This document shows, piece after piece, positions 1 through 64,000 of a DNA stretch of 64,000 nucleotides. How positions within the stretch are numbered: the first letter of the stretch is position 1; each line of letters opens with the position of its first letter. The position numbers and the translations under genes were made by a program. The notes under the pieces were generated by a model. The model searched no databases. It was not told the DNA's origin and worked only from the letters and a program-made list of their open reading frames with translations. Where the stretch lies: NCBI RefSeq assembly GCF_900454025.1, contig NZ_UGQM01000001.1:1054001-1118000 (forward strand). The letters are read 5' to 3'. The DNA comes from Mycolicibacterium gilvum. GTDB taxonomy: Bacteria; Actinomycetota; Actinomycetes; Mycobacteriales; Mycobacteriaceae.

Positions 1-29
1 ACGCGGTACTCGCGGATGTGAGTGCGGGG

Positions 30-443
30 TCACCCCATTCGCAGCGCCTCGACTGGTTGTCCGGTGGTGCCGGCAATCAGGTCGAAGTCCTTGTCGAGGT
101 GGAGGACGGTCAATCCGGCCTGCTCTGCTGTGGCGGCGACGAGTAGGTCGGGAATCGATGGTGCGCGGTGCTTGCCGCGGTCGGCGAGGGTGAGTTGTAC
201 TTCCCGGGCGCGATCTTCGACGGTCGGTGTCATGTACTCGATGGGCATGAGTGTCAACGGCGGCGAAGCGACCTCGGAACGTGCCTGCTCCGCTGTGCGA
301 AACGAATAGCCGATCTCAAGACGCGTGACCGTGCTGATGCGCACCAGCCCGCGGTCGATGCGCTCCATCCAGAGTTCGACGTCAGGTGACACAGCGAGCC
401 GCGTGTATGCCGACTTGTCGATCAGCCATGGCCTCAGTGCCAC
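30..443 (-). CDS. vapC: VapC-type PIN-domain toxin
   Basis: A 137-residue PIN-domain ribonuclease, the toxin half of a type II toxin-antitoxin pair; the family cleaves specific RNAs using a metal held by conserved acidic residues. Candidate active-site acids are D9 (in LIDKSAY), E43 (in RLEIGYS), D99 (in [10 protein letters not shown]) and D117 or D119 (in LHLDKDFD), spaced as in VapC proteins of this length. The GTG start at 443 overlaps the end of the antitoxin gene by 10 bases, so translation is probably coupled and toxin made only when antitoxin is made. The gene looks intact. Family assignment is secure; the RNA target cannot be read from sequence. Confidence 0.93.
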
Positions 444-661
444 GCGCCGTCCATCGCCTCGGGGTCGTCGAGGTCGGAGGCCGCAGCCGACGCGCGACGC
501 AAATCGTCGATCGTCAACCGACCGCCGGAGTCGCTGCGCGGACGTTCGGCCTCGAAGCGCCGCCGGAGGTACTCCTGTCGCGATAAGCCCTGCGCCGCTG
601 CGGCGGCATCGATATGCGCCACCGCTGCCTCCGACAGCCCTCGGATCAACACGTCAGCCAT
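434..661 (-). CDS. vapB: VapB-type antitoxin
   Basis: A 75-residue antitoxin placed directly before vapC with a 10-base overlap. The N-terminal half ([20 protein letters not shown]) fits a ribbon-helix-helix DNA-binding fold as in FitA/VapB antitoxins; the acidic, disordered C-terminal part ([11 protein letters not shown]) fits the toxin-neutralising tail. The ATG at 661 follows a perfect AGGAGG Shine-Dalgarno (670-675, minus strand) by eight bases. A GATATC-TGT-GATATC element lies directly upstream, so autoregulation by VapB or VapBC is likely. Confidence is high from context and fold pattern. Confidence 0.9.
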
Positions 662-675
662 CCTATTGACCTCCT

Positions 676-690
676 GATATCACAGATATC
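676..690 (-). promoter_or_regulatory. Candidate VapB/VapBC operator (GATATC repeat)
   Basis: Two GATATC hexamers separated by three bases form a 15-bp inverted repeat immediately upstream of the vapB Shine-Dalgarno. VapBC complexes typically repress their own promoters through such palindromes. The link to VapB is inference from position. Confidence 0.5.
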
Positions 691-748
691 GTACGCCGTG
701 ACAGGAGTGGCCGGGAGCGGCAATCGCCCGGATGGCGCACTGGGCCGA

Positions 749-765
749 GCTCACTCCGGGTGAGC
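749..765 (-). terminator. Short hairpin at the end of the ERCC4-Lsr2 gene
   Basis: GCTCAC and GTGAGC arms of six bases flank a five-base loop and overlap the stop codon at 751. A short GC hairpin without a T-run is common at mycobacterial gene ends, but this one is small and could be chance. Confidence 0.3.
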
Positions 766-1728
766 GTCGCGCCATGCCTGCCAGACCTCAGGGCGCAGCC
801 GGCCGCGACCGGGAACCGGTAACCCTGCGGAGCGGGCCCAGGCGCGCACGTCGGCGGTGCTTGGGCTGTCCGTCGGAGCCTGCACGGCGACGTCGATGCG
901 TACCGGCGAAATACGCTGCAGCGCAGCAGCTTCAGTGACCGCCCAGGCATGGGCGGCGGCCAGGAAGCGGTAGGTCCACTCTTCGGCCAGGGGGCGGGTC
1001 TCGCAGAACACGATCGGTACGCTGTGCCACCGGACCTGCAATTCGGCCAGCCCGTCGGCGACCACGGCGGGACGGACCCGGTCGAGTTTGAACAGTTGCG
1101 AGTAGCGGTCCTCGACAACGATCGCCGCCCGCGGCAGTGCCGCCAGATCGGCGACCTGATAGCGCAGCCGGCCGGTGGTCAGGCTGGTCACCAGATCGGC
1201 CAGGGATTTGCGTTCGACGCTGGCGACCAGCGCACCGTCGACCTCCAGGCCGTAATCACCGCACGGCAGGGGCCTGGGCACGGTGATGCTCTGCTGGGTG
1301 GCGAACCGGTAGGCGTACCGCTCGTGGGTGTCGACGAGGATGTGCAACTGCTCCAGGCCTTGAGCGCGCGCGGTGGGCGTGCGCACATTCGGGCGGGCCT
1401 GCTTACGGGTGCGCGGTGACTGCCAGAACACCGCGTCGCGGCCCCGTGCGGTGGTGAACACCACTTGGGAGCGGTTCTCGCGGCCCCGCTGGGCGATCAC
1501 GTCGATCGAGGCGCCCCGGCGTTGGCAGGACCGCAGCGGGATCCGTTCGACGATCTCCGGATCATCGGGCCATTCGTCAAGACCGACCGGGTGGCAGTAC
1601 AGGGCCTTGACCCGCGGCCAGGTGTCCGACGTGCGAAACAGCAGGTCGCCGCCGGGCTGCGGCAGGCGCATCAAATAGTGCAGCCGGGATCCGTCGTCGG
1701 GGTTCCGCGCGATCAGCAACTCCACCAC
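751..1728 (-). CDS. ERCC4-type nuclease with C-terminal Lsr2-like DNA-binding domain
   Basis: A 325-residue protein in three parts. Residues 1-125 are unassigned. Residues 128-245 are an ERCC4/XPF-like nuclease domain: VDTHERY at 132-138, GDYGLEV near 158-164, and the signature ERK-x3-D at 172-178, so the metal-binding catalytic set appears complete. Residues 293-323 (VRAWARSAG...GRGRLRPEVWQAW) match the C-terminal domain of the mycobacterial nucleoid protein Lsr2, including the Arg-Gly-Arg minor-groove motif at 308-310. The likely role is a DNA nuclease steered to AT-rich, xenogeneic DNA; that role is inference. GTG start at 1728. The unknown gene at 1832-2407 lies upstream on the same strand with a 103-base gap. 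Confidence 0.85.
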   Translation of the reverse strand: MVELLIARNPDDGSRLHYLMRLPQPGGDLLFRTSDTWPRVKALYCHPVGLDEWPDDPEIVERIPLRSCQRRGASIDVIAQRGRENRSQVVFTTARGRDAVFWQSPRTRKQARPNVRTPTARAQGLEQLHILVDTHERYAYRFATQQSITVPRPLPCGDYGLEVDGALVASVERKSLADLVTSLTTGRLRYQVADLAALPRAAIVVEDRYSQLFKLDRVRPAVVADGLAELQVRWHSVPIVFCETRPLAEEWTYRFLAAAHAWAVTEAAALQRISPVRIDVAVQAPTDSPSTADVRAWARSAGLPVPGRGRLRPEVWQAWRDAHPE

Positions 1729-1831
1729 GCCCCGAGTGTGCCCGGTGCGGCGGGGTGTGGCACGCGGTTCCCGACGGCTTTCTGGCGGGCGAGGGGCCTC
1801 GCAGCCGCTGCGCTGATCGGCAGCCTTGTCG

Positions 1832-2407
1832 CTACAGCGGTGGCGGCACGAATTCCGGGCCGATCACGCGGGCGAAGGCATCCCGCGAGGCGCGCGGACC
1901 CGGCGGCCACTCCTGCTGCCATAACCGCAGCGGAACATCGGCCTCGGGATCGAATCTGCGTGCCAACCGCGCGAACTCGTCGTTGCGCCATTCCCGCAGC
2001 CGGCCGAAACCGTCCGCGAACCACGCCACCCGCTCGATCTGCTGCTGTCGGATATGGCGCGGGGCGCCGCACCGCACGGTGATCCCGTTCATGACGCTGT
2101 GCCGGCCTAGGGCGAACGGGCGGATTCCCCAGCCGGTCTCGACTGCTGAGTTGACGGCCCGGCAGTTCTCGCAGGCCAGCCACGACCAGCGCGACCGGCC
2201 GCCGGCTGTCGCCCGGAGGCAGATGACGCACAGGTCGCACTCCCGGGAGACGTCGGAGTCCGCCCATCGGACGGGACGCACCTCATCGCTGCAGGACTGC
2301 CACCGCACCTCCCCGGGTGCGTAGCGTCGCCCGCGCAGTTGAACGGGCCCGCGCAGCCCGCCGCACGGAATGTGCACGGACAGTTCGGTAATAGGTTGCT
2401 CTGACAT
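1832..2407 (-). CDS. Cysteine-rich protein of unknown function
   Basis: A 191-residue protein I do not recognise. It starts at ATG 2407 (MSEQPITEL); an in-frame upstream extension rich in Arg is unlikely to be translated. The middle holds two close cysteine pairs (ECDLCVICL and LACENCRA) and a later RCGAP, which suggest one or two metal-binding knuckles. The C-terminal half is charged and Trp-rich (RLREWRNDEFARLARRF, RLWQQEWPPGP). Codon use is as in the neighbours. It is co-directional with the ERCC4-Lsr2 gene and may share its transcript; no catalytic motif is visible. Confidence 0.65.
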   Translation of the reverse strand: MSEQPITELSVHIPCGGLRGPVQLRGRRYAPGEVRWQSCSDEVRPVRWADSDVSRECDLCVICLRATAGGRSRWSWLACENCRAVNSAVETGWGIRPFALGRHSVMNGITVRCGAPRHIRQQQIERVAWFADGFGRLREWRNDEFARLARRFDPEADVPLRLWQQEWPPGPRASRDAFARVIGPEFVPPPL

Positions 2408-2896
2408 CGTTCGCCGTTTCTGGCGACGCCGCATTCGGGCGTCCACCGCTTGCACGCACCGCGTGCCCGCTCTTCCCCTGGGGCACCGTGCGGTGGTCGC
2501 GCGGTTGCCGGGACGACGGGCCAGGTACCCGAACAGTCGTCCGCTCGTGAGCTGAAGCCAGAGTAATCCCGTGCTCCGACACGTTCGTCACTCACGCGAC
2601 ACCATCGACGCGCGGACCCCGAACGTCATCGCCAGATCCCACGGTGGGACACCCCACGTCGACGTCGACAGGGCCCCGCGGTCTGGGGTGCTCCTGCAAT
2701 ACCGATGCGGGTATACCCGCCCCAGGCTGCACCGACTCGCTCAGCAAAGGGGCGCACGCGAGCGACCGAGGGCCTTGGAGACGCCTGTAGCCAGGTCGCG
2801 GCCCGGCACCGTCGAGGACGAATCGGTACCCTGGCGAAGTGCGCTGTATGCCGTCGAGGGCAGGCAGCTCCATCGATGTGTTAAGGAACGAATGCC
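2408..2896. other. 489-bp intergenic region between divergent genes
   Basis: This gap separates the minus-strand unknown gene (start 2407) from the plus-strand vanW-like gene (start 2897). I find no credible coding frame in it. It must hold both promoters; the one clear structure is the perfect 14-bp palindrome at 2707-2720. An AAGGAA ribosome-binding sequence lies at 2883-2888 before the VanW start. Confidence 0.5.
2707..2720. promoter_or_regulatory. Perfect 14-bp palindrome GCGGGTATACCCGC
   Basis: Perfect palindrome in the centre of a divergent intergenic region, about 180 bases before the VanW start. It may be an operator or a small hairpin. No regulator is encoded nearby, so the binding protein is unknown. 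Confidence 0.4.
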
Positions 2897-4627
2897 ATGC
2901 GCGCCGACCGAGCGCAACCAAAGGTCATCACGGCGACCGCACCCGCCGGGCCGGCACGTCCCCGTCGCCGGCGGCTTCTGTGGACCCTGATCGCCGCGCC
3001 GTTCGCGCTGCTGGCCGTCGCCTACATCGGTGATCTGCTGTACAGCAAAGACCGGGTCGTCCGAGGCGTTACGGCCGCCGGTGTCCCGATCGGCGGGCTC
3101 ACCCTGACCGACGCCGAGGACCGCCTGCGCGCTGAGGTCAGCCCGCGCGCGACGCGTCCGATCCCCGTCACCGCCGGTCCGGCCCGCGACGAGATCGATC
3201 CGGCATCAGCCGGTCTGACCGTCGACTGGCGCGCGACCGTCGAACAATCCGGCGCCCAACCGGTGAACCCGATCACCCGGCTCACGTCACTGTTCGAGAC
3301 CCGCGAGATCGGCGTCGTCTCCACCGCCGACGACGACGCGCTCACCGCCGCCCTCGACCGACTCGACGAGACCATCGCGAAGGATCCGGTCGAAGGAACC
3401 GTGCGGTTCGACGGGCGCGAACCCGTCGCGGTCGACCCCGAGAACGGACTCCGCCTCGACGTCGACACCTCCGCAGACCTGCTCAAACGCGACTGGGCCA
3501 CCGGCCGCACCATCGACCTGCCGATCGTCGAACCCGAGCCCGCCACAACGGCGTCCGACGTCCAGGAGGCCATCGACGACGTCGCCGCCCCGGCGGTCTC
3601 GGCACCGCTGGTCATCACCGGCGACGACGACACCCGCGCGACCGTCGACGAGGACGTCATCGCCGCGGCCATGACCTTCGACGTCGAGGACGGCGACATC
3701 CTGGCCACCGTCGACGAGAACGTCATCGTCGACGCCGCACGGCCCCAACTCGCCGACTCCGAGACACCGCGGCGCGACGCCACCCTCGACTTCGCCGTGT
3801 CCCCGCCGGCGAAGGTGCCGTCCGAAGACGGCCGTCGCATCGACTACGGCGAGACCCTCAACGACGTCATGGATGTGCTCACCAGCACCGACGACCGTGA
3901 GATCGCGGCGGTCTACGTCGACGACGCCGCGACGTTCACCACCGAGGACATCGCGAAGCTCGGCCCTGTCGAGGTCATCGGCGAGTTCCAGACCTCCGGA
4001 TTCTCCGGTGCCTCCGGACGCAACATCAAACGTGCCGCCGAGGCGATCGACGGCATCGTCGTCGCGCCGGGGGAGACGTTCAGCCTCAACGGCGCCACCA
4101 ACCCGCGCACCGCGGCCAACGGATACGTCGAGTCCGGCATCATCCTCAACGGCCGCCCGGACACCGGCGTCGGCGGTGGGGTGTCCCAGGTCGCCACCAC
4201 CCTGTTCAACGCCGCGTACTTCGCGGGCATGGATCTCGTCGAGCACCAGGAGCACAGCTACTACATCAGCCGCTATCCGGCAGGCCGCGAGGCCACCGTG
4301 TTCGGCGACGAGATCGACGTGAAATTCCGCAACGACGGGCCGACGCCGGTGCAGATCCAGACCACATGGACGTCGTCGGCGATCACCGTGCAGCTGGTGG
4401 GGATCAAACGCTACGAGGTGTCCTCGGCACAGAGTCCCCGCTCGAAGCCGACCAGCCCCCGCACCATCACGATCCCCGCCGGTGAATCCTGCAGCGCCAG
4501 CGGCGGCGCGCCCGGTTTCACCATCACCGACACCCGCACGCTGCGCGACATCGTCACCGGGGACATCCGCACCGAATCCCACACCGTGCGCTACGACCCG
4601 ATCCCCAAGGTGGTGTGCGGGGGCTGA
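2897..4627 (+). CDS. VanW-family cell-envelope protein
   Basis: A 576-residue protein with a basic N-terminus and one membrane segment at about residues 26-45 (RRLLWTLIAAPFALLAVAY), so most of it should lie outside the membrane. Residues about 60-340 contain repeated acidic segments resembling the peptidoglycan-binding-type repeats that precede VanW domains. The VanW domain runs from about 355 to 500, recognisable by ETFSLNGATNPRTAANGY, GGGVSQVATTLFNAAYFAG and HSYYISRYPAGREATVF. VanW is associated with vancomycin-resistance loci and wall metabolism but its activity is not established. The ATG at 2897 follows AAGGAA. Gene is intact and apparently monocistronic. Confidence 0.85.
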   Translation: MRADRAQPKVITATAPAGPARPRRRRLLWTLIAAPFALLAVAYIGDLLYSKDRVVRGVTAAGVPIGGLTLTDAEDRLRAEVSPRATRPIPVTAGPARDEIDPASAGLTVDWRATVEQSGAQPVNPITRLTSLFETREIGVVSTADDDALTAALDRLDETIAKDPVEGTVRFDGREPVAVDPENGLRLDVDTSADLLKRDWATGRTIDLPIVEPEPATTASDVQEAIDDVAAPAVSAPLVITGDDDTRATVDEDVIAAAMTFDVEDGDILATVDENVIVDAARPQLADSETPRRDATLDFAVSPPAKVPSEDGRRIDYGETLNDVMDVLTSTDDREIAAVYVDDAATFTTEDIAKLGPVEVIGEFQTSGFSGASGRNIKRAAEAIDGIVVAPGETFSLNGATNPRTAANGYVESGIILNGRPDTGVGGGVSQVATTLFNAAYFAGMDLVEHQEHSYYISRYPAGREATVFGDEIDVKFRNDGPTPVQIQTTWTSSAITVQLVGIKRYEVSSAQSPRSKPTSPRTITIPAGESCSASGGAPGFTITDTRTLRDIVTGDIRTESHTVRYDPIPKVVCGG

Positions 4628-4754
4628 GTACCCCTCGGGTGGCCGTCAACAAATGATGACGCAAGAAAAAGAAGACACCCCATGTTCTCCGGCGTTCCAC
4701 TGAGCGCGCGACGCCCGTTTCGCTGCCAGACCGACCGTGCGTAAGGTTCCCGCC

Positions 4755-5906
4755 ATGCCATCTGCGGGACCGCTGTCCGGAGTGAAAGTCGTCGACCTGA
4801 CCGCCGTCGTCGCGGGGCCGTACTGCACCCAGATCATGGCCGACATGGGCGCCGACGTCGTCAAAGTCGAGGCGCCACAGGGGGATAACGCCCGCTACAT
4901 CTCCGTCGGGCCGGAACCTGGCCTGAGTGGCGTGTTCACCAACGTCAACCGCGGCAAGCGCAGCGTCGTGCTCGACCTGCAGACCGACGCCGGAAAGGAC
5001 GCCCTGCGTACGCTTGTCGCGCGCGCCGACGTGTTCATCCATTCGATGCGCGCCGCTGCGATCGCCAAGCTCGGCTTCGACTACGCGGCGGTCGCCGACC
5101 TCAACCCGTCGATCGTCTACACCAACTGTTACGGCTACGGCCGCACCGGACCCTATGCCGCCCGGCCCGCCTACGACGACACCATCCAGGCCGAGTGCGG
5201 ACTGGCCGCGGTGCAGGAAGAGCTCACGGGCACAGCGGGTTACGTCGGTTCGATCATGGCCGACAAGATCTGCGGGCTGACCGCGGTGAACGCGACCATG
5301 ATGGCGCTGTTCCACCGCGAGCGCACCGGCGAGGGCCAGGAGGTCGAAGTGCCGATGTTCGAGACCATGGCGGCGTTCATGTTGGTCGAACACGCCAACG
5401 GCGCCATGTTCGACCCGCCCCTGGGCCCTGCGCTGTACCCCCGCACCGTCGCGCGCAACCGCCGGCCCTACCAGACCAGCGACGGGCACCTCGCCGCGCT
5501 GATCTACAACGACAAGCAGTGGCAGGCGTTCATCGACGCGGTGAAGCCCGCCTGGGCCACCGACCGGTACGCGACCATGGCGGGCCGCGCCGCCGACATC
5601 GACACCGTCTACGGCCTGATCGGCGACGCACTGCGCGAGCGGACCACCGCCGAGTGGCTGGCGCTGTTCGACGAACTCGGCATCCCGGCCTCACCGCTGC
5701 GCAGCACCGGCGACCTGTTCACCGATCCGCACCTCGACGCGGTCGGATTCTTCGAGACCGTGCAGACCGGGCACGGCCCGGTGCGCTTTCCCGGTGTGCC
5801 CACCGGCTTTTCGCGCACACCCGGTCGGGTCCGCGGCGGCGCGCCCCGGCTCGGGGAGCACACCGCCGAAGTCCTCGCGGACTGGGGGCAGGAGCCGGTC
5901 AAGTAG
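4755..5906 (+). CDS. Family III CoA-transferase (CaiB/BaiF type)
   Basis: A 383-residue enzyme of the CaiB/BaiF class, which moves CoA between acyl groups. The N-terminal motif LSGVKVVDLTAVVAGPYCTQ with MGADVVKVE, the segment NRGKRSVVLDL and the catalytic aspartate in RPAYDDTIQAECG (D141) are all present; the C-terminal GVP-TGFSRTPG and LGEHTAEVL are typical. I chose ATG 4755, as the upstream in-frame GTG at 4737 would add six unconserved residues. The substrate cannot be told. It ends six bases from the convergent DUF732 gene and stands alone on its strand. Confidence 0.9.
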   Translation: MPSAGPLSGVKVVDLTAVVAGPYCTQIMADMGADVVKVEAPQGDNARYISVGPEPGLSGVFTNVNRGKRSVVLDLQTDAGKDALRTLVARADVFIHSMRAAAIAKLGFDYAAVADLNPSIVYTNCYGYGRTGPYAARPAYDDTIQAECGLAAVQEELTGTAGYVGSIMADKICGLTAVNATMMALFHRERTGEGQEVEVPMFETMAAFMLVEHANGAMFDPPLGPALYPRTVARNRRPYQTSDGHLAALIYNDKQWQAFIDAVKPAWATDRYATMAGRAADIDTVYGLIGDALRERTTAEWLALFDELGIPASPLRSTGDLFTDPHLDAVGFFETVQTGHGPVRFPGVPTGFSRTPGRVRGGAPRLGEHTAEVLADWGQEPVK

Positions 5907-5912
5907 GTCGGC

Positions 5913-6215
5913 TCACACGGGCGGGCAGTACGTCATGTTCGCGAGCACGACGTAGTCCGCGGCGGCTTCCCAGTCGAGGTCGGGATTGTCGCCCAACACG
6001 AAGCCGACGACCTGAGTGGGCGAGGTGCCGCGATCAAGTTCGCGGCACACGGCGTAGGCGTCATAGATCGTCGCGTACGGGTTGGAACTGGTGATTCCCA
6101 CCTTCTGCAGCCGGTCGAGGAACACGGCATCCTCCGGCGAAGCCGAGGCGGGTGCGGCGAGTCCGACGGCAGCGACAGCCGCGATCCCCGCGGAGGCGGC
6201 ACGTCGTGCGAACAT
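5913..6215 (-). CDS. Small secreted DUF732 protein
   Basis: A 100-residue protein with a Sec signal peptide (MFARRAASAGIAAVAAVGL, cleavage near APASA at about residue 25) and a mature DUF732 domain: DAVFLDRLQKVGI, then AVCRELDRGTSPTQVV and a C-terminal Cys (NMTYCPPV), giving a probable disulfide with the earlier Cys. DUF732 proteins are abundant secreted proteins of mycobacteria with no settled function. AGGAAGG lies just before ATG 6215. It is convergent with the CoA-transferase gene. A second DUF732 domain occurs nearby in the protein at 7829-8749. Confidence 0.88.
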   Translation of the reverse strand: MFARRAASAGIAAVAAVGLAAPASASPEDAVFLDRLQKVGITSSNPYATIYDAYAVCRELDRGTSPTQVVGFVLGDNPDLDWEAAADYVVLANMTYCPPV

Positions 6216-6528
6216 CGCTCTGCCTTCCTCGTCGCGGACCTGAGGTCGACGGCCGGTAGCAAACGAACCTGCCGACCGAGGACCCTGCCTGTGCTGGGCA
6301 TCCTAGCGCCGTCGGCCGACAGTGCCCAACCATGGCCGAGTGACTGACACAGCTAATTTTGCGGACGCAAGTATCCGGGAACGAATTTCGGCGCGGCCGT
6401 AACGTCGCGGACCTCGCCGACGACAGTAGTGATTGCAGTGACAATGCGGTTGTCCTGCGCCAGGGGGAATCGGGGATTCTCGGCCCGGTCGCCGTCTTCG
6501 TCGCGCTGACGGGGGTTGAGCGTGACGA
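6216..6528. other. Divergent intergenic region
   Basis: About 310 bases separating the DUF732 gene from the zinc-ribbon genes. It should carry both promoters. I see no strong palindrome and no convincing coding frame here; a possible small gene begins at 6529. Confidence 0.4.
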
Positions 6529-6732
6529 ATGTGGCTGAAGTGGCTGACCGGGCAACTGATGTTCGGTCGCCGGGCCAACGCGGGGTATCCCCGATTCCCT
6601 TTGTCGGTGGGCGAGCGCATCATCGTGACATGGGGTCGAAGCGACTGCCGTCAGGCAAATGTCGTGCAGACGCGGGGGAGCGCCGGGATCGCGGCGCGAG
6701 TGTTCGGCCGGTGGGGAATGAACGATGAGTGA
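6529..6732 (+). CDS. Possible small protein upstream of the zinc-ribbon genes
   Basis: A 67-codon frame starting MWLKWLTGQLMFGRR and containing the compact segment SVGERIIVTWGRSD. Its third-codon positions are mostly G or C, as in real genes here, and its stop overlaps the next gene's ATG region by eight bases, as in coupled genes. There is no convincing Shine-Dalgarno and I recognise no family. The overlapping alternative frame has no better support. Treat as tentative. Confidence 0.3.
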   Translation: MWLKWLTGQLMFGRRANAGYPRFPLSVGERIIVTWGRSDCRQANVVQTRGSAGIAARVFGRWGMNDE

Positions 6733-7819
6733 TGGATTCGACGGCGCGCCGATGGTGGTCTGCCCGCAAGGGCACCTCAACGCGTGGCACTACAAATTCT
6801 GCGGGCAGTGCGGGTCCCCGATCGGCGCTGTGGCCTTTCCCGACGACGACCCCGTGGAGGTCGAGCGTCGCCCACGACGTCGCGGTCTGCTGATCGGCGG
6901 GGCCGTCGCGACGGTCGTGGTGATCGCGGCGGCCGTGGCCGTCACCGTCTTGATGGCAGGGTCGTCCGGCGACGACGTCGCCGTCCCGCAACCCGGGGGT
7001 TTCGGTGCGGGGACGGTGGATCCGGCCGGCATGGTGCCCTCCTGCACGACGCCGCCGCTGGTTCAGGCCGAGTCGGTGGACATGACCGGCGACGGGATGA
7101 CCGTCGACGCCGCGTTCATATCGCGCTGCGCGGGAGGCGACACCGAGGCCGCACCGTCAGCGAGGATCACCGTCGCCGACGGCGAACGGGATATCGCGGC
7201 CGGGATCTTCGACTTCTCCGCGGCGCCGCTGACCATGAAGCCGGGCGAGACCGCGCGGCGCACGCTGGTGTTCCCGGCGGGCATGTACTGGCGCACCACC
7301 GAGATGTTCTCCGGCGCTCCGCAACTGGTGTTCCACCCCGGTGAACAGGCTGACGCCACCACGGCGACGGTGTCCTCAGGCTCGGACCGGTTGGTCGCCC
7401 ACGCAGTCGCCGAACCCGAGCACGGCAGCATCGACGGTGTCGCCGAGGCGGTGCTGCGTGAGTTGCGCGATGCCGACTACGGGTATGTGTCCGCATCGAT
7501 CGCGAACCGATGGGTGCCCCAGATCAGTGCGAAGAAGGCCGGTCTGGTCGTCGACGGGGCGACGATCACCAGCGCCGACGTACTGCGCGATCACTACGAC
7601 CTGAGGGCGAAGTACAGCGGCGCGCGCCTGGTGTCCTCGGCGCAGTGGAGTACCTTCGACTCGGACGACTTCTGGGTGACGGTGGTGGGGACGCCGAAAC
7701 TGTCGCCCGCGGAGGCGAATGGGTGGTGCGATGCGAACGGGTTGGGCGTCGACGACTGTTTCGCGAAGTTCGTGAGCACGCTGTTCGGTGTTGAAGGCAC
7801 CACGGCGTACCGGAAGTAG
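6725..7819 (+). CDS. Zinc-ribbon membrane protein
   Basis: A 364-residue protein with an N-terminal zinc ribbon (CPQGHLNAWHYKFCGQCG, residues 13-30), a basic linker (RRPRRRG) and one membrane helix at about 52-78 (LLIGGAVATVVVIAAAVAVTVLM). The rest (about 285 residues) should be extracytoplasmic; it begins Gly/Pro-rich and shows no enzyme motif I recognise. The late region has paired cysteines (NGWCDANGLGVDDCF) that could form a disulfide. Single-pass with a cytosolic zinc ribbon suggests a sensor or scaffold, which is inference. The next gene begins nine bases after the stop and has the same overall plan, so the pair is probably an operon. Confidence 0.75.
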   Translation: MSDGFDGAPMVVCPQGHLNAWHYKFCGQCGSPIGAVAFPDDDPVEVERRPRRRGLLIGGAVATVVVIAAAVAVTVLMAGSSGDDVAVPQPGGFGAGTVDPAGMVPSCTTPPLVQAESVDMTGDGMTVDAAFISRCAGGDTEAAPSARITVADGERDIAAGIFDFSAAPLTMKPGETARRTLVFPAGMYWRTTEMFSGAPQLVFHPGEQADATTATVSSGSDRLVAHAVAEPEHGSIDGVAEAVLRELRDADYGYVSASIANRWVPQISAKKAGLVVDGATITSADVLRDHYDLRAKYSGARLVSSAQWSTFDSDDFWVTVVGTPKLSPAEANGWCDANGLGVDDCFAKFVSTLFGVEGTTAYRK

Positions 7820-7828
7820 GTGGGACGG

Positions 7829-8749
7829 ATGGGCTTCTGTGTGTTCTGCGGCGGTGCACTCACCGACGCGATGCGATGCCACTCCTGCGGTGCGGTGAAC
7901 ATCGCGGGCACCTGGCACGAATCCGCCTACTCCGGCGGGACGGGAGGCGGCTGGCAGCCCGACCCGACGGGTCGGCACGAGGGTCGCTACTTCGTCGGTG
8001 GCCAACCCACCGACCTCATTCGCGACGGCGGTGTCGAGGCGTTGGACCCGATGGGCAGGCACCAGCTGGAACCGGCCGGCGTTGACCATCTCCCGGTGTC
8101 GGCAGGCCGCCGCGGGCGGCGCGGCTGGATCGTGGCCGCCGCGGTGCTGGCCGTGCTGGCGATCGCCGGCGCCGGGGTGGGCGCGTACGCGTACGTCAAC
8201 CGCGACCGCACGACCGTCGACGACCGCTACCTCGTGGCGCTCGAACAGTCGGGTTTCGCGGGGGAGTTCAACTCCGATGCGAACGCCGTCGCCCACGGCA
8301 AGCAGGTGTGCCGGGCGCTGGAGGGCGGCGGCCCGCAGCAGGGAATGCCGGCCGACGAGGTTGCGGTGCAGTACTTCTGCCCGCAGTTCGTCGAGGGCTT
8401 CCACGTGCTGGAGACGGCGACCATCACGGGCAGTTTCACGCTCAACGACGAGGATCCGAACCGGTACTCGCCGGCCATCGAGGTCGACGGCTCGTCGTGT
8501 GTGGGGGCGGGCGGCTACTCCGACGTCAACCCCGGAACGCCGGTGACGGTGAAGAACGGCAAGGGCGAAATCCTCACCACCACATACCTGGAGGACGGTC
8601 GAGGTGGTCGATTCCGGTGCACCTTCGGATTCACCTTCGAGGTGACCGAAGGCCAGGACCGCTACGTCGTCGCGGTCGGACGCCGCGGTGAGCTGAGCTA
8701 TTCGTTCGACGAATTGCGGGCCGGCGGCGTGTCGTTGGTGCTGGGGTGA
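7829..8749 (+). CDS. Zinc-ribbon / DUF2510 / DUF732 membrane protein
   Basis: A 306-residue protein. Residues 1-22 are a zinc ribbon (CVFCGG...CHSCG); 40-75 match DUF2510 (WQPDPTGRHEGRYFVGG...LIRDGG); a membrane helix lies at about 97-121; residues about 130-205 match DUF732 (DRYLVALEQSGF, QVCRALEGG, AVQYFCPQF); the remainder is an extracytoplasmic beta-rich region with two cysteines. I use ATG 7829; the GTG at 7820 directly after the preceding stop is also possible. It is downstream of another zinc-ribbon membrane gene. Its last 52 bases overlap the convergent metallophosphatase gene. Function unknown; domain assignments are by motif recognition. Confidence 0.78.
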   Translation: MGFCVFCGGALTDAMRCHSCGAVNIAGTWHESAYSGGTGGGWQPDPTGRHEGRYFVGGQPTDLIRDGGVEALDPMGRHQLEPAGVDHLPVSAGRRGRRGWIVAAAVLAVLAIAGAGVGAYAYVNRDRTTVDDRYLVALEQSGFAGEFNSDANAVAHGKQVCRALEGGGPQQGMPADEVAVQYFCPQFVEGFHVLETATITGSFTLNDEDPNRYSPAIEVDGSSCVGAGGYSDVNPGTPVTVKNGKGEILTTTYLEDGRGGRFRCTFGFTFEVTEGQDRYVVAVGRRGELSYSFDELRAGGVSLVLG

Positions 8750-9756
8750 GCGGAGCCTGACCGCGGCGGGACCCCGACGTAGTGCTCCGGACGGATCGTC
8801 GGTTCACCCGACCAGCGGTACGCCGTCAGCGAGCCGCCCATCACCGCGCTGAAGTCCACGCACGCGGTGTAATCGGTCCAGTCGCCTCCGCGTTCGGGCT
8901 CACCGGAGCGCCAGTAGTGGCCGTAGAACACGGGAACCTGTGCGGTGTAGAGGTGCGGTGCACTCACAGCCGACACATCCAGGTCGGGCAGCGGCGGATA
9001 GGGCTTGTCGTCGACGGTGGTGTAGTTGCCCGCAACCTCCGACAGCTCGCGCAACGTGCGGGCGTCCCCGTTCCACCACCGCAACCGGGCGCTCTTTCGC
9101 GGGTGGCCGCCCTTGTCCTTGAACGGCTGCTGGCCGTGCGCCACCAAGCTGATCTCCGGACCCTTCAACAGCGTCTCCACCGCCGTGTAGAGCGGATCGC
9201 CCGGGGTGCTCGCCGCGATGAGATGCCGGACATCCGAAAACGGTGCGCTGGAACCGCATTCACGTTCCACCACCGCGATCGAGTCATCGTGCCAGCATGC
9301 GTGGACGATGCGCAGGCCACCGAGATCCAGCCACAATGGCAGGGTGGCGAACCACCGCAGGTAATGACTGCGCTCGGCGCCTCTGACCTGTTCCAGGAAC
9401 GCCTGATGCTGGTCGGTGTTCTTCGCCGATCGCGGGTCGTCCGGGTCGTCGTGCGCCCGCAGGTACTTGCCGCTGCCGGGCGGCGACTCGGTGTGGTAGG
9501 CCAGGGCGTTGAATTCGTGGTTGCCCATCACGGCGTACGCACTGCCGCCGTCCACCATCGCCTTGACCACCTCAAGCGTGCGCACCTGCCCGGCGCCACG
9601 GTCGATGAGGTCGCCGACGAACACCGCCCGGCGCTGCGGATGGCGGTACTCGCCGCCTCGGCCGTCCTGTCGATAACCCAAGGTATGCAACAGCTTTTCC
9701 AGTTGTTCGGCACATCCGTGGATGTCACCGATGATGTCGTAGCCGCCGTCGGTCAT
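8698..9756 (-). CDS. PPP-type metallophosphatase (PrpE / Ap4A-hydrolase-like)
   Basis: A 352-residue calcineurin-like phosphatase. The metal-binding motifs appear in order: GDIHG near residue 9, GDLIDRG near 48, GNHEFN near 75, with later histidines in IVHACWHD and LVAHG. This order matches bacterial PPP phosphatases and bis(5'-nucleosyl)-tetraphosphatase relatives; substrate is uncertain. Start at ATG 9756 is preceded by GAAGGGAG. It lies 20 bases after the ADP-ribosylglycohydrolase gene on the same strand, so they are almost certainly cotranscribed, suggesting nucleotide or ADP-ribose turnover. The 3' end overlaps the convergent zinc-ribbon gene by 52 bases. Confidence 0.88.
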   Translation of the reverse strand: MTDGGYDIIGDIHGCAEQLEKLLHTLGYRQDGRGGEYRHPQRRAVFVGDLIDRGAGQVRTLEVVKAMVDGGSAYAVMGNHEFNALAYHTESPPGSGKYLRAHDDPDDPRSAKNTDQHQAFLEQVRGAERSHYLRWFATLPLWLDLGGLRIVHACWHDDSIAVVERECGSSAPFSDVRHLIAASTPGDPLYTAVETLLKGPEISLVAHGQQPFKDKGGHPRKSARLRWWNGDARTLRELSEVAGNYTTVDDKPYPPLPDLDVSAVSAPHLYTAQVPVFYGHYWRSGEPERGGDWTDYTACVDFSAVMGGSLTAYRWSGEPTIRPEHYVGVPPRSGSAHPSTNDTPPARNSSNE

Positions 9757-9776
9757 GCGTCTCCCTTCGTTGATGT

Positions 9777-10733
9777 TCAGCGCGCCGCCGCGTGGGCGAG
9801 CTCCGCCAGTGCCGCCGCGTCGAGGCCGGGCCAGCCGTGCAACAGCTCGCGCCATGCCCGGGGTACCGCCGACGCGCCATGGACGGCGCCGAGCAGGCCA
9901 CCCGCGATCGCCGCGACGGTGTCGGTGTCGAAGCCGGCGCGCACCGCGGCGTCGAGGCCACGGGGTAGATGGCCCGTCCCCGCCGCATCCGGATCTGCCT
10001 CGGAGCCGGCCGTTGTCGCGATCGCCGACCACGCGGCCTGCAATGCCGACACCACCCAGCCGTTTTTCGGAAAGTCGCGCGGGCGTGACGTCTCGGCGAT
10101 GTCGAGCCGTTCCGACCACGTCACCCGGCTCTCGTCGCCGAGATGCCGCAGCCCGACCCGCACGTCGAGGTCGCCGGTCAGCACGCCGTGGCGGATGGCG
10201 CTGCACCACAGCACGCAGGCGTCACCCGCCTCGGGGTCGAAGTGGGTGAGCGCACTGATCGCGCGCGCCGCCTCCACCATCGCATCCTCGTCGTCCAGAT
10301 AGGCCAGTGCCACCGGTGCCGTGCGCATCAGTGAGCCGTTGCCGCCGCTGCGACCGGACCTCGCGTGGTGCGCCCGGGACGCGTCCCGCGCCCGCGCCGC
10401 GGTGATCGCCGCCCCACGCGATGCCGCACGCAGCACCGAACTCGTCTGCACGCCAATGTCCTTCGTGTGGTGCGACCATTCGCGCCAGCGCGTGAGGATC
10501 GCATCCTGTGCCCGCTCGTCACACAGGTCGGCGCCGGTGGCCGCCACCTCCGCGATCGCGATGGCCATCGCGGTGTCGTCGGTCCACTCCCCGGGCTCCC
10601 ACACGCCGCCGCCAGCCATCCTTACGTCGAGGTCCGGCCCGCGCGGCGGCTGGAATTCGTACGGCGCACCGAGTGCGTCCCCTGCTGCGGTACCGAGCAG
10701 CACCCCTGCGATCCGATCATCATGTGACGTCAT
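9777..10733 (-). CDS. ADP-ribosylglycohydrolase family protein
   Basis: A 318-residue ADP-ribosylglycohydrolase (DraG/ARH fold), a family that removes ADP-ribose from proteins or other acceptors. The dimagnesium site is intact: GTAAGDALGAPYE near residue 14, the TDDT motif in GEWTDDTAMA near 51, and the C-terminal DTDT in GFDTDTVAAIAGGLLGA. The conserved SGGNGSLMRTAP loop is also present. First gene of a two-gene operon with the metallophosphatase and divergent from an NrtR-like regulator; the operator palindrome between them suggests control by NAD or ADP-ribose status. Acceptor unknown. Confidence 0.92.
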   Translation of the reverse strand: MTSHDDRIAGVLLGTAAGDALGAPYEFQPPRGPDLDVRMAGGGVWEPGEWTDDTAMAIAIAEVAATGADLCDERAQDAILTRWREWSHHTKDIGVQTSSVLRAASRGAAITAARARDASRAHHARSGRSGGNGSLMRTAPVALAYLDDEDAMVEAARAISALTHFDPEAGDACVLWCSAIRHGVLTGDLDVRVGLRHLGDESRVTWSERLDIAETSRPRDFPKNGWVVSALQAAWSAIATTAGSEADPDAAGTGHLPRGLDAAVRAGFDTDTVAAIAGGLLGAVHGASAVPRAWRELLHGWPGLDAAALAELAHAAAR

Positions 10734-10753
10734 CGTCCACCCCCTACGAACTA

Positions 10754-10775
10754 ATTAGAGCATATCTGAGCTAAT
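10754..10775. promoter_or_regulatory. Candidate NrtR operator
   Basis: ATTAG and CTAAT arms with a 12-base spacer form a 22-bp imperfect palindrome between the divergent ARH and nrtR-like genes. Further CTAAT sequences flank it (10751-10755 and 10780-10784). The AT-rich block stands out in a GC-rich intergenic region of only 69 bases and probably overlaps both promoters. Confidence 0.6.
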
Positions 10776-10802
10776 ACGGCTAATGTAGCCTGTGCCACTG
10801 AC

Positions 10803-11453
10803 ATGAACGCGCGCGAGTACCGAGACAGCAGCCGCAAGAGGCTCACCGACTACCCCCGGCCATCGGTGGCGGTCGACTCGGCCGTGCTCACCCTCGACGA
10901 GCAGGGCGGCCTGGTCGTGCTTCAGGTGCGACGCGAGAACCGGCGCGGCTGGGGACTTCCCGGCACGTTCCTGCACCCGGGGGAGCGGCTGTCCGATGCG
11001 GTCAAGCGCTCGCTGCGGGTCAAGGCCAACGTCGAGGGTCTCGACCCCCGGCAGTTGTATGTGTTCGACGACCCCGACCGCGACGACCGCGGGTGGGTGC
11101 TGTCGGTGGCTCATGTCGACGTCGTCCGGCCGGAGCGCCTCGCCGACCGGTTCGCGGACTCGACGCGGCTGATGCCCGTCGGCAGCCCCGGACGGCTGAG
11201 CTTCGACCACGCCGACATCGTCGCGCGCGCGCTCAGCTACCTGCGCGACCGGTACGCGCGCAGCCCCGACCCCGACCATCTCCTCGACGACGAGTTCACC
11301 TTCCGGGAATTGCGCCTCGCGCACGAAGCCGTCGCCGGCGAGCCGTTGCAGCGCGACTGGTTCCGCCGCGCGATGGAACCGCAACTCGTCGCCACCGGGG
11401 TGATGACCAGCCGCGGGCGGGGCCGCCCCGCAGAACTCTTCCGCCGGCCCTAG
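10803..11453 (+). CDS. nrtR: NrtR-like Nudix-related transcriptional regulator
   Basis: A 216-residue protein with an N-terminal Nudix fold and a C-terminal winged helix (FTFRELRLAHEAVAGEPLQRDWFRRAM...GRGRPAELFRRP), the layout of NrtR regulators, which sense ADP-ribose and repress NAD-related genes. The Nudix box at residues 54-77 is degenerate: where hydrolases have REUXEE it reads RSLRVK, so catalytic glutamates are lost and the domain should act only as a sensor. It is divergent from an ADP-ribosylglycohydrolase and faces a palindromic operator, so autoregulation and control of that operon are likely. A TAATGT -10-like sequence lies at 10781-10786. Confidence 0.85.
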   Translation: MNAREYRDSSRKRLTDYPRPSVAVDSAVLTLDEQGGLVVLQVRRENRRGWGLPGTFLHPGERLSDAVKRSLRVKANVEGLDPRQLYVFDDPDRDDRGWVLSVAHVDVVRPERLADRFADSTRLMPVGSPGRLSFDHADIVARALSYLRDRYARSPDPDHLLDDEFTFRELRLAHEAVAGEPLQRDWFRRAMEPQLVATGVMTSRGRGRPAELFRRP

Positions 11454-11623
11454 GGGCGTGTCGCGCGATGCCACGCTGAAAGTGCAGTTCAGAGGCGGTC
11501 AAGGTCACGATAGTTTTACAGTCTTGATAATTTCTGGGGAAACCCCCGATTTCTATTGACGGAGCCGAAAATATGTTTCCTAGGTGGCCACGGGGGTGGT
11601 CCGCAATGGGGGGAGACATTTTC

Positions 11624-12808
11624 ATGGGTTCTGCACGACATGTCGGACGGATCGGCGCGCTGGCACTTGCGCTGGGCATCGGTATCGGGCTGGGGAGTGC
11701 GGCGGGGACGGCGAATGCCGACGACTCCGCCGTCAGCAACTCGCGACGGGCCGCCGCGTCGGCGGACGCCGCCGGCGGCCCGTCCCGGGGACCCGCCACG
11801 AACAGCCCGGATCGCGACGAACCTGCCACGGCGCCGGCGGCGCGCACCAGGGCGCAGGCCAAGCCGTCCTCGTTGCGCGTCTCCGAGGCGCGCGCCCGCA
11901 AGTCCGACAAGCTCGACGACATCTCCGACGACGCAGCGGAGGAGTGGACGCCCGATGCCGATGCCGATGTCCCGGTGACGTCCGCCGCGAACAGTCCCGA
12001 ACCACCTGCCCGGTCGACCTCCCTGTGGACGGTCCTGACGGCCGCGTGGCGCCAGCCCGGCCGATCCGGCACGGATGCGACGGCCGGAAGCCAGGTGACC
12101 GACCCTCGTAAGCCCACTGTCGACGATCCCGACACGCCGGCGACCGCCCCTCCCGAGGAGCCGGACAGCAGCCCGCTTCCGGTGCACAGTCCGACAGCCC
12201 CCGACGTCCCGTCCGAGACGCGGACCGTCGTCACGATCGGAGGGTTGGGATCCACGCCCGAGGAGGCGGGCGACTATCTGCAGGGCTACCCGAAATCCCC
12301 GGGGAACACCTGGATTCCGCTGGTCTACCCGGCGGCCGCGCGGCAGAGCTCGATCACGCAGGGCGCCGCCAACCTCGACCGGCTGCTGCGGTCGACCACG
12401 GGATTCGTCGACGTGATCGGGATGTCGCAGGGTGCCCAGGTCGTCGGGGAGTGGCTGTCGAGCTTCGCGCTGCACGCCGATGCTCCCGCGCCGGATCGGA
12501 TCCGGTTCACGCTGCTGGGCAACCCTTCTCGCCGGCTCGGCTCCAACACGGACCTGATGGGGTGGGATTTCCGCCGCATTGCGTTGACCCCGGAGGACAC
12601 CGCATACACCGTCCGCGACATCGCCAAGCGCTGGGACGGCTGGGCGAACTGGGAGAACTGGCCCAACGTCACCCGCGAAAGCGCCGCCGAACTGGTCCGG
12701 CTCTTCCTCGGGATGTTCACCGACCACCGGGGGTACGACGACGTCGACGTCAACTCCCTCGTGGTGCGTGCGGTCGTCGGGAACACGACGTATTACGTTG
12801 CGCCCTAG
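11624..12808 (+). CDS. Secreted PE-PPE-domain (cutinase-like) esterase
   Basis: A 394-residue protein starting at ATG 11624 after a GGGGGGAG ribosome-binding site. Residues 1-33 form a signal peptide ending ...GTANADD. Residues about 35-195 are low-complexity, Ala/Asp/Ser/Pro-rich. The C-terminal part (about 200-394) is a PE-PPE-type alpha/beta hydrolase domain: VVTIGGLGSTPEEAGDYL at its start and the nucleophile in GMSQGAQV (GxSxG). The PE or PPE N-terminal domains are absent; a plain Sec signal and linker take their place. Such domains act as esterases on lipids in the envelope. It overlaps the convergent membrane-protein gene by four bases. Confidence 0.85.
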   Translation: MGSARHVGRIGALALALGIGIGLGSAAGTANADDSAVSNSRRAAASADAAGGPSRGPATNSPDRDEPATAPAARTRAQAKPSSLRVSEARARKSDKLDDISDDAAEEWTPDADADVPVTSAANSPEPPARSTSLWTVLTAAWRQPGRSGTDATAGSQVTDPRKPTVDDPDTPATAPPEEPDSSPLPVHSPTAPDVPSETRTVVTIGGLGSTPEEAGDYLQGYPKSPGNTWIPLVYPAAARQSSITQGAANLDRLLRSTTGFVDVIGMSQGAQVVGEWLSSFALHADAPAPDRIRFTLLGNPSRRLGSNTDLMGWDFRRIALTPEDTAYTVRDIAKRWDGWANWENWPNVTRESAAELVRLFLGMFTDHRGYDDVDVNSLVVRAVVGNTTYYVAP

Positions 12809-13794
12809 GCTCGTCGCGGAGCGGTGATCTCGTCGAGGCGACGCAGGATCCGTGAATGCAGCGTGTTGTCGATCGATATGTACAGCCCCAGACTGCCCAG
12901 ATCGACGGGTCCGGACGCGTGGGGTAGCACCCGTGGAAGAGCCCTGATGACGGCGGCGAACTCGTCGATGAACTCCCGGTAGCTGCGCAGGGGAGCGTCG
13001 AGCATCCGAGCGCAGTCGGCCAGGATGTCGTCGTAATACGCCGGTGCGGATATGCCGCGGCATCGTTCCGAGAGTTCCAGCAGCCGTTCGTGATAATCCA
13101 TGACGCGGTGGGCGATGTGCGCGATCGCCTCCGGGTCGGCGCCGTCTTCGTCCACGTCGTCCACGCCGCTGAACGCCGCCATGAACGCCGGCGCCATCAT
13201 GAAGCGGTCCAGCTGCTGGATCGTTCTCATCATCTCGTCGAGCATGTGCACGACCGTGCTCGCGAGCTCGCCCGCCGACATGAGCCCGGAGGCGCCGGCC
13301 TCGGTGTAGCCGAGCTCGCTGTCCCGGAGCCGCGACGCCAGCGGAGCGGCCCGTTGCATCAGGATCGACGCGAACAGCGCCTGCTCCCAACCCTGTGGTC
13401 TGTCGCGTATCAGTGCGTCGAGCTCGGCCTTGGTGGCGGCCAGGGTCGCGATCGGCTCATCGGTGTCGGGCCCGCTGTCGGTGCCGGTGATGTCAGCCGT
13501 TGGGGCAGAACCCTTTTCACCGTAGACCGCGCGACTGTCGCCGATCATCGTCCAGCGGTGCTGCCGTTCCGCGAGGCGCGCCCGCTCGAACTCCCGCTCG
13601 GCCGCCAACTTCTCGTCGCACAACCGCCTCTCCTCGGCCTTGCGCGTCAGCACGACACAGAGGTAGACCACCCCCGCCAGCGCCGCAGCGCCGACCACCC
13701 ACCAGATGTATTTGACGACCAGGCCGGCGATGATCACCAGGACGAAGATCGCGGCCGGCACCGACCCGTCGCCCGGAGAGGAATGGTCAGCCAT
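12805..13794 (-). CDS. Membrane protein of unknown function
   Basis: A 329-residue protein with one or two membrane helices near the N-terminus (about residues 12-28 and 33-50: AAIFVLVIIAGLVVKYIWWVVGAAALAGVVYLCVVL as two segments) followed by a charged coiled-coil-like stretch (KAEERRLCDEKLAAEREFERARLAERQ). The remaining cytosolic part is helical with repeated hydrophobic heptads and no motif I know. ATG at 13794 is preceded by GGAGAGG-like sequence. Sixteen bases separate its start from the stop of the upstream RNase H-like gene, so the two may be cotranscribed. Function not assigned. Confidence 0.7.
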   Translation of the reverse strand: MADHSSPGDGSVPAAIFVLVIIAGLVVKYIWWVVGAAALAGVVYLCVVLTRKAEERRLCDEKLAAEREFERARLAERQHRWTMIGDSRAVYGEKGSAPTADITGTDSGPDTDEPIATLAATKAELDALIRDRPQGWEQALFASILMQRAAPLASRLRDSELGYTEAGASGLMSAGELASTVVHMLDEMMRTIQQLDRFMMAPAFMAAFSGVDDVDEDGADPEAIAHIAHRVMDYHERLLELSERCRGISAPAYYDDILADCARMLDAPLRSYREFIDEFAAVIRALPRVLPHASGPVDLGSLGLYISIDNTLHSRILRRLDEITAPRRA

Positions 13795-13809
13795 CGGACA
13801 CCGGACCCG

Positions 13810-14730
13810 TCAGGCGCTGCGTGCGCGCGTGAACTCGCGCGAGAACGTCACCGCGAGGTCGGATGCCCGACGGTGGTATTCGGTAGCATCAAGTGCGCTG
13901 TCGCCCAACGCATATCGTGAGGCCAGCCGGGCCAGCGCATCGGCGCCCTCGTTGAGCGGCTCACCCCGGTGACCTTTGACCCACAGCGGGGTGATCCGGG
14001 CGCGGTCCTCGAAGATCATCTGCCGGGCCCGCACCAGCCCGGGGGTCTTGCCGCTCTCGCGGTAGGCCAGGTATCCCTCAGGAAGCACGTCCTCGCCGTC
14101 CATCCAGCGCTTCACCATCCCGATGGCCGGCCTGCTGTCGCTGAGCACCGTGATGTCGCGGCCGCGCAGCCGCTGCACCGCGGCGCCGATGGCCCGCAGC
14201 TCGGCGACCAGCACCACCTGCGGGCCGATGAGCTTCGTCGAATGCCGAAATCCCTGCAGTCCGTACTCACCCGTGGACGCGAGCCACCCGTAGCCGGTGA
14301 TCTTTCCCCGCACCGAACCGTCGGTGGCCACGCACACCGGAGCGGCCGCCATCACCTCCCGCAGACCCGACAGGGCGCCGCGCACCAGCGCCTCATCGGA
14401 GAACCTCGGCCGCTCGATCCACACCCCGGGCATCAGCAGCGCCACCTCGTCGCGCAGCGCCCACAGCGTGCTGCGCGCCGGCAGCTGCACCACGAACCGG
14501 ATGCGCTCGGCGTCTGCCGCCGCATGGATCCGGCGGATCACGTCGAGGGTCGCGGTATCGGCCGACTCGGCATCGACGGTGCCGGACCAGCACTGCTGAG
14601 CCGAATTCGCCGAGTACGCGAACACCGACCTCGAGCGGGGTCGGACGGCGAGCGCCACCGACAGCATCGGACGCGAGCGTGCCGTGACGATGTCGAGCGG
14701 TCGTGTGCCGGCTACAGGTTTCGGTGCCAT
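13810..14730 (-). CDS. RNase H-like protein with N-terminal extension
   Basis: A 306-residue protein. Residues about 130-275 form an RNase H fold with the catalytic acids apparently complete: D137 (VATDGSVRG), E177 (VLVAELRA), D198 (VLSDSRP) and D264 (NEGADALARLA), with histidine 254 in KGHRGE. Family members cut RNA in RNA-DNA hybrids. Residues 1-125 are an extension I cannot assign. The ATG at 14730 follows GGGAGGA; longer upstream frames are antisense to the helicase gene and unlikely. It is divergent from the NERD-helicase gene with 114 bases between starts, so both could share regulation. Confidence 0.85.
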   Translation of the reverse strand: MAPKPVAGTRPLDIVTARSRPMLSVALAVRPRSRSVFAYSANSAQQCWSGTVDAESADTATLDVIRRIHAAADAERIRFVVQLPARSTLWALRDEVALLMPGVWIERPRFSDEALVRGALSGLREVMAAAPVCVATDGSVRGKITGYGWLASTGEYGLQGFRHSTKLIGPQVVLVAELRAIGAAVQRLRGRDITVLSDSRPAIGMVKRWMDGEDVLPEGYLAYRESGKTPGLVRARQMIFEDRARITPLWVKGHRGEPLNEGADALARLASRYALGDSALDATEYHRRASDLAVTFSREFTRARSA

Positions 14731-14844
14731 CGGTCCTCCCCAGCTGAAAGCGTGTGACGGCACTGTACGAAGACGGTCCGACAAGTTCGGTCCGCCGGCC
14801 GGGACCGCCGCTAGCATCGCGGTGACGAAGGGGAGGACGTCGAC

Positions 14845-16500
14845 ATGGCCATCACGCCCGACGAGACGCCGCGCTTGGCCAACAACGCCGAGCGCAAGGT
14901 CTACCAACTGCTGCTCGACCAGCTCGGCGACGGCGACCTCGTCATCCCCGGCAAGCGCGTCACCGACCACCTCAAGGACCACGAGATCGACTTCTGCGTC
15001 GCCCTCGAGGGCGCCGGCGTGCTGTGCCTGGAGGTTAAGGGCGGTGAGGTGTGGCACGACGGGAAGGGCTGGCGACAGCTGCGCGGCGGCCGCGAGGTCA
15101 GCATCGAGCCCGTCCGTCAGGCGCGGGAAGCGTGCTACGCGCTGCGCGACTTCGTCGAGAAAGACCCCCGCTGGAGTCAGCACCGACTTCGGTGGGACCA
15201 CGTCGTCGTGCTGCCCAACACCGAACTGCCGCAGGACTTCGCGCTGCCCGAATGCCCGCGCTGGAAGGTCGTCGACCGCACCGATCTGGCGGACCTCGCC
15301 GCCAGACTGCGCCGCATCCTGCTGGACCAGGAACTCGACCGGCCGCTGCTGAGCGCCGCCGGAATCGGCCAACTCATCCGGGTGCTGGACGGGCGCGGGC
15401 TGCCGCAACGCAGCGTGGTGGCCCGCGCGCTGGAAAACGAGGACGCCGCAGACGTTCTCACCGAACAGCAGTCGGTGATCCTCGACGCCATCAAGCTGCT
15501 CCACCGCGTCGAGATCCGCGGCGGCGCGGGCAGCGGCAAAACCTTCCTCGCGATGGAGCAGGCCCGTCGGCTCGCCCGCGCCGGGCGGCGCGTCGCGCTG
15601 GTCTGCTACTCACACGGACTGGCGTCCTACCTGGAACGCATCACCGCCACCTGGAACCGGCGCCACCGCCCCGCCTACGTCGGTGAGTTCCACGACCTGG
15701 GCAAGCAGTGGGGTGCCCCCGCGGGGCCCGACGAATCGGTCCGCAACGACGAGACAGTCAGGTTCTGGGAGCACGACCTGCCGTCGCAGATGACCAGGCT
15801 CGCAACGCAACTCGACCCCGGCCACCGCTTCGACGCGATCGTCGTCGACGAAGCGCAGGACTTCGCCGACGCGTGGTGGGATCCGCTGCTCGCCGCGCTG
15901 AAGGACGACGAGACCGGCGGACTGTACGTGTTCAGCGACGAAGGGCAGCGGGTGTTCGACCGCTTCGGCGCACCCCCGGTGCCGCTGGTGCCGTTACTCC
16001 TGGACCACAACCTGCGCAACACCCGCCAGATTGCCGACGCGTTCCAGCCTCTCGTCGATCACCCGATGCGTGCGCTCGGCGCGGACGGCCCCGCCGTCAA
16101 GTACGTCCCCTGCTCGCGGGAGGACGCCATGGACACCGGCGACGACGAGGTCGAACTGCTGCTCGACCAGGGTTGGCGGCCCGAGGACGTCGCGCTGCTG
16201 ACCACCGGGAGCCGCCACCCTGAACAGCGGGAACGCCAGGCCGCCGGCAGCGCCGCGTACTGGGACAGCTTCTGGGACGCCGAGCAGGTGTTCTACGGTC
16301 ACGTGCTCGGCTTCAAGGGACTCGAACGACGGGTCGTCGTGCTGGTGGTCAACGAGGAGTCCGCGTTCGAGCGGTCCCGGGAGCGTCTCTACGTCGGGCT
16401 GTCCCGAGCCCGCGACCAGCTCGTGGTCTGCGGCGACCCGGAATTCCTCCGCACCGTCGGCGGGCCGGATCTCGCGCGGCGGCTCGACATCCCGCAATGA
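14845..16500 (+). CDS. NERD-domain nuclease fused to superfamily 1 helicase
   Basis: A 551-residue protein. Residues about 12-125 are a NERD (nuclease-related) domain with PD-(D/E)xK-type residues E47/D49 (DHEIDF) and E63/K65 (LEVKGG). From about 205 onward is a UvrD/Rep-like ATPase: Walker A GGAGSGKTF with K232, Walker B VVDEAQDF, LLDHNLRNTRQIA, and a C-terminal motif VYVGLSRARD-type (RLYVGLSRARDQLVV). The protein should bind and unwind DNA and perhaps cut it. Shorter than full UvrD, so accessory subdomains are reduced. It is divergent from the RNase H-like gene. A repair or defence role is inference. Confidence 0.88.
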   Translation: MAITPDETPRLANNAERKVYQLLLDQLGDGDLVIPGKRVTDHLKDHEIDFCVALEGAGVLCLEVKGGEVWHDGKGWRQLRGGREVSIEPVRQAREACYALRDFVEKDPRWSQHRLRWDHVVVLPNTELPQDFALPECPRWKVVDRTDLADLAARLRRILLDQELDRPLLSAAGIGQLIRVLDGRGLPQRSVVARALENEDAADVLTEQQSVILDAIKLLHRVEIRGGAGSGKTFLAMEQARRLARAGRRVALVCYSHGLASYLERITATWNRRHRPAYVGEFHDLGKQWGAPAGPDESVRNDETVRFWEHDLPSQMTRLATQLDPGHRFDAIVVDEAQDFADAWWDPLLAALKDDETGGLYVFSDEGQRVFDRFGAPPVPLVPLLLDHNLRNTRQIADAFQPLVDHPMRALGADGPAVKYVPCSREDAMDTGDDEVELLLDQGWRPEDVALLTTGSRHPEQRERQAAGSAAYWDSFWDAEQVFYGHVLGFKGLERRVVVLVVNEESAFERSRERLYVGLSRARDQLVVCGDPEFLRTVGGPDLARRLDIPQ

Positions 16501-16577
16501 CGCCTCGAACGTACGAATTCTGACGAGAAATCGCCGGAATCCGGTCATAAATCGTGCGTTCGGCGCTACCCGGCTAG

Positions 16578-16598
16578 ATTGTGCACAATTAAATTGTG
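16578..16598 (+). promoter_or_regulatory. OhrR-type operator upstream of ohr
   Basis: Two overlapping palindromes: ATTGTGCACAAT (16578-16589, perfect) and CACAATTAAATTGTG (16584-16598, perfect 7-bp arms around one base). The second closely matches the TACAATT/AATTGTA operator known for OhrR regulators of the MarR family. It lies 55 bases before the ohr start, in promoter position. Confidence 0.75.
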
Positions 16599-16652
16599 AG
16601 CTACTGTTGACCCCCATGTCCGCTGCCCGTCTCGACGACGAAGGGAACAACA

Positions 16653-17075
16653 ATGAAGGCTCTCTACACCGCTGAAGCGCTGGCCACCGGCGAAGGACGC
16701 GACGGCCACGGCCGCACCTCCGACGGCAAGGTCGACGTCGAACTGAGCATCCCGAAGGAGATGGGCGGCTCCGGGACCGGCACCAACCCCGAGCAGCTCT
16801 TCGCCGTCGGCTACGCCGCGTGCTTCCACTCCGCGCTGCGGGTCGTCGCGCGCCAGCAGAAGGCCGACGTGTCCGACTCGGCCGTCGGCGCCAAGGTGGA
16901 ACTCGGCTCGCTCGACGACGGCGGTTTCGGCCTGGCGGTCGAGCTCGAAGTCACGCTGCCCAACGTCGATCACGAGACCGCGCAGAAGCTCACCGAGGCC
17001 GCGCATCAGGTGTGCCCGTACTCGAACGCGACGCGCGGCAACATCGAGGTCACGCTGACAGTTACTGACGATTGA
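16653..17075 (+). CDS. ohr: Organic hydroperoxide resistance protein Ohr
   Basis: A 140-residue thiol peroxidase of the Ohr/OsmC family, which reduces organic hydroperoxides using two cysteines. C57 in VGYAACFHSAL and C121 in AHQVCPYSNATRGN are both in place, and length fits Ohr rather than OsmC. ATG 16653 follows GACGAAGGGAAC. The OhrR-type operator upstream indicates induction by organic peroxides. No ohrR gene is adjacent; downstream lies a c-di-GMP gene after a strong hairpin. Assignment is firm. Confidence 0.95.
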   Translation: MKALYTAEALATGEGRDGHGRTSDGKVDVELSIPKEMGGSGTGTNPEQLFAVGYAACFHSALRVVARQQKADVSDSAVGAKVELGSLDDGGFGLAVELEVTLPNVDHETAQKLTEAAHQVCPYSNATRGNIEVTLTVTDD

Positions 17076-17160
17076 GTTCCGAATTTGCCCCGACCAAAGG
17101 TAGGCGTCATCCTGCGCGCCGTGAGCTGACGGAGCCGTCGGTGGCTGTGGGTGAATTTTT

Positions 17161-17210
17161 GCAGGCTGTGCCAAGTCCTGCGGCACGGACCAAAGTTGGG
17201 CACAGCCTGC
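17161..17210 (+). terminator. Perfect 12-bp inverted repeat between ohr and the c-di-GMP gene
   Basis: GCAGGCTGTGCC (17161-17172) and GGCACAGCCTGC (17199-17210) are exact inverted repeats around 26 bases that contain a smaller GTCC/GGAC pair. It lies 85 bases after the ohr stop and 24 bases before the next start. Either an ohr terminator or an operator over the -35 region of the next gene; no T-run follows. Confidence 0.55.
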
Positions 17211-17221
17211 ACCCCGCGGTT

Positions 17222-17227
17222 TACTAT
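17222..17227 (+). promoter_or_regulatory. Probable -10 element for a leaderless mRNA
   Basis: TACTAT sits seven to eight bases before ATG 17235, the spacing of a -10 box to its start site, so transcription would begin at or next to the start codon. There is no Shine-Dalgarno before this ATG. Leaderless mRNAs are common in mycobacteria. The -35 region would overlap the right arm of the 17161-17210 repeat. Confidence 0.5.
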
Positions 17228-17234
17228 CTTTGCT

Positions 17235-19376
17235 ATGCACGTCGATGAGGTGACGGGACACCTCATGGAGGACCAGCCCGGCATACCTGCCGACCTGGTG
17301 CGCACGTTGCTGGGTGTGCTCAGGCAACGTCTCGGCCTCGATACCGCCTGGTTGTCGTCGTTCCAGGATGACACGCAGACCATCGAGGTCCTCGACGGAG
17401 ACGCCGCCTCGTTCGGGCTGTCCCCGGGACTGCGGACACCGCTGTCGGAGTCCTACTGCGTGCGTGTCATCGACGGCCGCCTGCCCTCGGTCGTGCCCGA
17501 TACGTCGCAGAACCAGACCACCCACGCGCTGGCCGCCACCGACGAGATGGGACTGGGCGCCTACGTCGGCGTGCCGGTGCCGGGCCACGCCGGGGCCACC
17601 TCGGGAATGGTCTGTCTGGTCAGCCAGGAACCCAAGCCCTATCTGGGAGACGACGACCTGCGCCTGGTCAAGCAGGCGGCCGAGCTCATCGGCACGCTCA
17701 TCGAGTCGCCGGTCCGCCAGGCCGATTCGGTCGACCGTCGCAGCGCAATCCGGCGGGTGGTCTCGGAGCTCGACTTCGAGGTGGTCTTCCAGGCCATCCA
17801 CGACGTCACCAGCGGCAGGGTCGTCGGAGTCGAGGCGCTCGCACGGTTCCCCTGCGAACCGTTTCGACCCGACGCGTTCTTCGCCGAGGCCGCGCAGCTG
17901 GGGATCGGCATCCAGCTCGAGACGGCCATCGTGCGCCGAGTGCTGTCGCTGTTGCCGCAACTGCCCGACGACGTGTTCGTCTCCATCAACATCTCACCCG
18001 CTGCGGCACTGGTGGCGCCGTGGAGCGAGCTGCTCGCCGACGTCGAACCGTCCCGGATCGTCCTGGAGATCACCGAGCACGACGCCGTGCCGAACTACGG
18101 TGCGCTCGACGACGTGCTCGAGGGGTGCCGTGCGCAGGGCGTGCGGGTGGCCGTCGACGACGTCGGCGCGGGCTTCGCGTCGTTCTCCCACGTCCTGGAG
18201 CTGGCCCCGGAGTTCGTCAAGATCGACCACTCGATCATCCGCCACATCGACGTCGACGACGCTCGACGGCGCCTGGCCCAGGCGATCGCCGAGTTCGCCG
18301 GTCAGTTCGGTGCGATGGTGATCGCCGAAGGTGTGGAGAGCCAGCGTGAACTCGACGCGGTGCGGGCCGCGGGCATCGGCTGTGCGCAGGGCTTCTTCCT
18401 GAGCCGGCCGAAGGCCCACGGGCACGGTTTCCCCGCCGCCACCGCGACCGCCGATCCGAGCGAGCCCCTACCGGCGGCCGTCGACCTGCTGGGGGAGCGG
18501 CGGTTCGAGCTCGCGCTGGCGCATTCGCCCATCGGCATGGCCGTCGTCGGCCTGGACGGCTCGTTCCTGCGCACCAACCGCGCGCTGCGCGCGATGCTCG
18601 GCTACAGCCGACGAGCCATGTCGGAGCTGACCTTTCAGGACATCACCCACCCCGACGACCTCGACCTCGACCTCGCCCTGGTCAACGAGTGCCTAGAGGG
18701 GCGCCGCCGTTCCTACCGCATCGACAAGCGCTACATCGCCGCCGACGGCAGCATCGTGTGGTGCGCGCTCACCGCGGTCATCGTGCATGCGCCCCGGGAC
18801 CAGCCGCGCTGCTTCGTCTCTCAGATCGTCGACGTCACCGCCGACCGTCTGCGTGAGGCCGAACTGGTGCGCCGCGCCAGCACCGACCCCCTGACCTCGA
18901 TCGCCAACCGGTCCGCGGCCTGGACCCGGCTGGAGCAACTCGACCAGAGCGGCGAAGGGTACGGCGTCCTGTTCTGCGACATCGAGAGGTTCAAGTCGGT
19001 CAACGACCGGCACGGTCACCACGCCGGAGATCAGCTCCTCGTCGAGGTGGCGCAACGGCTCCACGACACCCTGGACCCCTTCGACCTCGCCGCCCGCTGG
19101 GGAGGCGACGAGTTCCTGGTGATCACGCGCTGCGTCGAGGAACCGGCGCTGGCCTGCCTGGCCGACCGGATCATCGACCGGATGGACGGAACCCCGATCA
19201 CCCTGCCCGGTGGCGCCGAGGAATCGGTCGCGATGACGATCGGCTTCGCCGCGCACCGGCCTGGCGACGGCCGATCCGTCGACGACGTCCTCGACCTCGC
19301 CGACCACCAGATGTGCGAGCAGCGACGACGCCGCCCACGGGTCCGCCGGCGGCTGGGTGTCTCGCGTCCCCGCTGA
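17235..19376 (+). CDS. GAF-EAL-PAS-GGDEF cyclic-di-GMP enzyme
   Basis: A 713-residue cytosolic protein. Order: GAF (about 20-160), EAL phosphodiesterase (about 172-395), PAS (about 425-535), GGDEF cyclase (about 545-700). EAL residues for c-di-GMP hydrolysis look kept: VEAL at 199-202, N in SINIS, E in LEITEH, DDVGAG, VKID, AEGVE and QGFFLSRP. The cyclase motif is intact (RWGGDEFLV, 623-627); the inhibitory I-site RxxD five residues earlier reads DPFD, so product inhibition is probably lost. The best-known mycobacterial bifunctional enzyme is GAF-GGDEF-EAL, so this order differs. I choose ATG 17235 because the upstream in-frame ATG 17151 reads through the hairpin. The stop lies three bases before the CTAG at the IS end. 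Confidence 0.9.
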   Translation: MHVDEVTGHLMEDQPGIPADLVRTLLGVLRQRLGLDTAWLSSFQDDTQTIEVLDGDAASFGLSPGLRTPLSESYCVRVIDGRLPSVVPDTSQNQTTHALAATDEMGLGAYVGVPVPGHAGATSGMVCLVSQEPKPYLGDDDLRLVKQAAELIGTLIESPVRQADSVDRRSAIRRVVSELDFEVVFQAIHDVTSGRVVGVEALARFPCEPFRPDAFFAEAAQLGIGIQLETAIVRRVLSLLPQLPDDVFVSINISPAAALVAPWSELLADVEPSRIVLEITEHDAVPNYGALDDVLEGCRAQGVRVAVDDVGAGFASFSHVLELAPEFVKIDHSIIRHIDVDDARRRLAQAIAEFAGQFGAMVIAEGVESQRELDAVRAAGIGCAQGFFLSRPKAHGHGFPAATATADPSEPLPAAVDLLGERRFELALAHSPIGMAVVGLDGSFLRTNRALRAMLGYSRRAMSELTFQDITHPDDLDLDLALVNECLEGRRRSYRIDKRYIAADGSIVWCALTAVIVHAPRDQPRCFVSQIVDVTADRLREAELVRRASTDPLTSIANRSAAWTRLEQLDQSGEGYGVLFCDIERFKSVNDRHGHHAGDQLLVEVAQRLHDTLDPFDLAARWGGDEFLVITRCVEEPALACLADRIIDRMDGTPITLPGGAEESVAMTIGFAAHRPGDGRSVDDVLDLADHQMCEQRRRRPRVRRRLGVSRPR

Positions 19377-19383
19377 GCGCTAG

Positions 19384-19398
19384 GAGACTGCTGAATTA
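19384..19398 (+). repeat. IS left terminal inverted repeat
   Basis: GAGACTGCTGAATTA, exact reverse complement of 21139-21153. The match ends after 15 bases inward; outward it continues through the palindromic CTAG and GCGC of the target. Confidence 0.93.
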
Positions 19399-19449
19399 TT
19401 CCCGCGTGGCGGGTGGGGTTGTCCTGGGGTTTTTGGGGATGATTGATGG

Positions 19450-20997
19450 GTGCAGGGTCGCTCTGATGATCAGCGTGAGTTCTTGGATGCGGAGTCGGTT
19501 GCCGGGCATCTTCTGAAGTCTGACAGCGTGTTTGCCTTCCTGGCGGCGTACCGCAGGCAGTTGTTTCCCGAGGAGATGTTCGCCGATCTGTTCCCGTCGC
19601 GGCGGGGCCGTCCCAGCGTGCCTGCCGAAGTGATGGCTTCGGTGATCACATTGCAGGCCTTGCACGGGCTCTCGGATAACGAGACCGTCGATGCAGTCAC
19701 CTTCGACCTGCGGTGGAAAGCCGCCTGTGGGCTCCCGATCACCGCTGGAGCGTTTCATTCCACGACGCTGACGTACTGGCGGCGCCGGTTGGCTGCCTCG
19801 GATCGCCCGAACCGGATCTTCGAGGCGGTCAAGACGGTCGTGGCCGCCACCGGGGCACTGACCGGCAAGACGCGGCGGGCCTTGGACTCCACGATCCTCG
19901 ACGACGCCGTAGCTACCCAAGACACCGTGACCCAGTTGATCGGCGCGATCCGCAGAGTGCGACGAGAGGTCCCCGGAGCGGGCGAGGTGGTGGCGTCCCA
20001 GTGCAGCGCCCACGACTACGACGACCCGGGTAAACCGGCCATCACCTGGGATGACGCTGCGGCCCGGGAAATGTTGGTCAACGCTTTGGTCACCGATGCC
20101 CATCGGCTGCTGGGTCATCTGCCTGACCAGGAACTCGGCGTCCGCGCCGCTGAGGCGGTGGCGTTGTTGGCGTTGATCGCCGGCCAAGACGTCGAACCTG
20201 TTGACGATTCTGATGGCACCGATGGGCGGTGGCGTATCGCCCAGCGAGTCGCCCAGGATCGGGTGATTTCCACCGTCGATCCCGATGCCCGCCACGCGCA
20301 TAAAAGCGTGCACCGCCGCCAAGACGGATTCAAAGCCCATATTGCGGTCGAGCCCGATACTGGCCTGATTACCGACTGCGCCTTGACCAAAGCCGGTGGT
20401 GCCGGCACCCACGACGCGGCAGTGGCTCCGCAGTTGCTGGCTGGTGAAAGTGCACCAGTGACAGTGCTGGCTGATTCGGCCTATGGCAGTGGGGATTTCC
20501 GCGCTCAACTCAGGAAGTCACGTCATCGCGATCGGGTCAAACCCGCACCCCTGCGCGCCGCTGTGCCCGGCGGGTTCACCATCGATGACTTCACTGTTGA
20601 TCACCGCGGCCATCGCGTGACCTGCCCAGCGGGAGTGGCTCGGAGCATCAGCGCACGCGGCAACGCCACCTTCGGGGCCGCGTGCCGGGGCTGCGCGCTA
20701 CGCCCACAGTGCACCACCAGCATCGACGGCAGAAGCCTGAAAATCGGGCCCCACGACGCACTTCAACGCGCTGCCCGTAAGAGGTCACAAAAACCACGGT
20801 GGCTCAACGAATATCGTCAACACCGCCCGATGGTGGAACGCACCATCGCCTGGCTGACACGCGGCAACCGCAAAGTCCGCTACCGCGGGGTCACCCGCAA
20901 CGATCAATGGCTGCATCATCGCGCCGCCGCGGTGAACTTACATCGCCTAATCACCCTGGGATTGACCCACACCGGCGCTGGCTGGGCCATCGCCTGA
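19450..20997 (+). CDS. IS1182-family transposase
   Basis: A 515-residue DDE transposase. The N-terminal helical part (SVFAFLAAYRRQLFPEEMFADLFPSRRGRPSVP) is typical of IS1182. Candidate catalytic acids are D in ALDSTILDDAV, D in VTVLADSAYGSGDF and E in HRPMVERTIAWLTRGNRKVRY. A zinc-ribbon-like cysteine cluster (CRGCALRPQC) lies before the last acid. GTG start at 19450, 67 bases inside the left end. No frameshift or stop, so the element could be mobile. The convergent frames within it are shadows. Confidence 0.93.
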   Translation: MQGRSDDQREFLDAESVAGHLLKSDSVFAFLAAYRRQLFPEEMFADLFPSRRGRPSVPAEVMASVITLQALHGLSDNETVDAVTFDLRWKAACGLPITAGAFHSTTLTYWRRRLAASDRPNRIFEAVKTVVAATGALTGKTRRALDSTILDDAVATQDTVTQLIGAIRRVRREVPGAGEVVASQCSAHDYDDPGKPAITWDDAAAREMLVNALVTDAHRLLGHLPDQELGVRAAEAVALLALIAGQDVEPVDDSDGTDGRWRIAQRVAQDRVISTVDPDARHAHKSVHRRQDGFKAHIAVEPDTGLITDCALTKAGGAGTHDAAVAPQLLAGESAPVTVLADSAYGSGDFRAQLRKSRHRDRVKPAPLRAAVPGGFTIDDFTVDHRGHRVTCPAGVARSISARGNATFGAACRGCALRPQCTTSIDGRSLKIGPHDALQRAARKRSQKPRWLNEYRQHRPMVERTIAWLTRGNRKVRYRGVTRNDQWLHHRAAAVNLHRLITLGLTHTGAGWAIA

Positions 20998-21138
20998 CCC
21001 CGGCACAGCCGGGTCTTGGCTCACCGGGCACCACATGCACCCTCAACACGGCCGCGGTGACACTCGTAACTGTCGACTCCCGGGTTTGACTCAACCACGG
21101 CCCACAGAGCGCTCTGAGGCACCCGCCCCCAACACACC

Positions 21139-21153
21139 TAATTCAGCAGTCTC
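21139..21153 (-). repeat. IS right terminal inverted repeat
   Basis: TAATTCAGCAGTCTC, exact reverse complement of the left end. The CTAG that follows supplies the stop codon (TAG, minus strand) of the TetR gene next to it. Confidence 0.93.
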
Positions 21154-21738
21154 CTAGCGCGCCATCCGTTTGCTCAGGATCGTCAGCGAGTTCTCCAGCT
21201 CGGTATCCGGCATCGGGGTCTCGTGTGACGTCGCGATCAGCACACCGACGATCGCCCCGGCGATCACCCGTCGTTCCTCTGCGGCGGCGGGCGCATCCGG
21301 ACGCGACACCATCGCCTCGGCGATCATCTCGATCAACCGGATGTACTCCGAGTAGATCAGCCCGCGGGCTTCCGGGATCCCGTACATCATGCGCTGGCCT
21401 GCGGCGGCGTCCTCGCGTTCCTCGGGGGTCAGGTCGGCGAACACCGTGGCGACGGCATGACGGTAGGCGTCCACGATCGGAAGATCCGGGGGAGCGTCGG
21501 CGAAGGCCTCGACGATCGGCGAGATCTGGTCATCGGAGATCAGCAGCGCTTCCTTCACCCCGAAATAGCGGTACAACGTGCGAGGTGAGACGTCGGCCGC
21601 TTCGGCGATCTGGTCGACGGTGGTGTTCGCATATCCCTGGGTGTCGAAGAGTTCGAACGCCGCTCGTCTGATGGCCAGCCGCGTCTGAACCTTCTTGCGC
21701 TCCCGCAGGCCGTGCGGTTGCGATTCGGACTCGGGCAT
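21154..21738 (-). CDS. TetR-family regulator
   Basis: A 194-residue repressor-type protein starting at ATG 21738 (MPESESQPHGLRERKK). The helix-turn-helix runs about residues 15-60 (TRLAIRRAAFELFDTQGYANTTVDQIAEAADVSPRTLYRYFGVKE). The C-terminal ligand domain is helical and diverged, so the effector is unknown. An in-frame GTG/ATG farther up would add twelve unconserved residues. Its stop codon lies in the CTAG at the IS boundary; because the pre-insertion site would also read CTAG, the protein is probably unchanged by the insertion. Seventy-four bases separate it from the next TetR gene upstream. Confidence 0.9.
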   Translation of the reverse strand: MPESESQPHGLRERKKVQTRLAIRRAAFELFDTQGYANTTVDQIAEAADVSPRTLYRYFGVKEALLISDDQISPIVEAFADAPPDLPIVDAYRHAVATVFADLTPEEREDAAAGQRMMYGIPEARGLIYSEYIRLIEMIAEAMVSRPDAPAAAEERRVIAGAIVGVLIATSHETPMPDTELENSLTILSKRMAR

Positions 21739-21812
21739 CGACCCAGTTTGTCTGAGATCCGGCGGGTTCGCCAAAAAGTTCGCCGGGTGGCGTGGCGCCG
21801 ATGCCGGGCCGA

Positions 21813-22418
21813 TCAGCCCGGGCCGGCCCGCAGCGCGCGCTCGGCGAACGTCAGCACCGGGGCCTTCAGCGCGAGGATCGCCGCCGGATCGCCGTCGATC
21901 AGCGCGGTGGTGACCAGTGCGGAAATGGCCGCGACCAACGCCTTGCAGGCGAACTTGTCGGCTTTGCTGCGTGCCTTGAAGATCTTTGCGACGCCGTCGA
22001 CGAACTGCTGCTGCAACTCGGCGCGACGGTGCATCGCGTCGGGCCCGGCGGAATAGACCTCCACCAGATAGAGCCTCGCGGTCGGTGGATCCAGCGCCAT
22101 GAACCCCAGGTACCTGTCGAGCATGACGCCGAAGCGTTCCAGCGGGGTGGCGCCGGCCGGTGCGGCGAGGATCGCGTCGATGACGTGGCCCTGCATGCCG
22201 GCGAAACCGGCCATGAAGCAGTCCTGCTTAGAGTCGAACAACTCGTAGAACGTCGCGCGGGACACCCCGGCGTGCTTGATCAGATCGTCAACGCTGGAGT
22301 TGTTGTAGCCCTTGGTTCCCATCACGACGGCGAGCGCCTTGAACAATCGCTGCTTCTGGTGCGCGGCGACCTCGTCGCGGCTGAGGCGGTGCCGCCCGGC
22401 CGCGAGTCGCTCGGCCAT
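21813..22418 (-). CDS. TetR-family regulator
   Basis: A 201-residue TetR protein. DNA-binding region about residues 18-65 (QKQRLFKALAVVMGTKGYNNSSVDDLIKHAGVSRATFYELFDSK). The ligand-binding half (GHVIDAILAAPAGATPLERFGVMLDRYLGFM...ARLYLVEVYSAGPDA) resembles TetR proteins near lipid-metabolism genes, but the ligand is unknown. It is followed on the same strand by another TetR gene, so the two may be cotranscribed. Targets cannot be inferred; ilvD on the same strand upstream has its own terminator. Confidence 0.9.
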   Translation of the reverse strand: MAERLAAGRHRLSRDEVAAHQKQRLFKALAVVMGTKGYNNSSVDDLIKHAGVSRATFYELFDSKQDCFMAGFAGMQGHVIDAILAAPAGATPLERFGVMLDRYLGFMALDPPTARLYLVEVYSAGPDAMHRRAELQQQFVDGVAKIFKARSKADKFACKALVAAISALVTTALIDGDPAAILALKAPVLTFAERALRAGPG

Positions 22419-22648
22419 GTTGGTCCCCTTCGATCACCTGCCCGAAGTATAAGGCGGGCCCGATATCCAGTTCAGGAAACCCTGAGCCACCAAACGAAAC
22501 GGGGCCGGTCCCGAAATTCACGAACATGGGTGTTTGCGTACTATAAGTCCGGTTACGCGGTCGTCATCGCGGCCGGTGCGCTCATCGAGGGGTTGAGCGG
22601 TCACTCGGCCCGTACGCCCGGTTTCCGGCGATTCCCCAGGGGGGTGGA

Positions 22649-22665
22649 GCGCCGGAAGCCGGCGC
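22649..22665 (-). terminator. Hairpin downstream of ilvD
   Basis: GCGCCGG and CCGGCGC arms of seven bases around a three-base loop, 24 bases past the ilvD stop. GC-only stem without T-run, as often seen at mycobacterial gene ends. Confidence 0.55.
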
Positions 22666-22689
22666 GAGCGCCCGGGCCGCAGGCGATGC

Positions 22690-24531
22690 TCAGACCGCGC
22701 CGACATCACGTACCGCGCCCTTGTCCGCCGACAGCGCCAACGCGGCATAGGCGCGCAGCGCCGCTGACACCGGTCGCTCCCGGTGGCGGGGCCGATATCC
22801 GCCGCCCTCCAATGCCGCACGGCGCCGGTCCAATTCGTCGTCGGCAACGTCGAGCCCGATCGTGCGGCGCGGGATGTCGATGGTGATCCGGTCGCCGTCC
22901 TCGACGAGTGCGATGGTGCCACCAGCCGCCGCCTCGGGGGACACGTGGCCGACCGCGAGTCCCGACGACCCGCCCGAGAACCTGCCGTCGGTCACCAGCG
23001 CGCACACCTTGCCCAGCCCGCGGCCCTTCAAATATGAGGTGGGGTACAGCATCTCCTGCATGCCCGGACCGCCCTTGGGGCCCTCGAAGCGCACCACGAC
23101 GACGTCGCCGGGCTGCACCCGTCCGTTCAGGATCGCGTCGACGGCGTCCTCCTGGGATTCGACCACCACCGCGGGGCCGGAGAATGTCCAGATCGATTCG
23201 TCGACGCCCGCGGTCTTGACGATGCAGCCGTCGCGGGACAGGTTGCCGCGCAGGATCGCCAGCCCGCCGTCCTCCGAATAGGCATGGCGCACATCGCGGA
23301 TGCAACCCGTGGACGCGTCGGTGTCCAGCGACTCCCACCGCTCGGACTGGCTGAACGCCGACGCCGAACGGACACAACCCGGCGCGGCATGGAACAGTTC
23401 GATCGCCTCCTCGCACGCCTGCCCGCCGCGAACATCCCAGCGGCGCAACCATTCCGGAAGCGAGCCCGCATGCACCGAGTGGACAGTCTCGTGCAGGTGC
23501 CCCCCGCGCCACAGCTCACCCAGGATCGCCGGGATGCCGCCGGCGCGGTGCACGTCTTCCATCAGATAGTGGCCGTTCGGGGCGACCTTGCACAGACACG
23601 GGATCTGGCGGCTGCGCTTCTCGATGTCTTCGAGCGTGTAGTCCAGCTCCGCCTCCCGTGCGGCGGCCAGCAGATGAAGAATCGTGTTCGTCGAGCCACC
23701 CATCGCCATGTCCATCGCCATCGCGTTGTCGAACGCCTCGCGGTTCGCGATCGCGCGCGGCAGCACGCTGGTGTCGTCCTCGTCGTAGTAGCGGCGACAC
23801 AGGTCCATCACCGTCGCGCCGGCGTTCTCGTACAGCGCGCGACGCGCAGTGTGGGTGGCCAGCACCGACCCGTTGCCGGGCAGCGCCAGCCCGAGTGCCT
23901 CGGTCAGGCAGTTCATCGAGTTCGCGGTGAACATGCCCGAGCACGACCCGCACGTCGGGCACGCCGACTCCTCGATCCGGGCCAGGTCCGGATCCGACAC
24001 CCCGCTGTCGACCGCGTCGGCGATCGCACTGACCAGATTCAGCCGGGTGCGCACCGTGCCGTCGACCAGAACCGCGGTGCCACCCTCCATCGGGCCGCCC
24101 GAGACGAACACCGTCGGGATGTCCAGGCGCAGCGCGGCCATCACCATGCCCGGAGTGATCTTGTCGCAGTTGGAGATACACACCATCGCGTCGGCGCAGT
24201 GCGCATTGATCATGTACTCCACAGAGTCGGCGATGAGCTCCCGGCTGGGCAGGGAGTAGAGCATGCCGCCGTGGCCCATCGCGATGCCGTCGTCGACGGC
24301 GATCGTGTTGAACTCGCGCGGCACCCCGCCGGCCGCCCTGATCGCCTCCGACACGATCCGGCCCACCGGTTGAAGATGCGTGTGCCCGGGGACGAACTCG
24401 GTGAAGCTGTTGGCGACGGCGACGATCGGCTTGCCGATGTCGGCGCCGTCCACCCCCGCGGCACGCAGCAACGCGCGCGCTCCCGCCATGTTCCGACCGT
24501 GCGTGACCGTCCGCGACCTCAGCTCAGGCAT
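22690..24531 (-). CDS. ilvD: Dihydroxy-acid dehydratase
   Basis: A 613-residue IlvD/Edd-family enzyme that dehydrates dihydroxy acids in valine, isoleucine and pantothenate synthesis. The start [20 protein letters not shown] and the blocks [17 protein letters not shown] and [15 protein letters not shown] match the E. coli-type long form. Fe-S ligand cysteines appear in SNCDKITPG and [18 protein letters not shown], with a third kept near the middle; [10 protein letters not shown] near the C-terminus is also typical. The form is longer than the usual roughly 575-residue mycobacterial enzyme, so it may be a second paralogue or a sugar-acid dehydratase relative. Divergent from the XRE regulator by 78 bases. 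Confidence 0.92.
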
Positions 24532-24581
24532 GGTCTCCAGGGTCCGGTGAACCGGGGCCGGACGGAAGACGGCCTCGATAC

Positions 24582-24597
24582 CAGTACTGGCAGTACT
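24582..24597. promoter_or_regulatory. CAGTACT direct repeats between ilvD and the XRE gene
   Basis: CAGTACT occurs at 24582-24588 and 24591-24597, nine bases from start to start; AGTACT is itself a palindrome. The pair lies 13 bases before the GTG of the XRE regulator in the divergent promoter region and is a candidate operator for that regulator. Confidence 0.45.
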
Positions 24598-24609
24598 ACT
24601 CTCGGCGGC

Positions 24610-25452
24610 GTGGACACACGCGCACAACGGCGTCTTGCCCTCGGGGAGTTCCTGCGGGCGCGCCGTGAGGCGATCCGTCGCGCGGATGTCGGACTGCCGG
24701 AGTTGCCGCGGGCCCGCACCGGCGGTCTGCGCCGCGAGGAGGTCGCCGTGACCGCCGGCGTCAGCGTTACCTGGTACACGTGGCTGGAGCAGGGCCGCGA
24801 CATCAACCCGTCCAAGCAGGTGCTCGACGCGGTCGCCGACGCTCTGCGGTTGTCGCCGGCCGAGCACGAGTACGTGCTCGCCCTGGGCGGCTACGCCGTC
24901 GACGCGGCCGTCTCGCGAGGACCGATGCCGCCGCACATCCAGCACTTCCTCGATGCGCTGGAAGGGTATCCGGCGTTCGCGATCACACCGGACTGGGGGA
25001 TCGCCGCCTGGAACACGACCTATGCGGCGCTGTACCCGAACGTCGAACGGGTACCGGAGACCGACCGGAACCTGCTGTGGCTGGTGTTCACCGATCCGTA
25101 CATCCACGAGCTGCTACCGAACTGGGACACCGACAGCCGCCGCTTCCTCGCCGAGTTCCGTGCCGATGCGGGCCCGCGGGTGGGTGAGCCGTCCTACACC
25201 GCGCTGGTGTCGAGACTGTCCTCGGAGAGCCCGCATTTCGCCGCGGCATGGCAGGCGACGAGCATCGAACGGTTCACCTCGCGGGAACGGCTGTTCCGGC
25301 ATCCGGCGGCGGGCGAACTACGACTCGAACACCACCAGGTGGCGCCGGTCGACGTGCCCGACATCCAGATAGTGGCGTACCTTCCGGTGCCCGACTCCGG
25401 TGCGTCCGAACGCCTTCGGATGTTGACGGGTCAGGCCGACACCGCGCGGTAG
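24610..25452 (+). CDS. XRE-family regulator with MmyB-like ligand domain
   Basis: A 280-residue protein. Helix-turn-helix at about 30-80 ([33 protein letters not shown]), followed by the MmyB-type domain: [61 protein letters not shown] and a late [16 protein letters not shown]. Such proteins bind fatty acids or similar ligands and often repress an adjacent divergent gene. Start is GTG 24610; the longer frame upstream is antisense to ilvD. It overlaps the convergent TetR gene by 22 bases. Confidence 0.9.
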
Positions 25453-25997
25453 ACCATGTCGGCGATCTGTTCGCAGTAGGCGTCGTCGATGTCCTCGCCG
25501 GTGTAGAGCGCTCGCATGTTGATCGGCGCGAACAGCATCTCCAGCGCCGTGATGTGATCGACCCCGGCGCGCAGTTCGCCGCGCTCGCGCGCCCGCTCGA
25601 ACACGCCCGCCAGACTCGCCGCGCGCGCTCGCCAGGCCGAGCGCCGTACATCCATGCTGGCGACGAACGTGTCTGCGATCAGGTGCCCGCCGTGGAGCTT
25701 GCGGCCCTCGTCGGAGGTGATCAACGCGACCATCCGCTGGGCGAGGGCGATCAGATCGGTGCGCAGCGATCCGGTGTCGGGAAGAGACCCGTCGTCGCCG
25801 GGGCGCAGGGCCAGGGCGTGCAGCAGTAGGGATTCCGGATCGGGCCAGTGCCGGCGGATGGACGGCTCGTCGAGACCGTGCCGATGCGCCATCGCTCCGA
25901 CGTCGAAGCGGTCGATACCCCACCGGGCGACCTCGTCGTGGACGGCCGCGACGATGCGGTCGTGGTCGTCAGCGGCAAGCGGACGCTCGGCCTGCAT
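25431..25997 (-). CDS. TetR-family regulator
   Basis: A 188-residue TetR-type protein. The N-terminal helices (DRIVAAVHDEVARWGIDRFDVGAMAHRHGLDEPSIRRHWPD) fit a helix-turn-helix though diverged from consensus; the C-terminal part (LTSDEGRKLHGG-type, FVASMDVRRSAWRARAASLAGVFERARERGELR) fits the TetR_C effector domain. ATG 25997 follows GGGGAGGACA. It overlaps the XRE gene at its 3' end and has no clear target gene nearby. Confidence 0.85.
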   Translation of the reverse strand: MQAERPLAADDHDRIVAAVHDEVARWGIDRFDVGAMAHRHGLDEPSIRRHWPDPESLLLHALALRPGDDGSLPDTGSLRTDLIALAQRMVALITSDEGRKLHGGHLIADTFVASMDVRRSAWRARAASLAGVFERARERGELRAGVDHITALEMLFAPINMRALYTGEDIDDAYCEQIADMVYRAVSA

Positions 25998-26096
25998 GTG
26001 TGTCCTCCCCCCGGAATTCCCTGGACAACCATGCCACAGCGGGCGGTGGATGATTCACACGAAAATGTGACGGTGCGGTCCTCAGTGCGCCACCGC

Positions 26097-27113
26097 TCAC
26101 CCGGTGGCGTCGCGCTGCTCCTCGGGTCGCTTGCGGCTGGCGCGCAGCGAACCGGGATGGGCCTTCGCCGTCGGATCCTTGCGGGTCTTGATCAGGCTGG
26201 CAACCGTCACGATCGTCAGGATCCCGATGATCACCACCAGGCTCAGATACGTGTTGATCTCCGGGATCTGGGGGTTGATGTCCACATGACCCCAGTGCAG
26301 GATCAGCTTCACCCCGATGAACGCCAGGATGATCGACAACCCCGTCGACAAGTACACCAGGCGGTCCAGCAGCCCCTTCACGAGGAAGAACAACGCGCGC
26401 AAACCCAGCAGCGCGAACGCATTCGCGGTGAACACGATGTACGGCTCATTCGTCACCCCGAAGACCGCCGGGATCGAGTCGAGCGCGAAGAGCAGGTCGA
26501 CGCTGCCGATCGCGATCAGCACCGCGAGCAGCGGGGTGGCCATCCGCCGACCCTCGCGGCGGGTCAGCAGCTTGCCCCCGTCGTAGTCGTCGCTGATCGG
26601 CAGGACCTTGCGGGTGGCCCGGATCATGATGTTGTTCTCGACGTCGGGATCCTCGTCGCGGTGCCGGAACAGCTGGATCGCGGTGTAGATCAGCAACAGC
26701 CCGAACAGCAGGAACATGAACGAGAACAACGACAACAGGGTCGCGCCGACGGCGATGAAGATCGCCCGCATGATCAGGGCGAGGATGATGCCGAACGTCA
26801 GCACCTTGTGTTGATGCTCCTCGGGCACCGCGAACGTCGTCATGATGATGACGAACACGAACAGGTTGTCGACCGACAGGCTCTTCTCGACGATGTAGCC
26901 GGCGAAGTACTCGGTGCCGAAGTCCCCGCCGTGCGTCATCGCGAACCACACGCCGAACCCGATCGCGACCGCGATGTAGAACACCGACCAGACGGTCGCC
27001 TCCCGGAACCCGACCCTGTGTGGCCGCAGCGCGGCCAGGATCAGGTCTATCGCGAGCAGGCCGACGATCACGCCGATCGTCACACCCCACGTCAACCCGC
27101 TGATCTCGAGCAT
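26097..27113 (-). CDS. TerC-family integral membrane protein
   Basis: A 338-residue protein with about nine membrane helices. TerC signature segments are present: EYFAGYIVEKSLSVDNLFVFVIIM with acidic residues in the membrane, and GSVDLLFALDSIPAVFGVTNEPYIVFTANAFALLGLRALFF. TerC proteins are linked to metal (manganese) export and tellurium resistance. Starts at ATG 27113 (MLEISGLTWG); longer frames are not supported. I see no Mn riboswitch in the 109-base upstream region. It is divergent from a small gene at 27223. Confidence 0.92.
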   Translation of the reverse strand: MLEISGLTWGVTIGVIVGLLAIDLILAALRPHRVGFREATVWSVFYIAVAIGFGVWFAMTHGGDFGTEYFAGYIVEKSLSVDNLFVFVIIMTTFAVPEEHQHKVLTFGIILALIMRAIFIAVGATLLSLFSFMFLLFGLLLIYTAIQLFRHRDEDPDVENNIMIRATRKVLPISDDYDGGKLLTRREGRRMATPLLAVLIAIGSVDLLFALDSIPAVFGVTNEPYIVFTANAFALLGLRALFFLVKGLLDRLVYLSTGLSIILAFIGVKLILHWGHVDINPQIPEINTYLSLVVIIGILTIVTVASLIKTRKDPTAKAHPGSLRASRKRPEEQRDATG

Positions 27114-27222
27114 GCGTCGGCGACTCCCAACTGTGTGGCGGTTGTGTTTGATTCCTTTGTACCGATAGTCCGCGGCGGCGAGTGGGTATGCCGACCTCGA
27201 CCCATCGGATGAAGGAGACGTC

Positions 27223-27369
27223 GTGACCCAGCCCGACCACGCGGAGAACACCGGAGACAACCTGCGCCACGCCGCCGAGGTGCAGGAGCAGGCCCGCGAG
27301 GATCCGCGCACCGACGTCACCGACGAGAAGTCGGCACCGGTCGACGGTCTGCCGGACTTCAACACGTAG
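27223..27369 (+). CDS. Small 48-residue acidic protein
   Basis: GTG start at 27223 behind a strong GAAGGAG Shine-Dalgarno (27211-27217) at the right distance; 49 codons ending TAG. The product (MTQPDHAENTGDNLRHAAEV..., ending VDGLPDFNT) is hydrophilic and acidic, without cysteines or membrane segment. Third positions are nearly all G or C, as in real genes here. A GGGTAT at 27184-27189 could be a SigF-like -10 but no good -35 is seen. Divergent from terC. Function unknown. Confidence 0.6.
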   Translation: MTQPDHAENTGDNLRHAAEVQEQAREDPRTDVTDEKSAPVDGLPDFNT

Positions 27370-27395
27370 GCCGATCCCGCCGGGGGCAGGTCCCG

Positions 27396-28421
27396 TCAGG
27401 CGGTGATCAACGGCCAGAGGCCGTCGCGGCCCGCGGCGAGCGCCGCGGTCGTCAGCAGCTCATCCCAGTAGTGGACCGAGCCGAACTCCGACCGCCACGC
27501 CAACGCGGGCTGGGTGAACTCGTGGAGCCTGTGTTCCCGGGTGGTGCCGATCGCCCCGTGCACTTGATGGGCATTGCGCACCACCACCGACGTCGCATGT
27601 CCGGTGCACGAACGCGCCACGGCGACAAGGAATTCGAGATTGGTGCCCGACCATCCGGTGCGCACCGCCTCGGTGAGGGCGGCTTCGGTGGCCGCACGCG
27701 CCAGCGCGGCCTCGGCGGCGCTGTCGGAGACCAGGTTCTGGACGGACTGGAACTTCGCCAGCGGCCGGCCGAACTGTGTGCGATCGGTCGTGTGCGCGAT
27801 CGACAGGGCCACGATCCGGTCCAGCGCCGCGCACACCTGCAGGCCGCGCACCAGAGCGCCCCGCAGCAACAACTGATCGATCAGCGCGTTCGGCACCGTG
27901 GTGCCGGTCAGTGCTGCGGGATCGGCGGCGACGGTGTCACGTGGTTCGCCGGCGAGGTTGGCCCCTGAGGTGACGGCGAGGTCGCCGGCGGCGACGTCGG
28001 CGACCTGAGCGGTCCCGTTCGTGCGCCAGACCACGACGATCCTGTCCGCCTCGGACGCCCACGGGACGCCGTGTGCGACACCGTCGTCGAGGACGCACAC
28101 CGTACGGCGTGCGTCGTCGACGGGTAGACCGGCCGACTCGAGCAGCCAGCACGCCAGCAGGTCGTGCTCGGCCAGGGGAACCTGAACTCCGTTCTGGACC
28201 GCCGCGCGAAGCAGTTCGGCGCCTTCGCGCCAACCGGCGCCACTGCCGCCGGACTCCTCGCTGCCGGTCAGCCGCGTCAATCCCAGCTGGCCGAGGCGAT
28301 CCCACAGCCCCGCGTCCCAGGTCGCGGCGGGCCGCTGGGCTCCGAGCTGTTCACGGTGGTCGGCGAACACCGCATCCAACATCTCGACGAGGTCGGGATC
28401 GACCGAGGTGGGTCCGGTCAT
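27396..28421 (-). CDS. Acyl-CoA dehydrogenase-like subunit
   Basis: A 341-residue acyl-CoA dehydrogenase homologue, shorter than the usual 380 or so. The C-terminal half keeps family motifs (TTDRTQFGRPLAKFQSVQN, NAHQVHGAIGTTREHRLHEF), while the N-terminal and middle substrate regions are diverged. Its ATG overlaps the stop of the preceding acyl-CoA dehydrogenase gene by one base (TGATG), so the two are translationally coupled. In mycobacteria such pairs form alpha2beta2 enzymes acting on steroid or other bulky acyl-CoAs; this subunit is probably the partner of the fuller one. Substrate unknown. Confidence 0.88.
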   Translation of the reverse strand: MTGPTSVDPDLVEMLDAVFADHREQLGAQRPAATWDAGLWDRLGQLGLTRLTGSEESGGSGAGWREGAELLRAAVQNGVQVPLAEHDLLACWLLESAGLPVDDARRTVCVLDDGVAHGVPWASEADRIVVVWRTNGTAQVADVAAGDLAVTSGANLAGEPRDTVAADPAALTGTTVPNALIDQLLLRGALVRGLQVCAALDRIVALSIAHTTDRTQFGRPLAKFQSVQNLVSDSAAEAALARAATEAALTEAVRTGWSGTNLEFLVAVARSCTGHATSVVVRNAHQVHGAIGTTREHRLHEFTQPALAWRSEFGSVHYWDELLTTAALAAGRDGLWPLITA

Positions 28422-29569
28422 CAGCGCATCCCCAATCCGCGGGCGATCACGCCGCGCAGGATCTCGTTGGTACCGCCCCGCAGCGTGAACCCGGGACGCT
28501 GGACGACCGCGTCGTCGAGCATCGCGCGGTACCCGCCGTGATCGGGTGCGCAGGCGTCGGTGAGCAGGTCGGCGAAGTCGGCGATGTCGCCCTCGGTGCT
28601 GGTGCCCAGAACCTTGACCACGGCCGCTGCGGTGTCGGCCGGTTCGTGCCGTTCCAGGGCCCCGGCGACCGCGGTGGACATCTGGTGCAGTCCGGCCACG
28701 CGTGCGACGTAACGGCCGAGATCGTTGTGCCGCGGCAGCCCGTCGTTCATCAGCGCGGCCAACTCGGCCAGCAGAGGGAACGTCGACAGGAAGCGCTCGG
28801 GCCCGCTGCGCTCGAACGCCAGCTCGGAGGTCACCTGCTGCCACCCGTCGCCGATGGCGCCGAACACCATGTCGTCGGCGACGAAGACGTCGTCGAGCAG
28901 GACCTCGTTGAAGTGGTGCCGGCCGTCCATCGACACGATCGGACGGATGTCGACCCCCGGCGAGCGCAGGTCGACGATGAACTGGCTCAGCCCGGCGTGG
29001 CGGTGCGCGGGGTCGACCGGTTCGGTGCGGGCCAGGCAGATGAAGGCGTCCGCCCTATGCGCCCCCGACGTCCACACCTTGGCTCCCGTGACCGACCATC
29101 CGCCGTCGACGGGTGAGGCCTTGGTGCGCACGCTGGCGAGATCGGAACCCGAGTCCGGTTCGCTCATGCCGATGCCGAAATAGCAACGGCCGGCGGCGAT
29201 CTCGGGAAGGTAGCGGCGCTTCTGCGTTTCGGTGCCGTACTTGAGCAGGGACGGGACGATCTGGCGATCGGCGATCCAGTGGGCGCCCACGGGCGCGCCG
29301 GCGGCGAGCAGCTCCTCGGTGACGACGAACCGCTCCAGGAAACTCCGGCCGTGGCCGCCGTACTCCTCGGGGACCGTCATGCCCAGCCATCCCCGGGCGG
29401 CCAGCGCACGGGAGAAGTCCTCGTCCCAGCCCGTCAGCCAGGAGTCGACCTGACGGCCGATGCGGCCGGCGTCGCGCTGTTCGGCGACGAACTGCCGCAC
29501 CTCGTCGCGCAACCCGTCCATGGCGTGCGGATCGTCCGCCACCGGCGGAACCAGTCTGGAAGTGTTCAC
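28421..29569 (-). CDS. Acyl-CoA dehydrogenase
   Basis: A 382-residue acyl-CoA dehydrogenase, oxidising acyl-CoA with FAD. Clear family blocks: WLGMTVPEEYGGHGRSFLE, GIGMSEPDSGSDLASVRTKA, WSVTGAKVWTSGAHRADAFI, FNEVLLDDVFV, ELAFERSGPERF and the C-terminal FTLRGGTNEILRGVIARGLGMR. ATG 29569 lies six bases from the upstream end of the divergent flavoprotein region. First gene of a coupled two-gene operon with 27396-28421; together they suggest a heteromeric FadE pair. Compared with cholesterol-pathway pairs I cannot place it more exactly. Confidence 0.92.
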   Translation of the reverse strand: MNTSRLVPPVADDPHAMDGLRDEVRQFVAEQRDAGRIGRQVDSWLTGWDEDFSRALAARGWLGMTVPEEYGGHGRSFLERFVVTEELLAAGAPVGAHWIADRQIVPSLLKYGTETQKRRYLPEIAAGRCYFGIGMSEPDSGSDLASVRTKASPVDGGWSVTGAKVWTSGAHRADAFICLARTEPVDPAHRHAGLSQFIVDLRSPGVDIRPIVSMDGRHHFNEVLLDDVFVADDMVFGAIGDGWQQVTSELAFERSGPERFLSTFPLLAELAALMNDGLPRHNDLGRYVARVAGLHQMSTAVAGALERHEPADTAAAVVKVLGTSTEGDIADFADLLTDACAPDHGGYRAMLDDAVVQRPGFTLRGGTNEILRGVIARGLGMR

Positions 29570-29658
29570 GAGATGTGTCCTTCGGTTCGACGCCGTTGGG
29601 TTGTGCGAAGAATAGGACGCTGATCCGCCCGTCGAACCGCTGGGTGCTGCCGACCGGG

Positions 29659-30627
29659 ATGCCTAACCGCGCCGATTCGGGGAACAGACCGTCGGTGGAT
29701 TACGAATGTGCAGTGGTGGGCGCCGGCGCCGCCGGACTGAGCGCGGCCCTGGTGCTGGGCAGGGCGCGGCGCAGCACCGTCGTCGTCGACACCGCAGACC
29801 CGAGCAACCGGGCCGCGCCCGTGATCGGCGGGCTGCTCGGCTTCGACCAGCGGCCCCCCGACGAGTTGTACGAGACCGGCCGCGCCCAACTGCGGGCCTA
29901 CCCGAGCGTCGAGTACCGGCACGGCGAAGTGCTCGCGGGCCGGGCGAGCGACCACGGGTTCGAACTCGACATCGACGACGGCCGGCAGATCCGCGCCAAA
30001 CGGGTACTGCTGGCGACGGGGATGTCGTACTGCCCGCCACAACTGCCCGGTCTGGCCGAGCTGTGGGGCACCGCCGTCTTCCACTGCCCTTTCTGCCACG
30101 GCTGGGAGATGCGGGACCGGAAGCTGGCGGCGCTGGCCGCGGGGGACGCCAGCCTGCACGCGGCGTTGATGCTGCGCGGCTGGACCGATGACGTCGTGCT
30201 GCTGACCGACGGGAAGACCGACCTCACCCCCGACGACGAACGGGTCCTCACCGCCGCCGGCGTCCGGATCGACGACCGGCGCGTCGTCGAATTGCACGGT
30301 GACGACGGCGAATTGGAGAGCATCGCGTTCGCCGACGGTGACACGCTGGCCCGCGACGGGCTGCTGGTCGAGGCGCCGGTGCGGCAGCGCTCCGCACTGG
30401 CCGAACAACTCGGCGCGACCTGCACCCCCGGGCCGCTGGGCACCGAACCGCTCAGCGTGGACGAGATGGCCCGCACCAGCACCGGTGGGGTCTTCGCCGC
30501 CGGCGACGTGTGCACCGAACAACCACACATCTCCGGCGCGATCGCCGCGGGCTCGGAGGCGGCGATGATCATCGTGCAGAGCCTGCTGGCCGACGACTTC
30601 GGGCTGCCTTACCCTCCGGGGTCTTAG
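29659..30627 (+). CDS. Thioredoxin-reductase-like flavoprotein (dithiol-oxidase type)
   Basis: A 322-residue FAD/NAD(P)-fold protein: GAGAAGLSAALVLGRA near residue 17, ATGMSYCPPQLPG, and a C-terminal FAD motif GVFAAGDVCTEQPHISGAIAAGSEAA. The redox pair in CPFCHGWE is followed by His-Gly, as in HlmI/GliT-type dithiol oxidases, not CATC-D as in classical thioredoxin reductases. The NAD(P)-binding segment reads LAALAAGDASLHAAL, lacking the usual GxGxxA, so it may use oxygen instead of NADPH. I choose ATG 29659 (MPNRADSGN); an in-frame start 84 bases earlier is possible. Divergent from the FadE pair; YceI gene follows 22 bases later. Confidence 0.85.
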   Translation: MPNRADSGNRPSVDYECAVVGAGAAGLSAALVLGRARRSTVVVDTADPSNRAAPVIGGLLGFDQRPPDELYETGRAQLRAYPSVEYRHGEVLAGRASDHGFELDIDDGRQIRAKRVLLATGMSYCPPQLPGLAELWGTAVFHCPFCHGWEMRDRKLAALAAGDASLHAALMLRGWTDDVVLLTDGKTDLTPDDERVLTAAGVRIDDRRVVELHGDDGELESIAFADGDTLARDGLLVEAPVRQRSALAEQLGATCTPGPLGTEPLSVDEMARTSTGGVFAAGDVCTEQPHISGAIAAGSEAAMIIVQSLLADDFGLPYPPGS

Positions 30628-30649
30628 CCCGTCTGGATACGCTCGGCCG

Positions 30650-31186
30650 GTGACGACGTGGGAACTGGATCCGTCGGACGGTGAGCTCCTGCTGACCACC
30701 GGCGTGACGGGACCGGCGGCCAAGATGGGCCACCGGCTGACCATCGCGGTGCAGTGGCGAGCCACCGTGGAGTGGGACGGCGACCGGCCGGTGTCGGTGG
30801 AGATGACCGTCGACGTCGGCAGCCTCGAGGTGCTCGGCGGCGAGGGCGGTGTGACCGGGCTGTCCGCCCCGGAGAAGGCGCTGGCGCGCGCGAACGCCCT
30901 GAAAACCCTGCAGGCCAAACGGTTTCCGCAGATCGTGTTCCGGACGTCGTCGATCGAGCCCGCGGATCACGGCTACCTGCTGCACGGCACGCTGGACCTG
31001 CACGGCCGCAGCCGCGACCGCGTGCTCGAGGTGGAGGTCGAGGACCTCGGCGAGCAGTGGCAGATGGCCTGCCGCGCGTCGGTGAGCCACGCCGACCACG
31101 GCCTCAAGCCCTACTCGATGATGATGGGCGCGATGAAGGTCGCCGACGAGGTCGCGGTGTCGTTCACCGCGCGGCACCCGAAATAG
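30650..31186 (+). CDS. YceI-family lipocalin-like protein
   Basis: A 178-residue YceI-like protein, a family of beta-barrels that bind isoprenoid or other lipids. Typical pieces are MTTWELDPSDGELLLTTGV, the segment VEMTVDVGSLEVL, NALKTLQAKRFPQIVFRTSSIE and LHGTLDLHGRSRDRVLEVEVE. There is no signal peptide, so it should be cytosolic, unlike periplasmic YceI. GTG start at 30650, 22 bases after the flavoprotein stop; probably cotranscribed. Its stop lies one base from the convergent MFS gene. Confidence 0.88.
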   Translation: MTTWELDPSDGELLLTTGVTGPAAKMGHRLTIAVQWRATVEWDGDRPVSVEMTVDVGSLEVLGGEGGVTGLSAPEKALARANALKTLQAKRFPQIVFRTSSIEPADHGYLLHGTLDLHGRSRDRVLEVEVEDLGEQWQMACRASVSHADHGLKPYSMMMGAMKVADEVAVSFTARHPK

Positions 31187-31187
31187 G

Positions 31188-32780
31188 TCAGCGCGCGTCG
31201 CGCACCGCGAGATAGTGCTCGGCGACGGCGTCGCCTTCGGTGTACCGCTCGACGTCCTGCTCGATCAGCTGATCCTGCCCCGTGAGCCGGGTGTAGTGCT
31301 GGTGCATGTGCTCACCCCAGGAACGCACGATGAACGTCTCCACGAACGTCGACTCCTGCTCGATGCTGCGGAACAGCTGCCACATCGAGGCCCCGGTGCG
31401 CTGCCGCGACCGTCCCAGGCGGGCCATCGCGGCCATGAACGGCTCCTCGTTCTCCGGCAGCACCCGGTAGGCGGTGATCACCAGGACGGGCCCGTCGAGC
31501 GGCTCGGGCTCGAACAGCAACGTCGGCTCCGGCCAGTGTGAGGACGGGGTGAGGTCGAGGGTTCCGGTGCCGGCGTGCAGCGGCCACCACCACAGCGACA
31601 GCGCGCAGAAAATCAGCAGCGCGGCACTGACCAGCAGGCTGGTGACGCTGCTGGTGCCGCCCGCGAGAAGCCCCCACAGCAGCGAGCCGACGGCCTGACC
31701 GCCCATGAAGATCAGCTGGTACACCGACAGGCCGCGGGCCCGCACCCAACTCGGCAGGCTCAGCTGCATCGACGCGTTCAGCGTCGACAGCGTCAGCAGC
31801 CACGCGGCGCCCCCGATCACCAGCGCCGCCGCGACGACCGCGACGTTGTGGACGAGCGCGAGCACGGCCGTGGCCATCCCGAAGCCGGCCGCACCGGCGA
31901 TCAGCAGCTTGTTCTGGCCGAACCGGGCCCGCAGCCGCGACAACGCGAACGCGCCGAGCACCGCCCCGACACCCAGTGCGCCGAGCAGTGCGCCGTAGCC
32001 GGCCGATCCCAGGCCCAGCTGGTCCCTCGCGATGACCGGGAGTAACCCCCACACCGCGCTGCCGGGCGCGATGAACAACACCGTGCGCAGCAGGATGCGC
32101 CGCACGATGGGGGAGCTGCGGATGTAGCGGCCGCCGGCACTGAGCGCGGCCAGCGCCCGCTCGGGCGGGTAGTCGCTGCGCACGGGCGGGCGCCGCCACC
32201 ACACGAGCACCAGCACGATGCCCACGAACGACACCGCGTTGAGTGCGAACACGATCGTCGGGCCGGTCAGCGACACCAGAGCACCGGCGATCGCGGGTCC
32301 GATCGCCCTGGCCCCGTTCATGCTCATGCTGCCCAGCGCCGCGGCGGCGGGAATCTGATCCGACGGCACGAGATCCGGCTGGATCGCCTGCCAGGCCGGC
32401 GCGGTCAGCGCCTGCCCGCAGCCGATCACGAACAACAGCGTCAGCAGGACCGTCGGGGTGGTCAGCCCGGCACCGGTCAGCGTGGCGAGAAGACCCACGC
32501 CGGCGGCCATCGCGCCCTGCGTCGCGATCAGCAACCGGCGGCGGTCGACGAGATCGGCCAGCACACCCGACGGCAACGCCAGCAGCATCACCGGCAACGT
32601 GGTGGCCGTCTGCACCAGCGGCACCAGAACCGCGGCGGCCGGGTCGTCGACCAGCATCCACTGGGCGCCGACGGTCTGCATCCAGGTGCCGAGATTCGAG
32701 ACGAACTGCGCGATCCACAGCGCGCGGAACACCGGCGACTGCAGCGGAGCCCAGGTGGAGGTCGATACCGGCGATGTCAT
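31188..32780 (-). CDS. MFS exporter with C-terminal ABM-like domain
   Basis: A 530-residue protein. Residues about 10-405 are a 12-helix MFS transporter of the EntS type (VFRALWIAQFVSNLGTWMQTVGAQWML, LADLVDRRRLLIATQ, ALTAPAWQAIQPDLVP). Residues about 425-520 are a soluble ferredoxin-like domain (GPVLVITAYRVLPENEEPFMAAMARLGRSRQRTGASMWQLFRSIE...RSWGEHMHQHYTRLT) resembling antibiotic-biosynthesis monooxygenase domains. ATG 32780 follows AGGGGAGG. The MFS/ABM fusion occurs in several actinobacteria; the cargo is unknown. Fifty-five bases separate it from the upstream LLM gene, a likely operon partner. Confidence 0.9.
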   Translation of the reverse strand: MTSPVSTSTWAPLQSPVFRALWIAQFVSNLGTWMQTVGAQWMLVDDPAAAVLVPLVQTATTLPVMLLALPSGVLADLVDRRRLLIATQGAMAAGVGLLATLTGAGLTTPTVLLTLLFVIGCGQALTAPAWQAIQPDLVPSDQIPAAAALGSMSMNGARAIGPAIAGALVSLTGPTIVFALNAVSFVGIVLVLVWWRRPPVRSDYPPERALAALSAGGRYIRSSPIVRRILLRTVLFIAPGSAVWGLLPVIARDQLGLGSAGYGALLGALGVGAVLGAFALSRLRARFGQNKLLIAGAAGFGMATAVLALVHNVAVVAAALVIGGAAWLLTLSTLNASMQLSLPSWVRARGLSVYQLIFMGGQAVGSLLWGLLAGGTSSVTSLLVSAALLIFCALSLWWWPLHAGTGTLDLTPSSHWPEPTLLFEPEPLDGPVLVITAYRVLPENEEPFMAAMARLGRSRQRTGASMWQLFRSIEQESTFVETFIVRSWGEHMHQHYTRLTGQDQLIEQDVERYTEGDAVAEHYLAVRDAR

Positions 32781-32835
32781 CTGCCTCCCCTGTTCGGCTG
32801 TCGGGCCCCGGGTGCGTACCCGGTGCGGGGGTCGG

Positions 32836-33861
32836 CTAAGCCTGCTGTGCGTTCGAGAGACGCTGCGCGACAATGCCGTAGCGTTCGAACCGCTCCGGGT
32901 CGGCCAGCGCGTTGTACAGCACGATGCGGGTGGCGGTGCCGCCGTACCTGGCGCTCAGGGCGTCGGCCAGCCCGTCCCAGGTGGATTCGGTCGCGAACAC
33001 GGCGATGTGCTCGTCGGTGATCTGCGCGGCCATGCCCTTGATGTCGCCGGCCTTCTGCTTCTCCCGGATCCGCGCCGTGGTCCCCTCGAAGCCGGCCTCG
33101 TCCCAGATGAACGCATAGTTGGGCGTGCTTCCGTAGAAGCTCATGCTGGCGCGGACCAGTTCGCGCTCGCGGTGGCGTTCCTCATCGGTGTCCCCCACGA
33201 CCGTCATCACCGGCACGATCAGGGCGATCTCGGACGGGGAGCGTCCCGATTTCTGCGCTCCCTCGGCCACTTTCGGGATGACGTGGCGGGCGATGTAGCC
33301 GGGCTCGCCGAGCGGGTGCACGTGGACCCCGTCGGCGACCTCGCCGGCCATCCGCAGCATCCAGGGGTTGACCGCGGCGACGTCGACCTTCGGGTCGGGG
33401 GCGTCGATCGGTCCGGCGCTCCACTGCGGGGTGATGAAGTCCAGGTTGTAGAAGTCGCCGTGGTGGTCGAGGGTTCCGGTGCGGAACGCGCCGAAGCAGG
33501 CTTTGACCGCGAGCACGTAGTCCCGAAGTCGGGGGCCGGGGTGCTCGAACTCGACGCCGTAGCGGCGCACCACATGGGTGCGGACCTGGGTGCCGAGACC
33601 GAGCCGGAAGTTCCCGCCGGAGGCCTCCTGCAGTTCCCACGCCGAGGCTGCCGTGACGAACGGGCTGCGCGGAAACGCGACCGCCACTCCCGTCGACAAC
33701 TGCAGTCCGGGCGCGGCCAGCGCCGCCGCGGCCGCGTTGAGGTACGCGGTACGGCCGGTCTCGGTGAACAACATGCCGTCGAAGCCCGCCTCCCGGGTGC
33801 GGCGGGCGAGATCGCCGGTCGAGCGCAGGGGTTGCGGGGTCGTCATCACGTCGACGTACAT
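32836..33861 (-). CDS. F420-dependent LLM-class oxidoreductase
   Basis: A 341-residue luciferase-like TIM-barrel protein of the mycobacterial F420-dependent group (TIGR03617-like). Start at ATG 33861 (MYVDVMTTPQPL). Recognisable blocks: GFDGMLFTETGRTAYL, GVAVAFPRSPFVTAASAWELQEASGGNFRLGLGTQV, and AVNPWMLRMAGEVADGVHVHPL. Such enzymes take hydride from F420H2; substrate unknown. It is upstream of the MFS gene on the same strand and divergent from the molybdopterin oxidoreductase. Confidence 0.9.
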   Translation of the reverse strand: MYVDVMTTPQPLRSTGDLARRTREAGFDGMLFTETGRTAYLNAAAAALAAPGLQLSTGVAVAFPRSPFVTAASAWELQEASGGNFRLGLGTQVRTHVVRRYGVEFEHPGPRLRDYVLAVKACFGAFRTGTLDHHGDFYNLDFITPQWSAGPIDAPDPKVDVAAVNPWMLRMAGEVADGVHVHPLGEPGYIARHVIPKVAEGAQKSGRSPSEIALIVPVMTVVGDTDEERHRERELVRASMSFYGSTPNYAFIWDEAGFEGTTARIREKQKAGDIKGMAAQITDEHIAVFATESTWDGLADALSARYGGTATRIVLYNALADPERFERYGIVAQRLSNAQQA

Positions 33862-33961
33862 CGATCGCACCTTACGCCGCGCCCTATTCTCGCCGAACTT
33901 GCATTCCAGCAGGCGTCTTCTCGCACTTTGTCTGCGCGGACGCAATCTTGGCGAGGGGCGG

Positions 33962-33988
33962 CGCCGTCACGTCGCGTTAATGACGGCG
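33962..33988. promoter_or_regulatory. Inverted repeat CGCCGTCA-N11-TGACGGCG
   Basis: Perfect 8-bp arms around an 11-base spacer, 69 bases before the molybdopterin oxidoreductase start in a divergent region of 195 bases. Spacing fits a dimeric repressor site. No regulator is adjacent. Confidence 0.45.
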
Positions 33989-34056
33989 AAATTGGGATGC
34001 CACACCCGCGTCGTTCACTGGGTACATCCTCCGCCGCCGTCGAAAAGGACCACCCC

Positions 34057-36231
34057 ATGACCCTCGACGCCACACCGAAACCACTCACCATCGTGCGGGG
34101 GGCCTGCCCCCACGACTGTCCCGACACCTGCGCGATGCTCTACCACGTCGAGGACGGCAAACTCGTTGACGTCCAGGGAGATCCGAACCATCCGATGACC
34201 CGCGGCGGTCTGTGCGTGAAGGTCAAGAACTTCCACGAGCACCACTACCAGCCCGACCGCCTGCTCTACCCGATGCGCCGGGTGGGCGCGAAGGGCTCCG
34301 GCGAGTTCGAACGGATCACGTGGGACGAGGCGCTCGCAGAGATCAAGTCGCGGTGGACCGAGATCATCGACACCTACGGCAGCCAGGCGATCATGCCGCA
34401 CGCCTACCTCGGCCACCAGGGAGTGCTCAACGGGCTCACGTCGGGCGACGCGTTCTTCAACCGGCTCGGGTCGACCGTCGCCGAGAAGACCTACTGCGAA
34501 TCGGGGTCGTCGACCGCCTGGCACATGACCGTCGGCGGCTCCGGGGGCCTGGACGTCGAGTCGATGGCGCACTCGAAGTACATCATCGTGTGGGGCATGA
34601 ACATGACCAGCACCAACCTGCACGGCTGGCCGTTCCTGCTCGAAGCCCGCAAGAACAACGGCGCGAAGATCGTCGTCATCGACCCCGTGAAGAATCGCAC
34701 TGCGCGGCAGGCGGATTGGCACATCCCGATCCGGCCGGGCACCGACGGGGCGCTCGCGATGGGCATGATCCAGCAGATCATCGCCCAGGGCCTGGTCGAC
34801 ACCGACTACGTCGAGCGCTACACCGTCGGCTACGACGAACTCGCCGAACGCGCCGCGCAGTACCCGCCGGAACGGGTCGAGGAGATCACCGGCATCCCCG
34901 CCGACGACATCCGAAAATTGGCCTACGAGTACGCCACGTCGCAGCCCGCCGCGATCCGGCAGGGCGTCGCGCTGGAGCGCAGCCGCGGCGGTGGCCAGGC
35001 GATCCGGGCCATCACCTGCCTGCCCGCGCTCGTCGGCGCGTGGCGCCACGTCGGCGGCGGCACGATGGAGATGCCGATCTGGGAGTTCCCGACGAAGTTC
35101 GACGCGATCTGCAAGCCGGAGTGGATCCCCGAGGGCACCCGGGTTGTCAACGAACTCGACCTCGGCATGGCGCTGACCGGCGAGATGGAGCTCGACCCGC
35201 CGATCAAGTCGCTGTTCGTCTACAACTCCAACCCCGTGTCGCAGGGCCCGGCGCAGGAGAAGACCATGCGCGGCCTGATGCGCGACGACCTGTTCACCGT
35301 CGTCAGCGAGCACTTCGTCACCGACACAGCGAAATTCGCGGACCTGCTGCTGCCGGCGACCATGCAGGCCGAACAACTCGACATCATGGTCACCTGGGGA
35401 CACCTCTACATCTCGCTGAACCAGCCGGCCATCGCGCCGCCCGGCGAATGCGTGCCCAACGTCGAGTTGTTCCGGCGGCTGGCGCATGTCATGGAGTTCG
35501 ACGACGAATCCATGGCCTACTGGAACCGCACCGACCGTGAAATGCTCATCGACTTCCACGACTGGGACGCACCCGCCTTGGCCGGTATCACCTACGAGAA
35601 GCTCGAAGAGGTCGGCTGGATGCGGCTGGCCGTCGGCACTCCCGATGTGCGGGCGCCGCACGCGGAGGGGAACTTCCCGACCCCGTCGGGCAAATGCGAG
35701 TTCAAGTCCAGCCTGGCCGAGGGCGGCAACTTCGTCGTCCCGGTGTGGCGCTCGATGTACGAGGGTATGCAGCCCGGCGGCTACGTCGACCCGGTGCCCG
35801 ACTACGTCCCGCCGTTCGAGTCGCCACAGTCCAATCCCGAACTGGCACAGCAGTACCCGCTGTCGATCATCTCACCCAAACCGCATGCGTTCCTCAACAG
35901 TCAGTACGGCAATGCCGCGGACAAGCAGAAGGTGCAGGGCGGGCAGCGGGTGTTCATCCACCCCGCCGATGCGGCCGAACGCGGTATCGCCGAGGGCGAC
36001 GTGGTCCGCGTGTTCAACGATCGCGGATCGTTCCAGGGGCCGGCGGCCTACGACGACGGACTGATGGCCGGCCTGGTGATGGCCAACGTCGGGCACTGGC
36101 AGGGCAAGACGTCGGGGACGACGGTCAACGCGATCACCGCCGACCGGCACTGCGGTCTGGGCAACGCCGGCGTGTACGGGGACAACCTCGTCGAGGTTGA
36201 GAAGGTCGCCGAGGAGGCCTTCGCGAGCTGA
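34057..36231 (+). CDS. Molybdopterin oxidoreductase (DMSO-reductase family)
   Basis: A 724-residue molybdenum enzyme. The N-terminal [4Fe-4S] motif is C17-x3-C21-x3-C25-x27-C53. Then come the molybdopterin domain (TYCESGSSTAWHMTVGGSGG, KYIIVWGMNMTSTNLHGWPFLLEAR, DPVKNRTARQADWHIPIRPGTDGALAMGM) and the C-terminal dinucleotide-binding domain (SIISPKPHAFLNSQYGN, VFIHPADAAERGIAEGDVVRVFND). There is no Tat signal, so it is cytosolic. Substrate is unknown; no small electron-transfer subunit is adjacent. ATG 34057 is the first codon of conserved sequence, though the ribosome-binding site (AAAAGGA) is modest. The stop at 36231 is 35 bases before repeat A. Confidence 0.92.
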   Translation: MTLDATPKPLTIVRGACPHDCPDTCAMLYHVEDGKLVDVQGDPNHPMTRGGLCVKVKNFHEHHYQPDRLLYPMRRVGAKGSGEFERITWDEALAEIKSRWTEIIDTYGSQAIMPHAYLGHQGVLNGLTSGDAFFNRLGSTVAEKTYCESGSSTAWHMTVGGSGGLDVESMAHSKYIIVWGMNMTSTNLHGWPFLLEARKNNGAKIVVIDPVKNRTARQADWHIPIRPGTDGALAMGMIQQIIAQGLVDTDYVERYTVGYDELAERAAQYPPERVEEITGIPADDIRKLAYEYATSQPAAIRQGVALERSRGGGQAIRAITCLPALVGAWRHVGGGTMEMPIWEFPTKFDAICKPEWIPEGTRVVNELDLGMALTGEMELDPPIKSLFVYNSNPVSQGPAQEKTMRGLMRDDLFTVVSEHFVTDTAKFADLLLPATMQAEQLDIMVTWGHLYISLNQPAIAPPGECVPNVELFRRLAHVMEFDDESMAYWNRTDREMLIDFHDWDAPALAGITYEKLEEVGWMRLAVGTPDVRAPHAEGNFPTPSGKCEFKSSLAEGGNFVVPVWRSMYEGMQPGGYVDPVPDYVPPFESPQSNPELAQQYPLSIISPKPHAFLNSQYGNAADKQKVQGGQRVFIHPADAAERGIAEGDVVRVFNDRGSFQGPAAYDDGLMAGLVMANVGHWQGKTSGTTVNAITADRHCGLGNAGVYGDNLVEVEKVAEEAFAS

Positions 36232-36265
36232 GAGGCGCGGGCGCGCGGGGCGCGTTCGGCGGGCG

Positions 36266-36323
36266 CGAGCGCGCGCCGTTGTACGCGAGGGGCGGCGTGT
36301 CGCTGTGCAGACCCGCGCGCTCG
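36266..36323. repeat. Palindromic repeat family, copy A (58 bp)
   Basis: Ends CGAGCGCGCG and CGCGCGCTCG are inverted; inner part holds GTGTCGCTGTGCAG. Shares about 31 of 33 right-hand bases with copy B, continuing into GGCCGGC. Lies between the molybdopterin enzyme and the lipoprotein gene. Confidence 0.7.
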
Positions 36324-36428
36324 GCCGGCTACCGAGCCGTCATCTGACATTCACGTGGTGATCGTGATCCGGTCACCTCGGCGCGCCAAGCTCAGCCGTC
36401 CCGCGACCACAACTGAAGAGGGTGACGG

Positions 36429-38756
36429 ATGGCTGTCCACTGGACACCGAACTGGACGTGCGCGACGGCGACCGGCCTGACCGCGACACTGCTGCTGGCG
36501 GGGTGCTCCCGCGGTCCGGACGACGAGGGTGCGACGCCGATCCGCGAACGGGCGACGGCAGCCGTCGACTTCACCCTCCCCGACGCGCAGCGCTACCACC
36601 GCCTCGCCACCTACCCGGTGCACCTGAACAAGCCGGCCACTGACCCCGTCGACGCCGAGACCGTCGCCGAGATCTCCACCGTCACCCCGGACGGCAACAC
36701 CGTGATCTACACTGATGCCGCCGGCAAGCGCATCGGCTTCCTCGACATCCGCGACCCCGCCAATCCCGTTGGGCTGGGCACACTCTCGCTGGCTGAACTC
36801 GGCCACGCCGACGACCAGCCCACCTCCGTCGCTGCCGTTGGCGAGTACGTGCTGGTCGTCGTCGACACCACCGGCGGCGACTTCGCGAACCCGTCCGGCC
36901 GGGTCGACGTCGTCCGGGTGGCCGACCGCACCCGCGTGCACAGCGTCGACCTCGGCGGCCAGCCCGACTCGATCGCCGTCGCGCACGACGGTTCGTTCGC
37001 CGCGATCGCGATCGAGAACCAGCGCGACGAGGAGTTCACCCCGCCCGGCGCCGAAGAAGGCGACCTGCCGCAGCCGCCGACCGGGTTCGTGCAGCTGCTC
37101 GACCTCGCGGGCGCACCCGACACCTGGGTACCCCGGCGGGTCGACTTCGACGTCGACGCCGCCCGTGCGGCGGGCCTGGACACCCCCGAGGACCTGGAGC
37201 CCGAGTACGTCAGTGTGAACGCTCGCGGCCAGGTCGCGGTGACGCTGCAGGAGAACAACGGCATCGCGATCATCGACGGCCGCACCGGCGCAGTGCAGAA
37301 GATCTTCAGTGCCGGAACGGAATCCGTCACCGGGATAGACACCGCCGAGGACGGCCGGGTCGAGCAGACCGGTTCGATCACCGACACCCCGCGCGAACCC
37401 GACGCCATCGGCTGGATCGACGACACCCACGTCGCCACCGCCAACGAAGGCGACTGGAAGGGCGGTACCCGCGGCTGGAGCATCTTCGACGCCGGCACCG
37501 GCGAGGTGGTCTGGGACGCCGGCAACAGCGTTGAACAGCTGGCGGTCCGGACCGGTCTGCACATCGAAAGTCGCGCCGAGTCCAAGGGTCCCGAACCCGA
37601 AGGTTTGGCGATCACCGAGATCGGCGGCCGTCCCGTCGCACTCGTGGCGTCCGAGCGGAGCAATTTCGTCGCCGTCTACGACGTCAGCGACGCCACCAAC
37701 CCGCAGTTCCGGCAAATGCTGCCGGCCACACCCGGCCCCGAGGGCATCCTGCCCGTCCCGGCGCGCGACCTGCTCGTCATCTCCTCGGAGAGCGATGACG
37801 CCGAGGCACGGGTCCGCGCCACGGTCACCGTCTACGGCTTCGGCGAGCGCTACGCCGGGGCTCCGCCATTCCCGTCGATCGTGTCCGGTGACGTGGACGG
37901 CACCCCTATCGCGTGGGGTGCGCTCGGTGCGCTGAGCGCCGATCCGGCCGACGAGAACCGGCTCTACACCGCGCCCGACGTCGCCTACGGACCCTCGCGC
38001 ATTCTCGGCGTCGACCTCACCCAGACCCCGGCGCTGATCGACACCGAGCTGCCCGTCACCGAGGCCGGTGAAGCGGTCACCCTCGACGTCGAGGGCGTCG
38101 CGGCGCGTCCCGACGGCGGGTTCGTGCTCGCCGTCGAGGGCGAGGAAGGCCCGGGCAACCAGCTGGTGTTCGTCGGTGCCGACGGGGCGATCGAGCGCCG
38201 GGTGTCGTTGCCTTCCGAGGTCGCCGCCGGACTCGGTGGGCAGGGATTCGAAGGCGTCGCGCTCGACGGGGACGCGGTGTGGGTCGCGGTGCAGCGGGAG
38301 GTGAAGACCGATCCGAGCGGAGTGGCCCGCCTCGGCCGCTACTTGCCGGACTCCGACACCTGGGAGTGGTTCGGCTATCCGCTGGAGTCGACCGACGTCG
38401 ACGGCGACTGGATCGGACTGTCCGAGATCCAGGTGCACGACGGCGCACTGTTGGTGCTGGAGCGCGACAAGCTGAACGGGCCCGACGCCCGGGTGAAGGC
38501 GATCTACCGGGTGGCGCTGCCGACCGGTGCCGGGGCGACGGGTGCTGCGGCGCCGCCGCTGTTGCCGAAAGCGCTTGCCCGCGATCTGCTTCCGGACCTG
38601 CAGGCCACCCGCGGCTACACCCAGGAGAAGGTCGAGGGCTTTGCGATCGCCGGCAACGGGTCGCTCTATGTGGTGACCGACAACGACGGACTCGACGACG
38701 CCAACGGCGAGACGGTGTTCCTCGACCTCGGACCGGCAGGCGACGCGCTGCGGTAG
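36429..38756 (+). CDS. Lipoprotein with esterase-like/phytase domain
   Basis: A 775-residue secreted lipoprotein: lipobox LLLAGC with lipidated C26. The mature protein shows beta-propeller-like repeats (DGNTVIYTDAAGKRIGFLDI, GRVDVVRVADRTRVHSVDL, PDSIAVAHDGSFAAIAIENQ, GFVQLLDLAG), matching the 'choice-of-anchor'/esterase-like activity of phytase type of proteins. Near the C-terminus are GQGFEGVALDGDAVWVAVQRE and KVEGFAIAGNGSLYVVTDNDG. GAGGGTGACGG precedes ATG 36429. The gene is bracketed by two direct copies of a 58/59-bp palindrome and is convergent with mksB, in the place where jetD would be expected. Enzymatic activity is inference. Confidence 0.8.
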   Translation: MAVHWTPNWTCATATGLTATLLLAGCSRGPDDEGATPIRERATAAVDFTLPDAQRYHRLATYPVHLNKPATDPVDAETVAEISTVTPDGNTVIYTDAAGKRIGFLDIRDPANPVGLGTLSLAELGHADDQPTSVAAVGEYVLVVVDTTGGDFANPSGRVDVVRVADRTRVHSVDLGGQPDSIAVAHDGSFAAIAIENQRDEEFTPPGAEEGDLPQPPTGFVQLLDLAGAPDTWVPRRVDFDVDAARAAGLDTPEDLEPEYVSVNARGQVAVTLQENNGIAIIDGRTGAVQKIFSAGTESVTGIDTAEDGRVEQTGSITDTPREPDAIGWIDDTHVATANEGDWKGGTRGWSIFDAGTGEVVWDAGNSVEQLAVRTGLHIESRAESKGPEPEGLAITEIGGRPVALVASERSNFVAVYDVSDATNPQFRQMLPATPGPEGILPVPARDLLVISSESDDAEARVRATVTVYGFGERYAGAPPFPSIVSGDVDGTPIAWGALGALSADPADENRLYTAPDVAYGPSRILGVDLTQTPALIDTELPVTEAGEAVTLDVEGVAARPDGGFVLAVEGEEGPGNQLVFVGADGAIERRVSLPSEVAAGLGGQGFEGVALDGDAVWVAVQREVKTDPSGVARLGRYLPDSDTWEWFGYPLESTDVDGDWIGLSEIQVHDGALLVLERDKLNGPDARVKAIYRVALPTGAGATGAAAPPLLPKALARDLLPDLQATRGYTQEKVEGFAIAGNGSLYVVTDNDGLDDANGETVFLDLGPAGDALR

Positions 38757-38760
38757 CCCG

Positions 38761-38819
38761 CGAGCGCGCGGCGCTGCACGGCCCGACACGGAGTGTCGCC
38801 GTGCAGACGCGCGCGCTCG
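38761..38819. repeat. Palindromic repeat family, copy B (59 bp)
   Basis: Starts four bases after the lipoprotein stop and ends 14 bases before the mksB stop. Outer arms CGAGCGCGCG / CGCGCGCTCG, inner arms CTGCACGG-CCC-GACAC / GTGTCGCCGTGCAG (38774-38806). Probably a bidirectional terminator for the convergent pair and a second copy of repeat A. Confidence 0.75.
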
Positions 38820-38833
38820 GCCGGCACGCTGAG

Positions 38834-41800
38834 TCAGACGCCCGCCGGGACCTTCGCCTCGGCGCGCATCGCGTGCCGCAGATCGGTGAACTCCGAGATG
38901 GTGCGGGTCGACACCGTCGCGACGGGGCGGGCGTTGCGTCCCGTCGCCTCGGTCTTGGACACCATCACCACGCTGTCGATGTAGGGCTGGATGGTCGTCG
39001 CGTTCTGCACGGTCGCGACGATCACCAGCTGGAACCCGAACTTGCGGAACGCCTGCAGCGCCTGCTGGGCGAACTGCGGGTCCGACTTCGAGAACGCCTC
39101 GTCGAGCATCAACTGCGCGAAAACCGGTCTGTTGTCCGAACTCTCGGGGGCCGCGAGGTTGAAGCTGAGCGCACCGGCGAGGCAGAACGCCATCAGCTTC
39201 TCCTGCTCGCCGCCGGAGTTGTCGCCGGCGTTGCTGTGCGTGCGGATCAACTCCTCGGTCGCCACATCCCATTCGGCGCAGTCGAACGTGAACCGGTTGC
39301 GCACATCGAGCGCGTCGCGCGTCCACGCCTTGTCCTCCGGCGCCGTCGACGCCAGCCGGTTGCGCAGCCGCAGGATGTCGGCGTACTGGTCCAGGATCGC
39401 CTGCTTGTCGCCGAGCCCGACCTCGGCGATGCGCCGCGAGATCGCCCGCACGATCTCGGTCAGCTCCGACACCGCCGTCAGGCTGCGCGGCGTCGCGCGC
39501 AGCGTCAGGCGGGTGCCGCGGTTGAACTCCACCGCCCCCAAACCCGTGTTGACACGGTCGATCTGGTCGCTGATCCGCCGCGCCTCCTGCTCGGCGACCC
39601 GGTGCAGCGTCAGGATCGCATCCGGTGCCTGCTCGGTGACCAGCCGCATCATCCGCTCGTAGGCCTCCGGCAGCTCGCGCTCGTCGATGTGACGGCACAG
39701 CGCGACGTAGTCGTGGACCCGCTCGTCGAAGTTCTCGGAGTCGTTCGGGATCGCGTCGGGGAACGACGTGTCGAAGGTATTGAGAATGCGGGCCAGTTCG
39801 TCATACGAGCGGCGGCGGCTCTCGCGCAGCTGCTCGCGCTCCTTCTTGATCGCGTTGAACAGCGCGTCGCGATGCGGTTCGGGCTCAAGGAGTTCCAGGC
39901 TGACCGGCAGCTGTCCGGCGTACCGGTGCAGCAGCTCGGTCAGCGGCTCCGACACGAACGCGGGCTGGAGCCGTTCGGCGAGTTCCAGCAGCCGGGTCCT
40001 GCGGTCGTCGAGCGCGTCGCGCCGGGTCTGGACCGCGCCGCGTCGCGTCATCAACTTCTGGATCTGCGACCAGCATTCGTCGGCGCGCGCATTGAGCGCC
40101 TCGATGTCGGGATGCTCGGCCAGCAGCAGCTCGTACTGCTCGCGCAGCCGGTCGGCGTGCCCGTCGGCGGTCTCGGTGTCGATCTGGCTCCACTGCGGGT
40201 ACTGCTCGCAGATCGCCTTGCACGCCGCGGCCCGGTCACGCCACTGCTGGCGCTGCGCGGCGATGTCGTCGGCGACGCGGCGCGCCTTCTGGTAAGCCTC
40301 CTCGGCCGCCGCGAGATCGACGGTCAGCGCGTTGATCTTGGCCGACACGTCGCCCTGGTACAGATACTCGGACTGCTTGAGCGGGCGCCGGTCGTCCTTG
40401 ATCGCCAGCCGGTCGGAATCCTTGTACAGGCCGGTGTCGGTGACCGCGCGGCGGAACCGGGCGAACACCTCGGGGGTGTCGACACAGATGTGGTCACCCG
40501 CGGCGGTCACGACGTCGACGGCCTCGGCCGCACACGGGTGCTCCGGATCGACCGCGAACAGCTTACCCGCCAACGTGTTCGGTTCCGGATCGACCGGGGT
40601 GGCGCCGAGGAACTTCGCGCGCACATGGTGCAGCTGCAGCCGTCCGCGCATATTGGTCTCGTTGACGAAGCGCAGCACCTCCGTCCAGTGCTGGTCGGGC
40701 ACCATCAACCGCAAGCCGACCCCGCGCAGCACCTTCTCCACCGCGGTGCGCCAACGGGTCTGTTCGGCCTTGAGGTCCATCAGCTCGGCGACATACGGCA
40801 GGTCGGTGGCGTCCACCCCGACCGCCGCGCAGATCTGATCGCGCATCGTCAGCGCGAACTCGGGCAGCGCGGAGCCGACGTGCTCGACGCGTTTGAGTTC
40901 CTTGGCGGCCTCGTCGCGGACGAGCCGGGCGGACTTCTGCGCGTACTCCGCGTCGGTGGACGCCTCCCGGTTGCGTTCGACCTTGGCGAGCAGATCGGTG
41001 GCCTGCGCGAGAAGTTCCTCGCGCAGGTTCCAGAACGCGTCGGCGGTCTCCGGCGCGTCGAGACCCTGCGCGGCGAGCAAGTCCTCGTAGGCGTTGCGGC
41101 GCCGCGACACCTGCTCGGCCTCGGTCTCGGCGGCGGTCACCTGCGACTGCAGCGGACCGATGCTCGCACTCGAGCCGCTGATCTGCGCGTTGAGTGAATC
41201 TGCTTCCGCCTTGGCCAGATTCAGGCTCCGCGTGATGTCCTCGTGCTCGTTGTCGAGCTGATCGATGGTGGTGTCGAGCTGGCTGACCTGGGCCGGGCAC
41301 TGGGCCAGCCGGACGTGGTCGGTGTAGGCCCGCACCATCGGCAGATCCACCAGGTCGATGATGCCCAGATCGGTGGACTCCGAGGCATACCGCTGCTGGA
41401 TCTTCTCGATGTCACCGAGGATCTTGCGCTTCTTCTGCGCGACCGCGAGCAACTCGCGGGCTTCCACCAGCGGGTCGATCTGCTTGAGTGCCTCCGGCAG
41501 CCGGGTCACGCTCTCGGGTTCGTCGAGCATGAACTCCCGGACGAACTGCTCCAGCCCGCCAACGCTTTTCAGCGACTTCGCCTTGCCGAGCAGCTGCTGG
41601 GCCGCGTCCGAGGCGCGGATGCCGATGGTCGCATACAGCTGCGCCAGATACTGCGACTCGACCTTGGTCGTGAACCGCCAGCCTTGACTTCTCCCGTCGC
41701 TGCGCTCGCCCCGGTGACTTCTCCCGTCGCTCCGCTCGCCCTGGCCTTCCTTGAACACCCCGGTGTCGAAACGTCCTGCCGCCCAACGGTTGCAGACGTC

Positions 41801-42256
41801 CTCGATGTCGAGGTCACCGTCGCCGAGCACGAAGCGGCTCGACGAATCGTTGCGCGATTCGCCCGTCAGCCACTTCAGCACCAGGCCCGTCACGGTGCGT
41901 CCGGAATCGCTGGAGTAGGTGACCGCCACCGCCGACCAGGCGGTGCCGTCACCGCGCAGGTACATCACCCGGCTCGTGCCGCCGTCGCTGCGCTGCCCCC
42001 ACGCACCGCGCACATACTTGTCGACGGTGCGCCGGCCCGCGCTCGACCCCGCGGCGGTGTTGTCGCCCGAGGCGTTGAAGTTACGCCGGTTGAACGGCAG
42101 GAAGCCCAGCGAGATCGCATCCAGCAGAGACGATTTGCCGCTGCCGGAGGCGCCGGCGATCAGCGCGCCGCCTTCACTGAACGGGATGTCGTGATAGCCG
42201 TCGAAGACACCCCAGTTGATGACCTGCAGCCGGGACAGGTGGAATTGCTCAGTCAA
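38834..42256 (-). CDS. mksB: SMC-like ATPase MksB (Wadjet JetC / EptC)
   Basis: An 1140-residue condensin-type ATPase. Walker [10 protein letters not shown] (35-43) at the N-terminus; ABC signature SGGEQEKL at about 1014 and Walker [12 protein letters not shown] at about 1049; long coiled-coil regions between ([28 protein letters not shown]). This is the motor of MksBEF/Wadjet complexes, which recognise and restrict circular plasmids in many bacteria; the mycobacterial Ept locus limits plasmid transformation. TTG start at 42256, overlapping mksE by eight bases. Residues about 172-191 are a 20-residue insertion encoded by two tandem 30-bp repeats. No jetD follows. Confidence 0.93.
41685..41744. 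repeat. Two tandem 30-bp repeats inside mksB
   Basis: Copies at 41685-41714 and 41715-41744 differ at two positions; each begins TGACTTCTCCCGTCGCT. In mksB they add [14 protein letters not shown] and [12 protein letters not shown] stretches in frame. The core GAGCG-AGCGACGGGAG (minus strand) looks like a mobile GC-rich repeat inserted into the gene. Too few copies and no spacers for a CRISPR. Confidence 0.8.
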
Positions 42257-42938
42257 GATCGGTCTCTGCTTCCGCGGTCGCGCCGTTGATCAACAGTTCG
42301 AACTGCTGCTGCAATTCGCTGATCACGCTGGCCGTCATCACTGCCGTGATCACGGGGGAAATGGTGTAGCTGTCCTCGTCGTCGCGGCTCTTGCGCAGGA
42401 TCTCCAGACCCGCGAGACGCGCGATCGCGGCATCGATGCGGCCCGCGAACGTGACCGCGTCGCGGTCGGTGTCGTTGAGCACGCCGGAGAAGAGCCCGTG
42501 CATCTCCTCGCGGCTGATCAACACGCTCTGCCCGCCCGCGGCGCGCATCATCTGCGCCAGGTGCAGCGCAAGGATCGAGTCGTAGGTGCCCAGCGGCTCG
42601 CGGCGCAGAAGCTTGATGCCCTTGGCGGATTCGTAGCGGGCCTGCTCGACGAACGCGACGTCGGTTCCGTCCACCACCCGCAGGATCAGGTCCAGCTCCG
42701 ACAGCCGCGTCGAGAGCTGACTTCGGTACTCCAGAACCCACGCGTAGATGTCGGCGTCGGACTCGGCGCTGATGTAGCGGCGCGTCAGCAGATGTTGCAA
42801 GGCCCAGCAGGCCCGATCGGGTAGCTCGGAGACGTCGCCGTCGAAACGCGGCCGCCGCTGGTGCGGCGGTCGGGCGGTCTGGTCGACCTCGGGCAGCGCG
42901 GAGAACGCCGCGAAATCGGCTTCGGATTCGGTGGTCAC
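42249..42938 (-). CDS. mksE: MksE (Wadjet JetB, DUF4194)
   Basis: A 229-residue DUF4194 protein, the KITE-type partner of MksB. Typical stretches are [71 protein letters not shown] and [21 protein letters not shown] start at 42938 overlaps the mksF stop by four bases (GTGA), and its own stop overlaps mksB by eight, so the three genes are tightly coupled. In the complex it bridges the kleisin subunit and the SMC arms. Confidence 0.92.
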
Positions 42939-44371
42939 TGCGCAACTCCGACACTGATCGGTTCGGTGAACATCAAACGGGGAACGGCCATTTCGCGATC
43001 CTTGCCGTCGAGCGAGCGGAACCGGACGGTCGCCGACCCGGGGGATGCCTCGTTGGGTTGTTTGAGCGCCCACGACCACAGCACGATCACGTGACCGAGG
43101 TAGGCGTTATCGACCATCGCCACCGCCTCGGGCAGGGACACCGCCCCGCGCGCGACCGCGGAGTTGAGCATGTCCGACATCGCGGGCGCATCGACCTGGG
43201 TGGTCAGTGCCGCGAAGCTGGCGAGATCCACGTCGCCCTCGGCGGGTTTCGCCGGCTTCGGGTTGGACAGGTCGCCGATCTTGAAGCTCAGCGCGCCGAC
43301 GGAGCTGATCGCATGGCGGGCCAGCGGGAGTTCGAGGTCCAGGCGTGAGTCGATGAGGCTGGACTTCAGCAGGTTGCGGGCTGCGCCGATGGCCTCGTTG
43401 AGCTGACGCGCCACACCGCGGCTCTGCTCCAGCGTGCCGAACGCGGTGAACCGTTTGACCCGCTGTGCGCACCGCTGCTGGATGCGCTCGACCTCGTCGA
43501 TCTGATGGCCGACGAGCTCGAAGAACCCGGCCATCACCTTGCGCAGCGCGGGGTCCAGCGCGGGCAGCGCATCGGCGACCGCGGCCACGTCGGCCTCGAA
43601 CTCGGCGCGCTGGTCGGGGTCGTTGATCATCCGCAGGAACGCGCGGTGGCTGTCGCGGCCCTGCGAATCCCAGGCGGCCTGGTAGTCGGCGTACATCTGG
43701 CGCTGCCGGTCGCGGTAGGCGACATTGCTGTCGATCGGCTCGTCGAGCGCCGCGGTGGCCTGCTCGATCATCGAGCCGTACTGGCCGATGTCGGTGATGA
43801 GGCGTTCCATCTGCATCGCGATCGCCCGCGCCTCGTCGTAGGCGTCGGTCACATCGGGCTCCGGCCGCGCACCGTTGTCGAGCTCGTCGAGCTCCTCGTG
43901 CAGTGCGGCGATCTCGGCTTCGATGCTCTTGCGGATGCGCGCGGGGTCGTTGCCGACGCGGATCGCGACCTGCTTGAGCCGCGACGCGATGCCGTTGATG
44001 GAACCACCCGTGGCGAGGGTGTCCTGGCGGCGCATCCCGCGCAGGAAGTCCAGCGCTCGGCGCGCGTCCTGCGTCAGATAGCAGACGTTCTGATCGCTGC
44101 GGGGATCGACGATGCGGTGCAGCCAGCCCTGGGCGGCCCACGACTTGATCAGCGCGAGGCCGGACTGCGGATCGCCGAGGTCGTCGAGGTCGCGCTCGAG
44201 GCGCACCACCAGCTCGGTCTCGGGGACCACGCCGTCGGCGCAGTGGCGTTCCATCAGCGTCGCGTAGAGGCTCAGGTTGGTGGCGGCCAGCAGTCGGATC
44301 GCACGGGAACTCTGCAGCTCACGGTTGCGCTCGAGCAGGTCGGCGGCCGACAGTGTCGCGTTGTCGTCCAC
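42935..44371 (-). CDS. mksF: MksF (Wadjet JetA, DUF3375)
   Basis: A 478-residue DUF3375 protein, the kleisin subunit of MksBEF/Wadjet. Family blocks: SSRAIRLLAATNLSLYATLMERHC, WAAQGWLHRIVDPRSDQNVCYLTQDARRALDFLRGM and a C-terminal RLMFTEPI. Coiled-coil and helical segments run through the middle. GTG start at 44371 follows AGGAGC. It is the first gene of a three-gene operon in the order mksF-mksE-mksB. The 200-base upstream region carries a perfect palindrome (44529-44542) and the terminator of the nitronate monooxygenase gene. Confidence 0.92.
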   Translation of the reverse strand: MDDNATLSAADLLERNRELQSSRAIRLLAATNLSLYATLMERHCADGVVPETELVVRLERDLDDLGDPQSGLALIKSWAAQGWLHRIVDPRSDQNVCYLTQDARRALDFLRGMRRQDTLATGGSINGIASRLKQVAIRVGNDPARIRKSIEAEIAALHEELDELDNGARPEPDVTDAYDEARAIAMQMERLITDIGQYGSMIEQATAALDEPIDSNVAYRDRQRQMYADYQAAWDSQGRDSHRAFLRMINDPDQRAEFEADVAAVADALPALDPALRKVMAGFFELVGHQIDEVERIQQRCAQRVKRFTAFGTLEQSRGVARQLNEAIGAARNLLKSSLIDSRLDLELPLARHAISSVGALSFKIGDLSNPKPAKPAEGDVDLASFAALTTQVDAPAMSDMLNSAVARGAVSLPEAVAMVDNAYLGHVIVLWSWALKQPNEASPGSATVRFRSLDGKDREMAVPRLMFTEPISVGVAQ

Positions 44372-44528
44372 CGGGCTCCTGTTCTGTGTGTCGTCGCGTC
44401 CGTGCGGTCGCCGGAGGCCCCAACATAGGGCACGCCGGCGCCCCGGCTTCGGTGCGGGAGGGGAGTGTCGCGGGGTTTCCCGGCAAGCCTGTGACGCATG
44501 TGACCAGCGGGATTGCAGTGCGTTCTGG

Positions 44529-44542
44529 GGTTTCGCGAAACC
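44529..44542. promoter_or_regulatory. Perfect palindrome GGTTTCGCGAAACC upstream of mksF
   Basis: 14-bp perfect palindrome, 158 bases before the mksF start and just beyond the terminator of the preceding gene. Candidate operator for the Wadjet-like operon; the regulator is unknown. Confidence 0.45.
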
Positions 44543-44547
44543 GCCGC

Positions 44548-44580
44548 CACGGTAGTGGTGCGGGCGAGATCACTACCGTG
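44548..44580 (-). terminator. Hairpin overlapping the nitronate monooxygenase stop
   Basis: CACGGTAGTG and CACTACCGTG are exact 10-bp inverted arms around 13 bases; the gene's stop codon (44573-44575) lies in the upstream arm. Separates that gene from the mks operon on the same strand. Confidence 0.6.
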
Positions 44581-45538
44581 TGGGCGGTCTCGCGAGGAGG
44601 CGGCGGGCGTCGTCGCACAGTCGGGCGATCACCACGGCCGCCGGCTCGACGGCGGTGATGTCGTCGACACCCTGACCGGCGTTGACCGGCGCCACCCGGA
44701 AGTCGTCGTCGGCGATCGCCTCGGCCAGCCGGGCGCGCGCGTCGTCGTCCGGGGTCCGGCCGTCCCAGGCGGCGGTGAACGCGTTGCGCAGCACGCGCTC
44801 GGGGAAGTGCGCGGGCCACGGGTAGCCCAGCGCGACGTCGAACACCCGGGTGGTCAGGGTGTCGGTCGCGTCGGCGGTGAGCAGCGCCCGGCGCGCCTCG
44901 TCGGGAAACAGCGACTCGGGGCACGTCGCGAACGCGGTCCCGATCCACGCCCCCGCCGCACCGGCTGCCAGCACCGCCGCCAGCGCGCGTCCGGACGCGA
45001 TTCCGCCCGCCGCGAGCACCGGCACCTCGACGCGGTCGAGGATCGCGGTCAGCAACGGCAGCGTGGCGACGGCGGGGGTGCCGTGCCCGCCGGCTTCGGC
45101 GCCGCGGGCGACCAGCACCTGCACCCCGGCGTCGACAGCGCGCAGCGCGGCCTCCACGTCGGCGACCTGCGTCACCGACACGCACCCGGCGTCGCGGGCG
45201 CGCGCCACCCAGTCCCACTCCGTGCCGAAGCTGACCGACAGCACCGTCGGACGCGCGTCCAGCGCGGTCGTCAGCAGTTCGGGCTCCTTGCGGATCACCC
45301 AGTCGATCACGCCGATACCGAAGGGCCGCTTGAGTTCTCCGAGTTCGGCCAGCTGGGCGCGGAGTTGCGCGGCGGACGCGGAGCTGCCCATGCCGACCAT
45401 CCCGAGACCGCCGGCGCGGCTGACCGCCGCCGCCAGCGTCCCGCCCGCGGCTCCGCCCATCGGCGCGTTCACGATCGGGACGTCGAGGCCCAGCTCGGCC
45501 GACCACGGTGTCGATAAGGTGTCCATCTCGCCGGCCAT
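44573..45538 (-). CDS. Nitronate monooxygenase family protein
   Basis: A 321-residue FMN TIM-barrel enzyme (2-nitropropane dioxygenase family). Blocks: LGLDVPIVNAPMGGAAGGTLAAAVSRAGGLGMVGMG, GIGVIDWVI, ARGAEAGGHGTP (with the H of the active-site loop), VPVLAAGGIASGRALAAVLAAGAAGAWIGTAF. Start at ATG 45538 (MAGEMDTLS); the ATG at 45526 is an alternative. It is divergent from an alpha/beta hydrolase gene with only 27 bases between starts, so their promoters must overlap the coding regions or each other. Oxidises nitronates or related compounds; true substrate unknown. Confidence 0.9.
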   Translation of the reverse strand: MAGEMDTLSTPWSAELGLDVPIVNAPMGGAAGGTLAAAVSRAGGLGMVGMGSSASAAQLRAQLAELGELKRPFGIGVIDWVIRKEPELLTTALDARPTVLSVSFGTEWDWVARARDAGCVSVTQVADVEAALRAVDAGVQVLVARGAEAGGHGTPAVATLPLLTAILDRVEVPVLAAGGIASGRALAAVLAAGAAGAWIGTAFATCPESLFPDEARRALLTADATDTLTTRVFDVALGYPWPAHFPERVLRNAFTAAWDGRTPDDDARARLAEAIADDDFRVAPVNAGQGVDDITAVEPAAVVIARLCDDARRLLARPPTR

Positions 45539-45565
45539 TATCGTCGCCCGTGCCAGGATGAGGTC

Positions 45566-46309
45566 ATGACGGTCGTCTTCGTGCACGGTAACCCCGAAAC
45601 CGCGGCGATCTGGGGTCCGCTGACCGCGGTGCTCGGAAGCGATGACGTCGTGCTGCTCTCACCGCCCGGATTCGGTGCGCCGCTGCCCGACGGCTTCGGG
45701 GCGACGTTCGTCGAATACCGCGACTGGCTCGAAGCCGAACTGGAACAGATCGACGGGCCCATCGACCTGGTGGGTCACGACTGGGGCGGCGGGCACGTCG
45801 TCAACGCGGTGATGCACCGTCCCGAACTGGTCCGCAGCTGGGCCTCCGACGTCGTCGGCCTGTTCGACCCCGACTATCAGTGGCACGACATGGCGCAGGT
45901 GTGGCAGACGCCCGGCGCGGGTGAGGAACTCATCGCGAACATGATGGGCGGCGGCCTCGAAGCGCGCACGGAACTCATGTCCTCCCTTGGCATTCCGGTC
46001 GATATCGCGGCCGCCATCGCCGAGCAGCAGAACGACGACATGGGCAGGGCGATCCTCGCGCTGTACCGGTCGGCGACCCAACCGGCGATGGCCGAGGCCG
46101 GACGGTCGCTGGAGGCGGCCGCCGCGCGCCCCGGACTGTCGCTGATGGCCACCGAGGATCCCTATGTCGGGGTCAACGACAACCGCCGCCGCGCGGCCGA
46201 CCGGGCCGGGGCGCGCACCACCGTGCTCGATGGACTCGGGCACTGGTGGATGGTCGAGGACCCGCAGCGGGGCGCGGCCGCGCTGACCGAGTTCTGGGAC
46301 AGCCTGTAG
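45566..46309 (+). CDS. Alpha/beta hydrolase with Asp nucleophile
   Basis: A 247-residue alpha/beta hydrolase of the haloalkane dehalogenase/epoxide hydrolase branch: oxyanion segment VFVHGNPETAAIWGPL, nucleophile aspartate in VGHDWGGGHVV, and catalytic histidine in DGLGHWWMVEDP. Asp instead of Ser at the elbow points to dehalogenase- or epoxide-hydrolase-like chemistry. ATG 45566 follows GATGAGG. The stop is 13 bases from the convergent dehydrogenase gene. Confidence 0.9.
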   Translation: MTVVFVHGNPETAAIWGPLTAVLGSDDVVLLSPPGFGAPLPDGFGATFVEYRDWLEAELEQIDGPIDLVGHDWGGGHVVNAVMHRPELVRSWASDVVGLFDPDYQWHDMAQVWQTPGAGEELIANMMGGGLEARTELMSSLGIPVDIAAAIAEQQNDDMGRAILALYRSATQPAMAEAGRSLEAAAARPGLSLMATEDPYVGVNDNRRRAADRAGARTTVLDGLGHWWMVEDPQRGAAALTEFWDSL

Positions 46310-46322
46310 CGCCCGGCGCGTA

Positions 46323-47231
46323 CTACGGCGCGATACCGATCTTGACGTGCGGGCTGTCAGCCTGTGCGTCCCAAGCCTTTTCGGCGTCGTCGAGGCTGTA
46401 GCGGGTGGTCTCGACGGTGAGGCGCTTTTCCGAGGCCAACCCGACGAGTTCCGCGTACGCCTGGCGCATCACACTGGCCGGCAGCAGGTTGTTCATGTGC
46501 CCGACGTGGGTGCGGCCCATCAACTTCGCGAACGGGATCGCGGGGGTGCCTGCCCCCTGCCCGACGGTGATGAGCGTCGCCCCGACGGTCGTCGCGTCCA
46601 GTGCCGCGAGGAACGGATCACCGTAGATCAGGTCGACGACGACGTCGTAGCCGTCCTTCACCTCGGACTTCAGCGCGGCCGCGTCGTCGTCGGTGCCCAG
46701 TTGCACCACAGCGTCGGCACCCAGCTCCCGCGCCTTCTGCAGTGCGGCCGCGTCGCGGCCCGCGCCGACCACCCGGCCGGCGCCGAGGATCTTGGCCGCC
46801 TGGATCGCGATGTTGCCGACGATTCCGGTGGCGCCGAGGATCAGCACCGACTGGCCCGCGGAGACATCGGCGTGACGGGTCAACGGCAGCCAGGCGGCCA
46901 GCCCGGCGATGCCGAGCGCGACGGCGAGATCGTCGTCGACATCGTCGGGGACCTCGAAGGCCAGATCGGGATCCAACTGCGCGAGCTCGGCCCACGAGCC
47001 GAAAGGTGAGACCGGGGAATCGAAGTACACGCGGGTGCCGTCGGCGGTGCGGCCGATGCCCTCCTTGCCGACGACGCTCGGTATCACGGGGTCACCCATC
47101 TCCCCGGACGCCAGGGCGAGATCGACCGGGTTGCAGCCGGCCAGGCTGACCCGCACCACGTCCCGGGTGGGTTCGTCGAATTCTCTGACCGTCGGCGCCT
47201 GTCCCACCGCTTCCAACACCGCTGCGCGCAT
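46323..47231 (-). CDS. Quinone-oxidoreductase-type medium-chain dehydrogenase
   Basis: A 302-residue MDR-superfamily NAD(P)H oxidoreductase without the structural zinc cysteines. N-terminal GroES-like part (VRVSLAGCNPVDLALASGEMG, SVVGKEGIG) and Rossmann part (SVLILGATGIVGNIAIQAAKILGAGRVVGAGRD, YDVVVDLIYGDPF) are clear. ATG 47231; no strong operon partner. The large gap upstream carries a small ORF and repeats. Substrate unknown. Confidence 0.9.
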   Translation of the reverse strand: MRAAVLEAVGQAPTVREFDEPTRDVVRVSLAGCNPVDLALASGEMGDPVIPSVVGKEGIGRTADGTRVYFDSPVSPFGSWAELAQLDPDLAFEVPDDVDDDLAVALGIAGLAAWLPLTRHADVSAGQSVLILGATGIVGNIAIQAAKILGAGRVVGAGRDAAALQKARELGADAVVQLGTDDDAAALKSEVKDGYDVVVDLIYGDPFLAALDATTVGATLITVGQGAGTPAIPFAKLMGRTHVGHMNNLLPASVMRQAYAELVGLASEKRLTVETTRYSLDDAEKAWDAQADSPHVKIGIAP

Positions 47232-47326
47232 GGCAGTCCTTCCGATTCGTCGGTGCCGTGCGGCTTACCCGAGGGGGTCCGATCGAAACAACAGGACCTC
47301 GCGGCGACGGGCTGTGGGACTCTGGT

Positions 47327-47491
47327 TCAGGCCGCTCCGATCGTGGCCCTCTGGGGTGGGCCCGGGTCGGGCGTGGTCGCGGGCTCCGGTGGGGTTTCGG
47401 GAACGTCGTCGGGGACGAGCCGTTCCGGCACCTCCACCGGGGCGAGCCGTTCAGGGGGTTCGGTGGGCGCAGTGTTGCGGTGCGTGGTCAT
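47327..47491 (-). CDS. Possible small proline-rich protein
   Basis: A 54-residue frame starting MTTHRNTAPTEPPERL and containing repeated PERL/VPE units, ending PPQRATIGAA. Composition is plausible for a small disordered mycobacterial protein. There is no clear Shine-Dalgarno and an upstream in-frame start at 47524 also exists, so it is tentative. No function assigned. Confidence 0.35.
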   Translation of the reverse strand: MTTHRNTAPTEPPERLAPVEVPERLVPDDVPETPPEPATTPDPGPPQRATIGAA

Positions 47492-47645
47492 GGGAGACGC
47501 GTACCCGGGGTCGATGCCCGGCAACCGTCACGCACCGCCGCGGTCTCGTGGTCGATGACTTCGGTGGCGGCCCAGTGGCGAGGGCGGGCCGGGCTCGACG
47601 GGCTCGACGGGCGCAAAAAGATTGCGCGGAAACATATCTGGTGAC

Positions 47646-47675
47646 AGGAGGGACTGTGCCTCACAGCGCCCTCCT
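47646..47675. terminator. Strong hairpin in the intergenic region
   Basis: AGGAGGG/CCCTCCT outer arms and CTGTG/CACAG inner arms around a three-base loop: twelve paired positions with a one- against two-base bulge. Possible terminator for the upstream aldolase gene or a regulatory hairpin. Confidence 0.5.
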
Positions 47676-47712
47676 TGCCCATGGGGTCACTATCGGCGCT
47701 GTCGTGCCGCGC

Positions 47713-47771
47713 CGAGCGTGCGGAGAATCCGTACGACACGCCGGTGGGGAGTGTGCAGGCACGCGCGCTCG
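47713..47771. repeat. Palindromic repeat family, copy C (59 bp, diverged)
   Basis: Outer arms CGAGCGTGCG and CGCGCGCTCG at the same 59-bp spacing as copy B, with inner GACACGCCG and GTGTGCAGGC. Sits 18 bases downstream of the aldolase stop. Confidence 0.6.
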
Positions 47772-47788
47772 CGGTGCCCCGACCCGGG

Positions 47789-48802
47789 CTACCTCGTCAA
47801 CGCGGCCAGGGCGTCGTCGACCTCGGCCTCGGTGGTGGCCCAGGACGTCACGAACCGCACCACAGGCTCGTTGTGGTCAGGCTGGTGGACAAGATAGGCC
47901 CGCGTCAGGTGCCCGAGCGCGTCGCCGTCGATCCGCACGAACACCTCATTGGACTCCGCAGGCGACGCCAGCTGATACCCGAGGCCCTGCAGACCCGCGC
48001 TGAGGCGACGGGCCATCGCGTTGGCGTGTTCCGCGTTGCGCAGCCACAGACCGTCGGTGAACAGCGCGACGAATTGCGCCGCGATGAACCTGTGCTTGCT
48101 GGCCAGGTGGCCGATCTGCTTCTGCACCCAGTGGATCCCGTCGAAATGCTCGGGACGCCGCACCAGGATCGCATCACCGAACAGCAGGCCGTTCTTGGTG
48201 CCTCCGACGCTGACGATGTCGGCATCGGCGATCGCCTCCACCGGTGAGATACCCAGAGCAGCAACGGCATTGGCGATACGGGCGCCGTCGACGTGGACGA
48301 GCAGGCCCAGCGCGTGAGCGTGGTCGACGAACTCCGCGATCGCGTCGGCCGTCCAGACGCGGCCGCTCTCCGTCGACTGCGTGATCGACACGATCCGCGG
48401 CTGAGAATGATGCACGGCGCCGCGTCCGCGCACCCTGCGCTCAAGGTCCTCCGGTGCGATGACGCCGTCGACGCTGGGCAGCCGGGTCAGCTGTGCGCCC
48501 GAGAGCCGAACCGGGCCGCCGGCCTCGTCGACCAGGACATGCGCGACGTCGCTGCAGAAGATCTCATGCCAGGGCCGGGTCGCCGACGCGAGGGCGATGG
48601 TGTTGGCCGCCGTGCCGGTGAACGCGAACAACACGTCGGCCCCGGGCGAGTCGAACGCCGTCCGGATCGCGTCGGCGGCCTGCGCGGTGACGGCGTCGTC
48701 GCCGTAGGACGGGGCGGACCCGTCGTTGGCGTGGTGCAGGGCGTCGAGGACCGACGGATGCGCGGGGGCGGCGTTGTCGGAGGCGAAGGCGGCGGACGGC
48801 AC
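47789..48802 (-). CDS. Threonine aldolase-family PLP enzyme
   Basis: A 337-residue beta-eliminating-lyase fold enzyme of the low-specificity L-threonine aldolase group, cleaving threonine-like beta-hydroxy amino acids. The aspartate for PLP is in VHVDGARIANAV, the lysine in SVGGTKNGLLFG, and the early FASDNAAPAHPSVLDAL and FTGTAANTIAL are typical. I choose GTG 48802 (VPSAAFASDN); an extended upstream frame is unlikely. Repeat C follows its stop. Substrate specificity is not determined. Confidence 0.88.
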   Translation of the reverse strand: MPSAAFASDNAAPAHPSVLDALHHANDGSAPSYGDDAVTAQAADAIRTAFDSPGADVLFAFTGTAANTIALASATRPWHEIFCSDVAHVLVDEAGGPVRLSGAQLTRLPSVDGVIAPEDLERRVRGRGAVHHSQPRIVSITQSTESGRVWTADAIAEFVDHAHALGLLVHVDGARIANAVAALGISPVEAIADADIVSVGGTKNGLLFGDAILVRRPEHFDGIHWVQKQIGHLASKHRFIAAQFVALFTDGLWLRNAEHANAMARRLSAGLQGLGYQLASPAESNEVFVRIDGDALGHLTRAYLVHQPDHNEPVVRFVTSWATTEAEVDDALAALTR

Positions 48803-48879
48803 GCTGCCATTGTGCGCCCAGCGTGAAGCCAGGGCTGTGGATGGGGCGTTGATCGAAGCCCGGAATGATATTTCGCGGG

Positions 48880-51219
48880 TCAGGGTCCGTGCGCGGCGAG
48901 CCAGGCGAAGAAGTCGTCGGCGCACAGCACCGGCTTGCCGTACTCCAGCGCCTTGCGGGCCTTACCCGACTGCGTGCCCGCCTCCGCGGTCACCAGCACG
49001 TCGCAGCGGGTCTTCGTCACCGACTTCACCGGTACCAGACCCGCGGCGGTGGCCAGGCGTTCCATCTCATCGCGTTCAACCACCCGGCCGTCGGGATCCT
49101 GCGCCGTGCCGGTGAAACAGATGCGTGCGCCCGGGGCCAGGATCCCGTCGACATCAGGACGATCCAGAAGTTCGGTGCCCGAGAGTATTTCGACGCCGAG
49201 CAGCTCCTCGGCGGCGTGCAGGCGGGACAGCACCTCGTCGGTCAGCTGCACGCGGTTCGCCGCGACGCGCAGCTGATCGGCGACCGACTGCCGGGCACCG
49301 GCCTCCCAGCCGGTCGCATCGTCGCGCGGCGGCGCGGTGCCGCCCAACAGCACCGACCCGACGTCGCGGCTGATCCGCAGCAGCGCCGACAGACCCGGCA
49401 GATGATCGGCCACCGGCGTCGGCACCGACGCATCACGGCTCACCAGAAGTCCTGACAGTTCAACGGTTTCGGGATCGTCGAACGTCGAGGAACCGTCCTC
49501 GGCGTCGGCGGCGCGGTGTGCCTGCAATGCGGAGCGGGCGCGTTCCAGCGCGGTACGGCCCTGCGCCCGCGTGCCGCGCACCTCGACACCCAGCGGCATC
49601 GGCGTCACGAAACCCAGCCGCTTCAGCTCGAAGTCCAGCAGGCCGAGCGTCTCGTCCACGCCGGGGCCCACCGGGGTGGCGCCGGCCAGCATCGGCGCGA
49701 TCACCGCCCACGCCTCACGCAGTGTCGGTGCCAACAGCACATCGGACACCGTGATACCGAACGCCGTTCGCGCATCGGCCAGATCGCGCTGCGGGTTCAC
49801 CAGCGTGGTGACCGCAGTGCCGTCGTCGAACGCCACCGCGAGCTCGACGGGCCGCGGACGTGACATCCGTCCCTCGTCGCCGACGGTCAGCATGCCGATC
49901 GCGCAGTACCGCCGAGCCCCGGCAGCGCCGGAGGAGGTCCGCAGATAGCGGGTGACACGACGATCGGTTTTCAAATCCTTCGGCAGCACAGGGCGTTTCA
50001 GCACCAGGCCGGCCAGCGAGGTGCAGCGGCTCAGCGCCACATACAGCTGACCCGTCGAGAACATACCCCCGGTCAGGTCGACGACCACCCGCTCCAGCGT
50101 CTGTCCCTGGCTCTTGTGGATCGTGATCGCCCACGCCAGCTTGAACGGCAACTGCGTATACGCGCCGACGACCTCACGACTCAGCGACGACCCCGACATC
50201 ACCGGGCGCGTCACCTCCCACGTGAACGGGGAGACGTCCGCACTGGTGCCGTCGGGAAACTCGACCTCGACGACCGCGCCGTACCGGTCGTAGCCGACCC
50301 CGACGACGCGCGCGACGGTGCCGTTGACCCACCGGTTGCCCTGGTCGTTGTTCAGCATCATCACCTGCGCGCCGACCTTGAACCGCAGCGTCTCCTCGAC
50401 CGGCGCCTCGAACATCGCCAGGTCACCGGAAGCCTTGGCGTGGTGGGTGAATTCCTCACCAGGAAGGCGTTCCAGCTGCTGTCGGTTGCGTGCGGTGACG
50501 AGCCGGTTCGTCGGGGCCAGCGTCAGCCAGAACTCGTCCTCGGGTGGTACGAAGTCCTTGTCGGCGCGCGCGTTGAGCTGCTCCTGGGCATGCCCGAGGA
50601 GCACACCCTCGCGAATCTCGTTGAGAATGGCCGTCATCCGGTCGTCACCGAGTTGGCGGAACACCGTCGTCAACGACACCGTCGGGAAGTCATCGCGGTG
50701 AAACGCGTTCGCGGAGAAGAAGTACGGCGTCCCATACGTCGTAGAAAAATAGGTGGCCTCGTCCTCGCGGACCACCGGCGGGAGCTGGTACAGATCGCCG
50801 ACCAGCACGATCTGCACCCCGCCGAACGGGGTGCCCGGCTCGGGCCCGAAGCGTTCCAGCGCCGCGGCCACCATGTCGAACACGTCGGCGCGCACCATCG
50901 ACGCCTCGTCGATGATCAGCGTCTGCAACGCCGCCAGCGTCTTGGTGAACCGCCCCGGGCGATACTCGCCGGAGCGGACGTCGTCGAGCGTCGTCGTCGA
51001 GCGGAGGCCGAACATGCGGTGGATCGTGTAGCCGTCGACGTTGAGCGCGGCGATCCCCGTCGGCGCGACCACCACCACGTTGCGGTCGGTGTCCGCCATG
51101 AAGCGACGGATCAGCGTCGACTTACCGGTGCCCGCCTTGCCCGTCAGGAACACGTGCCGTCCCCCGGCGAGCAGGGCCAGCGCCTCACGGAACTCCTCGG
51201 TGAGGACCAGCGCGGTCAT
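48880..51219 (-). CDS. PIF1-like helicase with C-terminal BRCT domain
   Basis: A 779-residue protein. The N-terminal half is a PIF1/RecD-type SF1B helicase: Walker A LTGKAGTGKST (K33), APTGIAALNVDGYTIHRMFGL, Walker B LIIDEASMV, LVGDLYQLPPV, VFRQ, and the C-terminal AITIHKSQGQTLERVVVDL with YVALSRCTSLAGLVL. The middle (about 450-690) is diverged. The last 80 residues form a BRCT domain (RICFTGTAQDPDGRVVERDEMERLATAAGL...KARKALEYGKPVLCADDFFAWL), as in NAD-dependent ligases. ATG 51219 overlaps the TVP38 stop by four bases. Likely role: DNA unwinding at breaks or forks; inference. Confidence 0.9.
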   Translation of the reverse strand: MTALVLTEEFREALALLAGGRHVFLTGKAGTGKSTLIRRFMADTDRNVVVVAPTGIAALNVDGYTIHRMFGLRSTTTLDDVRSGEYRPGRFTKTLAALQTLIIDEASMVRADVFDMVAAALERFGPEPGTPFGGVQIVLVGDLYQLPPVVREDEATYFSTTYGTPYFFSANAFHRDDFPTVSLTTVFRQLGDDRMTAILNEIREGVLLGHAQEQLNARADKDFVPPEDEFWLTLAPTNRLVTARNRQQLERLPGEEFTHHAKASGDLAMFEAPVEETLRFKVGAQVMMLNNDQGNRWVNGTVARVVGVGYDRYGAVVEVEFPDGTSADVSPFTWEVTRPVMSGSSLSREVVGAYTQLPFKLAWAITIHKSQGQTLERVVVDLTGGMFSTGQLYVALSRCTSLAGLVLKRPVLPKDLKTDRRVTRYLRTSSGAAGARRYCAIGMLTVGDEGRMSRPRPVELAVAFDDGTAVTTLVNPQRDLADARTAFGITVSDVLLAPTLREAWAVIAPMLAGATPVGPGVDETLGLLDFELKRLGFVTPMPLGVEVRGTRAQGRTALERARSALQAHRAADAEDGSSTFDDPETVELSGLLVSRDASVPTPVADHLPGLSALLRISRDVGSVLLGGTAPPRDDATGWEAGARQSVADQLRVAANRVQLTDEVLSRLHAAEELLGVEILSGTELLDRPDVDGILAPGARICFTGTAQDPDGRVVERDEMERLATAAGLVPVKSVTKTRCDVLVTAEAGTQSGKARKALEYGKPVLCADDFFAWLAAHGP

Positions 51220-51899
51220 TGCCGCGCCCGCCACCGCCGCCAGCCGCGGTGCGCGGCGAACGCGCCGATCACCGCGGTCACGCACCACACCGCTGCCGCC
51301 GCGAACGCCAACGGGGCCGAGAACTCCCCGATCGAGGACCCCACCACCGTGTACACGAACGCCCGCGGCATCGACCCGATGAACGCGCCCGCCGCCATCT
51401 GCCACAGCGGAACACCGAACGCGCCGAACGCGTAGGACGCCAGTGAATCGGAGATCCCGGGTACGAAGCGCTGCCCGACGACGGCCCACAGGCCGCCACG
51501 CTCGATGAGCCGGTCGACCTGCTCGGCACGGGACGCGCCGAGCAGCGTGCGGGCGCTCTGCCTACCCGCGCGCCGGCCCACGTAGGCCGAGATCAGCGCA
51601 TTGACGACCGTCGCGCCGAGCGTGACGACGGTGCCCACCACCGGGCCGAACAGGAACCCGCTGCCCGCTGCCAACAACGGGCCCGGCACCAGCAGCGCGC
51701 CCAGCACCGCCGAGACACCCACATAGGTCAGCGGCGCCAGCGGGCCCGTCGACTCGATCAGATCCCGCACCGCCTCGACATCGATGACACGCGCGATCGC
51801 GGTGAGATAAAACAGCACCGCCAAAACCGCGACGACCAGCGCGAGCCGGACGAGCGCGCGCCGTTTCGAGGTTTCGGGGGCGTCGGTGGGGTCGGTCAT
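51216..51899 (-). CDS. TVP38/TMEM64-family membrane protein
   Basis: A 227-residue protein with five or six membrane helices and the SNARE-associated/DedA-like core: PLTYVGVSAVLGALLVPGPLLAAGSGFLFGPVVGTVVT and QRFVPGISDSLASYAFGAFGVPLWQMAAGAFIGSMPRAFVYT. Family members are thought to move lipids across membranes. Start ATG 51899 (MTDPTDAPETSK). The stop overlaps the helicase start (ATGA), so the two are cotranslated; the biological reason is not obvious. Divergent from the winged-helix/HerA unit with 39 bases between starts. Confidence 0.9.
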   Translation of the reverse strand: MTDPTDAPETSKRRALVRLALVVAVLAVLFYLTAIARVIDVEAVRDLIESTGPLAPLTYVGVSAVLGALLVPGPLLAAGSGFLFGPVVGTVVTLGATVVNALISAYVGRRAGRQSARTLLGASRAEQVDRLIERGGLWAVVGQRFVPGISDSLASYAFGAFGVPLWQMAAGAFIGSMPRAFVYTVVGSSIGEFSAPLAFAAAAVWCVTAVIGAFAAHRGWRRWRARQ

Positions 51900-51938
51900 G
51901 TCGAACGCAATCCTGCCGCACCCCGTTAAGTTGGCAAC

Positions 51939-52559
51939 GTGAGTGTGACGGCGGGGGAGCTGACGGGGACCGAACGTGCGGTGCTGCTCGTCCTGATGGC
52001 CGCGTCGCGCCCGGTGCCGAATCGGGAACTGGCGGTCATGGGCCCTGCGCTGGACAAAACCGGCCGTGACAAGCTCAATCGCCTGGGCCTGATCGAATCC
52101 GAGCGCGTCGGAAGCAGGTTCGTCCACGAGCTCACCGACCGGGGCTGGCGACTGTGCCGGGAGCTGATCGACGCAGGTCCGCCGCCCCGCTCCACCGGTC
52201 CGGCAAAAACTCTGTACACCGTGCTGGGTGCACTCGGGCGATACCTGGACGGTGCGGGCCTGAGTCTGGCCGACGTGTTCGGAGCCTCGCACGGCGGCCC
52301 TGCGCGCACCGAGGACCGCATCCGGACGGTCTACACCCGCCTCGCGGGCCGGCCCGGGGGCTGGGTGTCGCTGACCGCGCTGCGGGCCGAGCTGGACGCC
52401 CCCCGCGCCGAGGTGGACGCCGCGCTGGCCGTGCTGCACCGCACCCCCGGGGTCAGCGTGATCCCGCAGGAGGACCAGAAGCTCCTGACCCCCGAGGACC
52501 GCGACGCCGCGGTGATCATCGGGGACCGCCCCAAGCATCTGATCGCGATCGAGGACTGA
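51939..52559 (+). CDS. Small winged-helix-like partner of the dual ATPase
   Basis: A 206-residue cytosolic protein. Two winged-helix-like segments can be read: ERAVLLVLMAASRPVPNRELAVMGPALDKTGRDKLNRLGLIESE (about 9-53) and TRLAGRPGGWVSLTALRAELDAPRAEVDAALAVLHRTPGVSVIPQED (about 132-178). No catalytic motif. GTG start at 51939. Its stop TGA overlaps the next gene's ATG (TGATG), so it is coupled to the AAA-HerA protein and probably is its DNA- or protein-binding adaptor. I do not recognise a named family. Confidence 0.75.
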   Translation: MSVTAGELTGTERAVLLVLMAASRPVPNRELAVMGPALDKTGRDKLNRLGLIESERVGSRFVHELTDRGWRLCRELIDAGPPPRSTGPAKTLYTVLGALGRYLDGAGLSLADVFGASHGGPARTEDRIRTVYTRLAGRPGGWVSLTALRAELDAPRAEVDAALAVLHRTPGVSVIPQEDQKLLTPEDRDAAVIIGDRPKHLIAIED

Positions 52560-55500
52560 TGGACACACTGCAGCGCGAGGCACTGGCCTCGCTGAGGCTG
52601 ACGTGGGCGCCGACGTCGGACGACCTGTGGCGCCCGCAGGCCGCGACCCACGTCACCGGGCTCAACGAGCACGCTGTCGACGACGTCATGGACGCGTTCG
52701 GCGACGCGCTGCGCGACGAGGCCTCCTCCCCGATGGGGGTGGTGATCCGGGGATCGGCCGGGTCCGGCAAGACCCATTTGCTCGGTCAGGTCCGCGAGCG
52801 CGTCCAGGCCGGCGGGGGCTACTTTTTCGTCGTCGAACTCCTCGATGCGGCCAGTTTCTGGCAGTCGGTGCGCAGCGGTGTGCTGGAGAGCCTCGGCCGG
52901 CCGGGCACGCAGCGGGAGACCCAGCTCAAAGATCTGCTGTGGGAGCTGTCGTCGCTCGCGCACGTGTCGCGGGCCGACCGGCGCGCGATCATCGGCGACG
53001 ACGACCTGGACGCCGAGACGCTGTACCGGTTCATCAAGGCGTTGTCCGGGGTGGCGAAAGAGACTGTGCGGCAATGCCATCAGGTGCTGCGCGCACTGGT
53101 GCTGCTCGCCTCCAACGACTTCATCGCCCACGACATCGGCGAGGGGTTCCTGCAGGGCAGCGACGAGTTCAGCATCGCCGAACGCGGGCCGTGGGGGCTG
53201 CGCTCGGCGCCGGAGTCGGCGCAGATGTGCGTCCGCGACATCGTGCGGCTGGTCGCGCTCGCCGGACCGGCGGTGCTCGCGGTGGACCAGATCGACACGC
53301 TGCTGGCGCAATCGCTGGCGGGCACCGATGGCGACGGCGTGCTCGAACAGGTCGCCCACGGGCTGATGGCGCTGCGCCAGACGACGCGGCGCACCGTTCC
53401 CGTGGTCGCGTGCCTTCCCGCGGTGTGGGAGCACATCCAGGACCGGGCCGCGGCCAGCGTTGCCGACCGGTTCCGCGTCACGGGCATGCTGACACCACTG
53501 CCCAGCGCAGACATCGGCCGCGCGATCCTGGAGCGGCGATTCGCGGCCAGTTACCGCGCCGTCGGGTTCGACCCGCCGTACCCGAGCTGGCCGCTGGCGC
53601 CGTCCGCTTTCGAGGAAGCACCGTCCTACACGCCGCGGCAGCTGCTGATCCGCGCCGACACCCACGTCCGGGAGTGCCTCAAACGGGGCGAGGTCGTCGA
53701 GCTGGCACACCTGCGCGCCGATGCGCAGCCCGACTGGGACACGGTTTCCACCAACGGGAGTGGCGCGGTGTCGACCGCACTGGACCGCCGGTTCGCCGAG
53801 TACCGGCGGCGCGCCGTGCCCGCGGCGGCCGTGGCGCACGACGGCGAGGACGTCACGGTGCCCGAGCTGCTGTCGGCCGCGCTGACGGCATGGATCGCCG
53901 AGCGGGACGGCGAAGCGACGTTCGTCTGCGATCCGCCACCCGGAACCCATGTGATGCTGCACGCGCGACTGCGCGAGACGCTGGACAGCGCGACCGACGA
54001 CGAGCGGCACTGGGCGTTCCGGGCGGTCGCGGGGACCAATGCCAGCGCCGTGCTGAGCCGGGTGCGGAAAGCGTTGACCGCCAGTGGTTTCGGATCCGGT
54101 GGTGATCGCAGGAGGCTGTTTCTGCTACGGAACTCGCCGTGGCCGAGCGGGAAGAAGACGACCGAGGAGATCGAGCTGTTCCACTCGGCCGGCGGGCGCA
54201 CGCTCCCGCTGTCGGACGACGACATCCGGACGATGACCGCGCTGCGGGACCTGTTCGCCGACGACGACCCCGAGCTTGCGGCGTGGCTGCGGGCGCGCCG
54301 CCCGGCCCACGGGCTGACGCTGCTGCGCGAGGCGCTCGGCGGCGACTCGGAGTCTGCCGAACCCGCGGCGCCCGAGCCGGAACCCGATCCCGAGGACGAG
54401 GTCGTCGCCGACTACGACGTCTCGGCCGACGAGATCCCGCTCGGATTGGATCTTCAGGACGAAAAGCCGGTGACAGTGCAGCTTTCGGCGTTGCGCAAAC
54501 ACGTCGCCATCTTCGCCGGGTCCGGGTCGGGCAAGACGGTGCTGATTCGCCGACTGGTCGAGGAGTGCGCGCTGCGCGGCGTCTCGTCCATCGTGCTCGA
54601 CCCGAACAACGACCTGTCGCGGCTCGGCACCGCATGGCCGCAGACCCCGGCCGGGTGGCGCCGCGGCGACGACGCACGCGCCGACGACTATCTGACCAAC
54701 ACCGAGGTCACGGTCTGGACTCCGCGGCGCACCAACGGCAGACCGCTGGCGTTCGCCCCGCTGCCCGACTTTGCCGGTGTGCTCGACGATCCCGACGAGT
54801 TCACCGAAGCGGTGGAGGCCGCCTGCTCGGCGCTGGAACCGCAGGCGCTGATCACCGGGAAGACGCAGAAGGCCACCCGGTCGCGCGCTGTGCTGCGGGA
54901 AGCGTTGCAGCACTACGGGAAAACGGAGTCGCCGACGCTGGGCGGGTTCATCAGACTCCTGGCCGACCTGCCCGAGGACGTCAGCGACATCGCCGGGGCG
55001 CACGCGATCGCCGGCGATCTGTCGCAGAACCTGCGCGCGGCGATGGTCAACGACCCGATGTTCGGCGGCGCGGGAACCCCCGTCGACCCGGGAGTGCTGT
55101 TGACCCCGTCCGACGGATACCGGGCCCGGGTGTCGGTGATCAGCATGATCGGACTGCCGTCGGACGACCAGCGGCAGAGCTTCGTCAACCAGCTGCAGAT
55201 GGCGTTGTTCGCCTGGATCAAGCGCAATCCCGCCGGCGACCGGCCGCTGGGCGGTCTCCTGGTGATGGACGAGGCCCAGAACTTCGCTCCGGCACGGGGA
55301 TTCACCGCGTGTACGCGCAGCACGCTGGCTCTGTCGTCGCAGGCCCGCAAGTACGGGCTCGGCCTGGTGTTCGCCACCCAGGCGCCCAAGGGGCTGAACC
55401 TGAACATCCCGGGCAACGCCGCGACCCAGTTCTACGGACTGCTCAACGCGCCCGCACAGATCGAGACCGCACGCGAGATGGCCCGCGCCAAAGGCGGTCT

Positions 55501-55654
55501 GGTGGACGACATCAGCCGACTGCGTGCCGGCAACTTCTACGTCGCGACCGAGGGCGAATCGTTCCACCGCATCGTCGCGCCGTGGTGTCTGTCCCATCAC
55601 CCCGCCAGCCCGCCGTCTGCCGAAGAGGTGCTGAACCTGGCGACTTCGGTGTAG
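52559..55654 (+). CDS. Dual ATPase: N-terminal AAA/ORC-like plus C-terminal HerA-type
   Basis: A 1031-residue protein with two P-loop domains. N-terminal: Walker A GSAGSGKTH (65-73), Walker B VLAVDQID (about 239-246), and VVACLPAVWEHI, resembling ORC/STAND or BREX-type ATPases. Middle (about 380-620) unassigned. C-terminal: HerA/FtsK-type Walker A FAGSGSGKTVLIRR (K659), LDPNNDLSRLG, Walker B LLVMDEAQNFAP (D904/E905), and GLVFATQAPKGLNLNIPGNAATQFYGLL. HerA relatives are hexameric DNA translocases that power nucleases in repair and in several defence systems; no nuclease is seen here. Coupled to the small gene before it. Its stop lies inside the repeat at 55645. Confidence 0.85.
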   Translation: MDTLQREALASLRLTWAPTSDDLWRPQAATHVTGLNEHAVDDVMDAFGDALRDEASSPMGVVIRGSAGSGKTHLLGQVRERVQAGGGYFFVVELLDAASFWQSVRSGVLESLGRPGTQRETQLKDLLWELSSLAHVSRADRRAIIGDDDLDAETLYRFIKALSGVAKETVRQCHQVLRALVLLASNDFIAHDIGEGFLQGSDEFSIAERGPWGLRSAPESAQMCVRDIVRLVALAGPAVLAVDQIDTLLAQSLAGTDGDGVLEQVAHGLMALRQTTRRTVPVVACLPAVWEHIQDRAAASVADRFRVTGMLTPLPSADIGRAILERRFAASYRAVGFDPPYPSWPLAPSAFEEAPSYTPRQLLIRADTHVRECLKRGEVVELAHLRADAQPDWDTVSTNGSGAVSTALDRRFAEYRRRAVPAAAVAHDGEDVTVPELLSAALTAWIAERDGEATFVCDPPPGTHVMLHARLRETLDSATDDERHWAFRAVAGTNASAVLSRVRKALTASGFGSGGDRRRLFLLRNSPWPSGKKTTEEIELFHSAGGRTLPLSDDDIRTMTALRDLFADDDPELAAWLRARRPAHGLTLLREALGGDSESAEPAAPEPEPDPEDEVVADYDVSADEIPLGLDLQDEKPVTVQLSALRKHVAIFAGSGSGKTVLIRRLVEECALRGVSSIVLDPNNDLSRLGTAWPQTPAGWRRGDDARADDYLTNTEVTVWTPRRTNGRPLAFAPLPDFAGVLDDPDEFTEAVEAACSALEPQALITGKTQKATRSRAVLREALQHYGKTESPTLGGFIRLLADLPEDVSDIAGAHAIAGDLSQNLRAAMVNDPMFGGAGTPVDPGVLLTPSDGYRARVSVISMIGLPSDDQRQSFVNQLQMALFAWIKRNPAGDRPLGGLLVMDEAQNFAPARGFTACTRSTLALSSQARKYGLGLVFATQAPKGLNLNIPGNAATQFYGLLNAPAQIETAREMARAKGGLVDDISRLRAGNFYVATEGESFHRIVAPWCLSHHPASPPSAEEVLNLATSV

Positions 55655-55687
55655 TTGGTCACGCTGAGGTTGACGAACTACACCGAA
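55645..55687. terminator. Bidirectional terminator-like palindrome, copy E
   Basis: TTCGGTGTAGTTGGTCA and TGACGAACTACACCGAA pair at 16 of 17 positions around nine bases. The ATPase gene stop (TAG) lies in the left arm and the convergent SDR gene stop is eight bases past the right arm. Nearly identical to the copy at 59875-59923. Confidence 0.75.
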
Positions 55688-55695
55688 ATCGCGGG

Positions 55696-56457
55696 TCAGA
55701 ACTGCACGCCGCGGGTCAGGGCGCCGTCGACGAGCAGGTTGGTGCCGGTGATGAAGCTCGCCGCCGGGCTGGACAGGAACACCACCGCGTTGGCCACCTC
55801 CTGAGGTGTGGCCATCCGCCCGGTCGGGTTCAGTGCGAGCGCCGCGGCGAACAGCTGGGGGTCGTTCTCCTCGATCGACGTCCACACCCCGCCCGGGAAA
55901 TACGTGTTGCCGGGGCTGACGGAGTTGGCGCGCACCCCCTGTCCGGCGTACTTGAAGGCCAGCCCCTGGGTGTAGTGGATGATCGCGGCCTTCATCGTGC
56001 CGTAGGGACCCGCGGCGAAGTCGACCTCGCGGCCGGACACACTCGAGACCGTCACGATCGATCCGGCGTCGGACTCCAGCAGGTACGGCATCGCCGCATC
56101 GACCATGCCGACCGTGCCCATCAGATCGACCTCGAAGGTGGTGCGCCAGTTCTCGTGCGTCTCCGGGATGGCCAGCGCGCTGACGTTGGCGACGACCCCG
56201 TCGAGGCCGCTGAACATGCCGGCGGCCTGGGTCACCCACGCTTCGACCGCCGCGGCGTCGCCGACGTCGACCACAGCCCCCGCGACGGCGGCACCGTTCG
56301 CGCTCAGCTCGGCCTGCGCCTGCTCGACTGCCGCCGGGGTGCGCGCGCAGAACGCGACCGACGCGCCCTCGGCGAGCAACCCCTCGACGACCGCGCGGCC
56401 GATGCCCCGGGTACCGCCGCTGACGACGAACCGCTTGCCGGAAAGTCCGAGATCCAT
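55696..56457 (-). CDS. Short-chain dehydrogenase/reductase
   Basis: A 253-residue SDR. Cofactor motif GGTRGIGRA near residue 12, catalytic SSVSG with Tyr-Gly-Thr-Met-Lys (PYGTMKAAI), and the SPGNTYFPGG loop are present, so it is an active-type NAD(P)-dependent oxidoreductase. ATG 56457 follows GAGGAGACAGG. It is nine bases downstream of the formamidase gene, so the two are an operon. Substrate not known. Confidence 0.92.
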   Translation of the reverse strand: MDLGLSGKRFVVSGGTRGIGRAVVEGLLAEGASVAFCARTPAAVEQAQAELSANGAAVAGAVVDVGDAAAVEAWVTQAAGMFSGLDGVVANVSALAIPETHENWRTTFEVDLMGTVGMVDAAMPYLLESDAGSIVTVSSVSGREVDFAAGPYGTMKAAIIHYTQGLAFKYAGQGVRANSVSPGNTYFPGGVWTSIEENDPQLFAAALALNPTGRMATPQEVANAVVFLSSPAASFITGTNLLVDGALTRGVQF

Positions 56458-56467
56458 ACCTGTCTCC

Positions 56468-57481
56468 TCAGTAGTTGACTGTGCCCAGTGCGGCTGCAGC
56501 AGAGCGTAATTCGGAGTGCAGGCCACCGTATGCGGGCGCGGTGGGCAGCAGTCGTTTGTCGATCTTGGTGACCGTGCTGTAGTTGGTGTCGACGACGTTG
56601 GCGATCGGGCACAGCGAGATCTGGGTGAGAAGCTGATAGGCGTCGTGGCGGTCGAGGCCGTACAGCTCGCCCAGCCAGGTGATCATCTCCACCTGACTCG
56701 CGCGCCAGGCCTCCTCCATCGGGCGTCCGGAACCGACACACATCAGGTGGGTGTCGGTCTCCAGCCGCGGCCATGCCGAGTTCCCGCCCTTGATCAGGTC
56801 GACGATCGCCGTCACATGCATGGCGCCCTCGACAGCGGTGCCGCAGGACTCGCCCTCGCCCTGCCGGTAGTGCCCGTCGCCGAGGGAGAACAACGCACCC
56901 GGGACGTTGACACGGAGATAACACGTTGCCCCGGCTGCCATCTCGGGAGTGTCCATGTTGCCGCCGAAGATGTCGGGCACCAGTGCCGTGCGGACTTCGC
57001 GTCGGTCGGGGGCGACGCCCACCGTGCCCAGCATCGGGTTGGCCGGCAGCGCCACGCTGAAATCGCTGCCGTGCGCGTTGAACGCCAATGTCTCTGCTGC
57101 CGAGTCGTATTCGTAGATCCAGGTGCGCTCGGGAAGCGGGTCCTGCAGCGTCGGGCTGACCGGCACGCTGGTGAGCCCGCCGAAGAACGGGATCAGGGTG
57201 GACGCACCCCAGGTGCGGGCCGGAGTCAGGTCGACCAGGTGGATCGCCAGCGTGTCACCGGGCTCGGCGCCCTCGACGTGGAACGGTCCCGTCTGCGGGT
57301 TCAGATCCGGGGTGTCGAGCACCGCTGAGGCGACGTCGTCGGCGCTCGTGATCCGCCCGCCGTAGGCGTCCTCGGCCCACAGCGTCAGCACCGTCTGCGG
57401 CTTGATGCGCATCACGGGTTCCGCGCCACCGAAGGTGTACCGGTACTGATCGGGCGTGGGGATGAAGGTGACGTGCTCCAT
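56468..57481 (-). CDS. Acetamidase/formamidase (FmdA/AmdA)
   Basis: A 337-residue FmdA/AmdA-family amidohydrolase that hydrolyses short amides to ammonia and acid. Recognisable blocks: GPFHVEGAEPGDTLAIHLVDLTP, NPMLGTVGVAPD, ATCYLRVNVPGALFSLGDGHYRQGEGESCGTAVEGAM. Starts at ATG 57481 (MEHVTFIPT). First gene of an operon with the SDR. The upstream region holds a 13-bp perfect inverted repeat that probably terminates the antigen-85 gene. Confidence 0.92.
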   Translation of the reverse strand: MEHVTFIPTPDQYRYTFGGAEPVMRIKPQTVLTLWAEDAYGGRITSADDVASAVLDTPDLNPQTGPFHVEGAEPGDTLAIHLVDLTPARTWGASTLIPFFGGLTSVPVSPTLQDPLPERTWIYEYDSAAETLAFNAHGSDFSVALPANPMLGTVGVAPDRREVRTALVPDIFGGNMDTPEMAAGATCYLRVNVPGALFSLGDGHYRQGEGESCGTAVEGAMHVTAIVDLIKGGNSAWPRLETDTHLMCVGSGRPMEEAWRASQVEMITWLGELYGLDRHDAYQLLTQISLCPIANVVDTNYSTVTKIDKRLLPTAPAYGGLHSELRSAAAALGTVNY

Positions 57482-57527
57482 CCCGCCATCCTCGTCCTGT
57501 CGCGCCGCGTCCGCAGCGCGTTCCGGT

Positions 57528-57589
57528 CGCGAGCAGACGCGAAATCGCACGACGCGCCCGCGACACGCACGAGTATGCGTCTGCTCGCG
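57528..57589 (-). terminator. 13-bp inverted repeat downstream of the antigen-85 gene
   Basis: CGCGAGCAGACGC and GCGTCTGCTCGCG are exact inverted arms around 36 bases. Lies 16 bases past the antigen-85-like stop. Similar GCGAGCAGACGC palindromes are, as I recall, frequent in mycobacterial intergenic DNA. Confidence 0.6.
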
Positions 57590-57604
57590 GGAAAGGGGGC
57601 CGGG

Positions 57605-58708
<1,104 letters not shown>

Positions 58709-59428
58709 TTATCGAGACGTTGCCCGGTGGACGCGGCCGGCATCGCGCAGCAGCACAGGCGTCTGGGCCATGAATCGCGGTGTCGAGCCCCGATGCTCGT
58801 CGGCGGCGTGCACGGTCAACGGGTGCACGAGGTACATGTCGCCGGGCTCCCCGGTCGCGTACCGCACCGGCCGGGCCCTGCTCACCTCATCGACCAGCGT
58901 GCCCGCCTCGACCGCGTCGAGATGCCCGTCACCGAGGACCGCGGCGGCATCGCGGTGCGAACCCGCCCGGATCCGTGTCGGGGCGTCGTCACGGGTCACC
59001 TCCGAGAGCAGTGTCAGGAGCAGCACCGTGTGCGGCCGTCGGCTGACCGCCCACGAACCGTCGGGCAGCGGGGTGTTCAGATCGACGTGCCAGCCGCGGT
59101 CGTCGGCCGGCGGTGACACCGGGAAGCGCACCGGGATGTTGCCCAGCGCCCCCGGGCGCACCCACGTGCCCTCACCGCAGATGTGGTCCAGCGCCGCGGC
59201 CAGTGCGGGACTGCCGCAGATCTCGCCGAACGGACCCTCGCCCGTCAGGTCCGCCGTCCAGCGCACCGGCTCGGTCCACGCCGCGCGATCCGCCGGGACG
59301 CCGAGTCGGGTCCACAGCGCTGCGCGTGCGGCGTCGGCGACATGACGCGGCACTGCGCGGGGGAGCCGGAGGAATCCGTCGGCGACGAAGGTTGCGAGCA
59401 CATTGCGAGCGTGACACGGAGACGTCAC
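58709..59428 (-). CDS. PhyH-family Fe(II)/2-oxoglutarate dioxygenase
   Basis: A 239-residue phytanoyl-CoA dioxygenase-like enzyme. The facial triad is visible as HxD in GWHVDLNTPLPDGS and a distal His in LVHPLTVHAADEH, followed by RGSTPRFMAQTP with the 2-oxoglutarate-binding Arg. Early FVADGFLRLPRAVP is typical. GTG start at 59428; a GTG ten codons later is also possible. Stands alone on its strand, divergent from the small gene at 59502. Substrate unknown. Confidence 0.88.
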   Translation of the reverse strand: MTSPCHARNVLATFVADGFLRLPRAVPRHVADAARAALWTRLGVPADRAAWTEPVRWTADLTGEGPFGEICGSPALAAALDHICGEGTWVRPGALGNIPVRFPVSPPADDRGWHVDLNTPLPDGSWAVSRRPHTVLLLTLLSEVTRDDAPTRIRAGSHRDAAAVLGDGHLDAVEAGTLVDEVSRARPVRYATGEPGDMYLVHPLTVHAADEHRGSTPRFMAQTPVLLRDAGRVHRATSR

Positions 59429-59501
59429 TGCCCGCCAACGGTTTTCGACCGGACCGCGCCGAGAGCCCGCGCAAGTGCCGATCGTGCGTCATCGTTGACC
59501 C

Positions 59502-59876
59502 ATGGCGAAACAGAAAGTGCCCAAACCCGGCGACATCATGGCCGCCGCGCAGGAAGCCGCCGAGGCCGCTCAGGCCGCCGCGACCAGCGCGCTGCGGATC
59601 CCGCCCGCGTCGCTCAAACTCGTGGCCGAAGTGCCCGACCTGATCGAGAACCTGGCCGTCGCCACCGAACGGTTGAACGTGGCGGTCGACCGGATGGAGC
59701 GGTATCTCGCGCTGGCCTCGCCGATGCTGCGGACCATGGACGCGCTGCTGCCCCAACTGGAAGCGCTCGTCGCGACCGGCAACGACGTCTACCGGGCGGT
59801 GTCGTCGGTGCCGGGAGTCTCGACCCTGGGTCGGTTCACCGGCCGCGGCCGCACCGAGGAGCCCGGCGAGAAGTGA
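59502..59876 (+). CDS. Small helical protein of unknown function
   Basis: A 124-residue cytosolic protein rich in Ala, Leu and Val with long amphipathic helices (AAQEAAEAAQAAATSALRI, LIENLAVATERLNVAVDRMERYLALA, MDALLPQLEALVATGNDVYRAV). It resembles small coiled-coil mycobacterial proteins but I cannot name it. Its stop lies at the left edge of the palindrome at 59875. Probably real from codon use and its own promoter position. Confidence 0.65.
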   Translation: MAKQKVPKPGDIMAAAQEAAEAAQAAATSALRIPPASLKLVAEVPDLIENLAVATERLNVAVDRMERYLALASPMLRTMDALLPQLEALVATGNDVYRAVSSVPGVSTLGRFTGRGRTEEPGEK

Positions 59877-59921
59877 TTTCGGTGTAGTTGGTCAACCTGA
59901 CATTGACGAACTACACCGAAA

Positions 59922-59923
<2 letters not shown>
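59875..59923. terminator. Bidirectional terminator-like palindrome, copy F
   Basis: GATTTCGGTGTAGTTGGTCAA (21 bases, 59875-59895) pairs at 20 of 21 positions with the right arm 59903-59923 around seven bases. It starts in the upstream gene's stop codon and ends in the glgP stop codon, so both genes terminate in it. Copy E at 55645 is nearly the same. Confidence 0.78.
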
Positions 59924-62447
<2,524 letters not shown>

Positions 62448-62600
62448 GGGCTCTCCTGCGTGGGGCAGCGGTCGAAAGGCATCGGACGGGTCATTCTGAC
62501 GTCCGCGCGTTTCACGCCGGGGTCCGGTATGTGAACGGCGCGATGCCTTCGTCGGCGCGGCCTGGTTGCCACGACAATATTGACGGGGTTGACTGTCCGA

Positions 62601-64000
62601 ATGGCGACGGGTGGGGACCACGGGGAAACGGTGCGCCCGTCCGACGCCGACTGGATGCCGCCGCTGTCCCGACTGCTCGCCTGGACGCTGGCCGTCGGCG
62701 TGGTGTGCTTCGTGGTCCGCGGCCTCGTGCATGCCGACAGCTGGTCCTACGCGATGGCGTGGCCGGCCATCGCGCCGCAACTGGTCGCGCTGCTGACCTC
62801 GCCGCGACGCCAGTGGCCGGTGTATCTGGCGTCGTTCGCGGCGGTCCAGATCATCCCGGCCCGGCTCGTGCTGGACTTCGCACCCGAGCTCGGCCTCCTG
62901 GCGACGATGACGACGGTCGTGGCCGCGGCGCTGCTGCTGCACCGCGATCAGGACTGGGTGCGCGGCCGCAGCGATTCGCTGCGCAGCTGGCTGCGGTTCC
63001 TCGTGCTCGCGTCGGCGGCGCCGCTGGCGGGCGCTCCCCTCGGTGTCGCCAGCCTGGTGCTCAACGGCGAGGTCGGCACCACCGGGTCGGAGCTGCTGAA
63101 TGCGGCGATGGCGTGGTACCTCAGCGAGGCCGTCGGCATCGCGTTCCTCGTACCGCTGATGCTGCGGTGGGACCACTACCTGCGGCGGGGTCACAGCAGA
63201 CGCGAGGTGCTGTGGTTCGCCGCGATGACCGCGCTGACCGCCGGGCTGTGCGCCGCCGCGATCACCGAGTCCAGTTTCGTCCTGATGTTCCTCAGCGGCC
63301 TGCCGTCGATGGCGGTGCTGATCCGGTCCGGGATCGCCGGGGCGTTCGCCGCCATGATCGTCGGCCCGGCGACCGTCCTCGGCGCCACCTTCGCCGGATA
63401 CGGACCGTTCGCCGCGTCGCTGCCCACCCCCGGGCAGGCCATGATCTCGGCTCAGGTCTTCGTGCTCGGCGCGTTCACGATGGTCGTCATGGTCGCGGCC
63501 GCGCTCGAGGACCGCACGCGGCTCGCCGCGCTCGACAACGCGAGCTACAAAGCCTACGAACTGGTCGCCGAGCTGACCGGTGACGTCGTGATCCTGGTCG
63601 ACGCCGAGGGCAACGTGCTGCGCAGGGCCTCGCCAGGCCACGAGATCCTCAGCCTCCCCGACGGCCCGCTCACCAAGGAGGCATGGCTGGATCAGGTCCA
63701 CCCCGACGACCGGGCCAGCCGCGCCGACTTCCCGAAGATCAGCGGGCCCGGACCGTCGGACCCGTTCCGGATCCGCAAGAGCGACGGGACATGGGGGTGG
63801 TACGTCGTGCACAGCCGGCGCACCGAGGACGGGTTGACCGTCGCGGTGCTGCGCGACGTGACGCTGGAACGCGAAGTGCAGGAGTCGCTGACCGACATGG
63901 CGAACACCGACCCGCTGACCGGGCTGGCCAACCGGCGCGGCCTCGCCCAGCACGCCGCCGACCTGTGGTCGCGCGCCCGCGCCGCCGGCGAACAGGTCAC
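62601..64000 (+). CDS. MASE1-like / PAS / GGDEF membrane signalling protein (3' end outside window)
   Basis: Partial gene, 466 codons visible, no stop before the edge. ATG 62601 starts MATGGDHGETVRPSD. Residues about 20-300 carry about eight membrane helices, laid out like a MASE1 sensor (AWTLAVGVVCFVVRGLV, WPVYLASFAAVQIIPARLV, LNAAMAWYLSEAVGIAFLVPLML). Residues about 315-425 are a PAS domain (AYELVAELTGDVVILVDAEGNVL, WLDQVHPDDRA). GGDEF begins with MANTDPLTGLANRRGLA. This should be a membrane diguanylate cyclase, the second c-di-GMP protein in the window. Whether the GGDEF motif is intact cannot be seen. Confidence 0.85.
   Translation, partial: MATGGDHGETVRPSDADWMPPLSRLLAWTLAVGVVCFVVRGLVHADSWSYAMAWPAIAPQLVALLTSPRRQWPVYLASFAAVQIIPARLVLDFAPELGLLATMTTVVAAALLLHRDQDWVRGRSDSLRSWLRFLVLASAAPLAGAPLGVASLVLNGEVGTTGSELLNAAMAWYLSEAVGIAFLVPLMLRWDHYLRRGHSRREVLWFAAMTALTAGLCAAAITESSFVLMFLSGLPSMAVLIRSGIAGAFAAMIVGPATVLGATFAGYGPFAASLPTPGQAMISAQVFVLGAFTMVVMVAAALEDRTRLAALDNASYKAYELVAELTGDVVILVDAEGNVLRRASPGHEILSLPDGPLTKEAWLDQVHPDDRASRADFPKISGPGPSDPFRIRKSDGTWGWYVVHSRRTEDGLTVAVLRDVTLEREVQESLTDMANTDPLTGLANRRGLAQHAADLWSRARAAGEQV

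Follow-up and report, generated by a model that had tools for sequence, protein, structure and literature searches.

The jetABC operon and its neighbourhood

The window, a stretch of 64,000 nucleotides from the chromosome of Mycolicibacterium gilvum, contains three genes that form a single operon on the reverse strand. These are jetA/mksF (42935..44371), encoding a kleisin-type subunit of 478 aa with DUF3375, jetB/mksE (42249..42938), encoding a KITE-type subunit of 229 aa with DUF4194, and jetC/mksB (38834..42256), encoding an SMC-type ATPase of 1140 aa. The preliminary description had presented the locus as three coupled genes with GTGA and 8-base overlaps, and both overlaps were located: the GTGA is shared by jetA and jetB (42938-42935), and the 8 bases, with a TTG start, by jetB and jetC (42256-42249). 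The jetB reading frame as listed begins further upstream; a start at 42938 yields the GTGA overlap as well as the 229-aa length of the homologues.

The domain assignments and the intact ATPase motifs proposed at that time were supported by Pfam, PADLOC and the JetC sequence alike. Among the reading frames of the window, Pfam scored DUF3375 at 350 bits and DUF4194 at 130 bits and also matched AAA_29 and SbcC_Walker_B, and the type-1 models of PADLOC reached 859 (JetA1), 388 (JetB1) and 2088 bits (JetC1). JetC carries the Walker A motif GASGSGKS (residues 35-42; 42131..42154), the signature motif SGGE (residues 1014-1017; 39206..39217) and the Walker B motif LMLDEAF (residues 1049-1055; 39092..39112), all on the reverse strand. 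The JetA/JetB/JetC part of a Wadjet system is present or, in the other nomenclature, homologues of MksF, MksE and MksB with intact SMC ATPase motifs. When solved structures were searched, JetC matched the solved JetC 8as8_A by phmmer over residues 3-1101 (E 3.7e-58). Single-sequence searches with JetA and JetB found no JetA and no JetB chain, respectively, while family profiles gave best matches to 8dk1_A among the solved JetA chains (E 2.8e-45) and to 8as8_C among the solved JetB chains (E 3.1e-18). Scans for promoters and terminators and for tRNAs found none.

The place expected for jetD, 3' of jetC, is occupied by a convergent gene on the forward strand (36429..38756) which lies outside the complex. 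Its product has Phytase-like and choice-of-anchor I domains and, by eye, a lipobox-like LLLAGC stretch near its start, in agreement with the convergent lipoprotein described previously; a match was present in 3/80 loci from named genomes. On the other side, 201 bp upstream of jetA, the neighbouring nitronate-monooxygenase-like gene (44573..45586, reverse strand) is not conserved, with a match in 6 of the 80 loci. When the synteny of relatives was compared, mycobacterial subclades differed in the genes around jetABC, which fits an accessory gene.

Absence of JetD from the genome and from most of a lineage

The preliminary description had reported no JetD in the operon or in the 64 kb and had proposed a genome-wide search with a JetD/MksG profile. 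Within the window, jetC is followed by the convergent gene, and a JetD HMM found no match among the open reading frames of at least 60 aa. In the 6.43-Mb genome, DUF3322 gave 0 matches and JetD_C gave 0 matches at E<=10, and both models detect the Corynebacterium glutamicum control. The possibility that Pfam overlooked a divergent JetD was rejected, since the HMM, built from 30 family JetDs and with positive-control loci that lay within the training set, detected no JetD, either in the window or in the 80 loci from named genomes (0/80), almost all of which are mycobacterial; two matches at E 0.02-0.03 among these loci overlap jetC. An assembly break cannot account for the missing JetD either, because the operon is located some 1.09 Mb into a contig of 6,148,425 bases that begins at a dnaA start codon. 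Neither a jetD in the same transcription unit nor one elsewhere in the genome came to light.

In the family searches, DUF3322 was present within 8 kb downstream of 51 of the 132 typed JetA hits scoring 240 bits or more. JetD stood beside 1 of the 68 JetA hits of the window's score type, which came from nine genera, compared to 45 of the 56 higher-scoring hits in the same search; in many genomes only some first-look candidates (up to 5 or up to 10) were scored, so some JetD could be missed. Weak JetD matches of 26-39 bits over the jetC end in four loci of genus g9 (L185-L188) were judged artefacts, since loci with a real JetD also show second hits that are about as strong.

The lineage of the window's system comprises Mycobacterium, the genera g9 and g31, Williamsia and its kin, Tsukamurella and Phytoactinopolyspora. 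In the JetA trees, the JetD-less rows form a lineage with 100/100 support, inside which one row (in one tree) or two identical rows (in another) are JetD-positive. The absence of JetD is a trait of this lineage and not of one genome. However, JetD is retained in two Mycobacterium genomes within the mostly JetD-less lineage, which indicates at least two losses of JetD, or a loss followed by a regain. A single loss was rejected, as the grouping of 20 JetD-less main-clade rows, picked after the tree was seen, had an AU p of 1.9e-139; loss followed by regain in one lineage may be an alternative to several losses. Moreover, five genomes (G052, G090, G276, G282 and G553) each hold both JetABCD and a JetABC of the window's type, indicating that the two types are not interchangeable.

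Comparison with known systems and proposed function

The window's system shares its subunits, gene order and ATPase motifs with Wadjet type I (JetABCD/MksBEFG) of Corynebacterium glutamicum, Escherichia coli GF4-3 and Pseudomonas aeruginosa PA14, and its proteins match the PADLOC type-1 models and the solved JetA, JetB and JetC chains of this type, but it has no JetD in the operon or the genome. With P. aeruginosa MksBEF it shares three subunits, the absence of the nuclease (MksG) and a canonical SMC alongside, which scored 1055.6 bits in the window's genome. It differs from MksBEF in being actinobacterial and in a chromosomal role that is presumed, and the likeness drawn here is one of composition; the JetA trees point to several JetD changes within the actinobacteria alone. 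An MksBEF without MksG is already known from P. aeruginosa, where it is described as a likely product of JetD loss (PMC10586767) and as organising and segregating the chromosome (PMC7485682).

The earlier alias Ept is doubtful. M. smegmatis EptABCD is a mycobacterial MksB-type system like that of the window, but it is described as a four-gene, plasmid-restricting Wadjet (PMC10586767), and in addition to SMC and EptC M. smegmatis has a further MukB-like SMC, MSMEG_0370 (PMC6135046). MSMEG_0370 is a likely counterpart and putative orthologue of the window's jetC.

With reasonable though not strong confidence, we propose that the locus encodes a nuclease-free JetABC, or MksBEF, complex, a Wadjet-type JetABCD minus JetD, which most likely serves as an auxiliary and dispensable condensin. 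The complex probably loops or condenses DNA without cutting it. It would have arisen from JetABCD by the loss of JetD, if this is the direction of change. The JetA kleisin, with the JetB KITE subunits, would bridge two JetC ATPases; the assembly would load on DNA, and ATP hydrolysis would drive the extrusion or bridging of loops. Without JetD, a circle could be fully extruded but would not be cleaved at the end. Such a complex would act alongside the canonical SMC, presumably on the chromosome.

Several published results bear on this proposal. In its favour, the deletion of MksB in Borrelia led to fewer long-range chromosomal contacts (PMC10406323). Two results speak against it. Nucleoids are reported to form and to be condensed even in an M. 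smegmatis triple mutant without SMC, EptC and MSMEG_0370 (PMC6135046); provided that MSMEG_0370 is orthologous, the complex is thus unlikely to be required for gross compaction. In C. glutamicum, whose system includes MksG, MksB had no effect on chromosome organisation (PMC10123090).

The lineage with the nuclease-free JetABC includes many Mycobacterium species, and it offers natural pairs of the same SMC motor with and without the nuclease, some of them in one genome. Such pairs make it testable what a non-cutting JetABC does to the chromosome, and how defence machines and chromosome organisers could have evolved from one another.

Alternative partners and targets

Unexpectedly, an AlkZ-like DNA glycosylase gene lies directly 3' of jetC in 20/20 loci of Williamsia and its kin, so another DNA enzyme may be the partner of JetABC in this lineage. 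It is conceivable, albeit unlikely, that JetABC is an exchangeable motor from which JetD was discarded, with the glycosylase in the same slot in Williamsia and relatives to give an SMC-guided DNA-repair machine, and that the mycobacterial version has the same role in DNA maintenance, either by itself or together with a partner acting in trans. A glycosylase-coupled JetABC in Williamsia, if real, would be a new kind of SMC-complex effector. As a trans partner in Mycobacterium, the AlkZ-like protein was rejected, since a search of the window's genome with the protein of locus L157 gave no match at E<=1e-10. Across the window's genus, AlkZ-like matches occurred in 38 of 146 genomes, the best at 39% identity and most at 29-35%.

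An effector supplied in trans by some unrelated enzyme encoded elsewhere is quite improbable. The glycosylase in Williamsia speaks for it, as does a strongly kept motif at the JetB N-terminus (42819..42848, reverse strand), whose second D and final P are invariant in 42/42 JetD-less main-clade sequences. The motif is shared by the JetD-positive locus L152 and thus does not follow the presence or absence of JetD, and many JetD-positive systems are without this N-terminal region. According to a review, the N-terminus of JetB carries an IFDR motif (PMC10586767), but in PA14 JetB its guessed position immediately ahead of DERRTPQ was not confirmed; together with the findings above, this led to the idea of the window's motif as a JetD contact being dropped. 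The window also has a Pif1-type helicase gene close to jetABC; 12 PADLOC models match it (best 84.7 bits), and all or part of such a gene is found near jetABC in 7 of the 198 fetched loci. However, its distance and strand vary, it is near only 5 of the 80 loci from named genomes, and in a PADLOC scan of four flanking proteins the three nearest matched no family. The preliminary description had left cleavage from elsewhere, a different nuclease and condensation alone side by side. A long-kept complex without JetD is now favoured, and a nuclease in trans has lost ground, no candidate having been found by a genome-wide look for the AlkZ-like protein and a comparison of the four flanking proteins with PADLOC.

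We rate as equally improbable that the complex restrains plasmids without a cut, by extruding or compacting small circles and so lowering copy number, expression or partition. JetABC gives Wadjet its sensing of shape and size (PMC10586767), and JetA, JetB and JetC are intact in the window. In Bacillus subtilis, however, the same review states that the suppression of plasmid transformation needs all four subunits. The genome's ten small contigs were considered as small plasmids that would prove the lack of restriction, but three of them match plasmids of 212-353 kb; six of the ten were searched, C5 by its first 20 kb, and C4, C7, C8 and C9 were left out. The matched plasmids are above the stated size limit and do not decide on plasmid restraint.

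Conservation of jetABC

The jetABC genes are under purifying selection. The median dN/dS was 0.15 for jetC (80 pairs), 0.20 for jetB (80 pairs) and 0.20 for jetA (77 pairs), the pairs not being independent. DUF3375 was present in 16/16 genomes of genus g30, and the JetC motifs were kept in 78 of the 80 loci by a loose pattern, the two misses being a truncated contig and a reading frame of 830 aa. With a stricter Walker A pattern, 71 of 80 matched. A decaying Wadjet relic heading for loss is very unlikely in view of the low dN/dS, the kept motifs, the g30 genomes and the full-length genes of the window, although JetA hits in the genus are fragmented, e.g., in G206 and G526, where contig breaks could explain part, and jetA was not found in 3 of the 80 loci, including one on a truncated contig. 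A point against the proposed condensin is the patchy distribution of DUF3375, whatever its type, within the window's genus, where 82 of 148 genomes have it and some copies appear to be broken. Both DUF3375 and DUF4194 are listed in a published table of domains that are enriched in rapidly growing mycobacteria (PMC10551460).

A jetABC Operon Without JetD

Three tightly coupled genes at positions 44371 to 38834 (minus strand) were identified as jetABC from open reading frames, Pfam and PADLOC. They encode JetA/MksF, a DUF3375 kleisin of 478 aa, JetB/MksE, a DUF4194 KITE protein of 229 aa, and JetC/MksB, an SMC-type ATPase of 1140 aa. Both gene overlaps given in the preliminary description (GTGA and 8 bases) were re-found in the window sequence, and the Walker A, signature and Walker B motifs of an intact JetC ATPase were all present. 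Residues 3-1101 of JetC matched solved JetC chains. The window JetB and JetA as single sequences did not match solved JetB and JetA chains, so family profiles were needed, and these matched. A nitronate-monooxygenase-like gene lies 201 bp upstream on the minus strand. The gene after jetC is convergent, as described, and carries Phytase-like and choice-of-anchor-I domains. A Pif1-type helicase gene with a C-terminus that is BRCT-like by eye is located nearby (48880-51489, minus strand). Such a gene was found near jetABC in 7 of 198 loci; it lies directly 3' of jetC on the same strand in L146 and L151, and its position varies in the others.

The reported lack of JetD extended to the whole genome, since neither JetD Pfam domain was matched across its 6.43 Mb, and the genome is rated 100% complete. 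An assembly edge was ruled out as the cause, because the contig, 6,148,425 bases long with dnaA starting at base 1, carries the operon at about 1.093-1.098 Mb. A canonical SMC is also encoded in this genome. The nearest named JetC relatives were those of Mycolicibacterium vaccae, parafortuitum and austroafricanum, with 93-94% identity. Ten small contigs accompany the chromosome, and six of them were searched. C3, C5 (first 20 kb) and C6 matched pieces of 212-353-kb mycobacterial plasmids and appear to be pieces of one or more large plasmids akin to those of M. vanbaalenii, M. poriferae and M. gilvum. C10 and C11 matched plasmid records in pieces only, none of the listed matches spanning more than 28% of the query, and C2 had no match.

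JetD Absence Is a Property of the Lineage

The best 80 of 193 related stretches in named genomes were sampled; their titles were nearly all mycobacterial, two being titled Actinomycetota or Acidobacteria MAG. JetC and JetB were each present in 80/80 loci and JetA in 77/80, while JetD was found in 0/80 of the fetched stretches, 79 of which extend more than 500 bases past the operon; a second model agreed. In L039 and L042, jetB and jetC were present and tblastn found no jetA, with 6 kb upstream of jetC covered; these are possibly broken operons. Across 301 genomes of the family, DUF3375 was found in 131 and DUF3322 in 55, only part of the first-look candidates being scored in many genomes. We then typed 132 JetA hits scoring 240 bits or more from 121 genomes, calling JetD when DUF3322 lay on the same strand no more than 8 kb downstream, which was the case for 51. 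DUF3322 followed 1 of the 68 hits that scored below 396 bits and came from nine genera (g1, g7, g9, g11, g13, g17, g19, g30, and g31), 45 of the 56 that reached 396 bits or more, whatever the genus, and 5 of the remaining 8, the bit score being a crude proxy for clade that the trees test better.

JetA trees of 73, 55 and 46 rows placed the window in a strongly supported two-part lineage, and the outline was the same in a quick 73-row JetC tree. One part comprises Mycobacterium, g9 and g31, and the other Williamsia, Jongsikchunia, Tsukamurella and related genera. In the 46-row tree, five Phytoactinopolyspora loci (f34g148, L219-L223) grouped with the Williamsia part, and no JetD was found in these five. 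The absence of JetD is a property of this lineage. The exception is a pair of genomes of the window's genus (G246 and G544, loci L152 and L235), which have identical JetA rows inside the lineage and JetD after jetC. The JetD of L152 clears both Pfam cut-offs, and acidic motifs resembling those of Toprim could be picked out in it by eye. As the JetDs of the pair grouped with those of the sister clade of JetA (quick tree, long branches), inheritance is favored over a recent regain. The branch point of the pair within the Mycobacterium part was resolved in the 55-row tree and unresolved in the 46-row tree.

Rows without JetD also occurred beyond the lineage (L176, L177, L185-L188, L202, L204, L205, L218, and L229; the sequence of L177 and L218 stops 1-3 kb past jetC). 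Together with the 5 or 6 changes of JetD presence that the 55- and 46-row trees require, these rows make JetD loss look recurrent. L185-L189 of g9 make up a second group of JetABC operons lacking JetD, separate from the lineage of the window, and in L189 the JetD-less JetABC stands in tandem with a complete JetABCD. Outside the family, f16g66 (L202-L205 and L218), like f34g148, has JetABC operons with no clear JetD; L203, outside the lineage, gave a JetD hit of 24 bits only. L225 gave a JetC hit of 917 bits, and JetA, JetB and JetD were not found in the fetched stretch.

Conservation of the Complex and the JetB Motif

The median pairwise dN/dS relative to the window was 0.147 for jetC (80 pairs), 0.204 for jetB (80 pairs) and 0.202 for jetA (77 pairs), the pairs not being independent. 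The JetC ATPase motifs were found in 78/80 sequences by a loose pattern; under a stricter pattern the counts were 71/80 for Walker A, 79/80 for the signature and 79/80 for Walker B. DUF3375 was present in 16/16 genomes of g30 (one copy with an internal stop), but in 82/148 genomes of the window's genus with all JetA types pooled, some copies being fragmentary. The gene surroundings are common to Williamsia-related genera and vary between mycobacterial subclades. Judged from low dN/dS and kept motifs on one side and patchy occurrence and changing surroundings on the other, the complex looks to be under selection yet dispensable. DUF3375, DUF4194 and AAA_29 appear in a list of domains enriched in rapidly growing mycobacteria (PMC10551460).

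In the N-terminal JetB motif RFDGDxSxLP, the R, F, G, second D and final P were invariant in 42 JetD-less main-clade sequences. Fourteen JetD-positive JetBs, hand-picked as having the region, showed a looser L-aromatic-x-GD-x-G pattern, and the JetD-positive L152 carries the window's form. A review names a JetD-contacting IFDR motif for JetB (PMC10586767); comparison with the PA14 JetB did not establish a link between the two motifs.

Proposed Function

JetABC would be an ATP-driven loop extruder, judging from its homology to Wadjet and MukBEF (PMC10586767, PMC12647877). Without JetD, extrusion would end in a folded, uncut molecule. The nearest precedent for a nuclease-free JetABC is Pseudomonas aeruginosa MksBEF, which is reported to organize and segregate the chromosome (PMC7485682). 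MksB of Borrelia, where MksE and MksF are missing, is reported to promote long-range chromosomal contacts (PMC10406323). Nucleoids were reported still to form in M. smegmatis after triple deletion of SMC, EptC and MSMEG_0370 (PMC6135046), and chromosome organization was reported as unaffected by C. glutamicum MksB, part of a complete MksBEFG (PMC10123090); these results count against a strong compaction role. Nuclease-free MksBEF and a second mycobacterial MukB-like protein are already known. A condensin role would already be on record for the genus if MSMEG_0370 is the M. smegmatis MksB that a 2020 study reportedly described as an alternate condensin able to bind and condense DNA. As far as our searches show, JetD loss through most of a lineage that still includes a JetD-keeping exception is new, as is the glycosylase gene occupying the JetD slot in Williamsia and relatives.

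An AlkZ-Like Gene Follows jetC in Williamsia and Relatives

Our own HMM placed an AlkZ-like ORF directly after jetC, and on its strand, in 20/20 fetched loci of five Williamsia-related genera (one each in g7, g13 and g17, nine in g11 and eight in g19; L153-L157, L165, L190, L193, L194, and L239-L249), and none of these loci gave a JetD hit. The L157 protein, the only one scanned, matched PF06224 with 241 bits. AlkZ is reported to work through a Q-aliphatic-Q motif (PMC9040887), and a Q-A/S-Q motif was present in all 20 ORFs. Neither an AlkZ-like gene nor JetD was found in 15 loci of g30 (from 16 genomes; L166 ends inside jetC). A search of the window's genome with the L157 protein gave nothing at E<=1e-10; the top match in the window's genus (39%) was in G494, a genome with no DUF3375 match. 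Judged from search results alone, no publication was found tying AlkZ-like/HTH_42 glycosylases to SMC/MukB or to DUF3375/DUF4194/DUF3322. Since the neighborhood is common to Williamsia-related genera, the adjacency by itself may be inherited synteny. In the 19 loci where the first conserved AlkZ-like block could be placed, 8-42 bases separate it from the jetC stop, and this tight spacing is a stronger hint than adjacency.
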